Assembly (NCBI GenBank): GCA_002842285.1 | Contig: PHCJ01000014.1 | Location: 1 to 64,000, forward strand | Origin: Betaproteobacteria bacterium HGW-Betaproteobacteria-22 | GTDB taxonomy: Bacteria > Pseudomonadota > Gammaproteobacteria > Burkholderiales > Methylophilaceae | Direction: 5' to 3' | Length of the DNA: 64,000 bases | Shown: positions 1 to 64,000 of the stretch, one piece after another | Numbering within the stretch: position 1 is the first letter of the stretch | Layout of the letters: each line of letters opens with the position of its first letter | Translations under genes and position numbers: made by a program | The notes under the pieces: generated by a model | Database searches by the model: none | Seen by the model: only the letters and a program-made list of their open reading frames with translations | What the model was told of the DNA's origin: nothing

Positions 1-184
1 CGCCCTCATTCAGCCATTGGTGGGATACCACCGAGAAAACTGATTGAGCGTGATTTAACCTCTACTTCTAGCTGTGGCTAAATATGGGGGGATTACACCC
101 GCAGGACTCATCACCCTGTTTAGAATCCTGGCGATCTATCTGGCATGGCGGCTGCCAAGCTGGAAAATAGAGTCAGGCGATTGA
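1..184 (+). pseudogene. C-terminal remnant of a TRIC/YicG-family (UPF0126) membrane protein, frameshifted
   Basis: The last readable frame (codons from 59, stop TGA at 182-184) encodes LFRILAIYLAWRLPSW, which matches the end of the TRIC/YicG family (RLLALRLKLGLPVF in E. coli YicG). That frame is closed by a TAA at 56-58. The residues expected just upstream, IPPRKLIERDL, appear in a different frame (codons from 1), which stops at 79-81. A +1 shift near 55-62 would join them. Either the gene is decayed or there is a sequence error. The rest lies outside the window, so confidence in the family is moderate. Confidence 0.4.
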
Positions 185-199
185 ATCCAAGCGCGTTAG

Positions 200-823
200 T
201 CACACCGTCTCATGGTGCGTTTGCTTTTCCATCACCTGCTTAAACAACTCAGACTCCACCAGACGCTTCAACCACACTTTAAGTTTGAGATATTCACTGG
301 AATCAAACCAGATACTGTCAACGGTGGCAAACTGCCGCACGAACGGGAAGATTGCAATATCTGCCAGAGTTGGCCGGTCTTGCAACAGAAAAACCGAGAC
401 GTTTAATCGCGCCTCCAGTTTTTGCAAAAACAACTCGCCCTGTTTCCTGTAGATTTCCGCAGGCCGCTCAGGGAAACGAATCGCATACTTATACTTATCC
501 AGGGCCTGCTTGAAGCTGCCATCATTTTCAGCAATCAACGTTTGCGTTAACTCATGGTCAGTATTCAGCCATCCATCTGGATCCTGCTGACGTAATGCCC
601 AATGCATAATCTCCAGACTCTGGTCAATGACCTTACCCTCAGGCAATACTAAAACCGGCACTGTAGCTTTGGGGGAAACCTGCAACAGGTGTGCAGGTTT
701 ATCTTTCAGAGATATTTCGTAGATTTCAGCCGCGATGCCCGCATATTCCAACGCCATGCGCGCACGCATCGCATATGGGCAACGGCGATATGAATAAAGT
801 AAAGGCTGACTTAAGTCGCTCAC
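200..823 (-). CDS. Glutathione S-transferase N-terminal domain protein
   Basis: Encodes 207 aa. The N-terminus has a thioredoxin fold with the motif RRCPYAMRARMAL (C15-P-Y-A). The motif TVPVL at about 54-58 is the cis-proline that contacts glutathione, and DQSLEIMHWAL follows as in GSTs. The rest is an all-helical GST C-terminal domain (LADIAIFPFVRQF). The single Cys in CPYA suggests a monothiol or transferase-type enzyme rather than a dithiol glutaredoxin-2 (CPYC). The substrate cannot be told. It lies 3 bases downstream of pyrD on the same strand and is probably co-transcribed with it. Cytosolic; no signal peptide. Confidence 0.85.
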   Translation of the reverse strand: MSDLSQPLLYSYRRCPYAMRARMALEYAGIAAEIYEISLKDKPAHLLQVSPKATVPVLVLPEGKVIDQSLEIMHWALRQQDPDGWLNTDHELTQTLIAENDGSFKQALDKYKYAIRFPERPAEIYRKQGELFLQKLEARLNVSVFLLQDRPTLADIAIFPFVRQFATVDSIWFDSSEYLKLKVWLKRLVESELFKQVMEKQTHHETV

Positions 824-826
824 GCG

Positions 827-1843
827 TTATCCCAGTGTTTTACAGATATCGTGTACCAGTTTTGGGCCTTCGTAGATTAAGCCACTGTAGACCTGCACCA
901 GACTCGCTCCCGCAGCGACCTTCTCCACCGCATCCGCGCCGCTCAAGATACCGCCTACACCAATAATCGGCAACGCGCCTTGCAAGCGTTTGGACAACTG
1001 CTGAATCACCAACGTGGATTTCTCACGTACAGGCGCACCTGACAAACCGCCAGTCTCATCGGCATTTTTCAAGCCTTGCACTGCTTCACGGGAAAGCGTG
1101 GTATTGGTTGCAATCACTGCATCAATCTTATGTGCCATCAACAAGTCTGCGATTTCATTCACCTGTTCAAGTTCCAGGTCCGGTGCGATTTTCAAGGCAA
1201 CCGGCACATAGCGCCCATGAACATCCGCCAGCTTCAACTGCTCCTGCTTCAGCGTTGCCAGCAAATTGGATAACGCTTCTTTTTCCTGTAACGCGCGCAG
1301 GTTTTTAGTATTGGGCGAAGAGATATTTACGGTGATATAACTGGCATACGCATAGACCTTACGCATGCAGATTAAATAATCATCCACGGCATGCTCGTTT
1401 GGCGTATCAAAGTTTTTGCCGATGTTAATACCCAGCACACCTTTGTATTTGGCGGCTTTTACGTTTTCTATTAAATTATCGACGCCTAGATTATTAAACC
1501 CAAAGCGGTTCACAATGCCTTGCGCCTCTTGCACCCTAAACAAACGCGGCTTCGGGTTACCAGGCTGAGCACGAGGCGTCACGGTACCCACTTCAATAAA
1601 ACCAAAGCCTAAGGCCGCCATACCATCAATCACCGCTGCATTTTTATCCAGCCCTGCCGCCAACCCCACCGCATTAGGAAAAGTAATCCCCATTACTTGA
1701 CGAGGCTGACACACGGGTGGCACAGGATACAACTTTAAAGCGCCCAACCGCTCAGCAGTTTTTAAACTTTTTAAAGTAAAGTCGTGAACAGATTCAGCAT
1801 CAAACTGAAACAAGAGAGGGCTTGCGAGTGAGTAAATATTCAT
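827..1843 (-). CDS. pyrD: Dihydroorotate dehydrogenase (quinone), class 2
   Basis: Encodes 338 aa, the usual length for class 2 enzymes. It oxidises dihydroorotate to orotate in pyrimidine synthesis and passes electrons to membrane quinones. The N-terminal helical extension (residues 1-40) is the membrane-associated quinone tunnel typical of class 2. FMN-barrel motifs include GLDKN (64-68), NRFGFNN (112-118) and NISSPNT (173-179), which holds the catalytic serine. IGVGGI and [14 protein letters not shown] near the end bind the FMN phosphate. The GST-like gene follows after 3 bases. Confidence 0.97.
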
Positions 1844-1904
1844 AATGCGATTTTACTTCATTCTGTAACTTAGCCAAATCACAACTACAGTATGACCAAT
1901 AGAA

Positions 1905-2610
1905 ATGTCGGGGGTAGCCCGACAGCTAGTTACTTTCTTTTAACTGCCTGCCAAGAAAACAGCACTCCAACACCACGTCCTAACGGCTTCCTTGCGCTTC
2001 TCAACATAAAGGCAGCAATCGGAAATTGACTTCGGCCGCTTCGCTTAACCTAAAGGTTAGCCTACGTCGCAACAGACTACTACGCAGTCTTAGTTGTCGC
2101 TAGCGCTCAGGCAGCCGCTCGCTGAGCCCTCCTTTATGTCTGCGTTGCTCAGCGTGGTGCAAAGGGGAAAGTGGAACCATTGACGCAGCTAAGCTTTTAA
2201 CTCAATCCACCACGCGTTGATTTTGACTTTAATTTCCCCTGCTACCGCGCCTGAGATTTGCATGATTTTGGGAGGATTTCGGTAAGCGGCTGTTTGAGAC
2301 CGCAAGGGTCTTCCCCGTGGAGTATATGTGCTGAAGCACATTATTCACACGTGAAGCGAAGCGAGTTTCCGCTTACCATCCAAAAATCATGCAAATTTCA
2401 GGAAACAAGCGGGAGGGGGTAGCCTTTCACAACCGACTTAGTGCTTTAGCACTTAGCGAGGTTGGGGACGCCCCTTGCGGGTGTTGCTTTGGTTTCTTTT
2501 GGCGCCAAGGTCGCTGCATAGCAGCGGGCACTTGGCGGACATACCCTTTACGGGCACAGCTAAGCAAAAGAAAGAAACTCACCAGTCGCGCGCGAGCGAC
2601 AAACTGATTT
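1905..2610. repeat. Gene-free region of nested inverted repeats
   Basis: The 881 bases between pyrD and the molybdoenzyme gene hold no credible gene. Similar sequence sits at both edges in inverted orientation: CGACAGCTAGTTACTTTCTT near 1918-1938, and the complement of AAGAAAGAAACTCACCAGTCG near 2571-2591. Between them are further hairpins: CATAAAGG near 2007 with CCTTTATG near 2132, AGACT/AGTCT near 2074-2090, and AGTGCT/AGCACT near 2440-2453. The layout suggests one or more non-autonomous, structured intergenic repeat elements. No transposase is seen. Confidence 0.5.
2254..2398. repeat. Long imperfect inverted repeat with internal hairpins (MITE-like)
   Basis: The left arm (2254-2289) begins AGATTTGCATGATTTT and ends GGTAAGCGG. 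The right arm (2369-2398) is its complement: CCGCTTACC, then AAAATCATGCAAATTT. The arms are about 30-36 bases long and enclose about 80 bases. Inside are two more hairpins: AGACC-GCAA-GGGTCT near 2307-2321 and ATGTGCT-GA-AGCACAT near 2326-2341. The folded form would be a cloverleaf. No coding potential is seen. Confidence 0.6.
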
Positions 2611-2724
2611 ATTAACTTCCTCTATTTACCTATAGAGCCATATCAAGAGAACGAATACTAGTCTTCGGAAAAGTAGATGTTTGCTTTTGATATCAGCCAG
2701 ATCAGAGAGTCATTCATGATGAAA

Positions 2725-4857
2725 TTACCCCAACACCACCTCAACCAAATTATCACTAAACGTCGTCGAATGCCCCATATCCCCAAACTCCGCCGAACTA
2801 ATACAATTCACCGTCCCATTATTCAACTGCCGCCAATACCCTAACGTCGCCACCACAATCCCGGCATTTACATCATCCGAGATTCTAGCCACGCCTGTAA
2901 ACGCACCTCGATCATTAAACACCTTCACCACATCACCAGCTTTAATACCACGTGTTGTAGCATCTAGCTGGTTAATCAGCACGAACTGCTCTCCCTGCCC
3001 TTTTATTTTCTCTTCCACATTGGCATAGCATGAGTTTAAAAAGCCATGACTCTTGGGCGAGATAATATTGAGCGGATATTTTGCCGCCAATGCCGGATTA
3101 GTAGCTGGCGTTTCCCGTGACGGCACATAATCAGGCAAGCTGTCCAGATCTTCACCTGGTTGAAAACCATCGTACATTTGACGGAACGGCCCTGCCACAA
3201 AGTTCTTGGCACCTTCTACCAAAAAGTGACATTTGCCTGTAGGCGTAGGAAACTCGCCTTTGGCATGACGTGCGCGCTGGTCTTTATCGCCAAAAGCCTT
3301 CAAGCGCGCAAAGCCATGCTCGCGCAGGTAAGCCAAATCAATGCCATCGCAGGTTGGAGAATGCCAATCCACGTAGTTTTCCAAGCATTCGCTGTCATTC
3401 CATTTGAAGTTATCTTCTTCATAGCCCATCAACTTGGCCATGCGCCTGAAAATTTCATTGTTAGGGAGTGCCTCGCCTGGTGGGTCAATGCACTTCGCGT
3501 TATAGGTCAGGTATAAATGCCCCCATGACAGCACCATATCCTCCATCTCAGCCCCCATGGCCGCTGGCAGTAAGATATCAGCATAGGCTGCGGTATCTGA
3601 AATAAAATGCTCTGCCACAACCAGGAATAAATCTTCACTTTCCAAACCCTTGATGATTTTGTCAGTCTCAGGCGCTTGCGTGATGGGATTGGTGTTCCAG
3701 ACCATCATCGACTTAATCGGCGTTTCAAGTTTTATTTCACCCGTTAAAACGCGACCTAATTGCAGGTTGTTCACCACCGGCGTGCCTTCAGGAATCAAAT
3801 CCGGGCGTGATATCACATCGAATTTATAGGGATGCTCCCAAACCGGAAATTGCAACGCACCACCGCCCACATGTCGCCACGCGCCAATCAGCGCAGGCAA
3901 ACTTGCAACCGCACGAATGGCTTGGCTGCCGCCATAGCTTCTTTCCAGCGCCACGCCCAGACGTATCGCCGCTGGCGGTGTTGTGGCATATTCACGGGCA
4001 AACTTTCGGATATCATCCGCGGGGATGCCTGTGATTTCTTCTGCCCATTCCGGTGTTCTGGTTTTCGCACGTTCAGCCAGCTCCTGATAACCTACGGTGT
4101 AGTGATCTACATAGTCCTGATCCACCAGACCTTCACTGATAATGACATTCATCATCGCCATTGCCAGTGCGCCGTCTGTGCCGGGTTTTGGCGCAATATG
4201 CCAATCTGCCTCTTTTGCTGTTCTTGAAGCATACGAGTCAATCACGACGACTTTCGCACCCTTTTTCTGCGCTTCTTTTACAATATGCCAGTGGTGCAGA
4301 TTAGTGCTGACGGAGTTACATGCCCAAATGACAATATATTTGGAATGGATAAAACTTTCCGGGTCTACACCCGCGGTAGGACCGACGGTTAGTAACCATG
4401 CGGTACATGAGCCTTCCCCGCAGAATGTGCGCTCACACACTGTAGCCCCCATGCGATTAAAAAACGCATCGCCGCCATTTAAACCATGTACCAGACCCTG
4501 ATTACCCAAATAACTGTTAGGCATAATGGCATGCGGACCATCCGTGTCGATAATCGCTTTCCATTTACGGGTGATTTCGTCCAGCGCCTCAGCCCAGGTA
4601 ATACGTTTAAACTGTTTGCTGCCTTTAGGACCGGTACGTTTAAGCGGGTAAAGCAAGCGGTCTGGATGATAGTGCCGCTTTTCGTAATCTTTAAGTTTGA
4701 CGCATAAGCCGCCACGGGTCATCGGATGCTGGGTATTCCCGGTCACACTGATCAGTCTTTGATCTTTAACGGTATACACCATGCTGCAGGTGTCAGGGCA
4801 ATCATGCGGGCAGCCGCCATGAAAGGTTCTAATAGAATGATCAGCTGGCGCACTCAT
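2725..4857 (-). CDS. Molybdopterin-dependent oxidoreductase (Mo/W-bis-MGD family)
   Basis: Encodes 710 aa. The N-terminal 4Fe-4S motif is C16-x3-C20-x3-C24-x27-C52 (GGCPHDCPDTC and GGLCVKL), as in the COG0243/DMSO-reductase superfamily. The candidate metal-ligand region follows as TVCERTFCGEGSC (139-151), with Cys141, Cys146 and Cys151. A molydopterin-dinucleotide binding domain closes the protein. There is no twin-arginine signal, so it is probably cytoplasmic. No partner iron-sulfur or membrane subunit lies nearby, so this is likely a one-subunit enzyme. Substrate unknown; generic annotations such as formate dehydrogenase-like should not be trusted. It is divergent from roxA across 145 bases. 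Confidence 0.85.
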   Translation of the reverse strand: MSAPADHSIRTFHGGCPHDCPDTCSMVYTVKDQRLISVTGNTQHPMTRGGLCVKLKDYEKRHYHPDRLLYPLKRTGPKGSKQFKRITWAEALDEITRKWKAIIDTDGPHAIMPNSYLGNQGLVHGLNGGDAFFNRMGATVCERTFCGEGSCTAWLLTVGPTAGVDPESFIHSKYIVIWACNSVSTNLHHWHIVKEAQKKGAKVVVIDSYASRTAKEADWHIAPKPGTDGALAMAMMNVIISEGLVDQDYVDHYTVGYQELAERAKTRTPEWAEEITGIPADDIRKFAREYATTPPAAIRLGVALERSYGGSQAIRAVASLPALIGAWRHVGGGALQFPVWEHPYKFDVISRPDLIPEGTPVVNNLQLGRVLTGEIKLETPIKSMMVWNTNPITQAPETDKIIKGLESEDLFLVVAEHFISDTAAYADILLPAAMGAEMEDMVLSWGHLYLTYNAKCIDPPGEALPNNEIFRRMAKLMGYEEDNFKWNDSECLENYVDWHSPTCDGIDLAYLREHGFARLKAFGDKDQRARHAKGEFPTPTGKCHFLVEGAKNFVAGPFRQMYDGFQPGEDLDSLPDYVPSRETPATNPALAAKYPLNIISPKSHGFLNSCYANVEEKIKGQGEQFVLINQLDATTRGIKAGDVVKVFNDRGAFTGVARISDDVNAGIVVATLGYWRQLNNGTVNCISSAEFGDMGHSTTFSDNLVEVVLG

Positions 4858-5002
4858 AGTACTCTCCCAAAAAGATTACATCGGACCACTTGCAGATTGA
4901 TTACAATAGACTTTTATTTTTAGTTCAGTTCAATATATACCAACCTGTATAGTAACGCAATGGCATCATTAAAAACTGAATAATCCACTTGATACTGACC
5001 AA

Positions 5003-6190
5003 ATGAATACAAAAGACAAAACACTGCAATTACTGGGCGGCCTGACACCAGAAGAATTTCTAGCTGAGTACTGGCATAAAAAACCTTTGCTCATCAAGAA
5101 TGCCATACCTAACTTCACTGGGCTATTAAGACCTGAGGAGCTCGCCGGCCTGGCATGTGAAGAGGATGTGCAGTCACGCATTGTTGAAGAAATCAATGGC
5201 AAATGGCATGCCCGACACGGCCCATTTGGCGATGAAGACTTCGCCGAGCTACCCGAGCAACCTGACCCGAAGCACCGCTGGACATTACTCGTACAAAGCG
5301 TCAACCACTACCTGCCCGAAGCAAGTGAGTTACTGCAGCAATTCGACTTTATTCCACATGCCAGGCTGGATGACCTGATGGTAAGTTACGCACCCGATGG
5401 CGGCGGCGTAGGGCCGCATTTTGACAGTTACGATGTGTTCTTATTGCAGGGGCAAGGGAAACGGCTATGGCGCATCAGTGAACAGACTGATTTAACCCTA
5501 GTCGAAGGCGCGCCACTGCGTATTTTAAAAAACTTCGATACCACACAAGAATGGCTGCTGGAACAAGGCGATATGCTTTACCTGCCGCCCCACCTTGCCC
5601 ATTGGGGCATTGCCGTCTCTAGTGGCAATGCCGACTGCATGACATACTCCATTGGCTTTCGAGCGCCTAAGGAGCAGGAGCTTATAACGGAATTTTTAGG
5701 TTTCATGCAGGACAAACTCAGCATAGACCAGATCACCCTCACAGGCCGCTACCAGGATGCAGATCTGACGCTCCAGCAACATCCTGCTGAAATTAATGAT
5801 GCCATGATACAAAAAGTGGACACCATCTTACAAAAAATAAATTGGTCCAGACAAGAGATTGCTGCCTTCCTTGGCACTTACCTATCAGAACCGAAGCCCG
5901 ATGTGCAATTTGAGCCTAATAGAAAAATCAGCAAACGCAATTTTGCCGATAAAGCTAACAATAAGGGGTTAGTATTAGATCTTAAAAGTCAGATGTTGTT
6001 TACAGGCACTACCTTTTACATCAATGCTGAAGCTGCTGACTTTACCGGAGTTTCAGCGACGCTGCTACAGACACTGGCAGATAATCGCAAACTTGCTGCA
6101 AAAGACCTGACTGCAGCACACCCCTTGGATGAGCATCTGCTGCAACAACTTTATGATTGGTATTTGGCAGGCTTTATTCACTATGCTTAA
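5003..6190 (+). CDS. roxA: Cupin-fold ribosomal protein arginine hydroxylase (RoxA/YcfD family)
   Basis: Encodes 395 aa, close to YcfD. This JmjC-like 2-oxoglutarate and Fe(II) dependent oxygenase hydroxylates an arginine of ribosomal protein uL16 in E. coli. Visible iron ligands are H139-x-D141 in GPHFDSYDVF and H200 in HLAHWGIAV. The N-terminal EFLAEYWHKKPLLIKNA and the C-terminal winged-helix-like part (LDEHLLQQLYDWYLAGFIHY) match the family. The next gene starts 14 bases downstream, so the three genes from here to 7538 probably form an operon. Confidence 0.92.
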   Translation: MNTKDKTLQLLGGLTPEEFLAEYWHKKPLLIKNAIPNFTGLLRPEELAGLACEEDVQSRIVEEINGKWHARHGPFGDEDFAELPEQPDPKHRWTLLVQSVNHYLPEASELLQQFDFIPHARLDDLMVSYAPDGGGVGPHFDSYDVFLLQGQGKRLWRISEQTDLTLVEGAPLRILKNFDTTQEWLLEQGDMLYLPPHLAHWGIAVSSGNADCMTYSIGFRAPKEQELITEFLGFMQDKLSIDQITLTGRYQDADLTLQQHPAEINDAMIQKVDTILQKINWSRQEIAAFLGTYLSEPKPDVQFEPNRKISKRNFADKANNKGLVLDLKSQMLFTGTTFYINAEAADFTGVSATLLQTLADNRKLAAKDLTAAHPLDEHLLQQLYDWYLAGFIHYA

Positions 6191-6204
6191 AACGAAATGC
6201 TTTT

Positions 6205-6702
6205 ATGACAGACCCAAACACACTACCACCTGACAAGATCATTACCGGTGAGCACTTATACAATGAAGCCATTCATATCGTGCTTGCCTCAGCACAACAT
6301 GAATTGCTTATTTTTGATCAGGATTTAAGCCATGGTGACTTTGCAAGTAGCCGCAGATACGAACTATTTCGCGATTTTTTGGCAAATCACTTGAACAGCC
6401 GACTGGTGATCATATTGCAAGACAGCAGCTACTTTTTGCATAAATGTCCGCGTCTATTTGGTTTGCTAAAAATCTACGCCCATAAAATGCAGGTATTTGT
6501 CACAAATGACACCGCAAAACACGCTAAAGACTGTTTTATCCTAGCAGACGGCGCACACTACCTGAGGCGTTTTCATATTGATCAAGCACGCTTTAAATAT
6601 GCATTTCATGATAAAACCGTCGCCGAATCACTGAACCTTCGATTCAACGACCTTAAAGAAGCGATCCAGAACCTGGTGACTGTGACGCCGCTAGGGTTAT
6701 GA
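6205..6702 (+). CDS. Conserved protein of unknown function (DUF7931-like, PLD-like fold)
   Basis: Encodes 165 aa when started at ATG 6205 (MTDPNTLPPDK). The open frame reaches back to 6157 inside roxA, but 6205 sits just after the roxA stop. Features resemble the bacterial DUF7931 family often found in betaproteobacteria: a region ELLIFDQDLSHGDF, then RLVIILQD, and DCFILADGAHYLRRFHID. There is no HKD motif, so a nuclease role is not shown. No signal peptide or membrane segment. Its stop overlaps the next start (ATGA), which implies translational coupling with the secretin-like gene. Confidence 0.7.
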   Translation: MTDPNTLPPDKIITGEHLYNEAIHIVLASAQHELLIFDQDLSHGDFASSRRYELFRDFLANHLNSRLVIILQDSSYFLHKCPRLFGLLKIYAHKMQVFVTNDTAKHAKDCFILADGAHYLRRFHIDQARFKYAFHDKTVAESLNLRFNDLKEAIQNLVTVTPLGL

Positions 6703-7538
6703 AGCCTCGTATCCAGCACATATGGGCAACCTTGTTCAGCGTGTTGCTAACACTGGCAAGCCTCACACTTGGCGCCTATGCTGCGGATGCCTTCAAAATA
6801 ATCAGCTTGCAATATCGTCTGGCCAAGGACATTTTACCGACCATTCAACCTTTAGTTGATGAAAACGGCGTGGTGAGCGCATCTCAGAACCACCTGATTA
6901 TCCGTACCAGTGATGAAAACATGGCGCAAATTGAGCAGGTGATTAGTGTACTAGACAAGCCACAAGTCAACTACAAGATTCGTGTAAACCTCAGCCATGC
7001 CAAGAATGGCGCTACGCAAGATTATAGAGTAAGCGGTCAAACGCGTATCGGCGATATCGAGTTGCAAACCGGCAACAACGCTGACCTCGATCATCAAAAT
7101 CTGCAAATTGACTTAAACAATCGCCGCACAGAAACCACTACAATCAGTTCACAAATACTGCAAATCCTGGAAGGTGAGCGCGGTTTTATCTCTACGGGTC
7201 AAAGCATCCCTTACACGCAGGTATGGGTCACACTTACCGAACGCTTTGCAAGCGCACAAAAGACGACGACTTTCATTAATATTCAAACGGGATTTTCAGT
7301 TCGTCTACGGAGTGTTCACAACAAACTACTCCTGGAAATCAGCCCAACATTTATGCAAATGCAGAAAAACCAGACCATCGTATTTGAGCAACTTAGCACC
7401 ATGATTGCCATAGAAAAAAATCAATGGATTGATTTGAGCTCTATCATGCGCAAAAACGATGAAGTAAGTCGTGCGATATTAGCGCGTTCCAGCAGACAAA
7501 ATCACGAGGAAATCCAGCTTAAAATTCACGTCGAGTGA
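6699..7538 (+). CDS. Exported protein with a secretin N-domain-like region
   Basis: Encodes 279 aa with an N-terminal signal peptide (hydrophobic residues about 9-28, ending AYAADAF). The region FKIISLQYRLAKDILP...NHLIIRTS...IEQVISVLDKPQ (about 32-92) resembles the short N1/NolW-like domain of type II/III secretins. A region after about residue 95 (IRVNLSHA, GERGFISTGQSIPY, WVTLTERFA) resembles the start of secretin pore domains. The full pore barrel seems too short to be complete. Probably periplasmic or outer-membrane associated. It is coupled to the upstream gene by an ATGA overlap. Function unknown. Confidence 0.65.
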   Translation: MKPRIQHIWATLFSVLLTLASLTLGAYAADAFKIISLQYRLAKDILPTIQPLVDENGVVSASQNHLIIRTSDENMAQIEQVISVLDKPQVNYKIRVNLSHAKNGATQDYRVSGQTRIGDIELQTGNNADLDHQNLQIDLNNRRTETTTISSQILQILEGERGFISTGQSIPYTQVWVTLTERFASAQKTTTFINIQTGFSVRLRSVHNKLLLEISPTFMQMQKNQTIVFEQLSTMIAIEKNQWIDLSSIMRKNDEVSRAILARSSRQNHEEIQLKIHVE

Positions 7539-7725
7539 TGCTTGTCAAAAAAAAACATGTTAATCGGGAACTTTTATAAAAAATTATGTGTTAATCCTAT
7601 GAAAGATAGTGTGTTTTTTTTAAATAACTGCTAGAATTTGCGCCACTCGATAAAGCTATTTACAACCTTAACTTGCCAAGTCGAAAACAGTTTTTTAACC
7701 AGTTAAACTCTTAAGGAAATTTAAA

Positions 7726-7941
7726 ATGACACGTTCTATTTTATTAGCTGCATTATTAGCACTTGCTGTTACTGCTTGCGGTGAAAAAGCGGCTGAAGAA
7801 GCTGCTGTTGAAGCACCTGCTGTTGAAGCACCTGCTGTTGAAGCACCTGCTGCTGAAGCTGCTACTGAAGAAGCACCTGCTGCTGCTGAAGAAGCGCCTG
7901 CTGCTGAAGAAGCACCTGCTGAAGCTGCCGCTGCACACTAA
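7726..7941 (+). CDS. Small Ala/Glu/Pro-rich lipoprotein with VEAPA repeats
   Basis: Encodes 71 aa. A signal peptide ends in a lipobox-like VTAC (Cys18) followed by GEKAAEE. The mature part is low complexity: VEAPA occurs three times through a 15-base tandem repeat at 7803-7850, followed by degenerate EAPAAEE units. The strong RBS AAGGA lies about 9 bases before the ATG, and a strong terminator follows at once, so it is a single-gene transcript. It is probably anchored in a membrane and exposes a flexible acidic tail. No known function; repeat number may vary between strains. Confidence 0.7.
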   Translation: MTRSILLAALLALAVTACGEKAAEEAAVEAPAVEAPAVEAPAAEAATEEAPAAAEEAPAAEEAPAEAAAAH

Positions 7942-7961
7942 GTCAATTAGTAGTTAGAAGC

Positions 7962-7990
7962 AAAAAAGCCGACCTCGTTCGGCTTTTTTA
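7962..7990 (+). terminator. Rho-independent terminator after the VEAPA lipoprotein gene
   Basis: The stem GCCGA (7968-7972) pairs with TCGGC (7979-7983). It is extended by six A on the left and six T on the right, so it can work in both directions. It lies 20 bases after the lipoprotein stop. Confidence 0.9.
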
Positions 7991-8034
7991 TTTTAATGTG
8001 ACTAAATTCTGCTAATTACGCTAAAAGCTGTTTT

Positions 8035-8808
8035 TCAGGCAATCGCCCTCCAATCAAAACCAAGTGCCTGATCCGCTATCCCAACCCACGCATCACCACA
8101 ACCTAGCACCTTAGCCAGCGCAGATTTAGCCAATGCAGGCGTATTATTCTTTTCACTCAAATGCGCGGCAAGAACATGCTGAAGTGATCGGTGATCCAAA
8201 TTTGCCAATAAATTGGCCGCTGCCAAATTTTCCAAATGCCCCAATTCACCGCCAACACGTTTCTTGAGTGGCCAGCTATACGGCCCATTTTGCAGCATGG
8301 TGGCATCGTGATTACATTCAAGCACCAGCGCATGGCAATGCTTGAGTTGCTGTTCTATATGTGCGGTGGAGCGACCGACATCCGTCAGCACACCCAGTCG
8401 GTGACTACCATCAGAAAAAACATACTGCACAGGCTCACGTGCATCATGTGGCACGGGATAGGGCTGCAAGTGAATGTCATTGATGACAAATGCAGCATGA
8501 CTATCGATGATATGTATCTGAAGTTGATGCGTTTTGGGGAGATAGCGCTCCGACATTTTGAACGTACCATAAGTCAACCAAAGCGGAAGATTATACTTTG
8601 CTGCAAATTTGTATGCGCCACCGGCATGGTCATCGTGCTCATGCGTGAGCACGATGCCTGTCAAATCAGATGGCTGCAAGTTCAACCGCGCGAGTCGACG
8701 CATTGTTTCCTTGATGCCAAAGCCGCAATCCAGCAACAAGCGCGTTACATTCACCTCTACTACCAGCGCGTTACCGGCACTACCGCTTCCTAGCGAGGCA
8801 AAGCGCAT
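8035..8808 (-). CDS. MBL-fold metallo-hydrolase (YycJ/WalJ-like)
   Basis: Encodes 257 aa. It has the metallo-beta-lactamase signature LTHEHDDHAGG (HxHxDH, about 54-64), plus further metal ligands in DVGRST and ECNHD. The N-terminus MRFASLGSGSAGNALVVE is typical of the YycJ/WalJ group of putative exonuclease-like hydrolases. Cytosolic. The substrate is not determined; a DNA or nucleotide phosphodiesterase role is the usual guess for this group. It lies 24 bases after bamC on the same strand and may be read from the dapA-bamC transcript. Confidence 0.88.
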   Translation of the reverse strand: MRFASLGSGSAGNALVVEVNVTRLLLDCGFGIKETMRRLARLNLQPSDLTGIVLTHEHDDHAGGAYKFAAKYNLPLWLTYGTFKMSERYLPKTHQLQIHIIDSHAAFVINDIHLQPYPVPHDAREPVQYVFSDGSHRLGVLTDVGRSTAHIEQQLKHCHALVLECNHDATMLQNGPYSWPLKKRVGGELGHLENLAAANLLANLDHRSLQHVLAAHLSEKNNTPALAKSALAKVLGCGDAWVGIADQALGFDWRAIA

Positions 8809-8832
8809 ACAGCTCCAGCTCCAAATCCAGAA

Positions 8833-10137
8833 CTATCTTAACTGCTCATACAACAAAGCAATAATACGGTTGGCCGTGGTCGTCCGCACGCGTGCACCCT
8901 CTTTATCAATGACAGTGACAACTGATTTATCATTGTCGGTGTCAGAAACGCTAATACGATACTGGTTTTCAAGGCTTGCCGTTTTTTTATCATCGCTACC
9001 CCAGAACTTCAGGCTATCTATCAGACTTTTTTCTTCTTTGGCAGCTGCTGTTTCCGGCACTTTTTTGTCATCATCTCCCCAGAACTTCAAGCTCTCAAAA
9101 AAGCCTTTTTTCTTTTTGGGGGCATCATCAATATCCACATCCGCATAGCGCACAAAGAACAAGCCTTTTGAACGATCTCTATCTTCAATCACAAATCCGA
9201 TTCTATCCAATGCCAAACCTACACGACGCCATGAGCGGTCAAATGGATCAACCAATAGCAATCTTGCACTGCCATCGGACTCTTTCACAACTTCAGCACG
9301 TTTAATGTCAACGGTATCAGCCAAGATTGCCTTGGATTTCTGTTCCTCCACTCCCAGCTTCACCATCAGGCGACGCAGCAACTCTGCATCCAGCTCGGCA
9401 TCAACGGCACTGATATCTTGTGGCGCGCTTTTTGCATCCGCCCTGTAGCCGGTTTCCACAACGCCTAATTGCGTAACAACCCGATTTTTTCCATCATCGG
9501 GAGCCCCCACAACAGAACGATGTGTCATAAAAATTTCTGTAGTACCGGACTCTGCACCATGCTCAAGTCTGGTGCGGAATTTTTTCTTGTCCGCAAAGCC
9601 TGAAAGCTTGTCCAGCCATTTATCAAACTTATTGAGGGCACCACTGGTTTCATCTTTTTTAATCGCATCAGAATCTATCCATTCAGTTTCCATCAAGCCT
9701 ATCTGCGCATTCTCTACCCTAACGGCAAAGCCCATGTCTGTCCAGAAGTCGCGAATCACCGGCCATACTTTCTCGGCAGGTGCATTAACCACCAACCAGC
9801 GCTGGGCACCTGATTTTTCCATACGCACACCTTGCGGTGTTTGCAGAACCTTTTCCACCCCGACTTCCTGTCCGTCCTGCGCCTGACTATAACTTGAGTA
9901 GCTTGTGCTGCCTGGGATAGCGTAGGCATCACTCACGGGGCTCACTGTCAAATCTGGTGGCACTTCCAGTGGGCGAGAACGCCCCGCTCCCTTGTAGTCG
10001 GATTTGTTATCAATAAACGGAATCGAATCACAAGCGGTTAAACTCGCCAGCAATACCAAAGGCAAAAAGAAAGATTTCACTCTGAATTTAGCACGCAGTT
10101 TTAATGCGTTTAAAGATCTTACATGCATTTGTTTCAT
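8833..10137 (-). CDS. bamC: Outer membrane protein assembly factor BamC
   Basis: Encodes 434 aa from the chosen ATG at 10137 (MKQMHVRSLNAL). That start has an AGAGG ribosome site 8 bases upstream; the open frame reaches 10212, which would overlap dapA. A lipobox LTAC follows a hydrophobic stretch, then DSIPFI and RSRPLEVPPDLT, the conserved BamC segment that binds BamD. Two helix-grip domains follow. It is longer than E. coli BamC (about 344 aa) because of insertions around SLKFWGDDDKK, which appears twice (SLKFWGDDDKK and SLKFWGSDDKK). The dapA-bamC order is conserved in proteobacteria. Confidence 0.9.
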   Translation of the reverse strand: MKQMHVRSLNALKLRAKFRVKSFFLPLVLLASLTACDSIPFIDNKSDYKGAGRSRPLEVPPDLTVSPVSDAYAIPGSTSYSSYSQAQDGQEVGVEKVLQTPQGVRMEKSGAQRWLVVNAPAEKVWPVIRDFWTDMGFAVRVENAQIGLMETEWIDSDAIKKDETSGALNKFDKWLDKLSGFADKKKFRTRLEHGAESGTTEIFMTHRSVVGAPDDGKNRVVTQLGVVETGYRADAKSAPQDISAVDAELDAELLRRLMVKLGVEEQKSKAILADTVDIKRAEVVKESDGSARLLLVDPFDRSWRRVGLALDRIGFVIEDRDRSKGLFFVRYADVDIDDAPKKKKGFFESLKFWGDDDKKVPETAAAKEEKSLIDSLKFWGSDDKKTASLENQYRISVSDTDNDKSVVTVIDKEGARVRTTTANRIIALLYEQLR

Positions 10138-10168
10138 TTGAACCTCTTTTTGATACCTTGCTAAATAT

Positions 10169-11044
10169 TTAAAGAATGCCCGCCACTTTGGCAGATTTGC
10201 GCAACACATCATGATACTCTACAGACAAATTCACCATCGGCAAACGTATGCCTGTTTCAATTAGGCCCATTTCTGCCAACACCCATTTTACAGGGATTGG
10301 GTTTGCTTCAATGAATAACTTCTGATGCAGGGCAAACAATTTGGCATTAATGCTACGCGCAGTGCTCACATCGCCCCCAATGGCAGAGACACACATCTCA
10401 TGCATTAGTTTTGGCGTGACGTTTGCTGTGACTGAAATCACTCCACGCCCACCCAGCAACATCAATGCAAGCGCGCTGGCATCATCACCACTGTAGACTG
10501 AAAAATCCTGAGGCACACGCAGCAACAAATCTGTGCCGCGCTCAATGCCGCCTGTTGCATCTTTAATGCCAACAATGTTTTTATGCGCAGCCAAGCGCAG
10601 CACTGTATCGTTGGTTAAATCACAGCCTGTACGCCCGGGAACGTTATAGAGAATTTGCGGGATATCAACCGCGTCAGCCACCGCCTTAAAATGTTGATAC
10701 AAACCTTCTTGCGTTGGCTTGTTGTAATAAGGCGTCACCAGCAGACAGGCGTCACTGCCCAAAGATTTTGCTTTCTGCGTCAGAACGATGGCTTCTTCAG
10801 TGGAGTTGGCACCTGTGCCTGCAATCACAGGAACGCGGCCGTTGACCTGCTTCACAGCCGTTTCAATCAACAGACAGTGCTCTTCAAAATTCACTGTCGG
10901 TGATTCACCTGTAGTGCCTACAATGACGATACCATCAGAACCCTGATCTATATGAAACTCAATCAGCGCATTCAATGATGAAATGTCTAAAGACCCATCT
11001 CCAAACATGGGGGTAACAATAGCGACCAAACTACCTTGAAACAT
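10169..11044 (-). CDS. dapA: 4-hydroxy-tetrahydrodipicolinate synthase
   Basis: Encodes 291 aa from ATG 11044 ([13 protein letters not shown]); an in-frame TTG six bases further out is less likely. It condenses pyruvate and aspartate semialdehyde in lysine and diaminopimelate synthesis. Visible motifs are GTTGESPT, the tyrosine in YNVPGRTG and the Schiff-base lysine in GIKDATGG. Length equals E. coli DapA (292 aa). bamC follows on the same strand after 31 bases. Confidence 0.97.
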
Positions 11045-11265
11045 AGTCAACCCAAACTTATTTTAATCCTGTATTTTAACCTGAATGCGCTATGTTTTTG
11101 CGTAAATTATCGTGCATAATTTTATTATCCGTGCCAGGTTCACGGCAAAACATCCCCACCCGCACTTTTAAGCACTCAGAATTAATATTTCAAAAAGACC
11201 TAGCCCAAAATCTTTGCATTTCGCCAATTGAATCCGCCATCTAAAAAATGTTAAAACTGTCATTT

Positions 11266-11390
11266 TGACCTAAAGTGACCTAAAGTGACCCGGGTTTGAT
11301 GTTTTTGATAAAGAAATAGACTTTTTACGCTTCATGCAAAAATCTCTGCCCATGATTAATGCATAATTATCAGAGCATTCGCGGTATAAT
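11266..11390 (+). promoter_or_regulatory. Putative control region of the rnf operon
   Basis: The 384 bases between dapA and rsxA hold no gene. At 11271-11290 a 10-base unit TAAAGTGACC is repeated in tandem, preceded by a partial TGACC. One unit is one helical turn, which suits a regulator site. A consensus -10 box TATAAT lies at 11385-11390, 38 bases before the rsxA ATG, but no good -35 box is seen at the usual spacing. This is a prediction from sequence only. Confidence 0.4.
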
Positions 11391-11428
11391 CACATGAACC
11401 ATACACTCGAACAACCGACTAATCCAGT

Positions 11429-12022
11429 ATGACTTTAAATCTGCAACACTACATCATGATTTTAATCGGCACAGTGTTCGTCAATAACATTGTGCTGGTT
11501 AAAATTCTTGGATTATGCCCTTTTATGGGGGTTTCAAAAAAACTGGAAACCTCTATTGGCATGGCTGGTGCCACCGCATTTGTGCTGAGTATAGGCTCCA
11601 TGACTAGCTGGGGTATTAATCACTACCTGCTAGAGCCTAACAACTTATTTTATCTACGCACCCTGTCTTTTATTGTGGTCATTGCAAGCGTTGTGCAATT
11701 TACTGAAATGGTGATGGAAAAGAACTTCCCCTTCATTCATCAAAGTTTGGGCATCTTCTTACCCCTGATTACAACTAATTGCGCCGTGCTTGGCATTCCA
11801 CTGCTAAACGCTCAAGCAAGCCATAGCTTTATTGAGTCACTCTTTTTTGGGTTGGGCGGTGCACTGGGCTTCTCAATGGTGCTGATTTTGTTTTCATCCA
11901 TGCGGGAGCGCCTGGAAGGGGCGGATGTTCCTGTCATATTTAAGGGTTCAGCCATTGGCATGGTGACAGCTGCATTGATGAGCCTGGCCTTTATGGGGTT
12001 TGCCGGCCTTGATAAATATTAA
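11429..12022 (+). CDS. rsxA: Electron transport complex subunit RsxA (RnfA)
   Basis: Encodes 197 aa, the usual length. It is a six-helix integral membrane subunit of the Rnf/Rsx complex, which couples electron flow between ferredoxin and NAD to ion transport. [19 protein letters not shown] and [16 protein letters not shown] are conserved; the Cys residues in the two half-repeats hold a membrane iron-sulfur centre together with RsxE. It is the first gene of the complete A-B-C-D-G-E operon. Confidence 0.97.
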
Positions 12023-12109
12023 GTACGCCAACAAAACCAGCAACCTCCTTAATTGCCGGCTAAGCTTAACGATTACCCATCTTTCTCACTTTTTGCCGAT
12101 TTAAGCAAC

Positions 12110-12688
12110 ATGCTACTGACTTCACTCTACATCATGCTCGTCCTGGCTCTAGTGCTTGGGGTCCTGCTTGGCATTGCCGCGTTAGTCTTTAAAGTGGATG
12201 GCGACCCGCTGGTTGCCCGTATCGACGCAATCCTGCCACAAACACAATGCGGTCAATGTGGCTATCCTGGTTGCAAGCCCTATGCAACGGCGATTGCAAA
12301 CGGAGAAGCAGATATCAACCAGTGCCCGCCAGGTGGTGATGCAGGGGTGCATGCGCTGGCAGACTTGCTAGGCGTAGAGTATAAGCCGTTAAATGCAGAG
12401 CATGGCAAGCCCAAGCCTAAATCCGTCGCCTACATTGATGAAGCCACCTGCATAGGTTGCACGCTTTGCATACAGGCTTGCCCAGTAGACGCCATTTTAG
12501 GTGCGGCCAAACACATGCACACCATCATTGCCTCGGAATGCACTGGTTGCGAACTATGTGTGGCACCATGTCCGGTTGACTGCATCAGCATGCAGGTCAT
12601 TGCTGAAACCCCCGATAACTGGAAATGGAAATATCCCGTAATCCCTATTAAGGCACTGCCCTCTGACGCAGACCACTCACTCTCATGA
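12110..12688 (+). CDS. rsxB: Electron transport complex subunit RsxB (RnfB), ferredoxin-like
   Basis: Encodes 192 aa from ATG 12110, exactly the E. coli length. The open frame extends to a TTG at 12053, but the extra 19 residues do not fit the family. One N-terminal membrane helix is followed by a Fe-S domain (CGQCGYPGC...CPPGG) and two 4Fe-4S ferredoxin motifs, [14 protein letters not shown] and [14 protein letters not shown]. It faces the cytoplasm and passes electrons within the Rnf complex. Its stop overlaps the rsxC start (ATGA). Confidence 0.95.
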
Positions 12689-14559
12689 ACGCGATTATTC
12701 AATTTCTTAAAAGATTAAGCTCAGACGCTCACACGTCTGAGCAAATACACAAATTTCATGGCGGCATTCATCCCGAAGGCCATAAGGCATTATCCAATCT
12801 GCGCCCGATAGCAAAACTGACATTACCTGAAAAACTTACAATACCGTTGCGCCAGCACATCGGTTATATCCCTAAAATAAAAGTACAAGTGGGCGATCGA
12901 CTGCTAAAAGGCCAGCTCATTGCCGAAGCCGAAGGCGGTGTTTCTGCTGCGATACACGCGCCGACTTCGGGTACGGTGAGCGCCATTGCAGAAGCAATCA
13001 TCCCTCACCCGTCGGGGCTGCCTGATATATGCGTGACATTAACACCCGATGGCAAAGATGAATGGACACCATTACAGCCGCTGGACTGGCGAAATATGTC
13101 GCTGGCAGAAATCAATGCCAAGCTACGTATCTCTGGGATAGTCGGATTAGGCGGAGCTACATTTCCGGCACATATCAAATTAGTGGACGGCACCCCTAAC
13201 ATTCATACCTTAATCATCAATGCCGCTGAATGTGAGCCTTACATTACCTGCGATGATATGCTGATGCGCGAATATAGCGATGAAATTATCCAGGGGATTG
13301 AAATTGTCAAACATTTACTCGGTGCAAAAAAAACAATTCTAGGGATAGAAGACAACAAACCAGAAGCGATTCAAGCCATGTCCAATGCCTGCAAAGCACA
13401 ACCGGACATTGCGATTAAGGTAGTACCCACACTTTATCCCAGCGGTGATGCACGCCGCCTCATCCACCTGCTGCTAGGGGTTGAGGTGCCCCACCTCAAG
13501 CGCTCCACCGAACTGGGTATTCAGGTATTTAATGTCGCCACCATTCGCTCTATATATCGCTATCTTACTTATGGAGAACCTAGCATCAGCCGCGTTGTCA
13601 CCATGACGGGCAATGTAAACTCAGCGCAAAATTTCGAGGTTTTATTCGGCACACCGCTTATGCACCTAGTCGCGGCAGCAGGTGGCACAAAAAGCGACGA
13701 CACCTATTTCATCATGGGCGGGCCCATGATGGGCTTCAATTTACCATCTAAAGATGTCCCGATTACAAAAGCTGCCAATTGCATCATCGCAGCCACTGAC
13801 GCAATGTTTGCACCTCCACCTGCAGCCATGCCCTGCATACGCTGCACGCGTTGCGCTGATGCCTGCCCCGTGAACTTGCAGCCTCAGGAATTGTACTGGT
13901 TTGCAAAATCCGACAATTTTGAAAAAGCACGCGACTATCAATTATTTGATTGTATTGAATGCGGTTGCTGCACTTATGTCTGCCCTAGCAACATCCCGCT
14001 GGTACAATACTACCGTTACGCCAAGAGTGAAATAATCGCAGCCGATAAAGCAAAAGAGGCCGCCGACGTGGCGCGTGAACGCAATGAATTTAGGTTAGCC
14101 CGCATTGAGCGCGAAAAACTGGAACGTGCGCAAAAACACGCTGAGCGTGCAGCGGGAGCAAAAAAAGAAGCGCCTAAACCAGAGGAGCTAGCCGAAAAAC
14201 ATCAGGATGACACCTCTGACCAAGATGCAAAAAAAGCAGCTATCGCCGCAGCGATTGCACGTGCCAAAGCATTAAAGACAGCTGAAGCCGAGTCAGGTGC
14301 AAATAAACAGACACAAAACACTGCAAAGCAGCCAGAAAAGCAAACCAAAGGTACTTCGGAGCAACCAGCGCAGGATAAACAAGCACTCATTGCAGCTGCG
14401 ATAGAACGGGCAAAGGCACAAAAGCTCGCAGCCGCGGAAAAGAGCCTGACGCCAAAAAATGTCGAGAAAGTCAACCCTGCAGTTGAGGCAGAGATTAAAA
14501 AGATTGATGAAATTCGTGAAAAAGTGAAAATGACCACTGAAAGCCAAACACCTGAATAA
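12685..14559 (+). CDS. rsxC: Electron transport complex subunit RsxC (RnfC), NADH-binding
   Basis: Encodes 624 aa. It contains the NADH/FMN-binding Rnf domain ([12 protein letters not shown] near 152-163) and two 4Fe-4S motifs, [14 protein letters not shown] and [14 protein letters not shown]. After about residue 460 comes a long charged, Ala/Lys-rich tail (repeats like [16 protein letters not shown] and [17 protein letters not shown]), probably a coiled coil. Such tails vary in number of repeats among RnfC proteins. Peripheral subunit on the cytoplasmic face. Confidence 0.96.
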
Positions 14560-14607
14560 ACAAGCCCATGAATAAAATGATTATACCCAACACAATAGGA
14601 TTATAGA

Positions 14608-15627
14608 TTGAACAGCTCACCCTACGTCACAAATGCGCCTACTGTCACTTTAATCATGTTAAAAGTGTTACTGGCACTTGTGCCGGGCATTGCCGCCTAC
14701 GCGTGGATATATGGTACGGGCATCTTTATCACCCTCGGCCTGGCAACGGTAACGGCACTCATCACCGAGGCTATTTTTTTAAAGATACGGCAGCGCCCTG
14801 TCGCTACGCATTTATTTGACCTGAGCGCGATTGTCACCGCATGGCTACTCGCGCTTGCCCTACCATTGTTCGCCCCTTGGTGGATAGTCGTGTTGGGTAC
14901 GTTTTTCGCCATTGCGATTGCAAAGCAACTATATGGCGGCCTGGGTTACAATCCGTTCAACCCTGCCATGATAGGTTACGCAGCTTTGCTTATTTCCTTT
15001 CCCGCCATCATGACAAAATGGCCCGCGCCGCTCGTACTGGCATCGGCTCAATTAGGCTTTACAGACCAGTTTAATTTAATTTTCACAGGCATACTCCCTC
15101 CTGGTATTCAGCTCGACGCTATCACCTCGGCTACGCCTTTGGATTACCTTAAAACACAACTGATGCTCAAACATAGCGTGGCCGAAATTTCCAGCACAGC
15201 AATCTTTGGGCAATGGGGAGCCAAGGGCAGTGAGTTGGTATCAGTAGCCTATCTGCTAGGTGGCTTATACCTGATTCAGCAACGCATTATCAGCTGGCAT
15301 CTCCCTACCGCTTTTATTACCACGTTAGCCTTGATCGCATTGGTGTTTAATCTTTTGCATCCAGCACAATACATTGACCCAATGTTTCATTTAACGAGCG
15401 GCGCCGCAATGCTATGCGCTTTTTTTATCATTACAGACCCGGTCAGTGGCCCTACCACACCACGGGGAAAACTCTACTTTGCGGCAGGGGTTGCAATCAT
15501 CACCTATTTGATCCGTGTTTATGGCGGTTACCCTGATGGCGTTGCATTTGCCGTGCTACTCATGAACATGTGTGTGCCGCTGATTGACGCCTATACCAAG
15601 CCACGCGTGTTTGGCCATCAAAATTAG
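14608..15627 (+). CDS. rsxD: Electron transport complex subunit RsxD (RnfD)
   Basis: Encodes 339 aa. It starts at a TTG (14608) with AGGA about 10 bases upstream; the N-terminal SSPYVTNAPTVTLIM fits the family. Ten or so membrane helices are evident. The motif DAITSATPLDYLK contains the threonine that binds FMN covalently in RnfD. IAKQLYGGLGYNPFNPAMIGY and ITDPVSGPTTPRGK are conserved. Confidence 0.95.
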   Translation: MNSSPYVTNAPTVTLIMLKVLLALVPGIAAYAWIYGTGIFITLGLATVTALITEAIFLKIRQRPVATHLFDLSAIVTAWLLALALPLFAPWWIVVLGTFFAIAIAKQLYGGLGYNPFNPAMIGYAALLISFPAIMTKWPAPLVLASAQLGFTDQFNLIFTGILPPGIQLDAITSATPLDYLKTQLMLKHSVAEISSTAIFGQWGAKGSELVSVAYLLGGLYLIQQRIISWHLPTAFITTLALIALVFNLLHPAQYIDPMFHLTSGAAMLCAFFIITDPVSGPTTPRGKLYFAAGVAIITYLIRVYGGYPDGVAFAVLLMNMCVPLIDAYTKPRVFGHQN

Positions 15628-15642
15628 TGCGCTAAAATTACC

Positions 15643-16341
15643 ATGTCAGAATCCATTATTAAACATACAGTCAAAACAGCCGCCACCATGCTGGCATTTG
15701 CGCTAGTTGGCACATTCATGCTGGCATACGTATTTGAAACCACGCGCGCGCCTATAGAAAAAAGCGAGGCAGACGCACGCGTTGCGCTGTTTAAACAAAT
15801 ATTGCCTGATGAGCGTTACTATGCTACAAATAACGAAGGCCATCATGAAAACGGCCTACTCCTCAACAATGTCATTGAGATTGCGCCAAATGCGCTGCTC
15901 GGCAACAAAACCTCTACCAAGGCCCATTTTGCAAATATTGATAAAAAATTTGCCGCCATCATTCTGGAGGCCATCGCACATGATGGATATGGCGGAGACA
16001 TCAAACTGCTGATTGCAATTCGAGAAGATGGCACTTTAAGTGGCGTACGCGTGCTGTCACATAAAGAAACGCCTGGGCTGGGAGATTACATTGACATTGC
16101 CCATAGCAATTGGATTAAACTTTTCAATCAGGAGTCCATCAAATATACACCGGCCGAGCAGTGGAAAGTTAAAAAAGACGGCGGGAAGTTTGACTACATG
16201 GCCGGCGCCACTATCACGCCCAGAGCCGTCGTAAATGCTGTGCACAAAGCGCTGATTTACTATGAGAAAAATAAACACCTACTCCATGATTTAGCGGAAC
16301 AAAAATCCGCAGCCAAACACCATACAAAGGATGATGAATGA
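15643..16341 (+). CDS. rsxG: Electron transport complex subunit RsxG (RnfG), flavoprotein
   Basis: Encodes 232 aa. One N-terminal membrane helix anchors a periplasmic FMN-binding domain. The covalent FMN site is MAGATITPRAVV, where the threonine of the GAT motif carries the flavin. HKETPGLGDYID is the other conserved segment. The stop overlaps the rsxE start (ATGA), which suggests coupled translation. Confidence 0.94.
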   Translation: MSESIIKHTVKTAATMLAFALVGTFMLAYVFETTRAPIEKSEADARVALFKQILPDERYYATNNEGHHENGLLLNNVIEIAPNALLGNKTSTKAHFANIDKKFAAIILEAIAHDGYGGDIKLLIAIREDGTLSGVRVLSHKETPGLGDYIDIAHSNWIKLFNQESIKYTPAEQWKVKKDGGKFDYMAGATITPRAVVNAVHKALIYYEKNKHLLHDLAEQKSAAKHHTKDDE

Positions 16342-17036
16342 GCATCTATAAAGACATTACCGTAAACGGACTATGGAAGCAAAATCCGGGGTTAGTGCAG
16401 CTGCTTGGCCTTTGCCCGACACTTGCGGTGACTTCTACTGTAGTAAATGGACTGAGTCTTGGATTGGCCACGACGCTGGTCATGGCGGCCTCCAATGGCG
16501 CAATCTCCCCTGTGAGAAAGTTTATTCCCAGTGAAATTCGTGTGCCTGTGTTTATTCTGGTCATTGCCGCATTGGTCACAGTAATCGACTTGTCAATTAA
16601 CGCATTTGCACTGCAACTACATAAGGTGCTAGGCATTTTTATACCGCTTATTGTCGTCAACTGCATTGTGCTGGCGCGTGTAGAATCATTTGCGGCAAAA
16701 AATGAACCTGCCCCTGCTATTTTTGACGGATTCATGATGGGCATGGGTTTAACAGTCGTACTTGGCTTATTAGGGGCCATGCGAGAGTTAATTGGTAAAG
16801 GTACGCTATTTTCCGGTCTGGATTTAATCTTTGGCGAAAATGCAAAACAGTTTGTACTCACAGTGATTCCTGATTACCACGGCTTTCTATTGGCCGTACT
16901 TCCACCAGGTGCATTTTTAGGCTTGGGCATCCTCATTGCCATACGTAACTGGCTTGAAATCAAGAACTCCGCCAAGAACAAAACAATCGCACTTGAGCCT
17001 GCCAATACCCAGATGGCGCCTTCGCACAGCCATTAA
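16338..17036 (+). CDS. rsxE: Electron transport complex subunit RsxE (RnfE)
   Basis: Encodes 232 aa. Six membrane helices; homologous to RsxA with inverted topology. LLGLCPTLAVTSTVVNGLSLG and LGIFIPLIVVNCIVLARVESFA are the conserved cysteine-containing half-repeats. It ends the Rnf set; nth follows after 11 bases. Confidence 0.96.
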   Translation: MSIYKDITVNGLWKQNPGLVQLLGLCPTLAVTSTVVNGLSLGLATTLVMAASNGAISPVRKFIPSEIRVPVFILVIAALVTVIDLSINAFALQLHKVLGIFIPLIVVNCIVLARVESFAAKNEPAPAIFDGFMMGMGLTVVLGLLGAMRELIGKGTLFSGLDLIFGENAKQFVLTVIPDYHGFLLAVLPPGAFLGLGILIAIRNWLEIKNSAKNKTIALEPANTQMAPSHSH

Positions 17037-17047
17037 CCATCTGCCGC

Positions 17048-17710
17048 ATGAATGCCGAAAAACGTCTTGAAATATTTAAGCGCCTGAAGGCTAGCATTCC
17101 CAATCCAAGTACCGAGCTTCACTACCGCAGTACATTTGAATTGCTGATTGCGGTGATGCTTTCAGCGCAGGCTACAGATAAAAGCGTTAACCTGGCAACA
17201 GACAAACTTTTTTCTGTGGCCAACACACCCGAAGCCATACTCAAGCTAGGTCTTGTGGCGTTAGAAGAGCACATTAAAACCATAGGCTTATATCACGCCA
17301 AGGCTAAAAATATTTTGCTCACTTGCCAGATATTGATACAGCAACACCAATCACTTGTCCCGGCATCACGTGCATCTCTGGAAGCGTTACCTGGCGTCGG
17401 CAGAAAAACCGCCAATGTGATACTTAACACGGCTTTTGGTCAGCCGACCATCGCGGTTGATACGCATCTATTCAGGCTAGGCAACCGTATCAAGCTTGCC
17501 ACAGGCAAAAATGTACTGGAAGTGGAAAAGAAATACCTGAGAACAATCCCAGCCGAATTTATGCATGACGCGCATCACCTACTGATATTACATGGACGTT
17601 ATATATGCACTGCACGCAAACCTAAGTGTGCACAATGTTGCATTGCTGACTTGTGCGAGTATCAGGCAAAAACACCCCCCATGCAACCGTATCAAGCGGA
17701 GGTTAAGTGA
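17048..17710 (+). CDS. nth: Endonuclease III (DNA glycosylase/AP lyase)
   Basis: Encodes 220 aa. It repairs oxidised pyrimidines. The helix-hairpin-helix LPGVGRKTANVIL carries the catalytic lysine and VDTHLFRL the catalytic aspartate. A 4Fe-4S cluster site C-x6-C-x2-C-x5-C is formed by CTARKPKCAQCCIADLC. Many proteobacteria have nth directly after rnf, as here. Its stop overlaps the next gene's GTG start. Confidence 0.97.
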   Translation: MNAEKRLEIFKRLKASIPNPSTELHYRSTFELLIAVMLSAQATDKSVNLATDKLFSVANTPEAILKLGLVALEEHIKTIGLYHAKAKNILLTCQILIQQHQSLVPASRASLEALPGVGRKTANVILNTAFGQPTIAVDTHLFRLGNRIKLATGKNVLEVEKKYLRTIPAEFMHDAHHLLILHGRYICTARKPKCAQCCIADLCEYQAKTPPMQPYQAEVK

Positions 17711-18792
17711 ATATCGCAACCAGCATCGTCATTGGTAAACAGGTCTCAGCCGATCTGGCAAAAACCGCGGTTAGCAATGCCATGGCAAAAGCCAAGCTGA
17801 ACATTGCCAACAGCGTGTTGCTGTTACTGTCTTCCGAATTTGCCGGCAACCCGCTTCCCGCAATCAAAGCCGCCGCCAAGGCGGCTAACTGCACCCAGGT
17901 GATGGGGTGTTCTGCATCGGGTATCTTTACTGAAGATGACTGGGTCGTAGATGCGCCAGCGGTAGCTGCCATGGTATTAGGTGGTGATGTAAGCTTAAGT
18001 CTGCCGCCGCTCCATGAAAGTGAACTGCCTTTACTCACCCTATCAGCCCCTAACGCTATCAACACAACCTGGCTTAACCATCATATACGCTATGGTGGTG
18101 TATCTGGCGATGCAACAGGACGAGGCCCTTTCTCGGTATGGCAGAATGCCAAAGGCAATGTCACAGGACATATTGAAGCGCATGTGACTGGCACAAAAAT
18201 AGCGACAGGGGTTTCACACGGACTCAAATTGCTGACTGAGGCACATAAGGTGATGCAGAGTGACCAATTTGATATTCTTTTACTGGGCAATCACAACCCA
18301 ATCAAATTGTTAGATAAAGCCTGGAAAACGCATCAAAAACAGAAAGCAGCTATCCCGTTACATCTCATCATGGCTGTTTATGCCGACAGCATTGAGGCAA
18401 TCCGCAACGGAAACTTCCATCAAACCCCTGTGATTAGCTGCAATGACGACTCGGCCAGCGTTACCCTCGCACAAAAAATCCCGGAGGGGAAATTTCTTTG
18501 CTGGGCGATACGGGATGTCAATGTCGCCCAAAATGATATGAGAAATACCATACATACCCTGGAAAACACGCTCAATGCCAAGCCGGATTTCGGCCTGCTG
18601 TTCTCATGCATGGGGCGCGGCCCCTATTTTTATGAGGGGTTGGATCTGGACTTGGCAGCCATTAAAAAAGCGCTTCCCGACATGCCATTGCTAGGGTTTT
18701 ACGGTAACGGGGAAATTGCCCGCATTGGCAACAATAATCAATTACTGCCTTATTCTGCGGTACTTTCACTTTTTAGCACACACAAAATCTGA
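17707..18792 (+). CDS. FIST-domain signal transduction protein
   Basis: Encodes 361 aa. Starts at GTG 17707, overlapping the nth stop (GTGA). The FIST N-terminal domain (VLLLLSSEFAG, QVMGCSASGIFTEDDW) is followed by the FIST C-terminal domain (LLFSCMGRGPYFYEG, PLLGFYGNGEIARIG). FIST proteins are thought to sense small ligands, possibly amino acids, but no output domain is attached here. Cytosolic. The link to nth suggests only co-transcription, not shared function. Confidence 0.88.
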   Translation: MNIATSIVIGKQVSADLAKTAVSNAMAKAKLNIANSVLLLLSSEFAGNPLPAIKAAAKAANCTQVMGCSASGIFTEDDWVVDAPAVAAMVLGGDVSLSLPPLHESELPLLTLSAPNAINTTWLNHHIRYGGVSGDATGRGPFSVWQNAKGNVTGHIEAHVTGTKIATGVSHGLKLLTEAHKVMQSDQFDILLLGNHNPIKLLDKAWKTHQKQKAAIPLHLIMAVYADSIEAIRNGNFHQTPVISCNDDSASVTLAQKIPEGKFLCWAIRDVNVAQNDMRNTIHTLENTLNAKPDFGLLFSCMGRGPYFYEGLDLDLAAIKKALPDMPLLGFYGNGEIARIGNNNQLLPYSAVLSLFSTHKI

Positions 18793-18801
18793 GTCAATAC
18801 A

Positions 18802-19242
18802 ATGAGCTTATATAATCCCAGTCGTGACCAGGCCCGTCAATTTCTATTCGATGCGTGGCGTAAGTTCAAACAACAGCACACACTCACTGACTTAGAGAAA
18901 ATTGTGCTTGAGGTCATGCAGATGCACCCTGAGTATCACAGTACACTCGATGCCCCTGAGCGCTACATGCAGCAACAGTATTTCCCGGAAATGGGTGAAA
19001 CCAATCCATTTTTACATTTGAGTCTGCATTTGTCGGTGATTGAGCAAATTTCAATCGATCAACCCAACGGTATTCGTGCTATTTACAACACACTTCTGCA
19101 ACAGCGTGGTGATAAGCATTTGGCACAGCACGCAATCTTAGAGTGTTTGGCAGAAACCATTTGGCATGCACAGCGCAATAACACACCACTGGACTCCGAG
19201 CATTATTTAACGCTTTTAGCGCAAAGTTTGACAACAGCGTAG
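18802..19242 (+). CDS. DUF1841 family protein
   Basis: Encodes 146 aa. It matches the DUF1841 family by NPSRDQARQFLFDAW near the start, MHPEYH, and GETNPFLHLSLHLSVIEQ in the middle. Soluble; no signal. Function unknown. It follows the FIST gene by 9 bases and is likely the last gene of the rnf-nth transcript. Confidence 0.88.
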   Translation: MSLYNPSRDQARQFLFDAWRKFKQQHTLTDLEKIVLEVMQMHPEYHSTLDAPERYMQQQYFPEMGETNPFLHLSLHLSVIEQISIDQPNGIRAIYNTLLQQRGDKHLAQHAILECLAETIWHAQRNNTPLDSEHYLTLLAQSLTTA

Positions 19243-19440
19243 CTACTCGTCAAAACTAACAGTTTCGTTTTGTCGCGACTCCAGCACTGAAAGCAGATTT
19301 TTTTGGTCTGCCGGCGCCATGTTCCACCAGTCTTTAATCTCCTGCACGGTGCGATAGCAGCCGAAACAAAAACCGGTATCTTCATTCATGCTGCACACAC
19401 CTATACAAGGCGATTGTATTTCTTCTGTATTTTCAGACAT
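19243..19440 (-). CDS. DUF1289 family small cysteine-rich protein
   Basis: Encodes 65 aa from ATG 19440 (MSENTEEIQSPCIGVC); a TTG at 19446 is also possible. The four cysteines SPCIGVCSMNEDTGFCFGCYR form the DUF1289 metal-binding-like motif, and EIKDWW is the other conserved piece. Its stop abuts the DUF1841 stop (convergent), and secA lies directly upstream, 14 bases away. Function unknown. Confidence 0.85.
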   Translation of the reverse strand: MSENTEEIQSPCIGVCSMNEDTGFCFGCYRTVQEIKDWWNMAPADQKNLLSVLESRQNETVSFDE

Positions 19441-19454
19441 TGCCAACCCTGCTA

Positions 19455-22181
19455 TTAACTTAACTTACCATGACACTGTTTATATTTTTTACCTGAGCCA
19501 CATGGGCATGGGTCATTACGTCCAACCTTTACACCCTCACGAATCACGGGCTGACCACTTGCCAGCTGCGCATTTTCGACCTCGGTTGGATTCGCCAGCG
19601 CTTCATCATAATCGGCATGCTGATATTGCACGTTATCCACTTCCACCGGCTTCTCGACAGCCTCAACATCCGCTTCGGTTTTTACCTGCACCAGCATCGT
19701 CACTTTAGTCACTTCTGTTTTAATGGTGTTGAGCAAACCTTCAAACAACTCAAATGCCTCACGCTTATATTCCTGTTTAGGGTTCTTTTGTGCATACGAG
19801 CGTAAATGTATCCCCTGACGCAAATGATCCAATGATGCCAAATGCTCACGCCAATGGTTATCCAGACTCTGCAACATAACGGAACGCTCAAACTGACGCA
19901 GTATATCAGGGCTGGCTAAAGCTTCTTTAGCCGAGTATGCATCATGCGCCGCATTAAAAATATGTGTTCTTAGTGTTTCTTCATGTAAATCAGGATTTTC
20001 TTCCAGCATTTTCTGCAAGGGAATATCCAGACCCAATTCCGATTTGAGTTCGCGCTCCAATGCCGCCACACTCCATAACTCTTCAACACTACCGGGTGGA
20101 ATATGCGTGGCAATCATGTCTCTTAACACATCCTCACGCATAACCTTAATTGTGTCGCCAATATCAGCCGCCTCCAGCAACTCATTACGCTGCTCATAAA
20201 TCACCTTGCGCTGGTCATTTGCCACATCATCAAACTCAAGCAGCTGCTTACGGATGTCAAAGTTACGGCCTTCTACCTTGCGCTGTGCATTTTCAATCGC
20301 ACGCGTTACCCAAGGATGCTCGATTGCCTCACCATCTGGCATATTCAGCTTGCCCATAATGGCCGAAACGCGCTCTGAAGCAAAAATACGTAATAGTTGA
20401 TCTTCCAGCGAGAGATAAAAGCGGCTGGATCCGGCGTCTCCCTGACGACCGGAACGCCCGCGCAACTGGTTGTCCACGCGGCGTGACTCATGACGCTCGG
20501 TACCGATAATATGCAAACCGCCTGATGCAAGCACGGCATCATGTACTTTCTGCCATTCCGTTTTAATTTCTGCAACACGCGCCTCTTTTTGTGCATCGCT
20601 CAGTGAGGCATCCGCATAAACTGCCGCAATATCGGGCTCAGGGTTACCCCCCAGTACAATGTCGGTACCACGCCCGGCCATATTCGTTGCAATCGTAATC
20701 ATCCCGGGACGGCCAGCCTGTTCAATGATGTGCGCTTCACGCTCATGCTGCTTGGCATTGAGCACTTGATGCTCCAGTTTCGCCTCGGTCAGTAATTGAG
20801 AAATCAACTCTGAATTCTCAATTGATGTCGTACCCACCAGCACGGGCTGACCACGACCACGGCAATCCCTAATATCCAAAATAACCGCTTCATATTTTTC
20901 ACGCGAGGTTCTGTATACTTTATCCATGGCATCTTTACGCTGCATTGGACGGTGGGTAGGAATCACTACAGTTTCTAAACTGTAGATCTGACTAAATTCA
21001 TAAGCTTCGGTATCTGCCGTACCTGTCATCCCTGACAGTTTGTCATACATACGGAAGTAATTCTGGAATGTAATAGATGCCAGTGTTTGGTTCTCTTTTT
21101 GAATCTCCACGCCTTCTTTGGCTTCAACTGCCTGATGCAAACCGTCAGACCATCGACGCCCCGCCATCATCCGGCCTGTAAACTCGTCGACAATGATGAT
21201 TTCATCATTACGTACCACGTAATGCTGGTCTCTATGATACAAATTTCGCGCCCGAAGCGATGCATACAAATGATGCACCAATGTGATGTTGGCCGCCTCA
21301 TATAAACTTGAGCCTTCGGCAAGTAACCCAGCCTCTGCAAGCAAGTTTTCAGCATGCTCATGCCCTTCTTCAGACATTACCACATTCTGCGCTTTTTCAT
21401 CCACCCAGAAATCACCGGCGCCTTCTTCTTCAGTTTGAGCAACCAACTTGGCCGCGACTTGGTCTATTTGACTGTAAAGCGCCACACTATCGTCCGCCTG
21501 ACCCGAAATAATCAATGGCGTGCGCGCCTCATCAATCAGAATAGAGTCCACCTCATCGATTAAAGCGTAATTCAAGCCGCGTTGCACTCGCTCCTCACGG
21601 CTGTATACCATGTTGTCACGCAGGTAATCAAAACCGTATTCATTATTGGTACCGTAAGTAATATCTGCGGCATAAGCCTGGCGTTTGGCGTCGTGCGGCA
21701 TCTGCGACAAATTAACGCCTATAGATAAACCAAGAAAGTTATAGAGCTTACCCATCCACTCAGCATCACGCTTAGCCAAATAATCATTGACCGTAATTAC
21801 ATGCACGCCTTTGCCTGTGAGCGCATTCAAATAGGCCGGCAGTGTTGCAACCAGGGTTTTACCCTCTCCGGTTCGCATCTCGGCAATTTTGCCTGCATTC
21901 AACACCATGCCGCCGATCAATTGCACGTCAAAATGACGCATCCCCAGCACACGGCGACTCCCTTCGCGCACCACGGCAAAAGCTTCAGGTAGCAAGCTGT
22001 CCAGTTTCTCTCCATTGGCATAACGCCGCTTGAATTCGGCAGTTTTACCCCGCAGATCTTCATCGCTCAGCTCTTGAATCGCGGGCTCCAGCGCATTGAT
22101 TTTTTCTACCTTTAATTTGTATTGTTTGACGAGCCTGTCATTACGGCTACCGAATAATTTTTTAAACAACTGAGAGATCAT
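19455..22181 (-). CDS. secA: Preprotein translocase ATPase SecA
   Basis: Encodes 908 aa, normal length. It drives protein export through SecYEG. Walker A is in [20 protein letters not shown], the DEAD-like box in [17 protein letters not shown]. Helicase motif [14 protein letters not shown] and [20 protein letters not shown] are clear. The C-terminal zinc-binding tail [14 protein letters not shown], which binds SecB, is intact. Confidence 0.98.
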
Positions 22182-22343
22182 GAAATGAAATACTTTCCGC
22201 TAGAGGGCTAACAACTTTATATAGTATAGAAATGGTGAAATGAATAAGAATCGAGGTGATTATTTAGAGTTTAATTCAAATAATTTAACAACATGCCACT
22301 CAGGGGTTATTGGGGAACTTTATTAAAATTCAATAGCAAATAC

Positions 22344-23321
22344 TCAATTACTTGCACTGAGATATTTTCTTGGGTCGAGTGGATTGCCATTCAGTCTGAT
22401 CTCGTAATGCAGATGTGGTCCGGTTGACCTGCCTGTACTGCCTACCTCTGCAATTTTTTGTCCTTTTTTAACACGCTCGCCAGTGTTTACCAACAATTTT
22501 GAAGCATGGGCATAACGTGTTTCCAATCCTGAGCCATGATCAATTTTGATGATTTTACCATAGTCAGGGGTTTGCACTGCGGCTGTGACAATCCCGCCCG
22601 CGGCCGCATAAATCGGCGTACCTGTTTCTGCAGTAAAATCCAGGCCCTCATGAAAGGCTTTATGCCCATTAAACGGATCCAAACGCCAGCCAAAACTTGA
22701 TGAATTAAAGGCCGCCTGCACGGGACTACTGTTGGGTAATGCATTTTTCAGCACGCTCTGCTGTAGCAATTTAGCCTCTATCTCACTCAAATGTTCAGTT
22801 TTGTACTCAATTCTGGCAACCAGGTCAGCGATTCGGCTCTGCAACTCAAACTCGGATAATGGCGCTTCGCGTACCAAAGGCCCCCCTTGACCAGGCTTTA
22901 ACTTGGCATTTTCCTGTTCTGCTCCTGTTTTGTTAGAAGTTGACGGCAACACACTGCCTGTAGACACTTTCTGTTCATCGGTAATCTGTCCCTTCGCACT
23001 GGGCACCGGTGGTTTGGACTTATCACCCGCCAGCTTTGCCAAACGCTCGCTTTGCGCATCCAGCCGCATCATGCGCGCCTGTAACTCCCCCAATTGCAGG
23101 GCATAGGCATCAAGATGCTTTTGTGGATTATTAAAAGAAAAACGCAAGTGACCCGGAATCAGCGACACTACACCCTTTTGCGCGGACGATTCCTGTGGCA
23201 AAATCAGCATAAAAATCAATATGGCAGGCAGCGCAACCAAACCTAGCACAATCAGGCTTATCTGTAGCGCTGAGAGCGTTTTAGCTTTCGCCATATTATT
23301 TGAAACCAAGATAATATCCAT
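22344..23321 (-). CDS. M23 family metallopeptidase (LytM domain), membrane-anchored
   Basis: Encodes 325 aa from ATG 23321 (MDIILVSNNMAKAKTL), which has GAGG 7 bases upstream; the open frame extends to 23336. One membrane helix (about 21-45) is followed by a coiled-coil-like stretch and a LytM/peptidase M23 domain. Zinc ligands are in HEGLDFTAE and GPHLHYEIRLNG, and HGSGLETRYAH is conserved. It probably cleaves peptidoglycan cross-bridges or activates amidases. Lies upstream of secA on the same strand, a common arrangement in betaproteobacteria. Confidence 0.88.
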   Translation of the reverse strand: MDIILVSNNMAKAKTLSALQISLIVLGLVALPAILIFMLILPQESSAQKGVVSLIPGHLRFSFNNPQKHLDAYALQLGELQARMMRLDAQSERLAKLAGDKSKPPVPSAKGQITDEQKVSTGSVLPSTSNKTGAEQENAKLKPGQGGPLVREAPLSEFELQSRIADLVARIEYKTEHLSEIEAKLLQQSVLKNALPNSSPVQAAFNSSSFGWRLDPFNGHKAFHEGLDFTAETGTPIYAAAGGIVTAAVQTPDYGKIIKIDHGSGLETRYAHASKLLVNTGERVKKGQKIAEVGSTGRSTGPHLHYEIRLNGNPLDPRKYLSASN

Positions 23322-23335
23322 TATATCCTCAACCA

Positions 23336-23773
23336 TTGCGCGCGGTGCCTACACTTATGCAACGATTTAATATTTTATTACAGCAGCCTGAATTAAACGC
23401 GCTTAATCGCCGCAACCTTGAATCGCAGACAGCTCAAACAATCTGGGCAGAAATCGCGCCAGGCAATTTGGCAGAACTTAGCCATGCCAACAGCATAAAA
23501 AATGGCCAAATCACCGTACTGGCCAACAATAATGCCGTTGCCGCAAAAATTAAACTTTTATCACCTAGCCTATTGATTCAGCTAGAAAAGAAAGGTTATG
23601 AAGTTACTGCAATTCAGGTAAAAGTGCAAGTAAAATCTGCCCCGCAAACCAAGAGCAAACCCAACAAAGCGCTCTCTATCGAAGCCAGAAATCAGCTTGC
23701 ATTACTCAAAGACAAGTTACCGGGCACATTGTTAGGTGATGCTTTATCTCGTCTACTCAAAAACTCGAGGTGA
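23336..23773 (+). CDS. DUF721/DciA-like protein
   Basis: Encodes 145 aa from TTG 23336, or 138 aa from ATG 23357 (MQRFNILLQQ). The two starts cannot be separated because neither has a clear ribosome site. The pattern IWAEIAPGNLAELSHANSIKNGQITVLANNNAVAAKIK, read in parts, fits the DUF721 superfamily that includes the replicative helicase loader DciA. It is short and lacks other domains. It is divergent from the M23 gene, with starts less than 20 bases apart, as in related genomes. Confidence 0.75.
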   Translation: MRAVPTLMQRFNILLQQPELNALNRRNLESQTAQTIWAEIAPGNLAELSHANSIKNGQITVLANNNAVAAKIKLLSPSLLIQLEKKGYEVTAIQVKVQVKSAPQTKSKPNKALSIEARNQLALLKDKLPGTLLGDALSRLLKNSR

Positions 23774-23930
23774 TTGTTTGGGCTGCATTTCTAGTACAGG
23801 CTGGTATTGTTAGCCTTCACTAATAATGCAATAATGACCCGCATGTTTACATAAAAAGGAGCATCCACCACCCAACTGGCTTTCTGCAATAAATGTTTAG
23901 CACCTGGTTTCAAATTCATACTAGTTTTAT

Positions 23931-23957
23931 TTTGGCTTCATTAAGAATTAAGCCAAA
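23931..23957 (+). promoter_or_regulatory. Hairpin in the leader of hppA
   Basis: The arms TTTGGCTT (23931-23938) and AAGCCAAA (23950-23957) are a perfect 8-base inverted repeat with an 11-base loop, about 30 bases before the hppA ATG. It has no T-run directly after it, so it is not a typical terminator. It could be an operator or an mRNA leader structure. Confidence 0.35.
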
Positions 23958-23988
23958 GATTTAATAAAAATTTAGATAGGGAGAAGTC

Positions 23989-26016
23989 ATGTCAGTCGAA
24001 CTAACAATTGCCATAGGCGCAGCCATTTTAGCTGTGTTGTATGGTGCAGTAATGAGCAAGTGGATTTCAGGATTGCCCGCAGGCAATGCGCGTATGCAGG
24101 AAATTGCCGGTGCAATTCAACAAGGGGCTGCTGCCTACTTAGCCCGTCAATATAAAACCATCACCATCGTTGGCATTACTCTAGCCATCTTAATCGCAGT
24201 ATTTCTCAATATAACAACCGCTATCGGCTTTGTTGTTGGCGCCGTGCTCTCTGGGGCATGTGGCTTTATTGGCATGAACGTGTCTGTCAAAGCAAATGTG
24301 CGTACCGCACAGGCTGCCACCAATGGCATTGCACCTGCGCTGGATGTTGCCTTTAAAGGCGGCGCCATCACCGGGATGCTGGTGGTAGGCTTGGGCTTGC
24401 TTGGTGTGGCTGGCTTTTATGCCTTTTTAGGTGGCGAGGCTGCAACTGACCTGAACCCCCTCATTGGTTTGGCTTTCGGCTCATCCCTGATTTCCATCTT
24501 TGCGCGTCTGGGTGGCGGCATTTTTACCAAAGGTGCAGATGTTGGCGCAGATTTGGTCGGCAAGGTTGAAGCAGGCATCCCTGAAGATGACCCTCGCAAC
24601 CCTGCCGTAATCGCTGACAACGTAGGCGACAATGTGGGGGACTGTGCCGGTATGGCGGCCGACCTGTTTGAAACTTATGCCGTCACCTTGATTGCAACCA
24701 TGGTGCTGGGTGGGCTGCTTATCACCACAGCTGGCGCAAATGGCGTGATTTATCCACTGATGCTAGGCGCTGTTTCTATCGTCGCCTCCATCATAGGCTG
24801 TTTCTTTGTTAAAGCATCACCCGGTATGAAAAATGTCATGCCTGCGCTTTATAAAGGCTTGGCTGTCGCTGGTGTTTTATCTTTAGGTGCATTCTATTTT
24901 GTGACCACAAAAATGTTCCCAGAAGGTTTAATGGCAGGTGACTTAGCGATTTCTGCTAACCAATTATTCGGGGCATGTGCAGTTGGTCTGATTCTGACAG
25001 CAGCTTTAGTTTGGATTACCGAGTACTACACAGGCACTGACTATGCACCAGTCAGGCATGTAGCACAGGCTTCAACCACTGGCCATGCAACCAACATCAT
25101 TGCTGGCATTGGCATCTCGATGAAATCAACTGCTTGGCCAGTGATTTCAGTATGTATCGCCATTTGGTCTGCTTACCATCTGGGCGGCTTATACGGCATT
25201 GCCATTGCGGCAACCTCTATGCTGAGCATGGCTGGTATCGTAGTTGCATTAGATGCATACGGCCCGATTACCGACAACGCTGGCGGTATTGCTGAGATGG
25301 CAGAGCTCCCCAGTAGCGTTCGCGATGTAACCGACCCACTGGATGCTGTTGGCAACACCACCAAAGCGGTTACCAAAGGCTACGCGATTGGCTCTGCTGG
25401 GTTGGCTGCCTTGGTGTTATTTGCTGACTACACGCATAAACTGGAAGGTGCAGGCATTGATGTAACGTTTGATTTAAGCGACCCCATGGTCATTATTGGC
25501 TTATTTATCGGCGGTCTGATTCCATTCCTGTTCGCAGCGATGGCAATGGAAGCAGTAGGTCGCGCAGCCGGCAGCGTGGTGGAGGAAGTACGTCGCCAGT
25601 TCCGCGAGATTAAAGGCATTATGGAAGGCACAGCCAAACCGGAATACGGCAAGGCGGTTGACATGCTCACCACTGCTGCAATTAAAGAGATGATGATTCC
25701 ATCACTATTACCCGTGGCTGTTCCGGTAGCCGTTGGTTTGTTATTAGGCCCTGTGGCATTGGGTGGCTTACTGATGGGGACCATTGTTACAGGCTTGTTC
25801 GTAGCGATTTCAATGTGCACCGGTGGTGGCGCCTGGGATAACGCCAAAAAATATATTGAAGATGGCAATCACGGCGGCAAGGGTTCAGACGCGCACAAAG
25901 CGGCTGTTACTGGCGACACGGTAGGCGACCCTTACAAAGATACGGCAGGCCCTGCAGTCAACCCGCTGATTAAAATTATCAACATTGTGGCATTGTTAAT
26001 TGTGCCTCTGTTATAA
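23989..26016 (+). CDS. hppA: Membrane-bound proton-pumping pyrophosphatase
   Basis: Encodes 675 aa with about 16 membrane helices. It couples hydrolysis of pyrophosphate to H+ export. Substrate-binding acidic motifs are [23 protein letters not shown] and [19 protein letters not shown], each read in part. K459 in GNTTKA is the lysine that marks the K+-independent class, which pump protons (K+-dependent ones have Ala there). The start has a strong RBS, AGGGAGA. It is a single-gene unit with its own terminator. A soluble Ppa is also encoded 2.3 kb away. Confidence 0.97.
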
Positions 26017-26040
26017 AATCAGACTCGCTTTACCAACAGC

Positions 26041-26070
26041 AAAGGCGACCGAGGTCGCCTTTGCTGTTTT
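26041..26070 (+). terminator. Rho-independent terminator after hppA
   Basis: The stem AAAGGCGACC (26041-26050) pairs with GGTCGCCTTT (26053-26062) across a 2-base loop, followed by GCTGTTTTATTT. It lies 25 bases after the hppA stop and may also stop the convergent LuxR-type gene. Confidence 0.85.
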
Positions 26071-26473
26071 ATTTAAAGTATCTAGATTTTAGGCAACAAC
26101 AAATCCTCCAGAAAAAAAAGGCCGACAAAGAAGAACGTCCCGGAACTTCCGCTTTTCGATAGAGCGATCTTGCCTGTTCCCTAACAGTACGCTCACTGCT
26201 CACACAAATATTCGCAATCTCTTGATGACGCAATCCTTTCAGTAGCAGCATTCCTACCTCAGCTTCTGCATTGGTTAGTTGCCAGCGAGCAAACTGCTTT
26301 TGTATCTCGGAAGACAAACCGGCAATCAACTCCCGACTCTCCTCACGCCATCGCATAGCTTCACGTTGTGCTACTGCCAGATCTGTTTGTAGTGTGAACA
26401 ATGCACCTTGCGCTGCCTGATGATAATAGTGTCCAAACAAACCCAAGCCCATCATGGCTATGATTAAGACCAA
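26069..26473 (-). CDS. LuxR-type helix-turn-helix regulator with N-terminal membrane segment; tail frameshifted
   Basis: Encodes 134 aa as read. An N-terminal membrane helix (LIIAMMGLGLFGHYYH) is followed by a coiled-coil-like stretch (AQREAMRWREESRELIAGL) and a LuxR/GerE HTH (LTNAEAEVGMLLLKGLRHQEIA, NICVSSERTVREQARSLYRKA). The family normally ends SAFFLEDLLLP. Here the last 13 residues are changed because a run of eight A at 26112-26119 puts the reading out of frame; with six A the usual ending plus a stop at 26082 returns. The real start may lie further out, near IEWTHILIELL, without a normal start codon. It may be a decaying gene or a sequence error. Confidence 0.6.
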   Translation of the reverse strand: MVLIIAMMGLGLFGHYYHQAAQGALFTLQTDLAVAQREAMRWREESRELIAGLSSEIQKQFARWQLTNAEAEVGMLLLKGLRHQEIANICVSSERTVREQARSLYRKAEVPGRSSLSAFFFWRICCCLKSRYFK

Positions 26474-26476
26474 TAA

Positions 26477-26730
26477 CTCAATAAGAATGTGAGTCCACTC
26501 AATACCATTGCCATCGTCTCTTCTGCCTACGCTGATGATAATAAGGATAAAAGTGCAATGAAAGCAAACAAAGACAGCGAGGAGTTTTGGGAGGAATTAC
26601 ATGCGTTTTTGCCAATCTCACCCTATTATTAGTTGCCTTGCATGTAAGCGGCGTCTTACTATCGAGTTATATCGATAAAGAAAATCTGATTAAAAGCATG
26701 ATTACTGGCCGTAAAACAATTCCAAAATAG
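26477..26730 (+). pseudogene. C-terminal fragment of a cytochrome b561, frameshifted
   Basis: Two frames together give the end of a bacterial cytochrome b561. Frame one, up to about 26611, reads [12 protein letters not shown]. Frame two, 26611-26730, reads [19 protein letters not shown], then [12 protein letters not shown] and stop. One missing base near 26609-26611 separates them. HVSGVLLSS contains the haem-ligand histidine position. The N-terminal half of the gene is absent: a stop lies at 26474, and the antiparallel LuxR-type gene occupies the sequence before it. Confidence 0.65.
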
Positions 26731-26779
26731 ATGGAATGAAATAACGAGTAAGCTACAATACACATACATTTCACTATCG

Positions 26780-26808
26780 CGGGCTTGTTATCTCAAGCCC
26801 GTTTTATT
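26780..26808 (+). terminator. Rho-independent terminator-like hairpin upstream of the VIT gene
   Basis: CGGGCTTG (26780-26787) pairs perfectly with CAAGCCCG (26794-26801) across TTATCT, followed by TTTTATT. It stands 50 bases after the b561 remnant and 20 bases before the next start codon. It may be the old terminator of the b561 gene, or a leader hairpin of the VIT gene. Confidence 0.7.
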
Positions 26809-26821
26809 AAGGTTAACTATT

Positions 26822-27514
26822 TTGAGACATTCTGAATTCCATCGCGTACATCACATTGGTTGGCTACGTGCCGCTGTATTAGGCGCTAATGATGGCATCG
26901 TATCCACCGCCAGCCTATTGATTGGGGTTGCCTCAGCGGGCGCAACACACGATGTGTTGCTCATCACAGGGATTGCCGGACTCGTTTCAGGGGCGATGTC
27001 GATGGCAGCCGGCGAGTATGTTTCTGTCAGCTCACAAGCCGATACGGAAGCAGCTGACATCGCACGCGAGGCCCAGGAATTGGCCACGCAACCGGAACAC
27101 GAGCTTGAAGAGCTAACAGGCATCTATATCGGACGTGGGCTAGCGGCAGATTTGGCACATCAAGTTGCAGTACAACTCACAAAACATGATGCGCTTGCCG
27201 CACATGCAAGAGACGAATTAGGCATCATAGAAACAATGAACGCGCGCCCCGTTCAAGCCGCGCTTGCTTCAGCGGGAACATTTGCCGTAGGAGCTGCTCT
27301 ACCGTTATTGGTTACTTTTTTTGCTTCTGAAAGTACCACTGTTCCCTTTGTGTCCAGCATGTCACTCGCTTTTTTAGCACTGCTAGGTGGGCTTGCTGCA
27401 AAAGCAGGCGGCGCAAATTTATGGTCAGGCGCAGCGCGCGTTGCCTTCTGGGGAGCATTGGCGATGATAGCAACAGCGGTGGTTGGCAGTTTATTTGGTG
27501 TCGTTGCCGCATAA
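26822..27514 (+). CDS. VIT1/CCC1-family metal transporter
   Basis: Encodes 230 aa and starts at TTG 26822 (then RHSEFHRVHH). The N-terminal segment GWLRAAVLGANDGIVSTASLLIGVA and the following GLVSGAMSMAAGEYVSVSSQ are hallmarks of the vacuolar iron transporter (VIT1/CCC1) family. A cytosolic helical insert with an acidic stretch (QPEHELEELTGIYIGRGL) is followed by two or three more membrane helices. Bacterial members are thought to move Fe2+ or Mn2+ out of the cytosol. Alone in its transcript. Confidence 0.9.
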   Translation: MRHSEFHRVHHIGWLRAAVLGANDGIVSTASLLIGVASAGATHDVLLITGIAGLVSGAMSMAAGEYVSVSSQADTEAADIAREAQELATQPEHELEELTGIYIGRGLAADLAHQVAVQLTKHDALAAHARDELGIIETMNARPVQAALASAGTFAVGAALPLLVTFFASESTTVPFVSSMSLAFLALLGGLAAKAGGANLWSGAARVAFWGALAMIATAVVGSLFGVVAA

Positions 27515-27604
27515 AATCCAGGACAAATAAAAAAACAGAATATTGATACTATTAAAATAGATAAGCCTTACACTTCTAAATAATAACTAAAAAGGATTTC
27601 ATTT

Positions 27605-28252
27605 TTGAAAACCAACTATATATTGATTGACCTTGAAAATGTTCAACCCAAAAATCTTGAAATCCTTAAAGGACATGATTTTAAAGTTGTTGTTTTTGTA
27701 GGTTCTAAACAAATGAAAATATCGTTTGATTTAGCCATTGCTATGCAAAGTTTAGGTGGAATAGCTGAGTATGTGAAAATTGATGGTGATGGACCTAATG
27801 CCCTTGATTTTCATATTGCTTTTTATATAGGTCGAATATCTGCAACGGATGATAACTGCTATTTCCATATAATTTCAAAAGATACAGGTTTTGACCCTTT
27901 GATTAGGCATTTAAAAACCAAGAAGATTTATGCTCAAAGAGAAAAAGATATTTCCGAAATACCATTATTAAAAATCTCTAATTCAATATCTATTAGTGAA
28001 CGGCTTGATGCAATAGTTGAATATCTTAAATCTCGTGGTAATGCAAAACCAAGAACCGTTATTACTCTTTCTAATTCAATTAATTCACTATTTCAGAAAA
28101 AGGTTAGCGAAATTGAATTAGCCAATCTTGTTGAAGAACTTGTGAAAAGAAAAGTTGTAGTGAAAAACGGAAAGAAGGTTTCCTATCAGATACCAGAAAA
28201 TACTAACCAGACTGAACAGACCACCAAACAAAAAGCCCTACCAGTTTCCTGA
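27605..28252 (+). CDS. PIN/NYN-like putative RNase with C-terminal helical domain, AT-rich
   Basis: Encodes 215 aa. Starts at TTG 27605, with AAGGA about 10 bases upstream. Acidic residues expected of a PIN/NYN nuclease core appear in order: D in YILIDLENVQPKN (5-17), D in GDGPNALDFHIAFYIG, and D in IISKDTGFDPLI. The C-terminal part (VITLSNSINSLF to KVSYQIP) looks like a winged-helix. Base composition is clearly more AT-rich than neighbours, which suggests transfer. No toxin or antitoxin partner is adjacent. An RNA-cleaving or defence role is possible but not shown. Confidence 0.65.
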   Translation: MKTNYILIDLENVQPKNLEILKGHDFKVVVFVGSKQMKISFDLAIAMQSLGGIAEYVKIDGDGPNALDFHIAFYIGRISATDDNCYFHIISKDTGFDPLIRHLKTKKIYAQREKDISEIPLLKISNSISISERLDAIVEYLKSRGNAKPRTVITLSNSINSLFQKKVSEIELANLVEELVKRKVVVKNGKKVSYQIPENTNQTEQTTKQKALPVS

Positions 28253-28267
28253 TAGAGCTTTCGTTTT
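28232..28267 (+). terminator. Hairpin terminator overlapping the stop of the PIN/NYN gene
   Basis: AAAGCCCTACCAG (28232-28244) pairs with CTGATAGAGCTTT (28249-28261) at 11 of 13 positions across TTTC, followed by CGTTTT. The gene's stop codon lies inside the stem. Confidence 0.6.
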
Positions 28268-28347
28268 ACCAATTACCCTCTATTTTTCAACACACTTTGA
28301 GAGGGGCTTGCGCATGGCGGGGGGTTTTTTGGACTACATTTAGCAAA

Positions 28348-28896
28348 TTAAAATGCTGGCTTCACTTTAGCGTTATTGAAATTCGTTACACCATCCAGAA
28401 TTTCTTTCTTCGCCTGATCTATATCACCCCAGCCATTGATCTTCACCCATTTACCTTTATCCAGATCTTTGTAATGCTCAAAGAAATGCGCAATCATATT
28501 CAAACGCCACTCAGACACATCGGTGTGCGTTTTTAGGTGTCCATACAAGCCACATACTTTATCAACCGGCACTGCCAACACCTTAGCATCCAGACCGGCC
28601 TCATCTTCCATCAACAGCACACCGAGCGGGCGGCAGCGCACCACTACGCCAGGAATCAATGGCACAGGTGTAATGACCAGCACATCGACCGGGTCACCAT
28701 CATCTGCCAAAGTGTGCGGCACATAACCATAGTTTGTCGGGTATTGCATTGCAGTTCCCATGAAGCGGTCAACAAAAATCGCACCGCTATCTTTATCAAC
28801 TTCATACTTCACTGGGTCGCCCTGCATCGGGATTTCAATAATCACATTAAAATCATTTGGGACATCTTTACCGGTTGGCACTTGGTTTAATGACAT
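28348..28896 (-). CDS. ppa: Inorganic diphosphatase (soluble, family I)
   Basis: Encodes 182 aa. The signature DGDPVDV (66-72) holds the metal-binding aspartates. [15 protein letters not shown] is the substrate-binding start. It hydrolyses pyrophosphate in the cytosol, so pyrophosphate energy is lost rather than stored, in contrast with the hppA product nearby. Confidence 0.97.
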
Positions 28897-29011
28897 TGTT
28901 TATTCCTAATAATATATAAATTGCTCATTAAATGAACGTTAAATTTTGAGGCGCAATTATAGCAAGCCTGCATCAAAGTTATCGTAACGACTTGTAACTA
29001 ATTCTTGCCAA

Positions 29012-29302
29012 TTAATTTGAGTGCAGCTGCTGATGAATCTGTTCGCGGCAAACCTGAATGACGGATTTCGGGATAAATAACAAGGCCAGATAAAGTAATA
29101 ATGGAATAATCACAATATCATCCAACTGCCCGATTACCGGGATAAAATCAGGGATCAGGTCAAAGGGCAATAGCAGGTAGCCTACCGCCAATCCTAAAAA
29201 ACACTTGGCAATCCAAGGCGTTTCTGGGTGTTTCAACACTAATCGGTAAACGTCGAACTCCTTTTTGAGCTGTTTAGTAAGTGCTTTCAGTTTATCCAAC
29301 AC
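29012..29302 (-). CDS. DUF1232 (YkvA-like) membrane protein
   Basis: Encodes 96 aa. The DUF1232 signature LLPFDLIPDFIPVIGQLDDI is complete, followed by a hydrophobic helix (IIPLLLYLALLFIP). A first hydrophobic stretch is CFLGLAVGYLLLPF. Probably an inner-membrane protein. Function unknown. It lies 21 bases downstream of purC on the same strand, likely co-transcribed. Confidence 0.9.
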   Translation of the reverse strand: MLDKLKALTKQLKKEFDVYRLVLKHPETPWIAKCFLGLAVGYLLLPFDLIPDFIPVIGQLDDIVIIPLLLYLALLFIPKSVIQVCREQIHQQLHSN

Positions 29303-29323
29303 AATCAGTTCATGCCTTGAATG

Positions 29324-30226
29324 TTAGTCAATGCGTAGAGGCTGTCCTGTCAAACGCTCAAAAGCTTCCATGTATTTTTCACTGGTTTTGGTAGCAACGT
29401 CTGCCGGCAATGCTGGTGCAGGAGGCGTTTTATTCCAGCCACTGGCCTCAAGCCAGTCTCGCACGTATTGTTTATCGTAACTGGGCGGATTTTTACCTAC
29501 GACATAGCTTTCTGCCGGCCAGAAACGTGAAGAATCAGGGGTCAGCACCTCATCCATGACATGCAGTACACCATACTCATCCAGACCAAACTCAAACTTG
29601 GTATCCGCAATGATAATGCCGCGAGTGAGCGCATACTCCGCAGCCTGTGTGTACAGCGCAATGGCCACTTTAGCAACCTGTGCCGCCATGTCTTTACCGA
29701 TGAGCGCCTCTACCTGCGCGATGCTGATATTTTCATCATGCTCGCCTACCGCCGCCTTGCTTGAAGGTGTAAATAAAGGTGCTGGCAATTTTGAAGCTTC
29801 CTGCAAACCTGGTGGCAATGAAATATCACATACAGTGCCTTTTGCCTTATATTCTTTCCAGCCACTGCCCACCAGATAGCCACGCACAATCGCCTCAATC
29901 GGCAACGCTTTCAGTTTTTTCACCACAACGGAACGATTAGCCAATTGCGCTTTTTCAGCAACATCCGTCACCACACTGGCAGGGTCGATTTCAGTCAAGT
30001 GATTAGGAACGACATCTTTGAGCTTCTCAAACCAGAAATTCGCCATCTGTGTGAGCATCGCGCCTTTGTTCGCAATCCCTGTAGGCAAAATAACATCGAA
30101 CGCTGACAGTCTATCGGTGCTCACCAGCAGCATCGTATTGGCATCGATATCATAAATATCGCGCACCTTACCTTGATGAATGCGCTTTAAACTTTTAATG
30201 CTGGTTTCTAATAGTGGATTATTCAT
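29324..30226 (-). CDS. purC: Phosphoribosylaminoimidazole-succinocarboxamide synthase
   Basis: Encodes 300 aa, the longer (about 300 aa) type of SAICAR synthase. It joins aspartate to CAIR in purine synthesis. Motifs include QGKVRDIYDID and STDRLSAFDVILP for ATP binding, EAIVRGYLVGSGWKEY, and IIADTKFEFGLDE. A TATAAT -10-like box on the minus strand lies at 30292-30297, about 66 bases before the start. Confidence 0.97.
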   Translation of the reverse strand: MNNPLLETSIKSLKRIHQGKVRDIYDIDANTMLLVSTDRLSAFDVILPTGIANKGAMLTQMANFWFEKLKDVVPNHLTEIDPASVVTDVAEKAQLANRSVVVKKLKALPIEAIVRGYLVGSGWKEYKAKGTVCDISLPPGLQEASKLPAPLFTPSSKAAVGEHDENISIAQVEALIGKDMAAQVAKVAIALYTQAAEYALTRGIIIADTKFEFGLDEYGVLHVMDEVLTPDSSRFWPAESYVVGKNPPSYDKQYVRDWLEASGWNKTPPAPALPADVATKTSEKYMEAFERLTGQPLRID

Positions 30227-30329
30227 GGTTATGCACGTATTGGGTTTATGATTGATGAGCTTAAAATCTAGGGAAACGTAGAACAGGCGTCATTATAACG
30301 CGCTTATCCACTTGCGTTGATGGGTCATA

Positions 30330-31766
30330 TTAACTCGGTCTGTTTTCACCTATTTTAATAATTTTCATGGTGTTTGTTCCGCCTGGATGCCCTATCGGCT
30401 CACCAAAGGTAAGTATCACCAGATGACCATGGCTCACTACCTGTTGTTTCAATAGCACCTGCTCCATTTCGAGCAAAATCTCATCTTTGTTTTTGTTTTC
30501 CTGCTCAATGGGGAACGGATAAACACCACGGTGTAAAGTGAGCTTTCTGCGTGCAAATTTATCAGGTGAGAGCGCGTAAATGGGCACCTCGGCATCCGCG
30601 CGTGAAAGCCACTGCGCAGCGTTACCAGACTGCGTAAGTGCGGCAATCGCTTTGATTTTAAGATGATGTGCCGTATAAATCGATGCTGCCGCTATCGCCT
30701 CGTCTGTTTTGACCAATACCTGGTTTAATTTTTGATCATGATGGTAGCCTAAATATTCTTTCTCAGCCTCCAGCACCACACGATGCACAGCCTCTACCGT
30801 TTCTAGCGGATACTGACCAGCCGCAGTTTCGGCGGAAAGCATCACGGCATCAGTGCCATCCAATACAGCATTTGCCACATCAGACACTTCCGCACGCGTG
30901 GGGATTGGGCTGGTAATCATAGACTCCATCATCTGCGTTGCCGTAATTACCAGCTTATTCTGCGCACGCGCCATACGAATCATGCGCTTCTGCAAGCCGG
31001 GCACCGCAGCATCGCCCACCTCCACGCCTAAGTCACCGCGCGCAACCATAATGGCATCCGATGCTTCAATAATCGCCTCCAGCTCTTTGATTGCCTCGGC
31101 CCGTTCAATTTTAGCGATAATACTTGCTGTGCCGCCCGCTTTTTTAACCAGAGTGCGCGCCAGTTCTACATCCAGCGCGGATTTTGGAAATGACACCGCA
31201 ATATAATCCGCCTCCAGAGCGACTGCGGTTTTGATATCCGCACGGTCTTTTTTAGTCAGTGCTTCTGCAGATAAACCACCGCCTTGGCGGTTAATCCCCT
31301 TGTTATTGGATAACACGCCGCCATTTAACACAACGCAATGAATCTGGCTACCCTTAACGCGGTCAACCTCCATGGTGATGCGGCCATCATCCAGCAACAG
31401 AATGTCATTCGCTTTTACTTCACTCGGCAGTGTCTTATAATCCAGGCCAACGTGATACTGATTACCCAACTCGCAATCTGCGTCCAATATAAAGATATCG
31501 CCTGTTTTCAGCGCAATCTTGCCAAGCTCAAATTTTCCGATCCGGATCTTGGGCCCTTGCAAATCGCACAACACCCCCACCGGACGCCCCAGTTTGGCCG
31601 CAATATTGCGTACGATTTCTGCCCGCTTGATATGGTCCTCTGCCGCACCATGTGAAAAATTCAGGCGCACCACATTCACGCCAGCGGTGATCATACGCGC
31701 CAACATCTCCTCACTACTTGAAGAAGGACCTAATGTCGCTACTATTTTTGTTTTACGTAATGTCAA
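30330..31766 (-). CDS. pyk: Pyruvate kinase
   Basis: Encodes 478 aa. It starts at TTG 31766 (TLRKTKIVATLGPSS), with AGGT upstream. It makes pyruvate and ATP from phosphoenolpyruvate. Active-site motifs are NFSHGAAEDH, IIAKIERAEAI, MVARGDLGVEV and ATQMMESMI. The cluster order on the minus strand is tkt-gap-pgk-pyk, then purC. Confidence 0.97.
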   Translation of the reverse strand: MTLRKTKIVATLGPSSSSEEMLARMITAGVNVVRLNFSHGAAEDHIKRAEIVRNIAAKLGRPVGVLCDLQGPKIRIGKFELGKIALKTGDIFILDADCELGNQYHVGLDYKTLPSEVKANDILLLDDGRITMEVDRVKGSQIHCVVLNGGVLSNNKGINRQGGGLSAEALTKKDRADIKTAVALEADYIAVSFPKSALDVELARTLVKKAGGTASIIAKIERAEAIKELEAIIEASDAIMVARGDLGVEVGDAAVPGLQKRMIRMARAQNKLVITATQMMESMITSPIPTRAEVSDVANAVLDGTDAVMLSAETAAGQYPLETVEAVHRVVLEAEKEYLGYHHDQKLNQVLVKTDEAIAAASIYTAHHLKIKAIAALTQSGNAAQWLSRADAEVPIYALSPDKFARRKLTLHRGVYPFPIEQENKNKDEILLEMEQVLLKQQVVSHGHLVILTFGEPIGHPGGTNTMKIIKIGENRPS

Positions 31767-31801
31767 ACTGTTTACCTAACTTGATTATTATTAGCATCAA
31801 A

Positions 31802-31832
31802 ATAAAAATGAGGCCAACAGCCCCATTTTTAA
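31802..31832 (-). terminator. Rho-independent terminator after pgk
   Basis: Read on the minus strand, AAAATGGGG pairs with CCTCATTTT (one G-A mismatch) around GCTGTTGG, followed by TATTTT. It lies about 30 bases after the pgk stop, so pyk may have its own promoter or depend on read-through. Confidence 0.6.
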
Positions 31833-31862
31833 AGTCCTGCACTGTACTTAAGGTTCGGGCTA

Positions 31863-33044
31863 TTAACCTTTAGCACGTAATTCCAGAATCTCGACTGCTG
31901 GCAATTTTTTACCTTCCAGAAACTCCAGAAATGCACCGCCTGCCGTTGAAATGTAATCTACTTTATCTTCAATACCATATTTCTGAATGGCTGCGATCGT
32001 GTCACCACCGCCTGCCAATGTAAATGCCTTGGTATTTGCAATTGCATTGGCAATGGTTTTTGTTCCCTCGCCAAACTGATCAAATTCAAACACACCTACC
32101 GGACCATTCCAGACGACAGTACCTGCATTTTTAATGATCTCCGCTAATTCATTAGCAGATTTCGCGCCAATATCGAAAATCATGTCATCAGATGCCACAG
32201 AAGCCACATCTTTCTTGACTGCAGGCTCATTTGCATCGAATTTTTTTCCACAGACAACATCGACAGCAATCGGTACGGCTGCGCCTCTTTGGGACATTTT
32301 ATCCATTAAGGTGCGTGCAACGGGGACCAATTCATCTTCGCAAAGCGATTTACCCACCTCAAAACCTGCCGCTTTCAGAAAAGTGTTGGCAATGCCGCCG
32401 CCCACAACCATCTGATCCACCTTCTCAGACAAACTTTCCAGCACGGTAAGTTTAGTAGAAACCTTACTGCCGCCGACAATCGCCACCATCGGGCGTGTTG
32501 GATTAAGTAGTGCCTTAGTCAGGGCTTCCAGCTCATTCACCAGTAAAATGCCTGCAGCCGCAACCGGTGCGAATTTTGCCACGCCATGTGTACTTGCCTC
32601 AGCACGATGCGCAGTACCAAATGCATCCATCACAAAGATATCGCACAGCCTGGCATATTTTTGTGACAATTCATCGACACTTTTCTTTTCGCCCTTGTTA
32701 AAACGACAGTTTTCCAACACAACCAGCTCACCGGCAGCAACATCAAAACCACCATCAACCCAGTCCTTAACCAAACGTACCGGTTTCGACAGTTTTTGAG
32801 AGATAACATTCACCACAGGTTGAAGCGAGTTCTCTTCTGAATACACGCCCTCTTCAGGGCGCCCAAGGTGCGAAGTCACCATCACTTTGGCACCTGCCTT
32901 GATGGCAAACTCGATAGTTGCCATTGATGCCGTGATACGCGCGTCAGAAGTCACCTTGCCATCTGCTACCGGCACATTCAGGTCAGCGCGGATCAATACG
33001 CGTTTACCGCTTAAGTCCAAATCTGTCATTTTAATTACGTTCAT
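31863..33044 (-). CDS. pgk: Phosphoglycerate kinase
   Basis: Encodes 393 aa, normal for bacteria. The start region [13 protein letters not shown] binds 3-phosphoglycerate. [27 protein letters not shown] and [12 protein letters not shown] are conserved, and [13 protein letters not shown] near the end binds the nucleotide. It follows gap by 11 bases, so the two are co-transcribed. Confidence 0.98.
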
Positions 33045-33055
33045 GGCAAAACTCC

Positions 33056-34075
33056 TTATTTCGCCGCCATCATCGCGACGGCGTTATCTAACATACGGCA
33101 GCTAAAGCCCCACTCGTTGTCATACCAGGCACAAACTTTCACTAACATGCCATCTTTAGTCACTTTGGTCAGCGTCGCATCAAAGTTAGATGAGAAATTG
33201 GTGTGGTTGTAATCTATAGATACCAAGGGTGCCTCATTGTAAGACAAGATACCTTTAAGCGCGCCGCTGCTGGCAGCCTCATGCATGATATGGTTCACTT
33301 CTTCTTTAGTGGTGGGACGTGATGGAGTGAAGGTCAGATCCACGATCGAAACATTGAGGGTAGGAACGCGAATCGCAAAACCATCCAGCTTGCCATTCAG
33401 TTCAGGCAACACTAAGCCCACCGCTGCAGCTGCACCTGTCTTGGTCGGGATAAGTGAAGTCACAGCGGAGCGTGCGCGTCGCATATCCGCATGATGTGAA
33501 TCCGTCAATACCTGGTCATTAGTAAATGAGTGTATGGTATTCATCAAACCGTTCACAATGCCTATATGCTCATGTAGCGGCTTAACCATTGGAGCCAAGC
33601 CATTTGTGGTGCATGACGCATTTGAAATGACTGTATGGCTCGCTTGAATGATGTTGTGATTCACGCCATAGACGATTGTTGCATCCACATCTTTATCACC
33701 AGGCGCTGACAACAGCACCTTTTTAGCACCAGCATCAATGTGCGCCTGTGCTTTTGCTTTACTATTAAAAACACCAGTACACTCTAAAACCACATCTATC
33801 GCCAATTCTCGCCATGGCAGCTCTGCTGGATTTCGATTAGCATAGGTTTTAATTTTTTGGCTGCCAATAATCATGTCGTCACCATCCACACCCACATCAA
33901 ACGGAAAGCGACCATGCGCACTATCATAGCGTGTTAAATGTGCATTGCTTTCAGCATCGCAACCTACGCTGTTAATTGCAATAATTTCAATATCTTTACG
34001 CCCTTGCTCATACAACGCACGTAATATCATGCGTCCTATACGACCATAACCGTTAATTGCCACTCGAATTGCCAT
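33056..34075 (-). CDS. gap: Glyceraldehyde-3-phosphate dehydrogenase, type I
   Basis: Encodes 339 aa. The Rossmann start [19 protein letters not shown] is intact. The catalytic cysteine is C155 in [12 protein letters not shown], and the closing [15 protein letters not shown] is conserved. It is followed by pgk on the same strand after 11 bases. Confidence 0.98.
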
Positions 34076-34179
34076 GATAATTCCTAAATATACTCAATGA
34101 ATTGCAAGCCAGCTAAATCCGACATCACTTAAATCAAATACCACTTGATACTAAAAATCAGCTATCAAAAACCAGCTTT

Positions 34180-34216
34180 TTAAAAAAATTAAGGCACCCC
34201 ACTATTGAGGTGCCTT
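34180..34216 (-). terminator. Rho-independent terminator after tkt
   Basis: AAGGCACC (34191-34198) pairs with GGTGCCTT (34209-34216). On the minus strand the stem is followed by AATTTTTTT, giving the T-run. It lies 55 bases after the tkt stop and separates it from gap. Confidence 0.85.
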
Positions 34217-34271
34217 ATCAAACTAACTGACCAAGCCAGCTAAATATTCAAGTTTAGTCAGCACTTTTAAA

Positions 34272-36257
34272 CTAAAGCACTGATTTAACAGTTGCAACTA
34301 CGTTCTCAACTGTGAAACCGAACTCTTTCATCAATACACCACCTGGCGCTGACTCACCGAATGTATCGATACCTACTACTGCACCTTCCAGACCTACATA
34401 TTTACGCCAGAAGTCTGGGTGAGCCGCTTCCACAGCCACACGTTTCACGCCTGGAGTCAATACGCTGTCACGGTAAGCTTTGTCCTGACGGTCAAATACA
34501 TTGGTTGATGGCATTGAAACCACACGCACTTTAGTACCCGCAGCATTTAACTCTGCAGCAGCTTTAATTGCTAAATCAAGCTCTGAACCGTTAGCGATGA
34601 TGATTACGTCTGCTTTACCAGCCACATCAGAGAACACATAGCCACCCTTACGGATTAAGTCAAAGTGTGCTGTGTCATGTTTGATACCTGGCACGTTTTG
34701 ACGTGACAATACCAAGCTTGATGGACCATCTTTACGCTCAACAGAAGCTACCCAAGCTACAGCAGTTTCAGTTGAATCTGCTGGACGCCATACATCCATA
34801 CGAGGGATGTAGCGCAAGCCAGAAGTATTCTCAACTGGTTGATGGGTAGGACCGTCTTCACCTTGACCGATAGAGTCATGGGTGAGTACAGCAATGGTAC
34901 GCTGTTTCATCAATGCAGCCATACGCAATGCGCTCTTCGCGTAGTCTGAGAACATGTGGAATGTTCCGCCGAATGGCAACAAGCCACCGTGCAATGCCAT
35001 ACCGTTCATGATGGCAAACATACCGAATTCACGCACACCGTAAGAGATGTAGTTACCTGGTTTCTTACCATCTACGTGTGTGAAGCTGCTGCATGAAGTC
35101 AGGTTTGAACCTGTCAAGTCAGCTGAACCACCCAGAAACTCTGGCAGTGCTGGTGCTAATGCAGCAATCACGTTTTGTGACGCTTTACGTGTTGCAACGG
35201 TTTCTGCTTTTTCGTTGGTTGAAGCGATGATCGCATCAGTTACTTCTTTCCAGTTAGCTGGCAATTCACCTGCCATACGGCGTTTGAATTCTGCAGCTTC
35301 AGCTGGGAATGCTTTCGCGTACGCATCAAATTTAGCGTTCCACTCAGCTTCCAGTTTAGCACCCTTCGCTTTTTGATCCCAACCAGCGTAAACGTCTTCT
35401 GGGATTACGAATGGCGCGTGTGGCCAGCCAATTGCTTCACGTGTCGCAGCAACTTCAGCGTCACCTAATGCAGAACCGTGGCAGTCGTGTGAACCTGATT
35501 TGTTTGGTGAGCCTTTACCGATGATTGTTTTACAGCAGATCAGTGATGGTTTGTCTGTCACTGCTTTAGCTGCTTTGATTGCCGCATCAATCGCATCAGA
35601 GTCATGACCATCCACTGATTGCACGTGCCAGCCGTATGATTCGAAACGTTTTGCTGTATCGTCTGTATACCAGCCTTCGATGTGGCCATCGATAGAAATG
35701 CCGTTGTCGTCCCAGAAAGCAACCAGCTTGCCCAAGCCCCATGTACCAGCCAAAGCTGCAGCTTCATGAGAGACGCCTTCCATCATACAGCCATCGCCTA
35801 AGAAGCAGTAGGTGTAGTGGTCAACAATGTCGTGACCTGGTTTGTTGAATTGGTTAGCCAATAACTTTTCTGCCATCGCAAAGCCAACTGCGTTGGTGAT
35901 ACCTTGACCTAATGGACCTGTCGTGGTTTCAACGCCTGGTGCATAACCATACTCTGGGTGGCCTGCACAGCGTGAATGCAATTGACGGAATGACTTGATG
36001 TCATCCATGTTTAAATCATAGCCTGTCAGGTGCAACAACGAATAAATCAGCATTGAACCGTGGCCGTTAGAGAGCACAAAGCGGTCACGATCAGCCCAGT
36101 TTGGATTGGTTGGGTTGTGACGCATATTGTGGTTCCACAATACTTCTGCGATTTCAGCCATACCCATAGGCGCACCTGGGTGACCTGAGTTAGCTTTTTG
36201 CACTGCATCCATAGATAACGCACGAATCGCGTTACATAGGTCGTTACGAGTTGCCAT
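34272..36257 (-). CDS. tkt: Transketolase
   Basis: Encodes 661 aa. Thiamine diphosphate is bound by [18 protein letters not shown], and the phosphate site is in [18 protein letters not shown]. Conserved histidines are in [16 protein letters not shown] and [19 protein letters not shown]. It works in the pentose-phosphate or ribulose-monophosphate rearrangements. Codon choice is strongly skewed to GGT, GCT, ACT and CGT compared with neighbours, which is typical of very high expression. Confidence 0.98.
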
Positions 36258-36464
36258 TGTTTTCTCCCTAATGATTAGAACTTGAGGACTTATAAAGATA
36301 GCGCCTTGCGCAAAACCTCATAAAACCTGATTTGAATTCGTTAAAAAGCCGGAAAAATTCACCGCTTTCCCTTGAAAGCTAAATTATTGCTTATATAGCT
36401 TTTTTCGGCAAGTAGAACATCTGAAAGGGACCACAATTAATCATGCGTTAACACGGGTCCAAAT

Positions 36465-37529
36465 TTAATCAAACACATACAACTGCTTCATTGCAACCGA
36501 CTGAGAAACCGCCTGCATTACGCGTGCATTGGCCTTGGCATCTGCAAGGGTGAGGTATGGCAGCTTATCATTCAACACACAGTCGCTGAAATGCTCGATC
36601 TCCAGATTGAAATGGCTGGCTTTGGGCAGCACTAAAGTTTCGGTTTTTCCGCCCGCCTCCCAGCTAATCACGGGTTCATCAGTCGGATACGCCCACATGT
36701 TATGACATTTGATCGCACCCTTGTCGCCGATTATTTCATACTCAGCCTTGCGCGCGCGCTCAAAGCTGATGTCGAAATGTCCATAACGGGTGCGGCCTTG
36801 TGTGTCTTGCCCAAAATCCAGCACCCCGCTCATCACGGTATCCGCGCCGTGTTCGTTCAGCTTAGCATTGGCAATAACGCTGATTGGCTCAACTGGTGCT
36901 TCATTTGCACCAACGCACCAACGCAAAGCGTGAATCGCATACGGACCAATATCCCACAGCGCCCCGCCACCGTTAACCATACTACGGTTGATGCGATACA
37001 TGCGCGCTGGTGGCATCAGGAAAGAAAAGCTGGCGCGGCAAGACAGCGCGTCGCCAATCAAACCAGCTTCAATTAGCTCGCGCACTTTGGCATGCTGCGG
37101 ATGAAAGCGGTACATAAAACCTTCCATTACTTTCACATTATTTTTTTTCGCCGCAGCTTCAATCGCCTCAATATCGGCAACCGTAAGCGCCATTGGCTTT
37201 TCAATCAGCACGTGCTTGCCTGCATCAACGGCTTTAAGCGCCCATTGTGCATGCTCTTCATTCGCCATGGGGCAATAAATCGCCTCGACATTTGCATCAG
37301 CAATCAACGCATCCAGATCGTCATAACACTGCACACTAGCAGCATGCTTTTCTAAGAAACCTTGCGGTGCATATTTTTCCAAGGCAGTCTTTGCCGCACC
37401 CGCACGACGGCTGGCAATGGCGACAAGCTGAGAATTAGGGGCTTCAATGATTGCCGGCAGCAACCGCTCATTGACACGCGCGGCACCTAGAATACCCCAG
37501 CGAAGCTTTCTATTTTCAATCATCGACAA
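36465..37529 (-). CDS. Gfo/Idh/MocA family oxidoreductase
   Basis: Encodes 354 aa. A Rossmann NAD(P)-binding domain begins WGILGAARVNERLLPAI. The catalytic-type motif is VLIEKPMAL (lysine), and the C-terminal alpha/beta domain contains GGGALWDIGPYAIHALRW. The substrate is likely a sugar or polyol derivative but cannot be named. It lies 13 bases downstream of fadL on the same strand and may be co-transcribed. Confidence 0.88.
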   Translation of the reverse strand: MSMIENRKLRWGILGAARVNERLLPAIIEAPNSQLVAIASRRAGAAKTALEKYAPQGFLEKHAASVQCYDDLDALIADANVEAIYCPMANEEHAQWALKAVDAGKHVLIEKPMALTVADIEAIEAAAKKNNVKVMEGFMYRFHPQHAKVRELIEAGLIGDALSCRASFSFLMPPARMYRINRSMVNGGGALWDIGPYAIHALRWCVGANEAPVEPISVIANAKLNEHGADTVMSGVLDFGQDTQGRTRYGHFDISFERARKAEYEIIGDKGAIKCHNMWAYPTDEPVISWEAGGKTETLVLPKASHFNLEIEHFSDCVLNDKLPYLTLADAKANARVMQAVSQSVAMKQLYVFD

Positions 37530-37542
37530 CCCCAGAAACTTA

Positions 37543-38799
37543 TTAGAAATTATGCGTTACTTGCAAGCTTAAAATATCGACACTGCCCTCGAAATCACCT
37601 AGCAACCGGCCGTTTCTGCCTTTAGCTGCCGATGTCTGATCATCGTCAACGCTGGCATCACTAATGAAAAGATGTGAGTAGCCTACATCAAACTTGGTCA
37701 CTGGTGTCATTTGGTAACTCGCCCCCAATGACACCCACTTACGGTCATTACCCGGAATGCGGGCTGTGCGGTACTCGTCTTTAATAGCTTCTTCATCATA
37801 AGCTAGACCCGCCCGAAGTTTCAAAGCATCGCTGTAACGGTAATTCACGCCCACAGAGTAACGCATCGTGTTTTCCCAGTTTTCGGGCGTTACAGCATCC
37901 GGAGTGGCATTAGCAAAATCGACCCGCAACTCCTTGAAACGACTCCAGCGTGTCCAAGTGGCGTCCGCCATCAGATCCCACTTGTCATCCAGCCTGCTGA
38001 ATGCACTCACAGAAAGTGTTTCCGGCAACGTCACATCAGCCTTAACTTTGGTGTTTAATGAAGCAACCAAGGGTGATTTAGACCTGCCTTCAAGGTGCTG
38101 ATCGATTTTAGAGCGATAAGCCACACCAAACCGCGTGTTAGCCGTGGCCTGATAAATCGCCCCTAGGTTAAAACCGAACCCCCAGTCATCCCCTTTGATT
38201 TTTACATCAGTTTCGGTAGCAAGCACACGATTAACCTGCCGGGTAAGCGTTGCTTCAGCACGCATGGCAGAAAGCCCCATGCCCAGCGAAAGTTGATCAT
38301 TCACTTTTAACGCGACTGAAGGATTGATATTGATGGTTTTCACCTCAGATTTATCCGCCTGAAAGCGGCCAATCCACTTATCATCATATTCGGTTTTAAG
38401 GCCAAATGGCGCATTGACACCTAAACCAAACTTCACGTTATCTGTTAAGTCTCGTTTGTAATAAAAATTAGGGACAAAAGCCAAATCACCTGCATTAGGC
38501 CCCTCGCCACCCGCAGGAGGCACCCCCAGAGCTTTCGTGGATCCCTTGTCATTAAACTCCGCATTTGGGTTAATCAAGTGCAAGGCACCCACCACCTGCG
38601 TACCTTCAACATAAGTCATGCCTGCCGGGTTAAAAAATATCGTGCTCGCATCTTCAGCAGTAGCTGCAGCGCCAGCATAGGCATTACCCATGCCACTCGC
38701 GCTTTGCTCAATCAGCGCAAAACCGGCCGCTTGTGCACCGCTAACAGCGCCCAACAGCGAGGCCAATACAGCCCCTTTTAAAACTTCCTTTGCTCTCAT
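37543..38799 (-). CDS. FadL-type outer membrane transporter
   Basis: Encodes 418 aa. A signal peptide (residues 1-24, ending AQAAGF) is followed by the N-terminal hatch-like FALIEQSASGMGNAYAGAAA and AEDASTIFFNPAGMTY, both typical of the FadL/TodX family. The rest is a predicted 14-strand barrel ending in VTHNF with a terminal aromatic. It takes up hydrophobic compounds. The adjacent acyl-CoA ligase suggests long-chain fatty acid or hydrocarbon use, but this is inference. Confidence 0.9.
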   Translation of the reverse strand: MRAKEVLKGAVLASLLGAVSGAQAAGFALIEQSASGMGNAYAGAAATAEDASTIFFNPAGMTYVEGTQVVGALHLINPNAEFNDKGSTKALGVPPAGGEGPNAGDLAFVPNFYYKRDLTDNVKFGLGVNAPFGLKTEYDDKWIGRFQADKSEVKTININPSVALKVNDQLSLGMGLSAMRAEATLTRQVNRVLATETDVKIKGDDWGFGFNLGAIYQATANTRFGVAYRSKIDQHLEGRSKSPLVASLNTKVKADVTLPETLSVSAFSRLDDKWDLMADATWTRWSRFKELRVDFANATPDAVTPENWENTMRYSVGVNYRYSDALKLRAGLAYDEEAIKDEYRTARIPGNDRKWVSLGASYQMTPVTKFDVGYSHLFISDASVDDDQTSAAKGRNGRLLGDFEGSVDILSLQVTHNF

Positions 38800-38877
38800 G
38801 ACTTAAACTCCCTCCCGATTTTTATGTTTTTGCATTTTTAAGGTTTTACAACAAACAGGCGCTGCGACTACAAACTG

Positions 38878-40698
38878 CTAAAGGTTGAATCCTTCATATA
38901 ATTTTTCATATTCTGCAAAATAGCGCTGTAACACCAGATTGCGCTTCACTTTGAGCGTTGGTGTCAACAGCCCGTTTTCTATGGTCCAGACTTCGTGTAG
39001 CAAGGCAATTTTTCTTACCTTTGCATATCCCGGGAATGATTTCATCTGTTGCGCCACACGGTTTAAGGCAAACGCACGCGCCTGAGGGTGTTCCAGACCA
39101 GATGGCCAATCATTTGGCAAATCACGTTCTTTAACTGCCTCCATCCACCGCTCGCGATTCACAACAGCCAAAGCACTTAAATAGGCTTTGCCTTCACCCA
39201 CGACCATGACTTGCTCAAACAGAGGGTCACTCATAATGGCAGCTTCAATATCACCCGGCGGAACCTTTTCACCGTTGGAAAGCACGATAATCTCTTTAAT
39301 CCGCCCTGTGATGGTAATGCGCCCTGTTTCATCGATTTTGACGACATCTCCGGTTTTGAGCCAACCGTCTTCTGTAAAGATGGCGCTTGTCGCCTCTTCA
39401 TTATTCCAGTAGCCCTGCATAACATTATTACCACGCACTTCGAGCCCGTCTGCCTCACCTAACCTGACTTCCACACCTGATACAGGCCTGCCCACACTGC
39501 TCGGCAGATTGTCTTGCACCCGATTGACGCTAATCACAGGACTGGTTTCAGTCAAACCATAGCCTTGGATAATAGGCACACCCAGCGCGATAAAAGTACG
39601 TGCGCTATCAGCGGATAATGCAGCGCCACCAGCCACCGCCAAACGAAGCCTGCCACCCAGGCGCGCTTGCAACTTATCCGCAATCAGCGGTTTCAACAAC
39701 GGCCACAGCGCGTGCTGCCAATGCCAGCCTGCGCGCCCCTGCGCATGCTCAAAACGGCTGTAACCGACTCTCACGGCAAGATCGAATAAATAGCGCGCAT
39801 AGGCAGGGCCTTTTTCAAGCTTATTACGCAAACCCAGCTGTATGCGCTCAAAAATGCGCGGCACGGTCACCATAATTGTGGGGCGCACTTTAGCCAGATC
39901 TTCCTGTAACTGCTGTATAGAGCGTGCAAATGCCACACTAGCCCCAGACATGATAGGCACACAATAGCCAGCCATGCGCTCCAACGCGTGCGACAAAGGT
40001 AAAAATGACAGAAATATATCGCCAGGGGTTACTGAAAAAACATCGAGTGCAGCCCAAGCATTATTGATTAAATTACCATGCGTGAGCATCACGCCTTTGG
40101 ATTTACCTGTAGTACCGGAAGTGTAGACAATCGTCGCCAGTGCTTGACTGCTGGTTGTTTTGTGCTCGAAATCACTCTCAGCAACTGCGCCAGGCAACCA
40201 TTCATCAATACCGCGAATACGGTCATCATCATCACCTTCTGGTGGCGTTTTAAAAGTGACAACACGTTGCAGGCCCACCAAACCGGCCCCCACCTCATGT
40301 ATTGGATGCCAAGTCTCGGCACTATCAATTAATAGCAATTTTGCACCGCAATCCTGCAGCACGTGCGCAACATTCTCAGGACGATCAGACACATATAACG
40401 GCACAGTGACAAGTCCAAGTCCGAGTGCTGCCTGATCAAACAACACCCAGCTCGGACAGTTTTTCAGCATAATGGCGACACGATCACCAGCTGCCAAATG
40501 CTCATGCCGCAATGCGGCCTGCCAGCCTGTAATTTCCTGCTTAGCCTCAGCCCAGGTCATTTCACGCCACTCACAGGTCTGGTCGTCAAAATAGCGATAA
40601 GCAATACGATCGGGGGTTCGCCTGACACGCTCGTGAAACAGGGTATCTAAAGTAATTGCAACTTCTGGGTTAATAAAGTCCGTTTGTTCAGCCTTCAT
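38878..40698 (-). CDS. AMP-dependent long-chain acyl-CoA synthetase
   Basis: Encodes 606 aa from ATG 40698 (MKAEQTDFINPE). The open frame reaches 40767, which would overlap the thioredoxin-fold gene. The AMP-binding motif TIVYTSGTTGKSKGVMLTHGN, read in parts, is clear. GYGLTETSP, GWLKTGDV and the C-terminal lysine region TLKVKRNLV follow. It belongs to the long-chain (FadD15-like) group with an internal insertion. It activates fatty acids with CoA. The upstream thioredoxin-like gene and downstream FadL are on the same strand. Confidence 0.9.
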   Translation of the reverse strand: MKAEQTDFINPEVAITLDTLFHERVRRTPDRIAYRYFDDQTCEWREMTWAEAKQEITGWQAALRHEHLAAGDRVAIMLKNCPSWVLFDQAALGLGLVTVPLYVSDRPENVAHVLQDCGAKLLLIDSAETWHPIHEVGAGLVGLQRVVTFKTPPEGDDDDRIRGIDEWLPGAVAESDFEHKTTSSQALATIVYTSGTTGKSKGVMLTHGNLINNAWAALDVFSVTPGDIFLSFLPLSHALERMAGYCVPIMSGASVAFARSIQQLQEDLAKVRPTIMVTVPRIFERIQLGLRNKLEKGPAYARYLFDLAVRVGYSRFEHAQGRAGWHWQHALWPLLKPLIADKLQARLGGRLRLAVAGGAALSADSARTFIALGVPIIQGYGLTETSPVISVNRVQDNLPSSVGRPVSGVEVRLGEADGLEVRGNNVMQGYWNNEEATSAIFTEDGWLKTGDVVKIDETGRITITGRIKEIIVLSNGEKVPPGDIEAAIMSDPLFEQVMVVGEGKAYLSALAVVNRERWMEAVKERDLPNDWPSGLEHPQARAFALNRVAQQMKSFPGYAKVRKIALLHEVWTIENGLLTPTLKVKRNLVLQRYFAEYEKLYEGFNL

Positions 40699-40708
40699 AC
40701 ACCTAGCC

Positions 40709-41275
40709 TTAAATGGATTCTTCAGCGAACCATTTAATACTGCAGCCGATACTTGGAATCTGCTCACGCGGTCCTTCGCCGGTTTCGGCGATTTGTTTCA
40801 TAGCGTTGAATAGGTCACGTACGTTATTTTGGTCAGACGCCCGACGACCTGCCGCGTCAAAGCGGCCGCGATACTGCAACTCAAGATTTGCATTGTAGCC
40901 AAAAAAATCTGGCGTACAGACCGCACCATACGCTTTGGCAACTTCTTGTGTGTCGTCTAGCACATAAGGAAACGGAAAATTGAAGAGTTTTGACTCCTCC
41001 ATCATGCGCTCAAAAGAGTCTTCGGGGTAATTTTCAGTGTCATTGCTTTGAATCGCAATCGTATTAATGCCATATTGCAGCAACTCTCGACAGTCATCTA
41101 CCAAGCGCGTTTTAATTGCCTTAACATAAGGGCAGTGATTACAGATGAACATCACCAGCAAGCCATTTTTACCTGCAATATTAGCAAGCGAATAGCGCTT
41201 ACCATCCACACCCAGCAAATCAAAATCATGCGCACGCTCACCAAAATTACACGCAGGGGGATTTAAGCTAACCAT
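40709..41275 (-). CDS. Thioredoxin-fold (AhpC/TSA-like) protein
   Basis: Encodes 188 aa. Core motif CNHCPYVKAIKTRL has a CxxC centre. FERMMEESKLFNFPFPYVLDDTQEVAKAYGAVCTPDFF, read in parts, is typical of the thioredoxin family protein found near such loci, with cis-proline in CTPDFF. Two cysteines later in the protein (IGCSIKW) are conserved in the family. Cytosolic. Likely a peroxiredoxin- or reductase-like function; substrate unknown. Confidence 0.85.
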   Translation of the reverse strand: MVSLNPPACNFGERAHDFDLLGVDGKRYSLANIAGKNGLLVMFICNHCPYVKAIKTRLVDDCRELLQYGINTIAIQSNDTENYPEDSFERMMEESKLFNFPFPYVLDDTQEVAKAYGAVCTPDFFGYNANLELQYRGRFDAAGRRASDQNNVRDLFNAMKQIAETGEGPREQIPSIGCSIKWFAEESI

Positions 41276-41384
41276 CTTATTCTCCTAATTTCGTTATACT
41301 TATTGTGTTTATGTGACAACGTGAGCGTTAATATTATCACTTTTGTTTTAATTGTTGTTTCACTTTAAGAAAAGACTATTTGCC

Positions 41385-42119
41385 ATGGCTAACTTGCGCT
41401 TCTATTCCAACGCACCCTTGACACCCGGAGAGAATATTGTTTTCTCAGAGAGTGCTGCGGCACACGCCGCGCGCGCACTTCGCCTGGAGGTTGGAGATAA
41501 GGTCACTGTATTTAATGGCGATGGATTAGACTATGCATGCACGCTCAGCGTCGTTAAAAAAAACCATGTCCAGGCGACTATTGGCCAGGCTACCGCAGTG
41601 CATAACGAATCACCGCTTGATATCACCTTGCTGCAAGCTATTTCCAGTGGCGACCGCATGGACTTTACCATTCAAAAATCAGTTGAACTAGGCGTAAAAA
41701 AAATCCAGCCGATTATCAGTCAGCGCAGCGTCGTCAAGTTATCTTCCGAACGTGCAGAAAAACGCACCGAACACTGGCAGAACATAGCAATTTCGGCTTG
41801 CGAACAATCTGCTCGCGCAGTGGTGCCCGAGGTGCTTGCACCAGTATCGCTTGATAATTGGCTAGGAAAAAACCCGGCAGAAAAAACCACCAGAATTTTA
41901 CTCAATCCTGCAGGCGCAAAAAAACTGACAGCACTCACCCTTGAATCAACAGAGATTCAACTGCTCATCGGCGCTGAAGGCGGCTTGAGCGAAAGTGAAA
42001 TTACACTTGCCGCCACACATGGCTTTCAATCCATTTTGCTTGGACCGCGAATATTACGCACTGAAACAGCTGCGTTGGCAGCAATCTCTGCGATACAACT
42101 GCAGTGGGGTGACTTTTAA
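41385..42119 (+). CDS. rsmE: 16S rRNA (uracil(1498)-N3)-methyltransferase
   Basis: Encodes 244 aa from ATG 41385 (MANLRFYSNAPLTP); the open frame to 41352 is not needed. The SPOUT knot motifs are LLIGAEGGLSESEI and LLGPRILRTETA. HAARALRLEVGD is the N-terminal PUA-like segment. It methylates U1498 of 16S rRNA. Divergent from the thioredoxin-fold gene. Confidence 0.95.
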   Translation: MANLRFYSNAPLTPGENIVFSESAAAHAARALRLEVGDKVTVFNGDGLDYACTLSVVKKNHVQATIGQATAVHNESPLDITLLQAISSGDRMDFTIQKSVELGVKKIQPIISQRSVVKLSSERAEKRTEHWQNIAISACEQSARAVVPEVLAPVSLDNWLGKNPAEKTTRILLNPAGAKKLTALTLESTEIQLLIGAEGGLSESEITLAATHGFQSILLGPRILRTETAALAAISAIQLQWGDF

Positions 42120-42247
42120 GAATGTCGGAACGCAACCACAAGGCAAAGAGGTAACGGAAACGCTTCATTCTTGTCAGCGCATCGCATCGCATCGTTGCGA
42201 GGTTTTTCGGTTGCAGCATAAGTTACATGATTCAATCATTATTTATT

Positions 42248-42298
42248 TGTATTTTATACATTATTAACTTATATTTATGTAAATATTACAAATAAGTT
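42248..42298 (+). promoter_or_regulatory. Paired 13-bp palindromes, candidate operators of the argA fusion gene
   Basis: TGTATTTTATACA (42248-42260) and TGTAAATATTACA (42278-42290) are both perfect palindromes of the form TGTA(T/A)N3(A/T)TACA. Their centres are 30 bases apart, about three helical turns. An outer pair AACTTAT (42266-42272) and ATAAGTT (42292-42298) flanks the second. They end 10 bases before the start codon of a gene that itself begins with an XRE helix-turn-helix, so auto-regulation is plausible. Not tested. Confidence 0.5.
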
Positions 42299-42308
42299 AG
42301 GTTGTTTT

Positions 42309-43913
42309 ATGCATCTAGGCAAACTCATCCGTATCAAACGAAAATCGCTCAACCTCACTTTACAGCAACTTGCAACTAGAATTAATTCGGATGCAGGCAA
42401 CCTGTCGCGCGTGGAGCGTGGTGAATTGGGCGTTTCAGAAACAATGCTGCGCAAAGTTGCAGCCGCACTGGGGAGCACCCCTGCCCTGCTGTATGCTGAA
42501 AGCGAAGCTATACAACCACATGACGCATCAATGGCAACAACTTCGCCCACAAGAATCGCATCCTTGAACCATCACGCACATACAAAAGACTTTGTACAAT
42601 GGTTCCGCTCTGCAGCGCCTTTTATCCACGCCTTTGGCGGTCGCACATTTGTGATTGCCTTCGGCGGTGAAGTGGTCAACGAGCAACAGTTTATCGCACT
42701 ATCACACGATTTAAACTTACTAGCCAGCCTTGAAGTCAGGTTAGTACTGGTTCACGGCGCAAGGCCGCAAATTGAAGCACGTTTAATACGTGAAAAACTC
42801 ACCCCTGTGCTACACAACGGCCTCCGTGTCACTGACGACGCCGCAATGGAGGCGGTTAAAGAAGCCAACGGCTCTGTCAGAGTGGAGATTGAGGCTTTGC
42901 TATCAATGGGAATTGCCAACTCACCCATGGCTGGTGCAGATATACGCGTCGCGAGTGGCAACTTTGTAACGGCAAAACCGCTAGGTGTGCTTGAAGGGGT
43001 TGATTTACAACACACTGGCGAAGTGCGCAAAGTAGATGCCGCCGGCATACAAAAAAGGCTAGATGATGGCGAAATGGTGTTACTGTCACCGCTTGGCTAC
43101 TCTCCTACAGGCGAGGCATTCAACTTAAGCCTGGAAGATGTTGCGGTCAGCACCGCCATTGCACTAGATGCAGACAAACTAATTTTTTTAATGGACTCAG
43201 AAGGGGTGCATAATCTGCGCGGCGAGCTGCTGCGTGAAATGACCGCAGAAAAGGCCAAAAACCTGCTGCGCAATGTCAGTGAAACCGAACATGCCATCAA
43301 CATCTCTGAAGATGTTATTTACTACCTGCCTGCTGCGGTGCGCGCGTGCGAGCATGGGGTTGCACGTACCCATCTGATTAGCAGACATATCGATGGCGCG
43401 ATTATTCAAGAACTCTTCACTCTGGATGGCATTGGTACCATGGTTACCGAACTAAGCCTTGAACACATGCGCCAAGCAACCATTGAAGATGTAGGCGGCA
43501 TCATCAAACTCATAGAACCGCTTGAAAATGAAGGCATTTTAGTAAGACGCGACCGCGAGCGACTTGAAATGGAGATTAACCATTTTTATGTGATGGAGCA
43601 CGACAACCGCATTATCGGCTGTGCCGCACTTTATCCATTTGCAGAAGAAAAAACAGCCGAGTTTGCCTGCCTGGCAATAGACCCCGCATATCGCGGCTCT
43701 GGTCGCGGTGATAAGCTATTTGACTTTTGTGCCACGCAAGCCAAAATTGATGGGCTTGACAGCATATTTTGCCTGACCACCCGCACCGAACATTGGTTTT
43801 TGGAACGTGGTTTTAAACAACTAAACATTGAACAGCTGCCTGCACAAAAGCAGCAATTCTATAATTTTCAGCGCAGGTCAAAAGTGTTTAAAAAATATTT
43901 AAAATCATCTTGA
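42309..43913 (+). CDS. argA: N-acetylglutamate synthase fused to an N-terminal XRE-type HTH domain
   Basis: Encodes 534 aa. Residues 1-65 are an XRE/Cro helix-turn-helix (LIRIKRKSLNLTLQQLATRI, NLSRVERGELGVSETMLRKV). After a short linker (about 65-90) comes a standard bacterial ArgA: an amino-acid-kinase-like domain (FVQWFRSAAPFIHAFGGRTFVI at about 94, LVLVHGARPQI, GEAFNLS) and a C-terminal GNAT acetyltransferase (ACLAIDPAYRGSGRGDKLFDF, RTEHWFLERGF). It makes N-acetylglutamate, the first step of arginine synthesis. A second possible start is ATG 42531 (M75), which would give an ordinary ArgA without the HTH. The frame is continuous, with no stop or shift between parts. argB lies 0.7 kb downstream. 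Confidence 0.93.
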   Translation: MHLGKLIRIKRKSLNLTLQQLATRINSDAGNLSRVERGELGVSETMLRKVAAALGSTPALLYAESEAIQPHDASMATTSPTRIASLNHHAHTKDFVQWFRSAAPFIHAFGGRTFVIAFGGEVVNEQQFIALSHDLNLLASLEVRLVLVHGARPQIEARLIREKLTPVLHNGLRVTDDAAMEAVKEANGSVRVEIEALLSMGIANSPMAGADIRVASGNFVTAKPLGVLEGVDLQHTGEVRKVDAAGIQKRLDDGEMVLLSPLGYSPTGEAFNLSLEDVAVSTAIALDADKLIFLMDSEGVHNLRGELLREMTAEKAKNLLRNVSETEHAINISEDVIYYLPAAVRACEHGVARTHLISRHIDGAIIQELFTLDGIGTMVTELSLEHMRQATIEDVGGIIKLIEPLENEGILVRRDRERLEMEINHFYVMEHDNRIIGCAALYPFAEEKTAEFACLAIDPAYRGSGRGDKLFDFCATQAKIDGLDSIFCLTTRTEHWFLERGFKQLNIEQLPAQKQQFYNFQRRSKVFKKYLKSS

Positions 43914-43936
43914 AATAAAACAGGCCACCCTTAATA
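43909..43936 (+). promoter_or_regulatory. Possible heat-shock (sigma-32) promoter for hsp20
   Basis: CTTGAAA (43909-43915) equals the sigma-32 -35 consensus and overlaps the argA stop codon. After 12 bases comes CCCTTAATA (43928-43936), a fair match to the CCCCATnTa -10 box. It lies about 48 bases before the hsp20 ATG. Confidence 0.55.
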
Positions 43937-43983
43937 TATAAAGTACGGTTGTTTTTCATCATCATATTGAAAGGAGAAATTAC

Positions 43984-44415
43984 ATGGCAAACATCACCCG
44001 TAGCAATCCATTCAGCTTGAGTGGAAGTAGCCCATTTGAAGATATTTTTGAAGGCTTCTTTCGACCAGTCGGCGTTGCCGCCGAACATCAGCCACAAATC
44101 AAGATTGACGTTGACGAAGACAAAAATGATTACAAAGTGCTTGCAGAAATACCTGGCGTAAAAAAAGAAAACATCCACGTATCTGTAGATGGCAACCAGG
44201 TCAGCATCAGTGCTGAATCTCATCAGGAAAAAGAGGTAAAAGAAGGTACTAAAGTACTGCGTAGTGAACGCTATTACGGCAAAGTGTCACGCAGCTTTTT
44301 TCTGGAACAGGAAGTCGACGAGACTGCTGCAGATGCAGAATATAAAGACGGTATATTAACGTTGACATTGCCTAAAAAGGTAAACGCAAGTACTAAACGC
44401 CTAACTGTTCGCTAA
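43984..44415 (+). CDS. Small heat shock protein, Hsp20/alpha-crystallin family
   Basis: Encodes 143 aa. The alpha-crystallin domain runs from about 37 to 130 (IKIDVDEDKNDYKVLAEIPGVKKENIHV, YGKVSRSFFLEQEVD, YKDGILTLTLPKK). A strong RBS AAGGAG precedes the ATG. It holds unfolded proteins for ATP-dependent chaperones. It sits alone between a heat-shock-like promoter and a strong terminator, so it is independent of argA and argB. Confidence 0.95.
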   Translation: MANITRSNPFSLSGSSPFEDIFEGFFRPVGVAAEHQPQIKIDVDEDKNDYKVLAEIPGVKKENIHVSVDGNQVSISAESHQEKEVKEGTKVLRSERYYGKVSRSFFLEQEVDETAADAEYKDGILTLTLPKKVNASTKRLTVR

Positions 44416-44426
44416 ACAGTCCCTCA

Positions 44427-44448
44427 AGCGGCCTCTGGCCGCTTTTTT
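44427..44448 (+). terminator. Rho-independent terminator after hsp20
   Basis: AGCGGCC (44427-44433) pairs with GGCCGCT (44437-44443) across TCT, with a six-T run at 44443-44448. It lies 12 bases after the stop codon. Confidence 0.93.
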
Positions 44449-44534
44449 GTGCCTAGAACCAACATACACTGCGATGCAGCCCATCAAACCGGCATGGATA
44501 TTCGGCAGTAAAAAAACAAACCCATGCTTAGTGA

Positions 44535-45485
<951 letters not shown>

Positions 45486-45493
45486 TTTTTATC

Positions 45494-45641
45494 TAGCCAC
45501 AGATGATCACAGATGCACACAGATAAAACCTGATTAAAAGTCTTCTTACAAAGCTCGTGCCGATTTCATTCAAGTTCTAGATGATGAGAATATGAACTGT
45601 TTTGGTGTTTGTTTGATTTTATCTGTGTGCATCTGTGGCTA
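45494..45641. repeat. Inverted repeat between argB and the HAD gene
   Basis: The left arm (45494-45527) contains TAGCCACAGATG and GCACACAGATAAAA. The right arm (45615-45641) is its complement, ATTTTATCTGTGTGCATC then TGTGGCTAA. The left arm has an extra 10-base copy of ATCACAGATG. About 87 bases separate the arms. The same CACAGAT-type sequence is common in intergenic repeats of many bacteria; it may act as a transcript-stabilising or terminating hairpin. Confidence 0.6.
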
Positions 45642-45654
45642 ATTAGGTTTTAAT

Positions 45655-46287
45655 ATGGGCAATAGAATCTGGATTTTTGATTTAGATGACACGCTACACA
45701 ACGCCTCAGCGCATATCTTTCCTGTCATGAACCGCGCAATGACACAATACATCATGGATCACCTGGATTTAGACGAAGTGAGCGCACACCACCTACGCCA
45801 GCATTATTGGCATATTTATGGCGCAACACTCAAAGGCCTGGTGCGCCACCACGGCACCAACCCACATCACTTTCTACAGGAAACCCACCGTTTTGATAAT
45901 CTGCACGAAATAGTAATTCAAACCAAAAGGCTGCGCCACATGCTGCAGAGCCTTCCAGGTCGCAAGTTAGTGTTCACTAATGCCCCACGCAATTACGCGA
46001 TGCGTGTCCTTGAGATCCTGAGAATAGAGGATTTATTTGAGCTGGTATTCAGCGTCGAATCCACACAATTTCACGCCAAACCCTCATCACGCGGATTCCA
46101 AAGACTACTTCACACCCTCAGCGCTAAAGCGAATGATTGCATCATGCTGGAGGACAGCTTGCCAGCACTCATGACAGCTAAACGGCTAGGCATGAAAACA
46201 GTCTGGGTTAGCAAAAAATTACATAAACCGAATTTTGTAGATTATCGTATCTCATCGGTGTTAGCACTCACTCACATTAAGCTATAA
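45655..46287 (+). CDS. HAD-family pyrimidine 5'-nucleotidase-like phosphatase
   Basis: Encodes 210 aa. HAD motif I is FDLDDTLHNA (nucleophile D), motif II is FTNAPRNYAMRVL, and motif III/IV is MLEDSLPALMTAKRLGMKTVWV. The all-helical cap and the NASAHIFPVMNRAMTQYI start match the group of bacterial pyrimidine 5'-nucleotidases (SDT1-like). Located between argB and slmA, an arrangement seen in other betaproteobacteria. Specific substrate not known. Confidence 0.85.
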   Translation: MGNRIWIFDLDDTLHNASAHIFPVMNRAMTQYIMDHLDLDEVSAHHLRQHYWHIYGATLKGLVRHHGTNPHHFLQETHRFDNLHEIVIQTKRLRHMLQSLPGRKLVFTNAPRNYAMRVLEILRIEDLFELVFSVESTQFHAKPSSRGFQRLLHTLSAKANDCIMLEDSLPALMTAKRLGMKTVWVSKKLHKPNFVDYRISSVLALTHIKL

Positions 46288-46315
46288 TAACAACATCATT
46301 TTTTAGGAAAGCAAG

Positions 46316-46873
46316 ATGGCTGGCGAACGCAAACAACAAATCCTGGAAACCTTAGCTAAAATGCTAGAGGCGCCAAAGCGTGAAAAGATCACCACTGCAT
46401 CACTAGCAGCAAAACTTGAAGTCAGTGAAGCGGCGCTTTATCGCCACTTTGCCAACAAGGCGCAAATGTTTGAAGGTCTCATCGTATTTATCGAAGAAAC
46501 AATCTTTGGCCTGATTAACAAAATCAGCTCAGAAGAGACCGAAGGGCTAAGACAGATTCAACGCATCATCACCATGCTGCTTGTGTTTTCTGAGAAAAAC
46601 CCCGGCATGACTCGGGTGCTGATTGGTGATGCACTGGTCAATGAGGACGATAAATTACAGCTACGCATCAACCAGCTTTACGACCGCATTGAAGTCACAC
46701 TGAAACAGAGTTTACGCATTGCCGAAACACAAACCGGCCACAAGACCGACGCAGAAGCGCAGGCCAACCTGATCATCTGCTACATTATCGGGCGCTGGAA
46801 TCAATATGCAAAGAGCGGGTTTAAACGTAAACCCACAGAGTTTATCGAGCAGCAGCTGCCTAACTTATTGTAG
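46316..46873 (+). CDS. slmA: Nucleoid occlusion factor SlmA
   Basis: Encodes 185 aa. It is a TetR-type DNA-binding protein that blocks FtsZ ring formation over the chromosome. The N-terminal HTH is ITTASLAAKLEVSEAALYRHFANKAQMFEGLI. The C-terminal part (FSEKNPGMTRVLIGDALVNEDDKLQLRINQL) is typical of SlmA. RBS AGGAAAG precedes the start. Many proteobacteria have it near argB, as here. Confidence 0.93.
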   Translation: MAGERKQQILETLAKMLEAPKREKITTASLAAKLEVSEAALYRHFANKAQMFEGLIVFIEETIFGLINKISSEETEGLRQIQRIITMLLVFSEKNPGMTRVLIGDALVNEDDKLQLRINQLYDRIEVTLKQSLRIAETQTGHKTDAEAQANLIICYIIGRWNQYAKSGFKRKPTEFIEQQLPNLL

Positions 46874-46909
46874 TGCGTAACTAAATCATTTCAAGTCAGG
46901 AGAGCACAG

Positions 46910-47131
46910 GTGGAAGGCACAATTTTTGGATTTACCGAAGCGCAGATAACCGAGTTCGGCATGACCTTTGGGGTTGGTGGCTTAATGCTGCTGATGATTT
47001 TTATCGTAGGTCATCTGGCATGGGAGTCAAAAGTAGGAAAATTTGGCACATTTATTTTATTTTTGGGCCTCACTTTTGGCCTAGTGGGATATATCGCCAA
47101 GTATTTTATTCAAAGTTCACTTGGTATCTAG
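46910..47131 (+). CDS. DUF2788 small membrane protein
   Basis: Encodes 73 aa and starts at GTG 46910, with AGGAGA 7 bases upstream. FGFTEAQITEFGMTFGVGGLM is the DUF2788 signature. Two membrane helices follow (LMLLMIFIVGHLAW and GTFILFLGLTFGLVGYIAKYF). It follows slmA on the same strand. Function unknown. Confidence 0.88.
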   Translation: MEGTIFGFTEAQITEFGMTFGVGGLMLLMIFIVGHLAWESKVGKFGTFILFLGLTFGLVGYIAKYFIQSSLGI

Positions 47132-47159
47132 CAACCTGGACATTTAACAGCCTAGTATA

Positions 47160-47355
47160 GATTTAGCGACTACAGCCATGAACTGAACCCGGAAGAACGA
47201 CTCAACGCTGATTTGAAACAGGCGCTTTATTCAAAAGTACCAGTACGCACCAAAGCCAAATTGAGAGCCGCAACAGCTGAGCATATGAAGCCCCTGGCCC
47301 CGATCGTATCAAAAAGTATTTCCAGGATGCGCGGGTGAAGTATGCTGCTTCATAG
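47160..47355 (+). pseudogene. Remnant of an IS630-family transposase C-terminus, frameshifted
   Basis: Frame one reads YSHELNPEERLNADLKQALYSKVPVRTKAKL, read in parts, which matches the conserved YSPELNPxE end of IS630 transposases. After about 47300 the ending DRIKKYFQDARVKYAA continues in another frame and stops at 47353-47355. The rest of the transposase is absent. No terminal repeats are recognisable. Confidence 0.75.
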
Positions 47356-47716
47356 TATTTTCAGGCAAGATCATTAGGTCCCATAAAACATCCCAAGATT
47401 TGCAAGAAAGCTAGGCTTCGTTATCGCACTTATGGCAAATATATACCGCTAAAAACTAACTATTGCCTAATTAAATCAATTGGTTGGGAGTTGTTCAAAG
47501 ACGACTAACCAGTATTTTCCATAGCACCGAGTGTGCATCCTAATGATCTGGCGTTACGCAGCAAATTTCATCAGGGATAGAAGCCATGCGCTTCACATAA
47601 AATCCGGAGGGATGGCTGCAATCTCTACCTACTCAAAATCATCAAATGAAAGCTTGGCAAATGTGGGCATCTATGTATGAAAAATCCGGACTTCATTTAG
47701 TCATTAAAAATCGATT
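47356..47716. other. Gene-free stretch after the IS630 remnant
   Basis: Nothing credible is seen in these 361 bases. A 45-codon open frame exists at 47543-47680 but has no recognisable family. It may hold decayed insertion-element sequence. The bases closest to the TonB receptor gene are described separately. Confidence 0.5.
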
Positions 47717-47766
47717 GAATGCGACAATATGTCACATTCCGCTAAATGATAATCCTCGCTATTATT
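47717..47766 (+). promoter_or_regulatory. Operator-like palindrome and Fur-box-like sequence before the TonB operon
   Basis: GAATGCGAC (47717-47725) and GTCACATTC (47731-47739) form an inverted repeat with one mismatch and a 5-base loop. Immediately downstream, TGATAATCC...TATTATT (47747-47766) resembles a Fur box (GATAAT-type repeats). They stand 53 and about 26 bases before the receptor ATG. Iron control is a reasonable guess for a siderophore-type receptor, but the match is weak. Confidence 0.4.
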
Positions 47767-47791
47767 GCAATTTAATATTAGAGGAGGTGTC

Positions 47792-49963
47792 ATGATAAGA
47801 AGAATATCACTCGCAGTGGTGCTGGCATGCTATAGCAGTATGTTGCTGGCAGAAGAAACATTGGAGCAGCGTGCTGCAGAACAAGGTCAAACGAACTTAC
47901 CTGACACACGTGCCACGCAGCTGGAGCCGATGCAGGTCCGTGGAGAAACATTAAATACTGCTATTTTGCTAGACATGCCTGTCAATGCCAGTAGCCGTTT
48001 AGGGTTAACCATGCAAGAAACGCCGGCGAGTATTGATGTGATCACCCGTGAGTTAATGCGCGAACGCGGCGACACCACCACGCAGAGAGCGCTAGCAAAC
48101 TCGGCAGGTGTAGTGGCTTCGCAGTGTTTCGGTGTGACTTGTGTATCCATGCGCGGATTTTCAAGTACTTTACAACCGTTGTATAACGGGTTGCGTTACC
48201 CGAGTCTGGCGATAACGCCACGCGGCACGTTTAATTATGACCGTATAGAAGTGATTAAAGGCTTGTCGTCTATGCAGCATGGGATAGCTTCGGTAGGCGG
48301 GGCGGTTAATTTTGTCACTAAAGCTGCCGATGGACGTGAAGAAACGGAGGTGCTGTTAGCCTATGATCGTTGGGATACAAAAACAATCGGTTTAGGTTTC
48401 GGCGGCAGAGCTACAGAAGCATTGGCTTATCGTGCAGATTTAAGTTATAAGGGTGCAAATAAAGGCTCTTATGGCTGGGTGGATAACTCTTCTTATGACT
48501 ATGCGCACTTTACCGGTGAATTGGCCTTGCAGGCGACAGATGCCCTGAAGATGACTTTGTCTGAAGAGTATTATCAGGATAACGGCGAAGGTTATTTTGG
48601 TACGCCGCATGTGAATGGCAAAATAGTAAAAAGTACGCGTTACAACAACTACAACGTGTCGAATGATCAAATAGATAAAGAAGCCAACTGGACAAGGTTC
48701 AATCTGGAATGGTCACCCGCAGAAAGCATAAAAGTCCGTAACGAGACTTACTATAACAATGAAAATCGTTTTTGGAAGAATGCGGAGATTTATGACTTTA
48801 ATTCGGTTACTGGCCAAGTAGATCGAGGTGATTTTTTGCACATTAAACATGATCAGGAGCTATATGGTAACCGTACGGAGTTTAATGTCGATCATCAATT
48901 AGGCAATATGCGTAATCGAGCCGTCGTTGGTTTTGATCTATCAAGGAATAATCACAAACGCACAAGTAATTCACCATTTAGCTCACCAGCCGATGCTGTT
49001 GATTTTCTTAATCCTGTTTCTGGTCAATTTATTACTAATTCGGCATTCTTGCCATTTAGAAAAACAGAAATACTGCAACGCGCGTATTTTGTAGAAGATT
49101 ATTTAAACCTTACAGAAAAACTCAAGTTGTCACTTTCGGCTCGACGAGATACCTTAGATTTGGACTCCAAGAGCTTACGTACACCTACAGCGACAAATCC
49201 AGCATTGTTTCATAAACATTTTGCAGGAAATTCGTATCGCATTGGGGCTGTTTACGACATTCTTCCTTCATTGACTGTTTATGGGCAATGGGCCAGTGCG
49301 TTGGAGCCGGGTTCACAGCTGGTGACGCTTACTTTTGCGCAAAGAAATCTTAAGCTAGGTCGTTCCAAACAAAAGGAAATTGGTTTGAAAGGCAGTTTAC
49401 CAAACAACTTGGGTGAGGTTGCGGTTGCCTTGTTTGATATTAACCGCACTGACATTTTGACACGCGACCCGCAAAACCCTGCGCAATCAATCCAGATTGG
49501 CGAACAAACTTCACGCGGCATAGAGCTGACGACAGCATTAAGGCCTGCGGACAAATGGACACTGGAGGCGAATGCCACAATACTGGATGCGCAGTTTGAT
49601 GAATTTTATGAACGTGTAAGTGGTGTCGCTGTTTCGCGTGCGGGTAATTTGCCGCCTGATGTACCTGAAAAAACGGCAAATCTATGGTTAACTTACCGCC
49701 CTAGTCATGATTGGCGCCTCACTTTGGCTTCACATCTAGTCGGCAGGCGTAGCGGAGATAACGCCAATACAGCGACCAAGTTTATGGATGGCTATACGAC
49801 TTATGATGCTAGTGTGGCTTACAAGTTGAAGTTAGGTGAATTAATGTTATCGGTACGCAATTTGACAGATAAACTCTACGCAGATCGCACCTATAATTCA
49901 GGAAACCAGTTTATGTTAGGTGAGCCGCGTGCAGCAGAAATTTCCTGGAGTGCGACATTCTAA
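47792..49963 (+). CDS. TonB-dependent outer membrane receptor (siderophore type)
   Basis: Encodes 723 aa from ATG 47792 with a near-perfect RBS (GAGGAGGT); the frame is open to TTG 47765. Signal peptide: residues 1-20 (ending LLAEE). The plug domain includes ETPASIDVITRELM, SMRGFSSTLQ and EVIKGLSSMQHGIASVGGAVNFVTK. The barrel ends in AEISWSATF with a terminal Phe. It resembles FpvA/FecA-like receptors. The N-terminal signalling extension is absent, so regulation by a surface-signalling sigma factor is unlikely. Substrate unknown; it leads a six-gene operon. Confidence 0.93.
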   Translation: MIRRISLAVVLACYSSMLLAEETLEQRAAEQGQTNLPDTRATQLEPMQVRGETLNTAILLDMPVNASSRLGLTMQETPASIDVITRELMRERGDTTTQRALANSAGVVASQCFGVTCVSMRGFSSTLQPLYNGLRYPSLAITPRGTFNYDRIEVIKGLSSMQHGIASVGGAVNFVTKAADGREETEVLLAYDRWDTKTIGLGFGGRATEALAYRADLSYKGANKGSYGWVDNSSYDYAHFTGELALQATDALKMTLSEEYYQDNGEGYFGTPHVNGKIVKSTRYNNYNVSNDQIDKEANWTRFNLEWSPAESIKVRNETYYNNENRFWKNAEIYDFNSVTGQVDRGDFLHIKHDQELYGNRTEFNVDHQLGNMRNRAVVGFDLSRNNHKRTSNSPFSSPADAVDFLNPVSGQFITNSAFLPFRKTEILQRAYFVEDYLNLTEKLKLSLSARRDTLDLDSKSLRTPTATNPALFHKHFAGNSYRIGAVYDILPSLTVYGQWASALEPGSQLVTLTFAQRNLKLGRSKQKEIGLKGSLPNNLGEVAVALFDINRTDILTRDPQNPAQSIQIGEQTSRGIELTTALRPADKWTLEANATILDAQFDEFYERVSGVAVSRAGNLPPDVPEKTANLWLTYRPSHDWRLTLASHLVGRRSGDNANTATKFMDGYTTYDASVAYKLKLGELMLSVRNLTDKLYADRTYNSGNQFMLGEPRAAEISWSATF

Positions 49964-50011
49964 CTGTAATTATCAGCAAGTAATGCATCGCGGCATAATA
50001 ACGGATCATAT

Positions 50012-51385
50012 GTGAGACACCTACTTTTTATTGCGTTACTTTTTTTGGCAGGCTTGTCTTTTAGCGAAGCGCTCAAAAGTAACGCATCTCAAAGCTTACC
50101 GACGCAGAAATTGCAGTTGATGACACCACCCCTCACCGCAGCGGGCAGCCGTATGCCACGCTTAGTAAAGCTGCCTAATGCGGATGTGCTCATGAGTTGG
50201 GTCGAGCCTAGAGGGAAGGGGCATGTGCTTAAGTTTTCTGTGTTGCATGAAGGCAGGTGGCTAAAACCTGGAGAAGTGATCGAGGGCGAAAACTGGTTTG
50301 TCAACTGGGCCGATTATCCCTCAGTGGTTGCAATTGATGAGAAATTCTGGGTGGCCCACTGGCTAGTGAAGCAAAAGGGGGCTAAAACTTACGATTATGA
50401 TATCGCGCTTGCTATATCCAATGATGCGGGCCTGAGCTGGCGAAATGTTGGTCATCCGCATCAGGACAAGGGCGTAGCAGCCGAGCATGGCTTTGTGACG
50501 ATATTTCCTGACGCGGAAGAGGCTGGTATTGTGTGGCTGGATGGGCGCAATTATCTTAAAAAAGAGGATAAAGCTCAAGGATTAAACAATTCAAAAAGCC
50601 TTGAGAAATCTGGAAACTTTAATTTACGCTACACCCGCGTTCATCATGATGGTACGATAGAAGCGGAGCACGTGCTGGATGACAACACCTGTACCTGTTG
50701 CTGGACTTCCGTTGCAACGACGCGCCAAGGTGCGCTAGCTGCCTGGCGCGGACGCACCGATGATGAAATCCGGGATAACCGCGTAGCACTCTTACGCAAT
50801 GGGAAATGGTCAGCACCGAAAGGCTTGGGATCTGAAGGCTGGAGAATAGCAGGTTGCCCTGTCAATGGACCATCTGTAGCGGCGCATGATAACCAAGTAG
50901 CAACTGCATGGTTTACAGCAGAGGGTGAGCGTCCTCGTGTGCGTTTGGCTTTTTCAATGGATGGAGGAGAGGTATTTGCCAAACCTATAGAGATAGATGA
51001 TGCTACACCGTTAGGGCGTGTTGGCCTAGTTTGGAAAGACAGTCGTACTGTAGTCGTGTCATGGATGACAGCGTCTGATCCTGTGACAAAAAAATCCAAT
51101 TTGGCGCTACGTACTGTTGGTATAGATGGAAAGATTGGTGCAGTCACGCGGGTTGTCGAGTTCAGCGCGGGGCGCGACACTGGCGTCCCTCAGATTGCGG
51201 CAATTGACCAAGGGGTTGTCTTGGCCTGGACCGATAGCGCCCCTAACTATGGGTTACGTACCGCATTGGTTGATTGGCAACGATTTGAATCAGAACGATT
51301 TCAATCAGCCGGTACATTAAAACCGACTGTTTTTACAAATAAAACCGAGGCCTTTGTTGCGGCGATTTGTGGGCGGTCTCACTGA
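50012..51385 (+). CDS. Exported BNR/sialidase-like beta-propeller protein with CxCC motif
   Basis: Encodes 457 aa and starts at GTG 50012, followed by a signal peptide (HLLFIALLFLAGLSFSEA). Two Asp-box-type repeats are visible, ISNDAGLSW and FSMDGGEVF. Three features are typical of a widespread, uncharacterised family: DDNTCTCCWTSVA, DEIRDNRVALLRNGKW and WRIAGCPVNGPS. The clustered cysteines suggest metal or haem contact rather than sugar cleavage, and classical sialidase catalytic residues are not evident. It sits directly between the receptor and tonB, 48 and 11 bases away. Confidence 0.75.
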   Translation: MRHLLFIALLFLAGLSFSEALKSNASQSLPTQKLQLMTPPLTAAGSRMPRLVKLPNADVLMSWVEPRGKGHVLKFSVLHEGRWLKPGEVIEGENWFVNWADYPSVVAIDEKFWVAHWLVKQKGAKTYDYDIALAISNDAGLSWRNVGHPHQDKGVAAEHGFVTIFPDAEEAGIVWLDGRNYLKKEDKAQGLNNSKSLEKSGNFNLRYTRVHHDGTIEAEHVLDDNTCTCCWTSVATTRQGALAAWRGRTDDEIRDNRVALLRNGKWSAPKGLGSEGWRIAGCPVNGPSVAAHDNQVATAWFTAEGERPRVRLAFSMDGGEVFAKPIEIDDATPLGRVGLVWKDSRTVVVSWMTASDPVTKKSNLALRTVGIDGKIGAVTRVVEFSAGRDTGVPQIAAIDQGVVLAWTDSAPNYGLRTALVDWQRFESERFQSAGTLKPTVFTNKTEAFVAAICGRSH

Positions 51386-51396
51386 ATTTAATTTGA

Positions 51397-52086
51397 ATGA
51401 GTCATATCTTAGATCGAATTGCTTTTGATAAGCTGGCAGGTTTATCTCTTGTCATTTTGCTTCATGTTGCGCTGTTATACGCAGCCATGAGTTATAAGCT
51501 CATTCCAGCACCGCAAGAAGCGGTGACTTTGTTCGTGCATTTAATCAATCCATCTCCTCCTAAAAAAGAAGAGCCCCCGCCGCCCGAACCACCCAAGCCA
51601 CCGCCACCAAAAAAAGTAACGCTGGTAAAAGAGAAGCCAGTTCCGCGCCCAGAGCCAGCTCCAGTGTTGGTGGCAGAAGCACCGGTGACACAGGCAACAG
51701 ATTATGTAGCGCCAGCGCCTCCACCAGCGCCTGTGGTTGAAGCCCCGCCTGCGCCCGTTCCTGAGCCAGTAGTTGAGGTGGAGGTTAGGCCAACTGGGCC
51801 TGTAACGCTTTCGTCCGAATTGTCGCTGGCCTGCCCGCAGCGTACGTTGCCCCGTTATCCTGTTGCGTCACGTCGTATTGGCGAGCATGGGCGCGTGGTA
51901 CTGCGCGTGGAACTGGACGAAACCGGCCAGATTACCGGAGTGAAAGTTAAAGAGAGTTCTGGTCACAGACGGCTGGATGAGGCGGGAATGGCTGCGGTTA
52001 AAACATGGCAGTGTGATGCTGCCATGCGTGACGGCAAGGCCGTACCAGCGGTTGCAATGCAACCATTTGATTTTATTTTAAATTAA
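51397..52086 (+). CDS. tonB: TonB energy transducer
   Basis: Encodes 229 aa. One N-terminal membrane helix (LSLVILLHVALLYAAM) is followed by a long Pro/Lys/Glu-rich periplasmic spacer (about 50-135) and the TonB C-terminal domain (PRYPVASRRIGEHGRVVLRVELDETG, read in parts, and LDEAGMAAVKTWQCDAA). It passes proton-motive force from ExbB-ExbD to the receptor. The dedicated copy in this operon is separate from any global TonB. Confidence 0.92.
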   Translation: MSHILDRIAFDKLAGLSLVILLHVALLYAAMSYKLIPAPQEAVTLFVHLINPSPPKKEEPPPPEPPKPPPPKKVTLVKEKPVPRPEPAPVLVAEAPVTQATDYVAPAPPPAPVVEAPPAPVPEPVVEVEVRPTGPVTLSSELSLACPQRTLPRYPVASRRIGEHGRVVLRVELDETGQITGVKVKESSGHRRLDEAGMAAVKTWQCDAAMRDGKAVPAVAMQPFDFILN

Positions 52087-52107
52087 TGTAATTTTAGAGG
52101 TGGTTTG

Positions 52108-52821
52108 ATGTCACACGATTTAGGGTTAACACATTTTGTTGCACAGATTGATACTGTGGGTAAGGTAGTGTTGGTGTTTTTGCTAATGCTGTCTGTTGCT
52201 ACCTGGTATTTGATTTTTACCAAAGGTCTGGCGAACTGGCTGGAGGCTAGACGTGCAGCAGTGTTCTTAGATAAGTTTAAGCATCAGTACTCCATACAAG
52301 GCTTGCATGCGGGCTTAAAGCATACTGCCCCGGATAATGCTTTTGCAATGCTTGCGGCAGAAGGGCTTGCTGCGACACGAAACGCCAGCGGTTATGGTGC
52401 TTTGCAGCTTGCGGCAACCGGTGGCCTGGCTGAATTCATGACGCGCGCGATTAGAAATGGCATCGACCAAGAGTCTGCACGCTGTGAAAATGGCTTGACA
52501 GTGCTGGCCTCCGCTGGGTCAGCTTCTCCATATATCGGCTTATTCGGTACGGTATGGGCGATCTACCATGCACTTGTGAATATAGGCCTGAGCGGGCAGG
52601 GTACACTTGATAAAGTGGCAGGTCCTGTGGGGGAGGCACTCATTATGACAGCGATTGGCCTAGCTGTGGCCATTCCAGCGGTGTTTGCCTACAATGCGTT
52701 TAACCGCCGCAACCGCATGTGGCTCGCCAAGCTGGATGCCTTTGCCCATGATTTGTTTGTGTTGCTCACCGCTGGGAATGCAGAGAACGAATCCAACAAA
52801 CCCTCAGGAACTGCGTCATGA
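52108..52821 (+). CDS. exbB: ExbB/MotA/TolQ-family proton channel protein
   Basis: Encodes 237 aa from ATG 52108 (MSHDLGLTHFV). Three membrane helices; the conserved segment is GSASPYIGLFGTVWAIYHAL, and GPVGEALIMTAIGLAVAIPAVFAYN follows. It forms the proton channel with ExbD. Its stop overlaps the exbD start (ATGA). Confidence 0.92.
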   Translation: MSHDLGLTHFVAQIDTVGKVVLVFLLMLSVATWYLIFTKGLANWLEARRAAVFLDKFKHQYSIQGLHAGLKHTAPDNAFAMLAAEGLAATRNASGYGALQLAATGGLAEFMTRAIRNGIDQESARCENGLTVLASAGSASPYIGLFGTVWAIYHALVNIGLSGQGTLDKVAGPVGEALIMTAIGLAVAIPAVFAYNAFNRRNRMWLAKLDAFAHDLFVLLTAGNAENESNKPSGTAS

Positions 52822-53234
52822 GCTTTGGTAGCTTTAACTCACAGCATCATCAGGCTAAGGCAGAGATCAATGTTGTTCCATTGGTCGACGTAATGCTGGT
52901 ATTGCTGGTAATTTTTATTATTACCGCGCCATTACTTACGCATTCGGTCAAAATTGATTTACCCAAGGCCTCAAGTACGCCTAATATTACAAAACCCGAG
53001 CATATAGAGTTTGCGATACGAGAAGATGGTGATCTATATTGGAATGGTGTGCTGATACCAAAGGAAACCTTGGCTACACGTTTTGCACTAGAAGCTAAAA
53101 AAGAACCGCAGCCTGAACTACATATTCGTGCCGATCGCCTAGTGCATTATGAAAAAGTGGCGCAGGTAATGGCCGCCGCAGCAAAGACTGGCTTACTACG
53201 GATTGGATTTGTGAGTGACCCAGCAAGTGAGTAG
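52818..53234 (+). CDS. exbD: ExbD biopolymer transport protein
   Basis: Encodes 138 aa. EINVVPLVDVMLVLLVIFIITAPLL contains the membrane aspartate (in PLVDVMLVLLVIF) that carries protons. The periplasmic domain follows, ending IRADRLVHYEKVAQVMAAAAKTGLLRIGFV, read in parts. ATGA overlap with exbB. Confidence 0.93.
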   Translation: MSFGSFNSQHHQAKAEINVVPLVDVMLVLLVIFIITAPLLTHSVKIDLPKASSTPNITKPEHIEFAIREDGDLYWNGVLIPKETLATRFALEAKKEPQPELHIRADRLVHYEKVAQVMAAAAKTGLLRIGFVSDPASE

Positions 53235-53367
53235 CTTAAGGAAACATAGCGTAAATGAACAAGCAGGAAGTCAAGTGCTGGTACGGATTATGCCTAACAA
53301 AAAACGAGCAACGTATCAATTCGCTTGTGTAGATACGCATGAAGCATTTGCTATAGTGCTATAGAGA

Positions 53368-54033
53368 ATGAGTGTGATGAGATATGCCCTTTCAATCAGC
53401 AGGCTGTTATTGCTTTACCTAATTGGTTCACCTGCTGTTTTTGCAACAGAGATGGATTTCCTCAAGCCTGAGTCATTGTGCGCAGTGGTGCAGTCAGAAG
53501 ATAAGCAGGCCCTATTATGGCAGCAGGCATTTGGTGATCAGCGTTTTGATTTGGCCATGGCGTTGGTTGGAAACCAGAATATTGAGATTAAGCGCGTTAC
53601 CTTTGGTGGTGCGAGCGAGGCTACTTGTCATTATAAAACTTACGCATTGGCACGAGGGAGTGATTGGGGCTGGCACCTGGCTTGGGTGAGTGGCGCTTCA
53701 ATCCTCAGTTATGCGCGTATGGATGGTGAGGCATGGGTTTCTTCACCCATTAAAAAATTGAGTAAGCAAGTGCAGTTAACGGGACAGCTTTATATATTGG
53801 CCTGGCAGCAGCAAGCCTGGATTGTTTGGCAGGGTGACGAAACGCAAGCGGGTAACTTATATGCGTTGTATTCTGCGGATGAGGGGCGCAACTGGCAAGA
53901 AGTTAGAGAGATTGCTAAGTCGGCAGTCAGTGATTCTTCTAGTTTGGATAGACTACAACTAGCGATTAAAGACGGCCAACCTTTTATGGTGGGTGATGGG
54001 CTGAAAGCCCCTGTTTTTTTAGTAGGCTGGTAG
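53368..54033 (+). CDS. Exported protein with an Asp-box, paralogue-like partner of the BNR protein
   Basis: Encodes 221 aa. A signal peptide (about 1-26, ending VFATEMD) precedes a globular domain. One clear Asp-box is present, YSADEGRNWQEV, as in BNR repeats. It is not recognisably a full propeller, being half the size of the 457 aa protein upstream. It follows exbD by 133 bases on the same strand and probably belongs to the operon. Function unknown. Confidence 0.6.
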   Translation: MSVMRYALSISRLLLLYLIGSPAVFATEMDFLKPESLCAVVQSEDKQALLWQQAFGDQRFDLAMALVGNQNIEIKRVTFGGASEATCHYKTYALARGSDWGWHLAWVSGASILSYARMDGEAWVSSPIKKLSKQVQLTGQLYILAWQQQAWIVWQGDETQAGNLYALYSADEGRNWQEVREIAKSAVSDSSSLDRLQLAIKDGQPFMVGDGLKAPVFLVGW

Positions 54034-54252
54034 CCAGTTAAACCCAGATTTCCCATTAGGCATTGCCAGCGAATGATAATCGAAACTAAAGCCAACAAGT
54101 TGGCAAGTATTGCTAAAAATGGCAACGTCGCAAAGTTTGATGGGCAAGTTGTCATTCAATTTGCTCATTCACAAAGTGGGCTATGCAAACGGATGGTGCG
54201 GCGCAACGCAGCAACTCGCTTGCTAACATACGCATGAAATGCTTTACTAGAT

Positions 54253-54792
54253 TTACCAGCAGTAGCTCGGCCAATAATACCTGGCACCAAGGGAAAATCC
54301 GGATCGGAATCCTGACCCATAAAACCCGTATGGGTGAAAGGCACCATAGCCACAATATCGAGATTGACGGCTTTTTAAACTTTGCATTTGCAATTTAAGC
54401 TTCGCCAACTCTTCTGCCCGACTTCTCTCACGCTTGTTAATCTCTTCAGCTAAGTGATTTCTGAGCGCGAGCTCATGGCTGCTATGCATGTAATCCAGCA
54501 CCTTACCATCGACGCCCTGTGCGTTTAAAGACAGGGTCTGGCTTGGCGTCAAATCATAAATCGAGTCACTTTGTTTGATTTTTTCGATAATATCCTCCGC
54601 ACGCATTCCCTGCCGGGTGAGCGCCAGCACGTCATCCAAACTCAACCTGGCCACAGACAGGGGCATCATGGCCGTTAACTCTTCGGGAGAGATTCTATCT
54701 ATCTTGACAAGATGGGAATTGGCTTGCATACCATGGCTAGCACAGCCTGCAACCATCAATAGACTCAAGAAACATATTGATTTCTTCAGCAT
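54253..54792 (-). CDS. Putative lipoprotein with C-terminal Gly/Tyr-rich tail
   Basis: Encodes 179 aa. Lipobox MVAGC after a short hydrophobic stretch (Cys17). The middle (LTRQGMRAEDIIEKIKQSDSIYDLT, read in parts) resembles short helical repeats found in such lipoproteins. A coiled-coil segment (HLAEEINKRERSRAEELAKLKLQ) and a Gly/Tyr-rich end follow. Precedes the lytic transglycosylase on the opposite end of the same strand; the pair is probably co-transcribed. Function unknown. Confidence 0.6.
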   Translation of the reverse strand: MLKKSICFLSLLMVAGCASHGMQANSHLVKIDRISPEELTAMMPLSVARLSLDDVLALTRQGMRAEDIIEKIKQSDSIYDLTPSQTLSLNAQGVDGKVLDYMHSSHELALRNHLAEEINKRERSRAEELAKLKLQMQSLKSRQSRYCGYGAFHPYGFYGSGFRSGFSLGARYYWPSYCW

Positions 54793-54811
54793 TTACAAGC
54801 CCTCCTGCGCC

Positions 54812-55744
54812 CTATCCTCGACGTTTAATCACAGGCGATGGTTCAGTGATTTTCACATCAAATGGATGGTATTTTATCGGATAACGCTGCTGAACTTCTT
54901 TAACATAGCGGCGAGTTTCAGCAAAAGGTGGAATTCCTTCGTATTTATTGACAGCGCCTTCACCTGCATTGTAAGCAGCGACAGCTAAGGCGACGTCTCC
55001 CTCAAAGTAAGCCAGCAGCCAGCGCAAATAAGCCACACCTCCTCTGATATTCTGGCTGGCATTGAATGCGTTTTTTACATTAAACCGTTCTGCGGTTTCT
55101 GGGATCAACTGCATTAGGCCCTGTGCTTGTTTAGCTGATTGCGCACCAACTGCGAAGTTGGACTCTACTGAAATAATGGATAATACAAGTTTTGGATCTA
55201 CCTTATACCAACCTGAAATCGTGGCAACCAGATCGAGCAACCAGCGTTTATCTGCGGGCAGATTGGCCACATACCGATCAATCTCGACGACTGGCGGCAC
55301 CATAGGCGGTGCCTTCTCTGGCTCAACTTCAGCGGTCACACAAGGCGGCAAATCCAGGGCTTTCAACTTCACAGTATTCAACATCTGCTGCGCCGCGTGA
55401 TGTCCCTGCTGGGACGCTATCACAAACATCGCAGCCGCCAACTCCCCATCCACGGGCACCCCTTTGCCTGCAGCATAGAGCATGCCCAATCGAAATTGGC
55501 CTTCAGCGCTGCCAAAGCGAGATGCAGCACAATACAGCCTGGCCGCCTGCCAATCATTCTCAACACTCGGCTCACCGCGTTCTAACAGCGCAGCCTGGCG
55601 CAACAAGTTTTTTATGACTGGCGGTTCATTATTAAAAACTTCTGACTCATGCTGACTTAATTCTGCGCACGCAAGAAATGATGCGAAAATCAACGCAGCA
55701 CCAATCATCTTACGTAAACAACTGAAAGTTGCGATATTTAACAA
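54812..55744 (-). CDS. Lytic murein transglycosylase (SLT domain) with Sel1-like repeat
   Basis: Encodes 310 aa. A signal peptide (about 1-27) precedes a Sel1-like segment (GSAEGQFRLGMLYAAGKGVP, EGQFRLGMLYAAG). The SLT domain begins VLSIISVESNFAVGAQSAK with the catalytic glutamate in VES, then GLMQLIPETAERF and AVAAYNAGEGAV. It cuts peptidoglycan in the periplasm. The lipoprotein gene follows after 19 bases. Confidence 0.88.
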   Translation of the reverse strand: MLNIATFSCLRKMIGAALIFASFLACAELSQHESEVFNNEPPVIKNLLRQAALLERGEPSVENDWQAARLYCAASRFGSAEGQFRLGMLYAAGKGVPVDGELAAAMFVIASQQGHHAAQQMLNTVKLKALDLPPCVTAEVEPEKAPPMVPPVVEIDRYVANLPADKRWLLDLVATISGWYKVDPKLVLSIISVESNFAVGAQSAKQAQGLMQLIPETAERFNVKNAFNASQNIRGGVAYLRWLLAYFEGDVALAVAAYNAGEGAVNKYEGIPPFAETRRYVKEVQQRYPIKYHPFDVKITEPSPVIKRRG

Positions 55745-55778
55745 TCAGGTCACCTTAAGTGTTAATGAGATTCAGACA

Positions 55779-58364
55779 TTACGTTTTAGAAAATACAAAC
55801 TTCCCCGCCTTCACATCCACTTTGACAATATCTTTAGCTACAAAATTCCCGCTCAGGATTTCACGCGCCAGCGGATTTTCAATCTCGCTCTGTATCGCTC
55901 GTTTTAATGGACGGGCGCCATACACAGGATCGAAACCAGCATTGGCAATCTCGGCAACAGCTGCATCAGTCAATTCCAGCTGCATATCCATCGCATTCAG
56001 GCGTTTAGCCAGGTATTGCAATTGAATTTTCGCAATAGACTTGATGTTCTCCTCACCCAGCGCATGGAATACCACTACTTCATCGATACGGTTCACGAAC
56101 TCTGGCCTGAAATGTGTTTTCACCTCACCCATCACCGCCAGTTTCACCACCTGATAATCCTGGTCAGCCATGCTTTGTATCATCTGTGAACCCAGATTCG
56201 AAGTCATGATGATAACGGTATTCTTGAAGTCCACCGTACGACCCTGACCATCGGTCAAACGACCATCATCCAGCACTTGCAGCAACACGTTAAACACATC
56301 CGGATGCGCTTTTTCAACCTCATCCAGCAGAATCACACTGTAAGGTTTACGGCGCACAGCCTCGGTCAGCGTACCGCCCTCTTCATAACCGACATAGCCT
56401 GGAGGCGCACCAATCATACGTGCCACAGAGTGCTTCTCCATAAACTCGCTCATGTCGATACGAATCAAATGCTCTTCACTATCAAACAAGAAGTTCGCCA
56501 ATGATTTACACAGTTCGGTCTTACCTACACCTGTCGGGCCTAAAAATAAAAAGCTACCGTATGGACGATTAGGGTCACCCAAACCAGAGCGTGAGCGACG
56601 TATCGCATCCGACACCAGACGCACCGCTTCATCCTGCCCAACCACGCGCTCATGCAATTTGGCTTCCATGGTGAGCAGTTTCTCGCGTTCACCCGTCATC
56701 ATCTTGCTCACAGGAATGCCAGTCGCACGACTCACGACTTCAGCAATCTCGTCCGCGCCCACTTCCACACGCAACATCTTGTTTTTAGAAGGTGTAGCAA
56801 TTTCTTCTGAACTGGCCGCCTGTTTTAACTGCGCCTCAAGCTGAGGCAGCTTGCCATATTGCAGCTCGGATACTTTCTGCCAGTCACCTTTACGCGTAGC
56901 CTCTTCCATCTCGAACTTGATCTTGTCGATTGCCTCTTTAATATGCGCAGAACCCTGCACCTGCGCTTTTTCAGCTTTCCAGATTTCCTCTAAATCTGCA
57001 TATTCTTTCTCAAGCTTGGTGATTTCTTCTTCAATCAACTCAAAGCGCTTTTTACTGCCTTCGTCTTTTTCACGACGCACCGCTTCACGCTCGATTTTCA
57101 GTTGAATCAAACGGCGTTCAAGTTTATCCATCACCTCTGGTTTGGAATCGATTTCCATCTTGATGCGGCTCGCCGCCTCATCAATCAGGTCGATCGCTTT
57201 ATCCGGCAGGAAACGGTCGGTAATGTAGCGATGTGACAGTTCCGCAGCCGCTACGATCGCAGGGTCGGTAATTTCCACGCCATGGTGCAATTCATACTTT
57301 TCCTGCAGCCCGCGCAAGATGGCGATTGTCGCCTCTACGGTAGGCTCATCCACCAGCACCTTCTGGAAACGGCGCTCCAGCGCAGCGTCTTTTTCAATGT
57401 ACTTGCGATACTCATCCAATGTGGTCGCGCCTACGCAATGCAGTTCACCGCGTGCCAGCGCCGGCTTCAGCATATTGCCGGCATCCATCGCACCTTCCGC
57501 TTTGCCAGCGCCCACCATGGTATGAATCTCATCAATGAACACTATCGTTTGTCCTTCATCCTGCGCCAGTTCTTTCAGTACGGATTTCAGACGCTCTTCA
57601 AATTCTCCACGGTATTTAGCGCCTGCAAGCAAAGCCGCCATATCGAGCGACAATACTTTCTTGTTTTTAAGTGAATCCGGCACCTCGCCATTCACGATAC
57701 GCTGCGCCAGCCCTTCCACGATCGCGGTTTTACCCACACCAGGCTCACCGATCAGCACCGGGTTGTTTTTAGTGCGACGCTGCAGCACCTGTATCGCGCG
57801 ACGAATCTCATCGTCACGACCAATTACCGGGTCCAGCTTGCCCATACGTGCACGCTCGGTTAAATCCAGGGTATATTTTTTGAGCGCTTCACGCTGGCCT
57901 TCGGCCTCCTGGCTATTTACATTCTCACTCCCGCGCACGGCTTGTACAGCCGCTTCCAACGCAGCCTTGGTCAAGCCATTCTGTTTCAGCAGCTTTGCCG
58001 CCTCACCCTTATCATCCGCCAGTGCCAGCAAAAACATCTCACTGGCAATGTAGGCATCTCCTCTTTTCTGCGCCAGTTTGTCTGTCACATTCAGCAGGTT
58101 ATTCAGGTCACGAGAGATTGCAACTTCGCCGCCCGCATCCTGCGACTTTGGTAAATTGGCAATCGCAGCATTCAAACCGGCTTTAAGCTGATTGAGCTGT
58201 ACCCCGGCACGCGCCAGCAATGAGGCCGTGCCGCCGTCTTCCTGCTGTAGTAGTGCCTGCAATAAATGCTGGGGTTCAATCGAGGTGTTATCGGCACCTA
58301 ATGCCAAACTTTGTGCATCACTAATCGCCTGTTGAAACTTGGTGGTCAATTTATCAAAGCGCAT
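55779..58364 (-). CDS. clpB: ATP-dependent chaperone ClpB
   Basis: Encodes 861 aa. Two AAA+ domains: Walker A at GEPGVGKT (206-213) and [15 protein letters not shown] coiled-coil middle domain separates them ([20 protein letters not shown]). The Clp N-terminal domain is complete. With DnaK it rescues aggregated proteins. No ClpP-binding IGF/L loop is expected or seen. Confidence 0.98.
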
Positions 58365-58516
58365 GTTGAGCTCCTAATTTTTAAATGTTGAATTGCAGTT
58401 AATATGAGGCAGCTTATGAAATTTTCAATATATAATGAGAAACGTCACTCAAGTATTTTCATTATTAGTCCACACCAAGCCAATCATAGACCTAACGCGT
58501 TGTATGGAGTAGATTT

Positions 58517-60832
58517 TTGCTAACCGACACACCCACTGCGGATGCACCTTCCGGCAACCCTGCCTGGACCATTTTAGACTCAGAGGAGCAATGGCAGGCA
58601 TTCAGCCAACCGGCAGAGCACCAGACAGATACCGCACTGATCAAGTCCTCCTTATTGCTGGACGGGCTGCACTGTGCGGCTTGCTCGGGCATTATTGAGC
58701 AGGGTTTGCAAGCGGTTCCCGGGGTGGTGAGTGCACGTGTCAGCATGTCAAAAAAGCGCGCCGTTGTGGTATGGTCGCCGGCAGTCACCGCCCCCTCCAA
58801 GCTGCTGACTGCAATACACGCGCTGGGTTACACAGCCTATCCCGCCACGCAGCGTGAAGATGACGTGGCTGCGCTGAACAGGCAACGCCTGGTATTCTGG
58901 CGCTGGATGGTAGCGGGCTTTTGCATGATGCAAGTCATGATGTATGCCAGCCCAACCTACTTCACCGAGCCCGGTGAGATCTCTCCGGATATTCTGCATC
59001 TGCTCAACTGGGCATCTTGGCTGTTAAGTCTGCCCGTACTGATTTTTTCAAGCAACACTTTTTTCAGTAATGCCCTGCGCGATTTGAAACAAAAACAAAT
59101 CAGCATGGATCTACCCGTTGCGCTGGGCATAATCATCACATTCATTGTGAGTTCTGCCGCAACCTTTGAACCTAACGGCTGGTGGGGAGACACGGTTTAT
59201 TTTGACTCATTGACCATGTTCGTATTTTTTCTACTCTCCGCGCGCTTAGTTGAAGCAAAGCTGCACCGAAAAACGCTGGGGGCACTTGAAGGCCTAGTGA
59301 GCCGCATTCCCGACAGCACCGAAAAACAGAATATTGACGGATCATTTACCCGTGTTTTAAACAGCAGACTCAACATAGGCGATGTCGTCCGCGTGCAAAT
59401 CGGCGAAGCGTTTCCTGCTGACGGCAGAATCATTGCCGGCAGCACCAGTGCAGATGAATCCTTACTGACGGGGGAATCAACGCCAATTCAGAAAAATATT
59501 AATGATCAAGTCATTGCCGGCAGCTACAACCTGCGCCAACCCATACACATGGTGTTAGAAACGATTGGAGAATCTACAAAATATGGTCAGATTGTCAACC
59601 TGATCAACTACGCCGCAATTGAAAAACCCAGGCTTTCAAAAATTGCAGACCGTGTCGCGCGGCCATTTTTGATTTTTGTGATACTAAGTGCCGCGATTGC
59701 AGCTACGCTACTTTGGGATATTGATCACGGCCGCGCTCTGATGACGGCAGCAGCAGTGCTTATCGTCACCTGCCCCTGTGCGCTATCCCTTGCCACTCCT
59801 GCCGCCATGCTCGCCAGTGCCAGCGCCTTTGTCAAGCGCGGCATTCTCATTAAACGTCTTCAGGCCATTGAAAATATCGCGGATATTGACACAGTTATTT
59901 TTGATAAAACAGGCACACTCACCGAAGATCATATTCAAGTTAAAAATATTACACACCACGCAGCACTTGACGCAGGCACTGCACTATCGCTAGCAGCGTT
60001 ACTGGCACAACAATCCATGCATCCAGTTTCCCGTGCAATCAGCAGCGCGCATCAAGCTCAGGCACTGCCGGCATTAAACTTGACGCTGGCGCATATTGAA
60101 GAAGTCGCAGGTGCGGGCATCAGTGCTAAAATCGCACAACATGGCGATAACCCGCTCCTGGATTTTGCCGGCACATCACTCAAGCTGGGCTCAGCGACCT
60201 TCTGCGACATACGCAATCACAGCGTCAGTGAACAACAAGTATTTTTAGCAAACGAAAACGGCTGGCTGGCCACCTTCACCTTACAAGAAGCGATTAAACA
60301 AAATGCAGCAGAAACAGTAGCTCAACTTGTCAATGCGGGCCTGCAAGTTGAACTCCTGTCAGGAGATAACTCAAGTGCCGTTGAAAAAACTGCCCAGGCC
60401 ATTGGTATCAAAGCATTTCAATCTGCATGCAGTCCAGAACAAAAACTGGCCAGACTACAATGCTTTAAAGCACAAAATAATAAAGTGCTTATGGTGGGTG
60501 ATGGCCTAAATGACGGACCGACCCTGGCCAGTGCACATGTATCCATCGCCATGGGGAAAGGCGTTCCTCTTACCTTGGCACATGCAGACTATATCTTTCT
60601 CAATGGCGATATCAGCCAGATACCAGCGCTGATCACCCATGCAAAATACACCATGAAAATCATTAAGGAAAATATCGCATGGGCGATTATTTACAACATC
60701 ATCAGCATCCCGCTCGCCTTTTTCGGGGTGTTATCTGCATGGCTTGCGGGGTTGGGTATGGCGATCAGTTCGCTTATCGTTGTTGCCAACGCCCTGCGCT
60801 TAACCAAGTTTACAAGTACAAAGGCTAAATAA
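58517..60832 (+). CDS. ccoI: Copper-transporting P-type ATPase (CcoI/FixI type)
   Basis: Encodes 771 aa and starts at TTG 58517, with GGAG 8 bases upstream. A single heavy-metal domain carries C53-A-A-C56. The membrane metal site is TCPCALSLATPAAM (CPC at 419-421). Phosphorylation site DKTGT is at about 463. The N-terminal region and the order ccoI-ccoS match FixI/CcoI pumps that load copper into terminal oxidases rather than general copper export (CopA). Here it precedes the aa3 oxidase genes. Confidence 0.9.
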   Translation: MLTDTPTADAPSGNPAWTILDSEEQWQAFSQPAEHQTDTALIKSSLLLDGLHCAACSGIIEQGLQAVPGVVSARVSMSKKRAVVVWSPAVTAPSKLLTAIHALGYTAYPATQREDDVAALNRQRLVFWRWMVAGFCMMQVMMYASPTYFTEPGEISPDILHLLNWASWLLSLPVLIFSSNTFFSNALRDLKQKQISMDLPVALGIIITFIVSSAATFEPNGWWGDTVYFDSLTMFVFFLLSARLVEAKLHRKTLGALEGLVSRIPDSTEKQNIDGSFTRVLNSRLNIGDVVRVQIGEAFPADGRIIAGSTSADESLLTGESTPIQKNINDQVIAGSYNLRQPIHMVLETIGESTKYGQIVNLINYAAIEKPRLSKIADRVARPFLIFVILSAAIAATLLWDIDHGRALMTAAAVLIVTCPCALSLATPAAMLASASAFVKRGILIKRLQAIENIADIDTVIFDKTGTLTEDHIQVKNITHHAALDAGTALSLAALLAQQSMHPVSRAISSAHQAQALPALNLTLAHIEEVAGAGISAKIAQHGDNPLLDFAGTSLKLGSATFCDIRNHSVSEQQVFLANENGWLATFTLQEAIKQNAAETVAQLVNAGLQVELLSGDNSSAVEKTAQAIGIKAFQSACSPEQKLARLQCFKAQNNKVLMVGDGLNDGPTLASAHVSIAMGKGVPLTLAHADYIFLNGDISQIPALITHAKYTMKIIKENIAWAIIYNIISIPLAFFGVLSAWLAGLGMAISSLIVVANALRLTKFTSTKAK

Positions 60833-60972
60833 TGGACATTCTATTCATTCTGATCCCTCTCTCGGTCATTTTGGCTATTTTTATTCTGGCAGGGCTATGG
60901 TGGGCAATTTACCGCGGCCAATTTGAAGATATTGAAGATGAGGGCAAACGCATTCTAGAAGATGATGATTAA
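60832..60972 (+). CDS. ccoS: Cytochrome oxidase maturation protein CcoS
   Basis: Encodes 46 aa, MDILFILIPLSVILAIFILA followed by GLWWAIYRGQFEDIEDEGKR and a short acidic end. One membrane helix and the QFEDIEDEGKRIL motif define CcoS. Its ATG overlaps the ccoI stop by one base (TAATG). Assists cbb3-type oxidase maturation in other bacteria. Confidence 0.9.
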   Translation: MDILFILIPLSVILAIFILAGLWWAIYRGQFEDIEDEGKRILEDDD

Positions 60973-61464
60973 TTTTTTCATTTTAAATCCCACACCCCAG
61001 TCATTTAGCCCCACCACAGTATAGCCTGCTCCTGCCCGACAAGTGCAACCAACGCATTGTTGACCCAGATTTTCCATGATGACGCGAAATCATGGCGAGG
61101 CGGTTTTTGAGGTGGTTTTGTGGCTTATGAGGCGCCCATAGCTGGCTATAGACGACAAATAAACTGCAAAAATAACCAAAAACAGCCGCCAGCATTCGCA
61201 AGACCGTAAAGGTTCCCCGCAGAATATATCAGCCTAACCGTAAAGGTCATCGCCACCAATCCAGTGTTGCTAAAGCAACAAGACTGGTGCGAAAAGCAGA
61301 CTATTCATGCCTGATAAGATTAAAAATCCACCTAGTGAAAAATCCCTTAATAGAAAATATTAGTTGAGCAAGACATATTCGTAAAATAATAAGAATATTT
61401 CAATATGTTTCAGACTTGTAACAAAATGCTTGAGGCGTTAATTGTTTTGTGTTAGCGTTTCATG
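60973..61464. other. Long gene-free stretch between ccoS and the DUF2244 gene
   Basis: The 560 bases from ccoS to the next gene hold no credible gene. CCATGAT (61073-61079) and ATCATGG (61088-61094) form a hairpin. The sequence CCGTAAAGGT occurs twice (near 61204 and 61240). The last 120 bases before 61465 are AT-rich and probably contain the cox promoter. Confidence 0.5.
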
Positions 61465-61481
61465 TGCGTCAAATTGACGCA
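61465..61481 (+). promoter_or_regulatory. 17-bp palindrome before the cox cluster, RegA/PrrA-like site
   Basis: TGCGTCAAATTGACGCA is an inverted repeat with 8-base arms and a single central base (61473). It contains GCGTC and GACGC, which fits the GCGNC-Nx-GNCGC form reported for RegA/PrrA-type redox response regulators. It stands 52 bases before the DUF2244 start codon. Assignment to that regulator is a guess. Confidence 0.5.
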
Positions 61482-61532
61482 TGTGAATTTGTGTTAGTCG
61501 ATCATCAATAATATTAAATTTCTGGATGATGT

Positions 61533-61997
61533 ATGACTGTTTCAGATGCGAATGGCAAGCTACTAGTTGCAAAGCCAAGCAACTCATTGTCACCAATTGG
61601 CTATGTTTGGCTCTTTATGAGCATTGCTGCCATAAATGCCACTGCTGCTGTAGGTTTTGCTTTGGCAGGCGCATGGCTTGTGTTGCCTTTTGCGGGACTG
61701 GAGTTACTCGCATTTGGATCTGCATTGGTCATTACATATCTGCATCATGACGATTACGAAAGTATCGCGATCACTGATGATGTTGTTGTGATTCAGAAAC
61801 ACAGCTATAAAAACTTTGAAAAATTCACATTTCAACGTTATTGGGCAAAGGTAACCTTGCGCCAAGCCCTGGATGGTGCAAACGCCATTTTCATCGGCTC
61901 GCATGGCAAAGAAGTGGAGTTTGGCAGTCGTTTTATTATCAAAGAAGAGCGAGCAATCATCGCCGAACAACTTAAGCAACAATTAAAAATCATCTAA
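61533..61997 (+). CDS. DUF2244 membrane protein
   Basis: Encodes 154 aa. Two hydrophobic helices (YVWLFMSIAAINATAAVGFALAGAWLVLPFAGLELLAFGSALVITYL, read in parts) are followed by a cytosolic PH-like region (SYKNFEKFTFQRYWAKVTL). The DUF2244 family often lies beside cytochrome c oxidase genes, as here. coxB starts 23 bases after it. Function unknown; a role in oxidase assembly is inferred only from position. Confidence 0.85.
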   Translation: MTVSDANGKLLVAKPSNSLSPIGYVWLFMSIAAINATAAVGFALAGAWLVLPFAGLELLAFGSALVITYLHHDDYESIAITDDVVVIQKHSYKNFEKFTFQRYWAKVTLRQALDGANAIFIGSHGKEVEFGSRFIIKEERAIIAEQLKQQLKII

Positions 61998-62020
61998 TCG
62001 CTTTTGTTTAGGGAGAAAGT

Positions 62021-63235
62021 ATGTTGAAGCAAGCAATCAGAAACTTAAGTTTAAGCCTGTTTTTCTTACTCACGTCACCGCGAGTATTTGCCCAATATAG
62101 CTGGAACTTCCCTGAACCAGTCACTCCCATGGCGCTAGACACTTTGCATGTGCACAATAAATTCATGCTGATTGTAGCCGCGATTTTCATCGTGGTACTT
62201 GCCATCATGATTTATTCTCTGATTAAACACCGCAAAAGCGTTGGCCATCAAGCGGTCGCAGACAAAGCACCGTCTACAGCAGTCGAAATCTTCTGGACAC
62301 TGATACCCTTCGCAATTTTACTGCTGATTGACTTTGTCATCATGGGCATTCCCGCTTACCACAGCGTAGTGATGATGGAAGACACCAGAAATGAATCTGA
62401 TATGGTACTTAAAGTCACAGGATCGCAATGGCGTTGGCAGTATGAGTATATGGGCAACACCGAAAAAGGCAACCAGAACGGTCTTGAAGATGCCAAAGGC
62501 ATTAAATTTGTCAGCAATTTATCCACGCCTCAAGAGCAAATGGATGGCACGATCACACCTGTAAACGATCCGGAGCGTCCCTACCTGCTCGATGTAGACA
62601 ACCGCTTGGTGTTGCCGGTTGGCGCCAAGGTGCGCATCCTCATGACGTCCACCGATGTACTACACAATTGGTGGGTGCCGCAGTTTGGTTCTTCTCGTCT
62701 TGCGGTACCCGGCTTTATTCGTGAAACATGGGTACAAGTTGACAAGGCTGGCACCTATCGCGGGCAATGTAAGGAGCTATGCGGCAAAGGACATGGCTAT
62801 ATGCCAGTGGTAGTCGATGCGTTGCCTAAAGAAGAATACAAAGCATGGGTTGTCGCCCAAAAAGAGGCAATCTCGGAGGCTTCAGCAGGCGCGGATAAAG
62901 AATGGACAAAAGAGGACCTGATAGCACAAGGCAAGATTGTGTATGAGAAAAACTGCGCAGTCTGTCACCAGGTATCAGGCGCAGGGTTGCCACCTGCATT
63001 TCCTGCAATTACCGGCAGCAAAATCAGCAACTCGCCAATTTTTGGTGAAGATGGCAAATACCTGCCAGATAGCCACCTGGACCGTGTCCTTAACGGAATA
63101 CGCGTCATGCCTGCATGGAAGGCTGTGTTAAATGACACCGAAATAGCCGCAGTCATCACCTACGAGCGTAACGCACTTGGAAACAGCGTCGGTGATGTCG
63201 TTCAACCTGCGCAAGTTAAAGCTGCGCGTCAATAA
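62021..63235 (+). CDS. coxB: Cytochrome c oxidase subunit II with C-terminal cytochrome c domain
   Basis: Encodes 404 aa. Signal peptide and two membrane helices come first. The copper A centre is C250-x3-C254 (GQCKELCGKGHGYMPVVV, with H258 and M261) plus the His in DVLHNWWVPQFG. After about residue 300 comes a fused cytochrome c domain with C312-x2-C315-H316 (NCAVCHQ), the caa3-type arrangement. It accepts electrons from cytochrome c and passes them to subunit I. Confidence 0.97.
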   Translation: MLKQAIRNLSLSLFFLLTSPRVFAQYSWNFPEPVTPMALDTLHVHNKFMLIVAAIFIVVLAIMIYSLIKHRKSVGHQAVADKAPSTAVEIFWTLIPFAILLLIDFVIMGIPAYHSVVMMEDTRNESDMVLKVTGSQWRWQYEYMGNTEKGNQNGLEDAKGIKFVSNLSTPQEQMDGTITPVNDPERPYLLDVDNRLVLPVGAKVRILMTSTDVLHNWWVPQFGSSRLAVPGFIRETWVQVDKAGTYRGQCKELCGKGHGYMPVVVDALPKEEYKAWVVAQKEAISEASAGADKEWTKEDLIAQGKIVYEKNCAVCHQVSGAGLPPAFPAITGSKISNSPIFGEDGKYLPDSHLDRVLNGIRVMPAWKAVLNDTEIAAVITYERNALGNSVGDVVQPAQVKAARQ

Positions 63236-63261
63236 TTACAAGTTAGCTACAGGAGAAAATT

Positions 63262-64000
63262 ATGAGTACAACAGCAGTCGCACATCATGATGAGCATGCG
63301 GCCCACCCTACGGGCATCATGCGCTGGCTAACCACAACCAACCATAAAGACATTGGTACAATGTACCTAACATTCTCGCTTATTATGTTTTTGGTGGGTG
63401 GTTGTATGATTTTAGGTATACGCGCTGAACTGTTCCAGCCTGGCCTGCAACTAATGAAACCCGATTTTTTTAATCAGTTAATTGGCGTGCATGCACTGAT
63501 TATGATCTTTGCAGCTCTCATGCCAGCTGCCACCGGCTTTGCCAACTGGATGATTCCATTGCAGATCGGAGCTCCGGACATGGCGTTACCGCGTTTGAAT
63601 AACTGGGGATTCTGGCTACTGCCTCCCTCTGCAATTTTATTAACCCTGCCTTTTACGCTAGCCTTATTCGGCATTGGTGATGGCGCATTGGCAACGGGCT
63701 GGACATTTTATCCTCCGCTATCAATACAAGGTGGCATTGGCGTGGATTTTGCGATTTTCGCTGTCCACTTGCTAGGCATTTCATCCGTATTGGGCTCCAT
63801 TAACATTATCGTTACGTTATTTAACATGCGCGCACCAGGCATGACCTTAATGAAAATGCCGATGTTCGCATGGGGCTGGCTCATCACGGCTTTCTTACTG
63901 ATTGCCACAATCCCGGTACTGGCGGGGGCTGTGACCATGCTGTTGACTGACCGCCACTTTGGGACGCATTTCTTTGATGCAGCAGGCGGTGGCGACCCGA
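63262..64000 (+). CDS. coxA: Cytochrome c oxidase subunit I, partial (cut by window end)
   Basis: The first 246 codons are present and the frame is open to the window end. RBS AGGAGA precedes the ATG. The start TTTNHKDIGTMYLTFSLIMFL is typical, followed by MKPDFFNQLIGVHALIMIFAALMPA, in parts, which holds the first haem a ligand histidine (GVHALIM). LNNWGFWLLPPSA, GTGW and ADTALAT-like segments of the family are seen further on. It lies 26 bases after coxB. Confidence 0.97.
   Translation, partial: MSTTAVAHHDEHAAHPTGIMRWLTTTNHKDIGTMYLTFSLIMFLVGGCMILGIRAELFQPGLQLMKPDFFNQLIGVHALIMIFAALMPAATGFANWMIPLQIGAPDMALPRLNNWGFWLLPPSAILLTLPFTLALFGIGDGALATGWTFYPPLSIQGGIGVDFAIFAVHLLGISSVLGSINIIVTLFNMRAPGMTLMKMPMFAWGWLITAFLLIATIPVLAGAVTMLLTDRHFGTHFFDAAGGGDP

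Follow-up and report, generated by a model that had tools for sequence, protein, structure and literature searches.

A 64,000-nucleotide stretch of DNA from the Methylophilaceae member Betaproteobacteria bacterium HGW-Betaproteobacteria-22 (contig PHCJ01000014.1, positions 1 to 64,000; hereafter the window) holds a gene in which an XRE-type helix-turn-helix (HTH) is fused to a complete N-acetylglutamate synthase (ArgA). From comparison of the protein and its upstream region across the family, we think it rather likely that this HTH-ArgA is both an N-acetylglutamate synthase and the repressor of its own promoter, that is, a trigger enzyme with a single target, for which arginine would be the most likely co-repressor. 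The parts of this proposal differ in strength. Binding to DNA and repression by HTH-ArgA, taken alone, are highly probable, and self-repression through two predicted operators is well supported by comparison; we are less sure of arginine as the signal and of cooperative binding by one oligomer.

The gene (42309..43913, on the forward strand like all features below for which a strand is implied) opens at ATG 42309 and runs as a single frame of 534 codons, with no interruption, to a stop at 43911-43913. Weak Shine-Dalgarno-like bases, AGG (42299..42301), were seen by eye 7 nt before the ATG. The product consists of an XRE-type HTH, a variable linker and complete ArgA. The XRE/HTH_3 domain spans residues 7-60 (42327..42488), where Pfam HTH_3 scores 34.7 bits (cut-off 23), and HTH_31 matches residues 2-61 at 31.7 bits (cut-off 27). 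A profile built from 27 family HTHs also matched 27 distinct sequences of solved structures at E <= 0.01, including ClgR, SinR, the P22 C2 repressor and 434 Cro chains, and the presumed recognition helix (residues 28-37; 42390..42419) was placed from the HTH alignment, which includes ClgR. The variable linker (residues 66-94; 42504..42590) precedes the N-terminal helix of the ArgA part, and is followed by an amino-acid-kinase-like domain (AAK; Pfam AA_kinase, residues 113-358; 42645..43382) and a GNAT acetyltransferase domain (Pfam Acetyltransf_7, residues 424-503; 43578..43817), GNAT models covering residues 416-503. The NCBIfam ArgA equivalog TIGR01890 matches residues 95-531 at 578 bits (cut-off 202.85), NF003641 scores 688 bits (cut-off 344), and residues 91-523 align to the NAGS of Neisseria gonorrhoeae (2r8v). 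On the features checked, HTH-ArgA belongs to both the ArgA family and the XRE HTH family.

This arrangement recurs throughout the Methylophilaceae. HTH and ArgA share one frame in 123 of the 125 family loci read, reduced genomes included, two further loci being cut by contig ends (L063 and L068, not read). The two exceptions, left out of the 123-locus set used below, may be assembly faults: a run of unknown bases separates HTH from ArgA in L062 (G181:C11), and the frame of L064 (G056:C27) breaks near query residue 186. In alignment A1, which comprises the window protein and 51 named relatives, HTH_3 and HTH_31 both match 52 of 52 members, with E <= 0.001 for HTH_3; because of these matches and the single frame in so many loci, the fusion is not a chance read-through. 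At least 178 of the 187 family genomes were matched in the search, including all 119 good ones, a figure that is not a count of fusions since the search also catches the related ArgB. The named relatives with the fusion are designated Methylotenera, Methylophilus, Methylobacillus, Methylovorus, Novimethylophilus or Methylophilaceae, the nearest being a Methylotenera MAG (92% identical). The reduced genus g2 has it as well, with an ArgA 40-47% identical to that of the window (full or nearly full matches listed); plain search missed the HTH in some g2 genomes, where it was recovered by reading the frame. Reduced genomes that keep the fusion measure about 1.2-1.4 Mb.

Among the matches listed in 299 genomes of the order, those from outside the family all begin at query residue 48 or beyond. 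When the first 123 residues served as query against 399 order genomes, 13 listed matches spanned both parts, all of them in Methylophilaceae; this sample had 15 family genomes, and its two g2 genomes are not among the matches listed. Across 397 genomes of the phylum, both parts were spanned, among the matches listed, in the window's genome and one other family member, and three weak listed matches extend as far as residues 91-109, but their frames, 235-313 aa long, are shorter than an ArgA needs. As all these counts are among matches listed, weak fused forms outside the family could be missed. The HTH is absent from 22 of 22 outgroup argA loci read, and a crude motif search up to 1.5 kb before argA at these 22 loci revealed no separate HTH gene. 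An earlier note on this DNA had read the 534-codon frame as an HTH followed by a full N-acetylglutamate synthase, which the frame, Pfam and TIGR01890 confirm, and had proposed to check whether the HTH-AAK-GNAT order follows the Methylophilaceae tree; the family and outgroup loci support that it goes with this family. The note had also named as a refutation the case in which close relatives all lack the HTH, and the family loci show that they have it. The fusion is genuine, spread across the family and maintained.

The HTH is itself a maintained domain under purifying selection, as seen from its low dN/dS and from the conserved residues of its presumed recognition helix. The dN/dS values obtained from 36 disjoint close pairs are 0.074 (HTH), 0.285 (linker, residues 66-90), 0.027 (AAK domain) and 0.042 (GNAT domain). 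Arg11, Leu32 and Glu36 are invariant in the 123 sequences, Asn31 is found in 120, Ser33 in 122 and Arg34 in 116 (the other seven have Lys).

The region before argA contains two 13-bp palindromes of the form TGTA-N5-TACA, whose starts lie 30 bp apart and which flank a conserved -10 box. Proposed operator 1, TGTATTTTATACA (42248..42260), overlaps the -35 region, and proposed operator 2, TGTAAATATTACA (42278..42290), directly follows the -10 box. Within the 120 bp that precede argA, at least one strict TGTAN5TACA occurs in 65 of 123 upstream regions (mean 0.67, maximum 3, in 200 dinucleotide shuffles) and at least two occur in 35 of 123 (0 in shuffles), in loci that are related rather than independent and in which the motif was first spotted by eye. 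Strict sites are found in 5 of 24 genera (g1, 33/35 loci; g2, 15/24; g7, 6/6; g15, 3/9; g19, 8/8); the other 19 lack the strict form and have only the looser TGYR (TGC) form. Looser TGYRN5YRCA pairs, 29-31 bp apart and with each site matching at 7/8 or better, occur in 79 of 123 regions, against a mean of 0.85 and a maximum of 4 in shuffles. A pair score of at least 14/16 is reached by 89 of 123 family argA regions versus 0 of 22 outgroup argA without HTH; among controls, 0 of 121 stretches covering -300 to -181 at the family loci reach it, and 10 of 1563 coding windows do. The 34 family loci that score below 14 include several g2 and Methylophilus-type loci. For 26 further loci, whose coding sequences differ from the first set, 18 score at least 14, and the eight below consist of seven Methylophilus loci and L198, whose contig starts about 53 bp upstream.

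The sites also show preferred distances. Over spacings of 5-59 bp, site pairs peak at 29-31 bp, with 82 counts versus about 1 expected, and smaller peaks at 21-22, 41-42 and 50-53 bp approximately follow one-turn increments of the helix. Of the g2 and g16 loci, 20 reach a score of at least 14, with spacings of 29-31 bp in 5, 41-42 bp in 11 and 50-52 bp in 4; these stand for few independent events, and the spacings allowed in this scoring (21, 22, 28-32, 41, 42 and 50-53) were picked after the open spacing histogram. The suggestion of the earlier note that the enzyme could be its own repressor gains independent support from these conserved paired palindromes over the putative promoter.

The position of the sites relative to this promoter is conserved. 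Of 54 loci taken from the 123 for their spacing of 30 and score of at least 14, 51 have, 17 nt after the TTGNNN of operator 1, a hexamer matching TATAAT at four or more of six positions; at other offsets from 12 to 22, at most 32 of 54 have a -10-like hexamer. In the window, the proposed -10 box is TATATT (42270..42275), conserved at this offset in the aligned loci, and the -35 hexamer position is TTGTAT (42247..42252), 17 nt ahead of it and a poor match to the consensus; a generic promoter scan returned no forward-strand promoter in the argA upstream region. Given the conserved 17-nt offset, operator 1 would lie over the -35 position and operator 2 after the -10 box, and the start of transcription is predicted within or near 42278-42290. 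In 11 loci of genus g2, the second site stops two bases short of the ATG. A terminator-like hairpin (42187..42200) separates the preceding gene from argA, one such hairpin being found against a mean of 0.2 in shuffles.

Comparison gives a suggestive hint that HTH and operator vary together. Just past the presumed recognition helix, at residue 40, 43 of 123 sequences have Gln and 68 have Leu. Considering the 112 of 123 loci that score at least 13, half-sites at Gln40 loci are TGC-rich in 31, tied in 7 and TGT-rich in 0, and those at non-Gln40 loci are TGT-rich in 65, TGC-rich in 7 and tied in 2. That Gln40 goes with TGC half-sites and other residues with TGT is suggestive only, as it amounts to 2 independent pairs on well-supported branches and 3 on all branches, too few for significance, in a quick tree with long-branch warnings where residue 40 changes 4 times and operator type 6 times. 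Among three Gln loci of the further set, L209 and L238 fit the TGC pattern and L213 goes against it; Methylophilus loci misfit. G+C content does not explain the pattern: g16, at 0.35, combines Gln with TGC, and g2, at 0.32, lacks Gln and has TGT.

Some loci depart from the common operator. In Methylophilus-type loci (L031, L032, L127, L130, L200-L202, L206-L208 and L212), DASN replaces DAGN in the HTH, and inspection by eye shows that full palindromes are lacking and that TGCA-like half-sites stand about 30 bp apart; here, HTH and operator look as if they had changed together. In g2 loci L065, L067, L070, L076, L077, L081 and L084, recognition residues are changed (NTSS, SVSN) and no clear palindrome pair is seen; in L067 and L070, inverted repeats of another kind are seen around AGCAATTATT/AATAATTGCT and may be a different operator.

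Within the genome, the pair appears confined to argA. The exact 43-bp pair occurs once in the whole genome without mismatch, and another 7 places match it with three mismatches, a lower number than for the reversed control (19). Single TGTAWN3WTACA sites are not enriched (7 places versus 11 in the reversed control), and no arginine gene was recognised by eye among the frames listed around the 5 such places away from argA. A regulon sharing the motif is unsupported by the single-site counts, though one built on degenerate sites is conceivable. The gene argB (44562..45485) lies downstream of argA in the window; of 80 named relatives, 58 have it no more than 2.6 kb beyond argA. At the seven g2 and g16 loci checked, the argB frame begins no more than 74 bases from the argA stop; repression could therefore extend to argB in these loci, and argB is possibly co-transcribed with argA in relatives where it directly follows. 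Between the two genes in the window lies a frame (43984-44415) that, judged by its sequence motif, encodes a small-heat-shock-like (hsp20-like) protein. An hsp20-like frame follows argA in 8 of 80 named relatives, in two of which argB comes next; the presence of this gene thus varies within an argA-argB pair that is otherwise close.

The arginine-site residues of the enzyme are conserved. Lys290 (43176..43178) aligns with Lys201 in the arginine site of N. gonorrhoeae NAGS and is Lys in 123 of 123 sequences, and the motif ELFTLDGIGT (residues 368-377; 43410..43439) is the arginine-site motif as it appears in the available text of a NAGS review (PMC4490483). Glu368, Thr371, Gly374, Gly376 and Thr377 are likewise unvarying in the 123 sequences, and Leu369 is replaced by Ile in 4 and Phe370 by Tyr in 3. 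In the hexamer of N. gonorrhoeae NAGS, according to the same text, arginine shifts the N-terminal helix and the ring becomes wider by about 10 Å (PMC4490483). The HTH lies N-terminal to this helix, with few residues between them in L082-like loci. Since the arginine-site residues are conserved and the HTH lies ahead of the helix that arginine moves, arginine-controlled DNA binding by HTH-ArgA is plausible.

A classical repressor was also sought. ArgR of family PF01316 has no match in the genome and none in HTH-ArgA, and no genome passes the cut-off among 121 of the family (2 weak matches below it) or 200 of the order (4 weak matches below it). We rejected this ArgR as the regulator, as it is absent from the genome and, above the cut-off, from both samples; its absence above cut-off from the order sample indicates that the lack of ArgR is older than the fusion and not special to it. 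The genome also has ArgJ, so that ArgA may mainly prime the acetyl-recycling pathway.

These elements can be assembled into a mechanism. HTH domains would pair within the ArgA oligomer and bind the two 13-bp palindromes with starts 30 bp apart, and protein bound across the -35 region and immediately downstream of the -10 box would block RNA polymerase, repressing argB too wherever it is on the argA transcript. Arginine, the pathway product, would bind the kinase-like domain beside the N-terminal helix and act as co-repressor, the HTH being carried by that helix, whose counterpart in N. gonorrhoeae NAGS shifts when arginine binds. In its most specific form, in which arginine reshapes the hexamer of this feedback-inhibited enzyme, moves the HTH helices and locks HTH pairs on two helically phased operators to make ArgA an arginine-dependent repressor, we hold the idea to be evenly balanced between true and false.

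The main competing explanation is plain autogenous repression, which would scale with the amount of ArgA, arginine affecting enzyme activity and leaving DNA binding alone. It fits all operator and HTH evidence equally, and a linker that varies in length and sequence does not demand tight coupling; the location of the HTH ahead of the arginine-moved helix, at a distance of few residues in L082-like loci, speaks for coupling, and we regard the plain form as possible though on the whole unlikely. The same sites could also serve activation of the argA promoter by HTH-ArgA, as operator 1 is on the upstream side of the -10 box, a position open to activators. However, operator 1 overlaps the -35 position, operator 2 is past the -10 box, and in the 11 g2 loci the second site reaches almost to the ATG; sites placed in this way usually mean repression, which makes this reading improbable.

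Two more explanations would take the DNA-binding role away from the fusion protein. The HTH might by now serve structure or oligomerisation, with another regulator binding the palindromes, a view left some room by the lack of significance of the half-site co-variation with residue 40 in independent pairs. Yet the polar residues of the presumed recognition helix, Asn31, Ser33 and Arg34, are kept in nearly all sequences, and the palindrome pair goes with the fusion and is missing before the 22 argA genes without HTH, so that we consider a purely structural HTH very improbable. Alternatively, the cell might make mainly an HTH-free ArgA from the in-frame ATG at 42531 (Met75), from which the earlier note had suggested that an HTH-free form could also arise. 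Among 123 aligned sequences, that of the window alone has Met at this position, and 71 have a gap there; no Shine-Dalgarno-like bases were seen by eye before it, and the dN/dS of the HTH is that of a domain in use. The suggestion found no support: Met75 was rejected as a start, and a mainly HTH-free product is scarcely credible. Self-repression with arginine as the probable co-repressor is the reading we retain.

To our knowledge, enzymes doubling as regulators are few, and the literature on autogenous regulation has long held the idea of a first pathway enzyme that acts as its own repressor. HTH-ArgA, if the proposal is true, would be a natural case of it: an allosteric biosynthetic enzyme appears to have gained a repressor domain that was kept through the whole family, and one protein would give arginine feedback at both enzyme and gene level across the Methylophilaceae. 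It also points to a possible way for these methylotrophs to control arginine synthesis in the absence of ArgR. The natural variation of HTH and operator should be useful for specificity work, and a test of the proposal needs no more than a single protein and a 60-bp DNA. A literature search over titles and abstract openings returned no description of HTH-ArgA, and in the available text of the NAGS review the word 'DNA' does not occur and the unusual NAGS types include no HTH form (PMC4490483).

HTH-ArgA can be compared with several known systems. With classical NAGS/ArgA, such as that of N. gonorrhoeae (2r8v), it shares the AAK and GNAT domains, the arginine-site motif and a full-length alignment; unlike them, it adds an N-terminal HTH of about 65 residues and a linker. 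Like ArgR, it would repress an arginine gene in an arginine-dependent manner, but it is of a family unrelated to PF01316; ArgR is hexameric and controls many genes. The available text of PMC8249747 describes as trigger enzymes of E. coli PutA, which has a single target, and NadR, BirA, PepA and PyrH. Like these, HTH-ArgA would be an enzyme that also acts as transcription factor, and it has the enzyme and an HTH in one chain. The closest likeness is to PutA, since HTH-ArgA is predicted to have a single target, its own gene; PutA, however, degrades proline, whereas HTH-ArgA is a feedback-inhibited biosynthetic enzyme. NadR also has an XRE-type HTH, joined in that case to NAD-pathway domains. BzdR of Azoarcus, as far as the available text presents it, combines an XRE HTH with a shikimate-kinase-like domain that has lost its activity and senses benzoyl-CoA, and its operators lie over the repressed promoter (PMC3602430). 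HTH-ArgA resembles this outline in its N-terminal HTH-XRE, linker and enzyme-derived putative sensor domain, and in its proposed operators over the promoter. It does not fall within BzdR/BoxR, as it has no shikimate-kinase-like Pfam domain and NF006015 matches residues 2-67 only, at 17 bits (cut-off 204), and it differs from BzdR in that its sensor part is a whole ArgA, far over the equivalog cut-offs.
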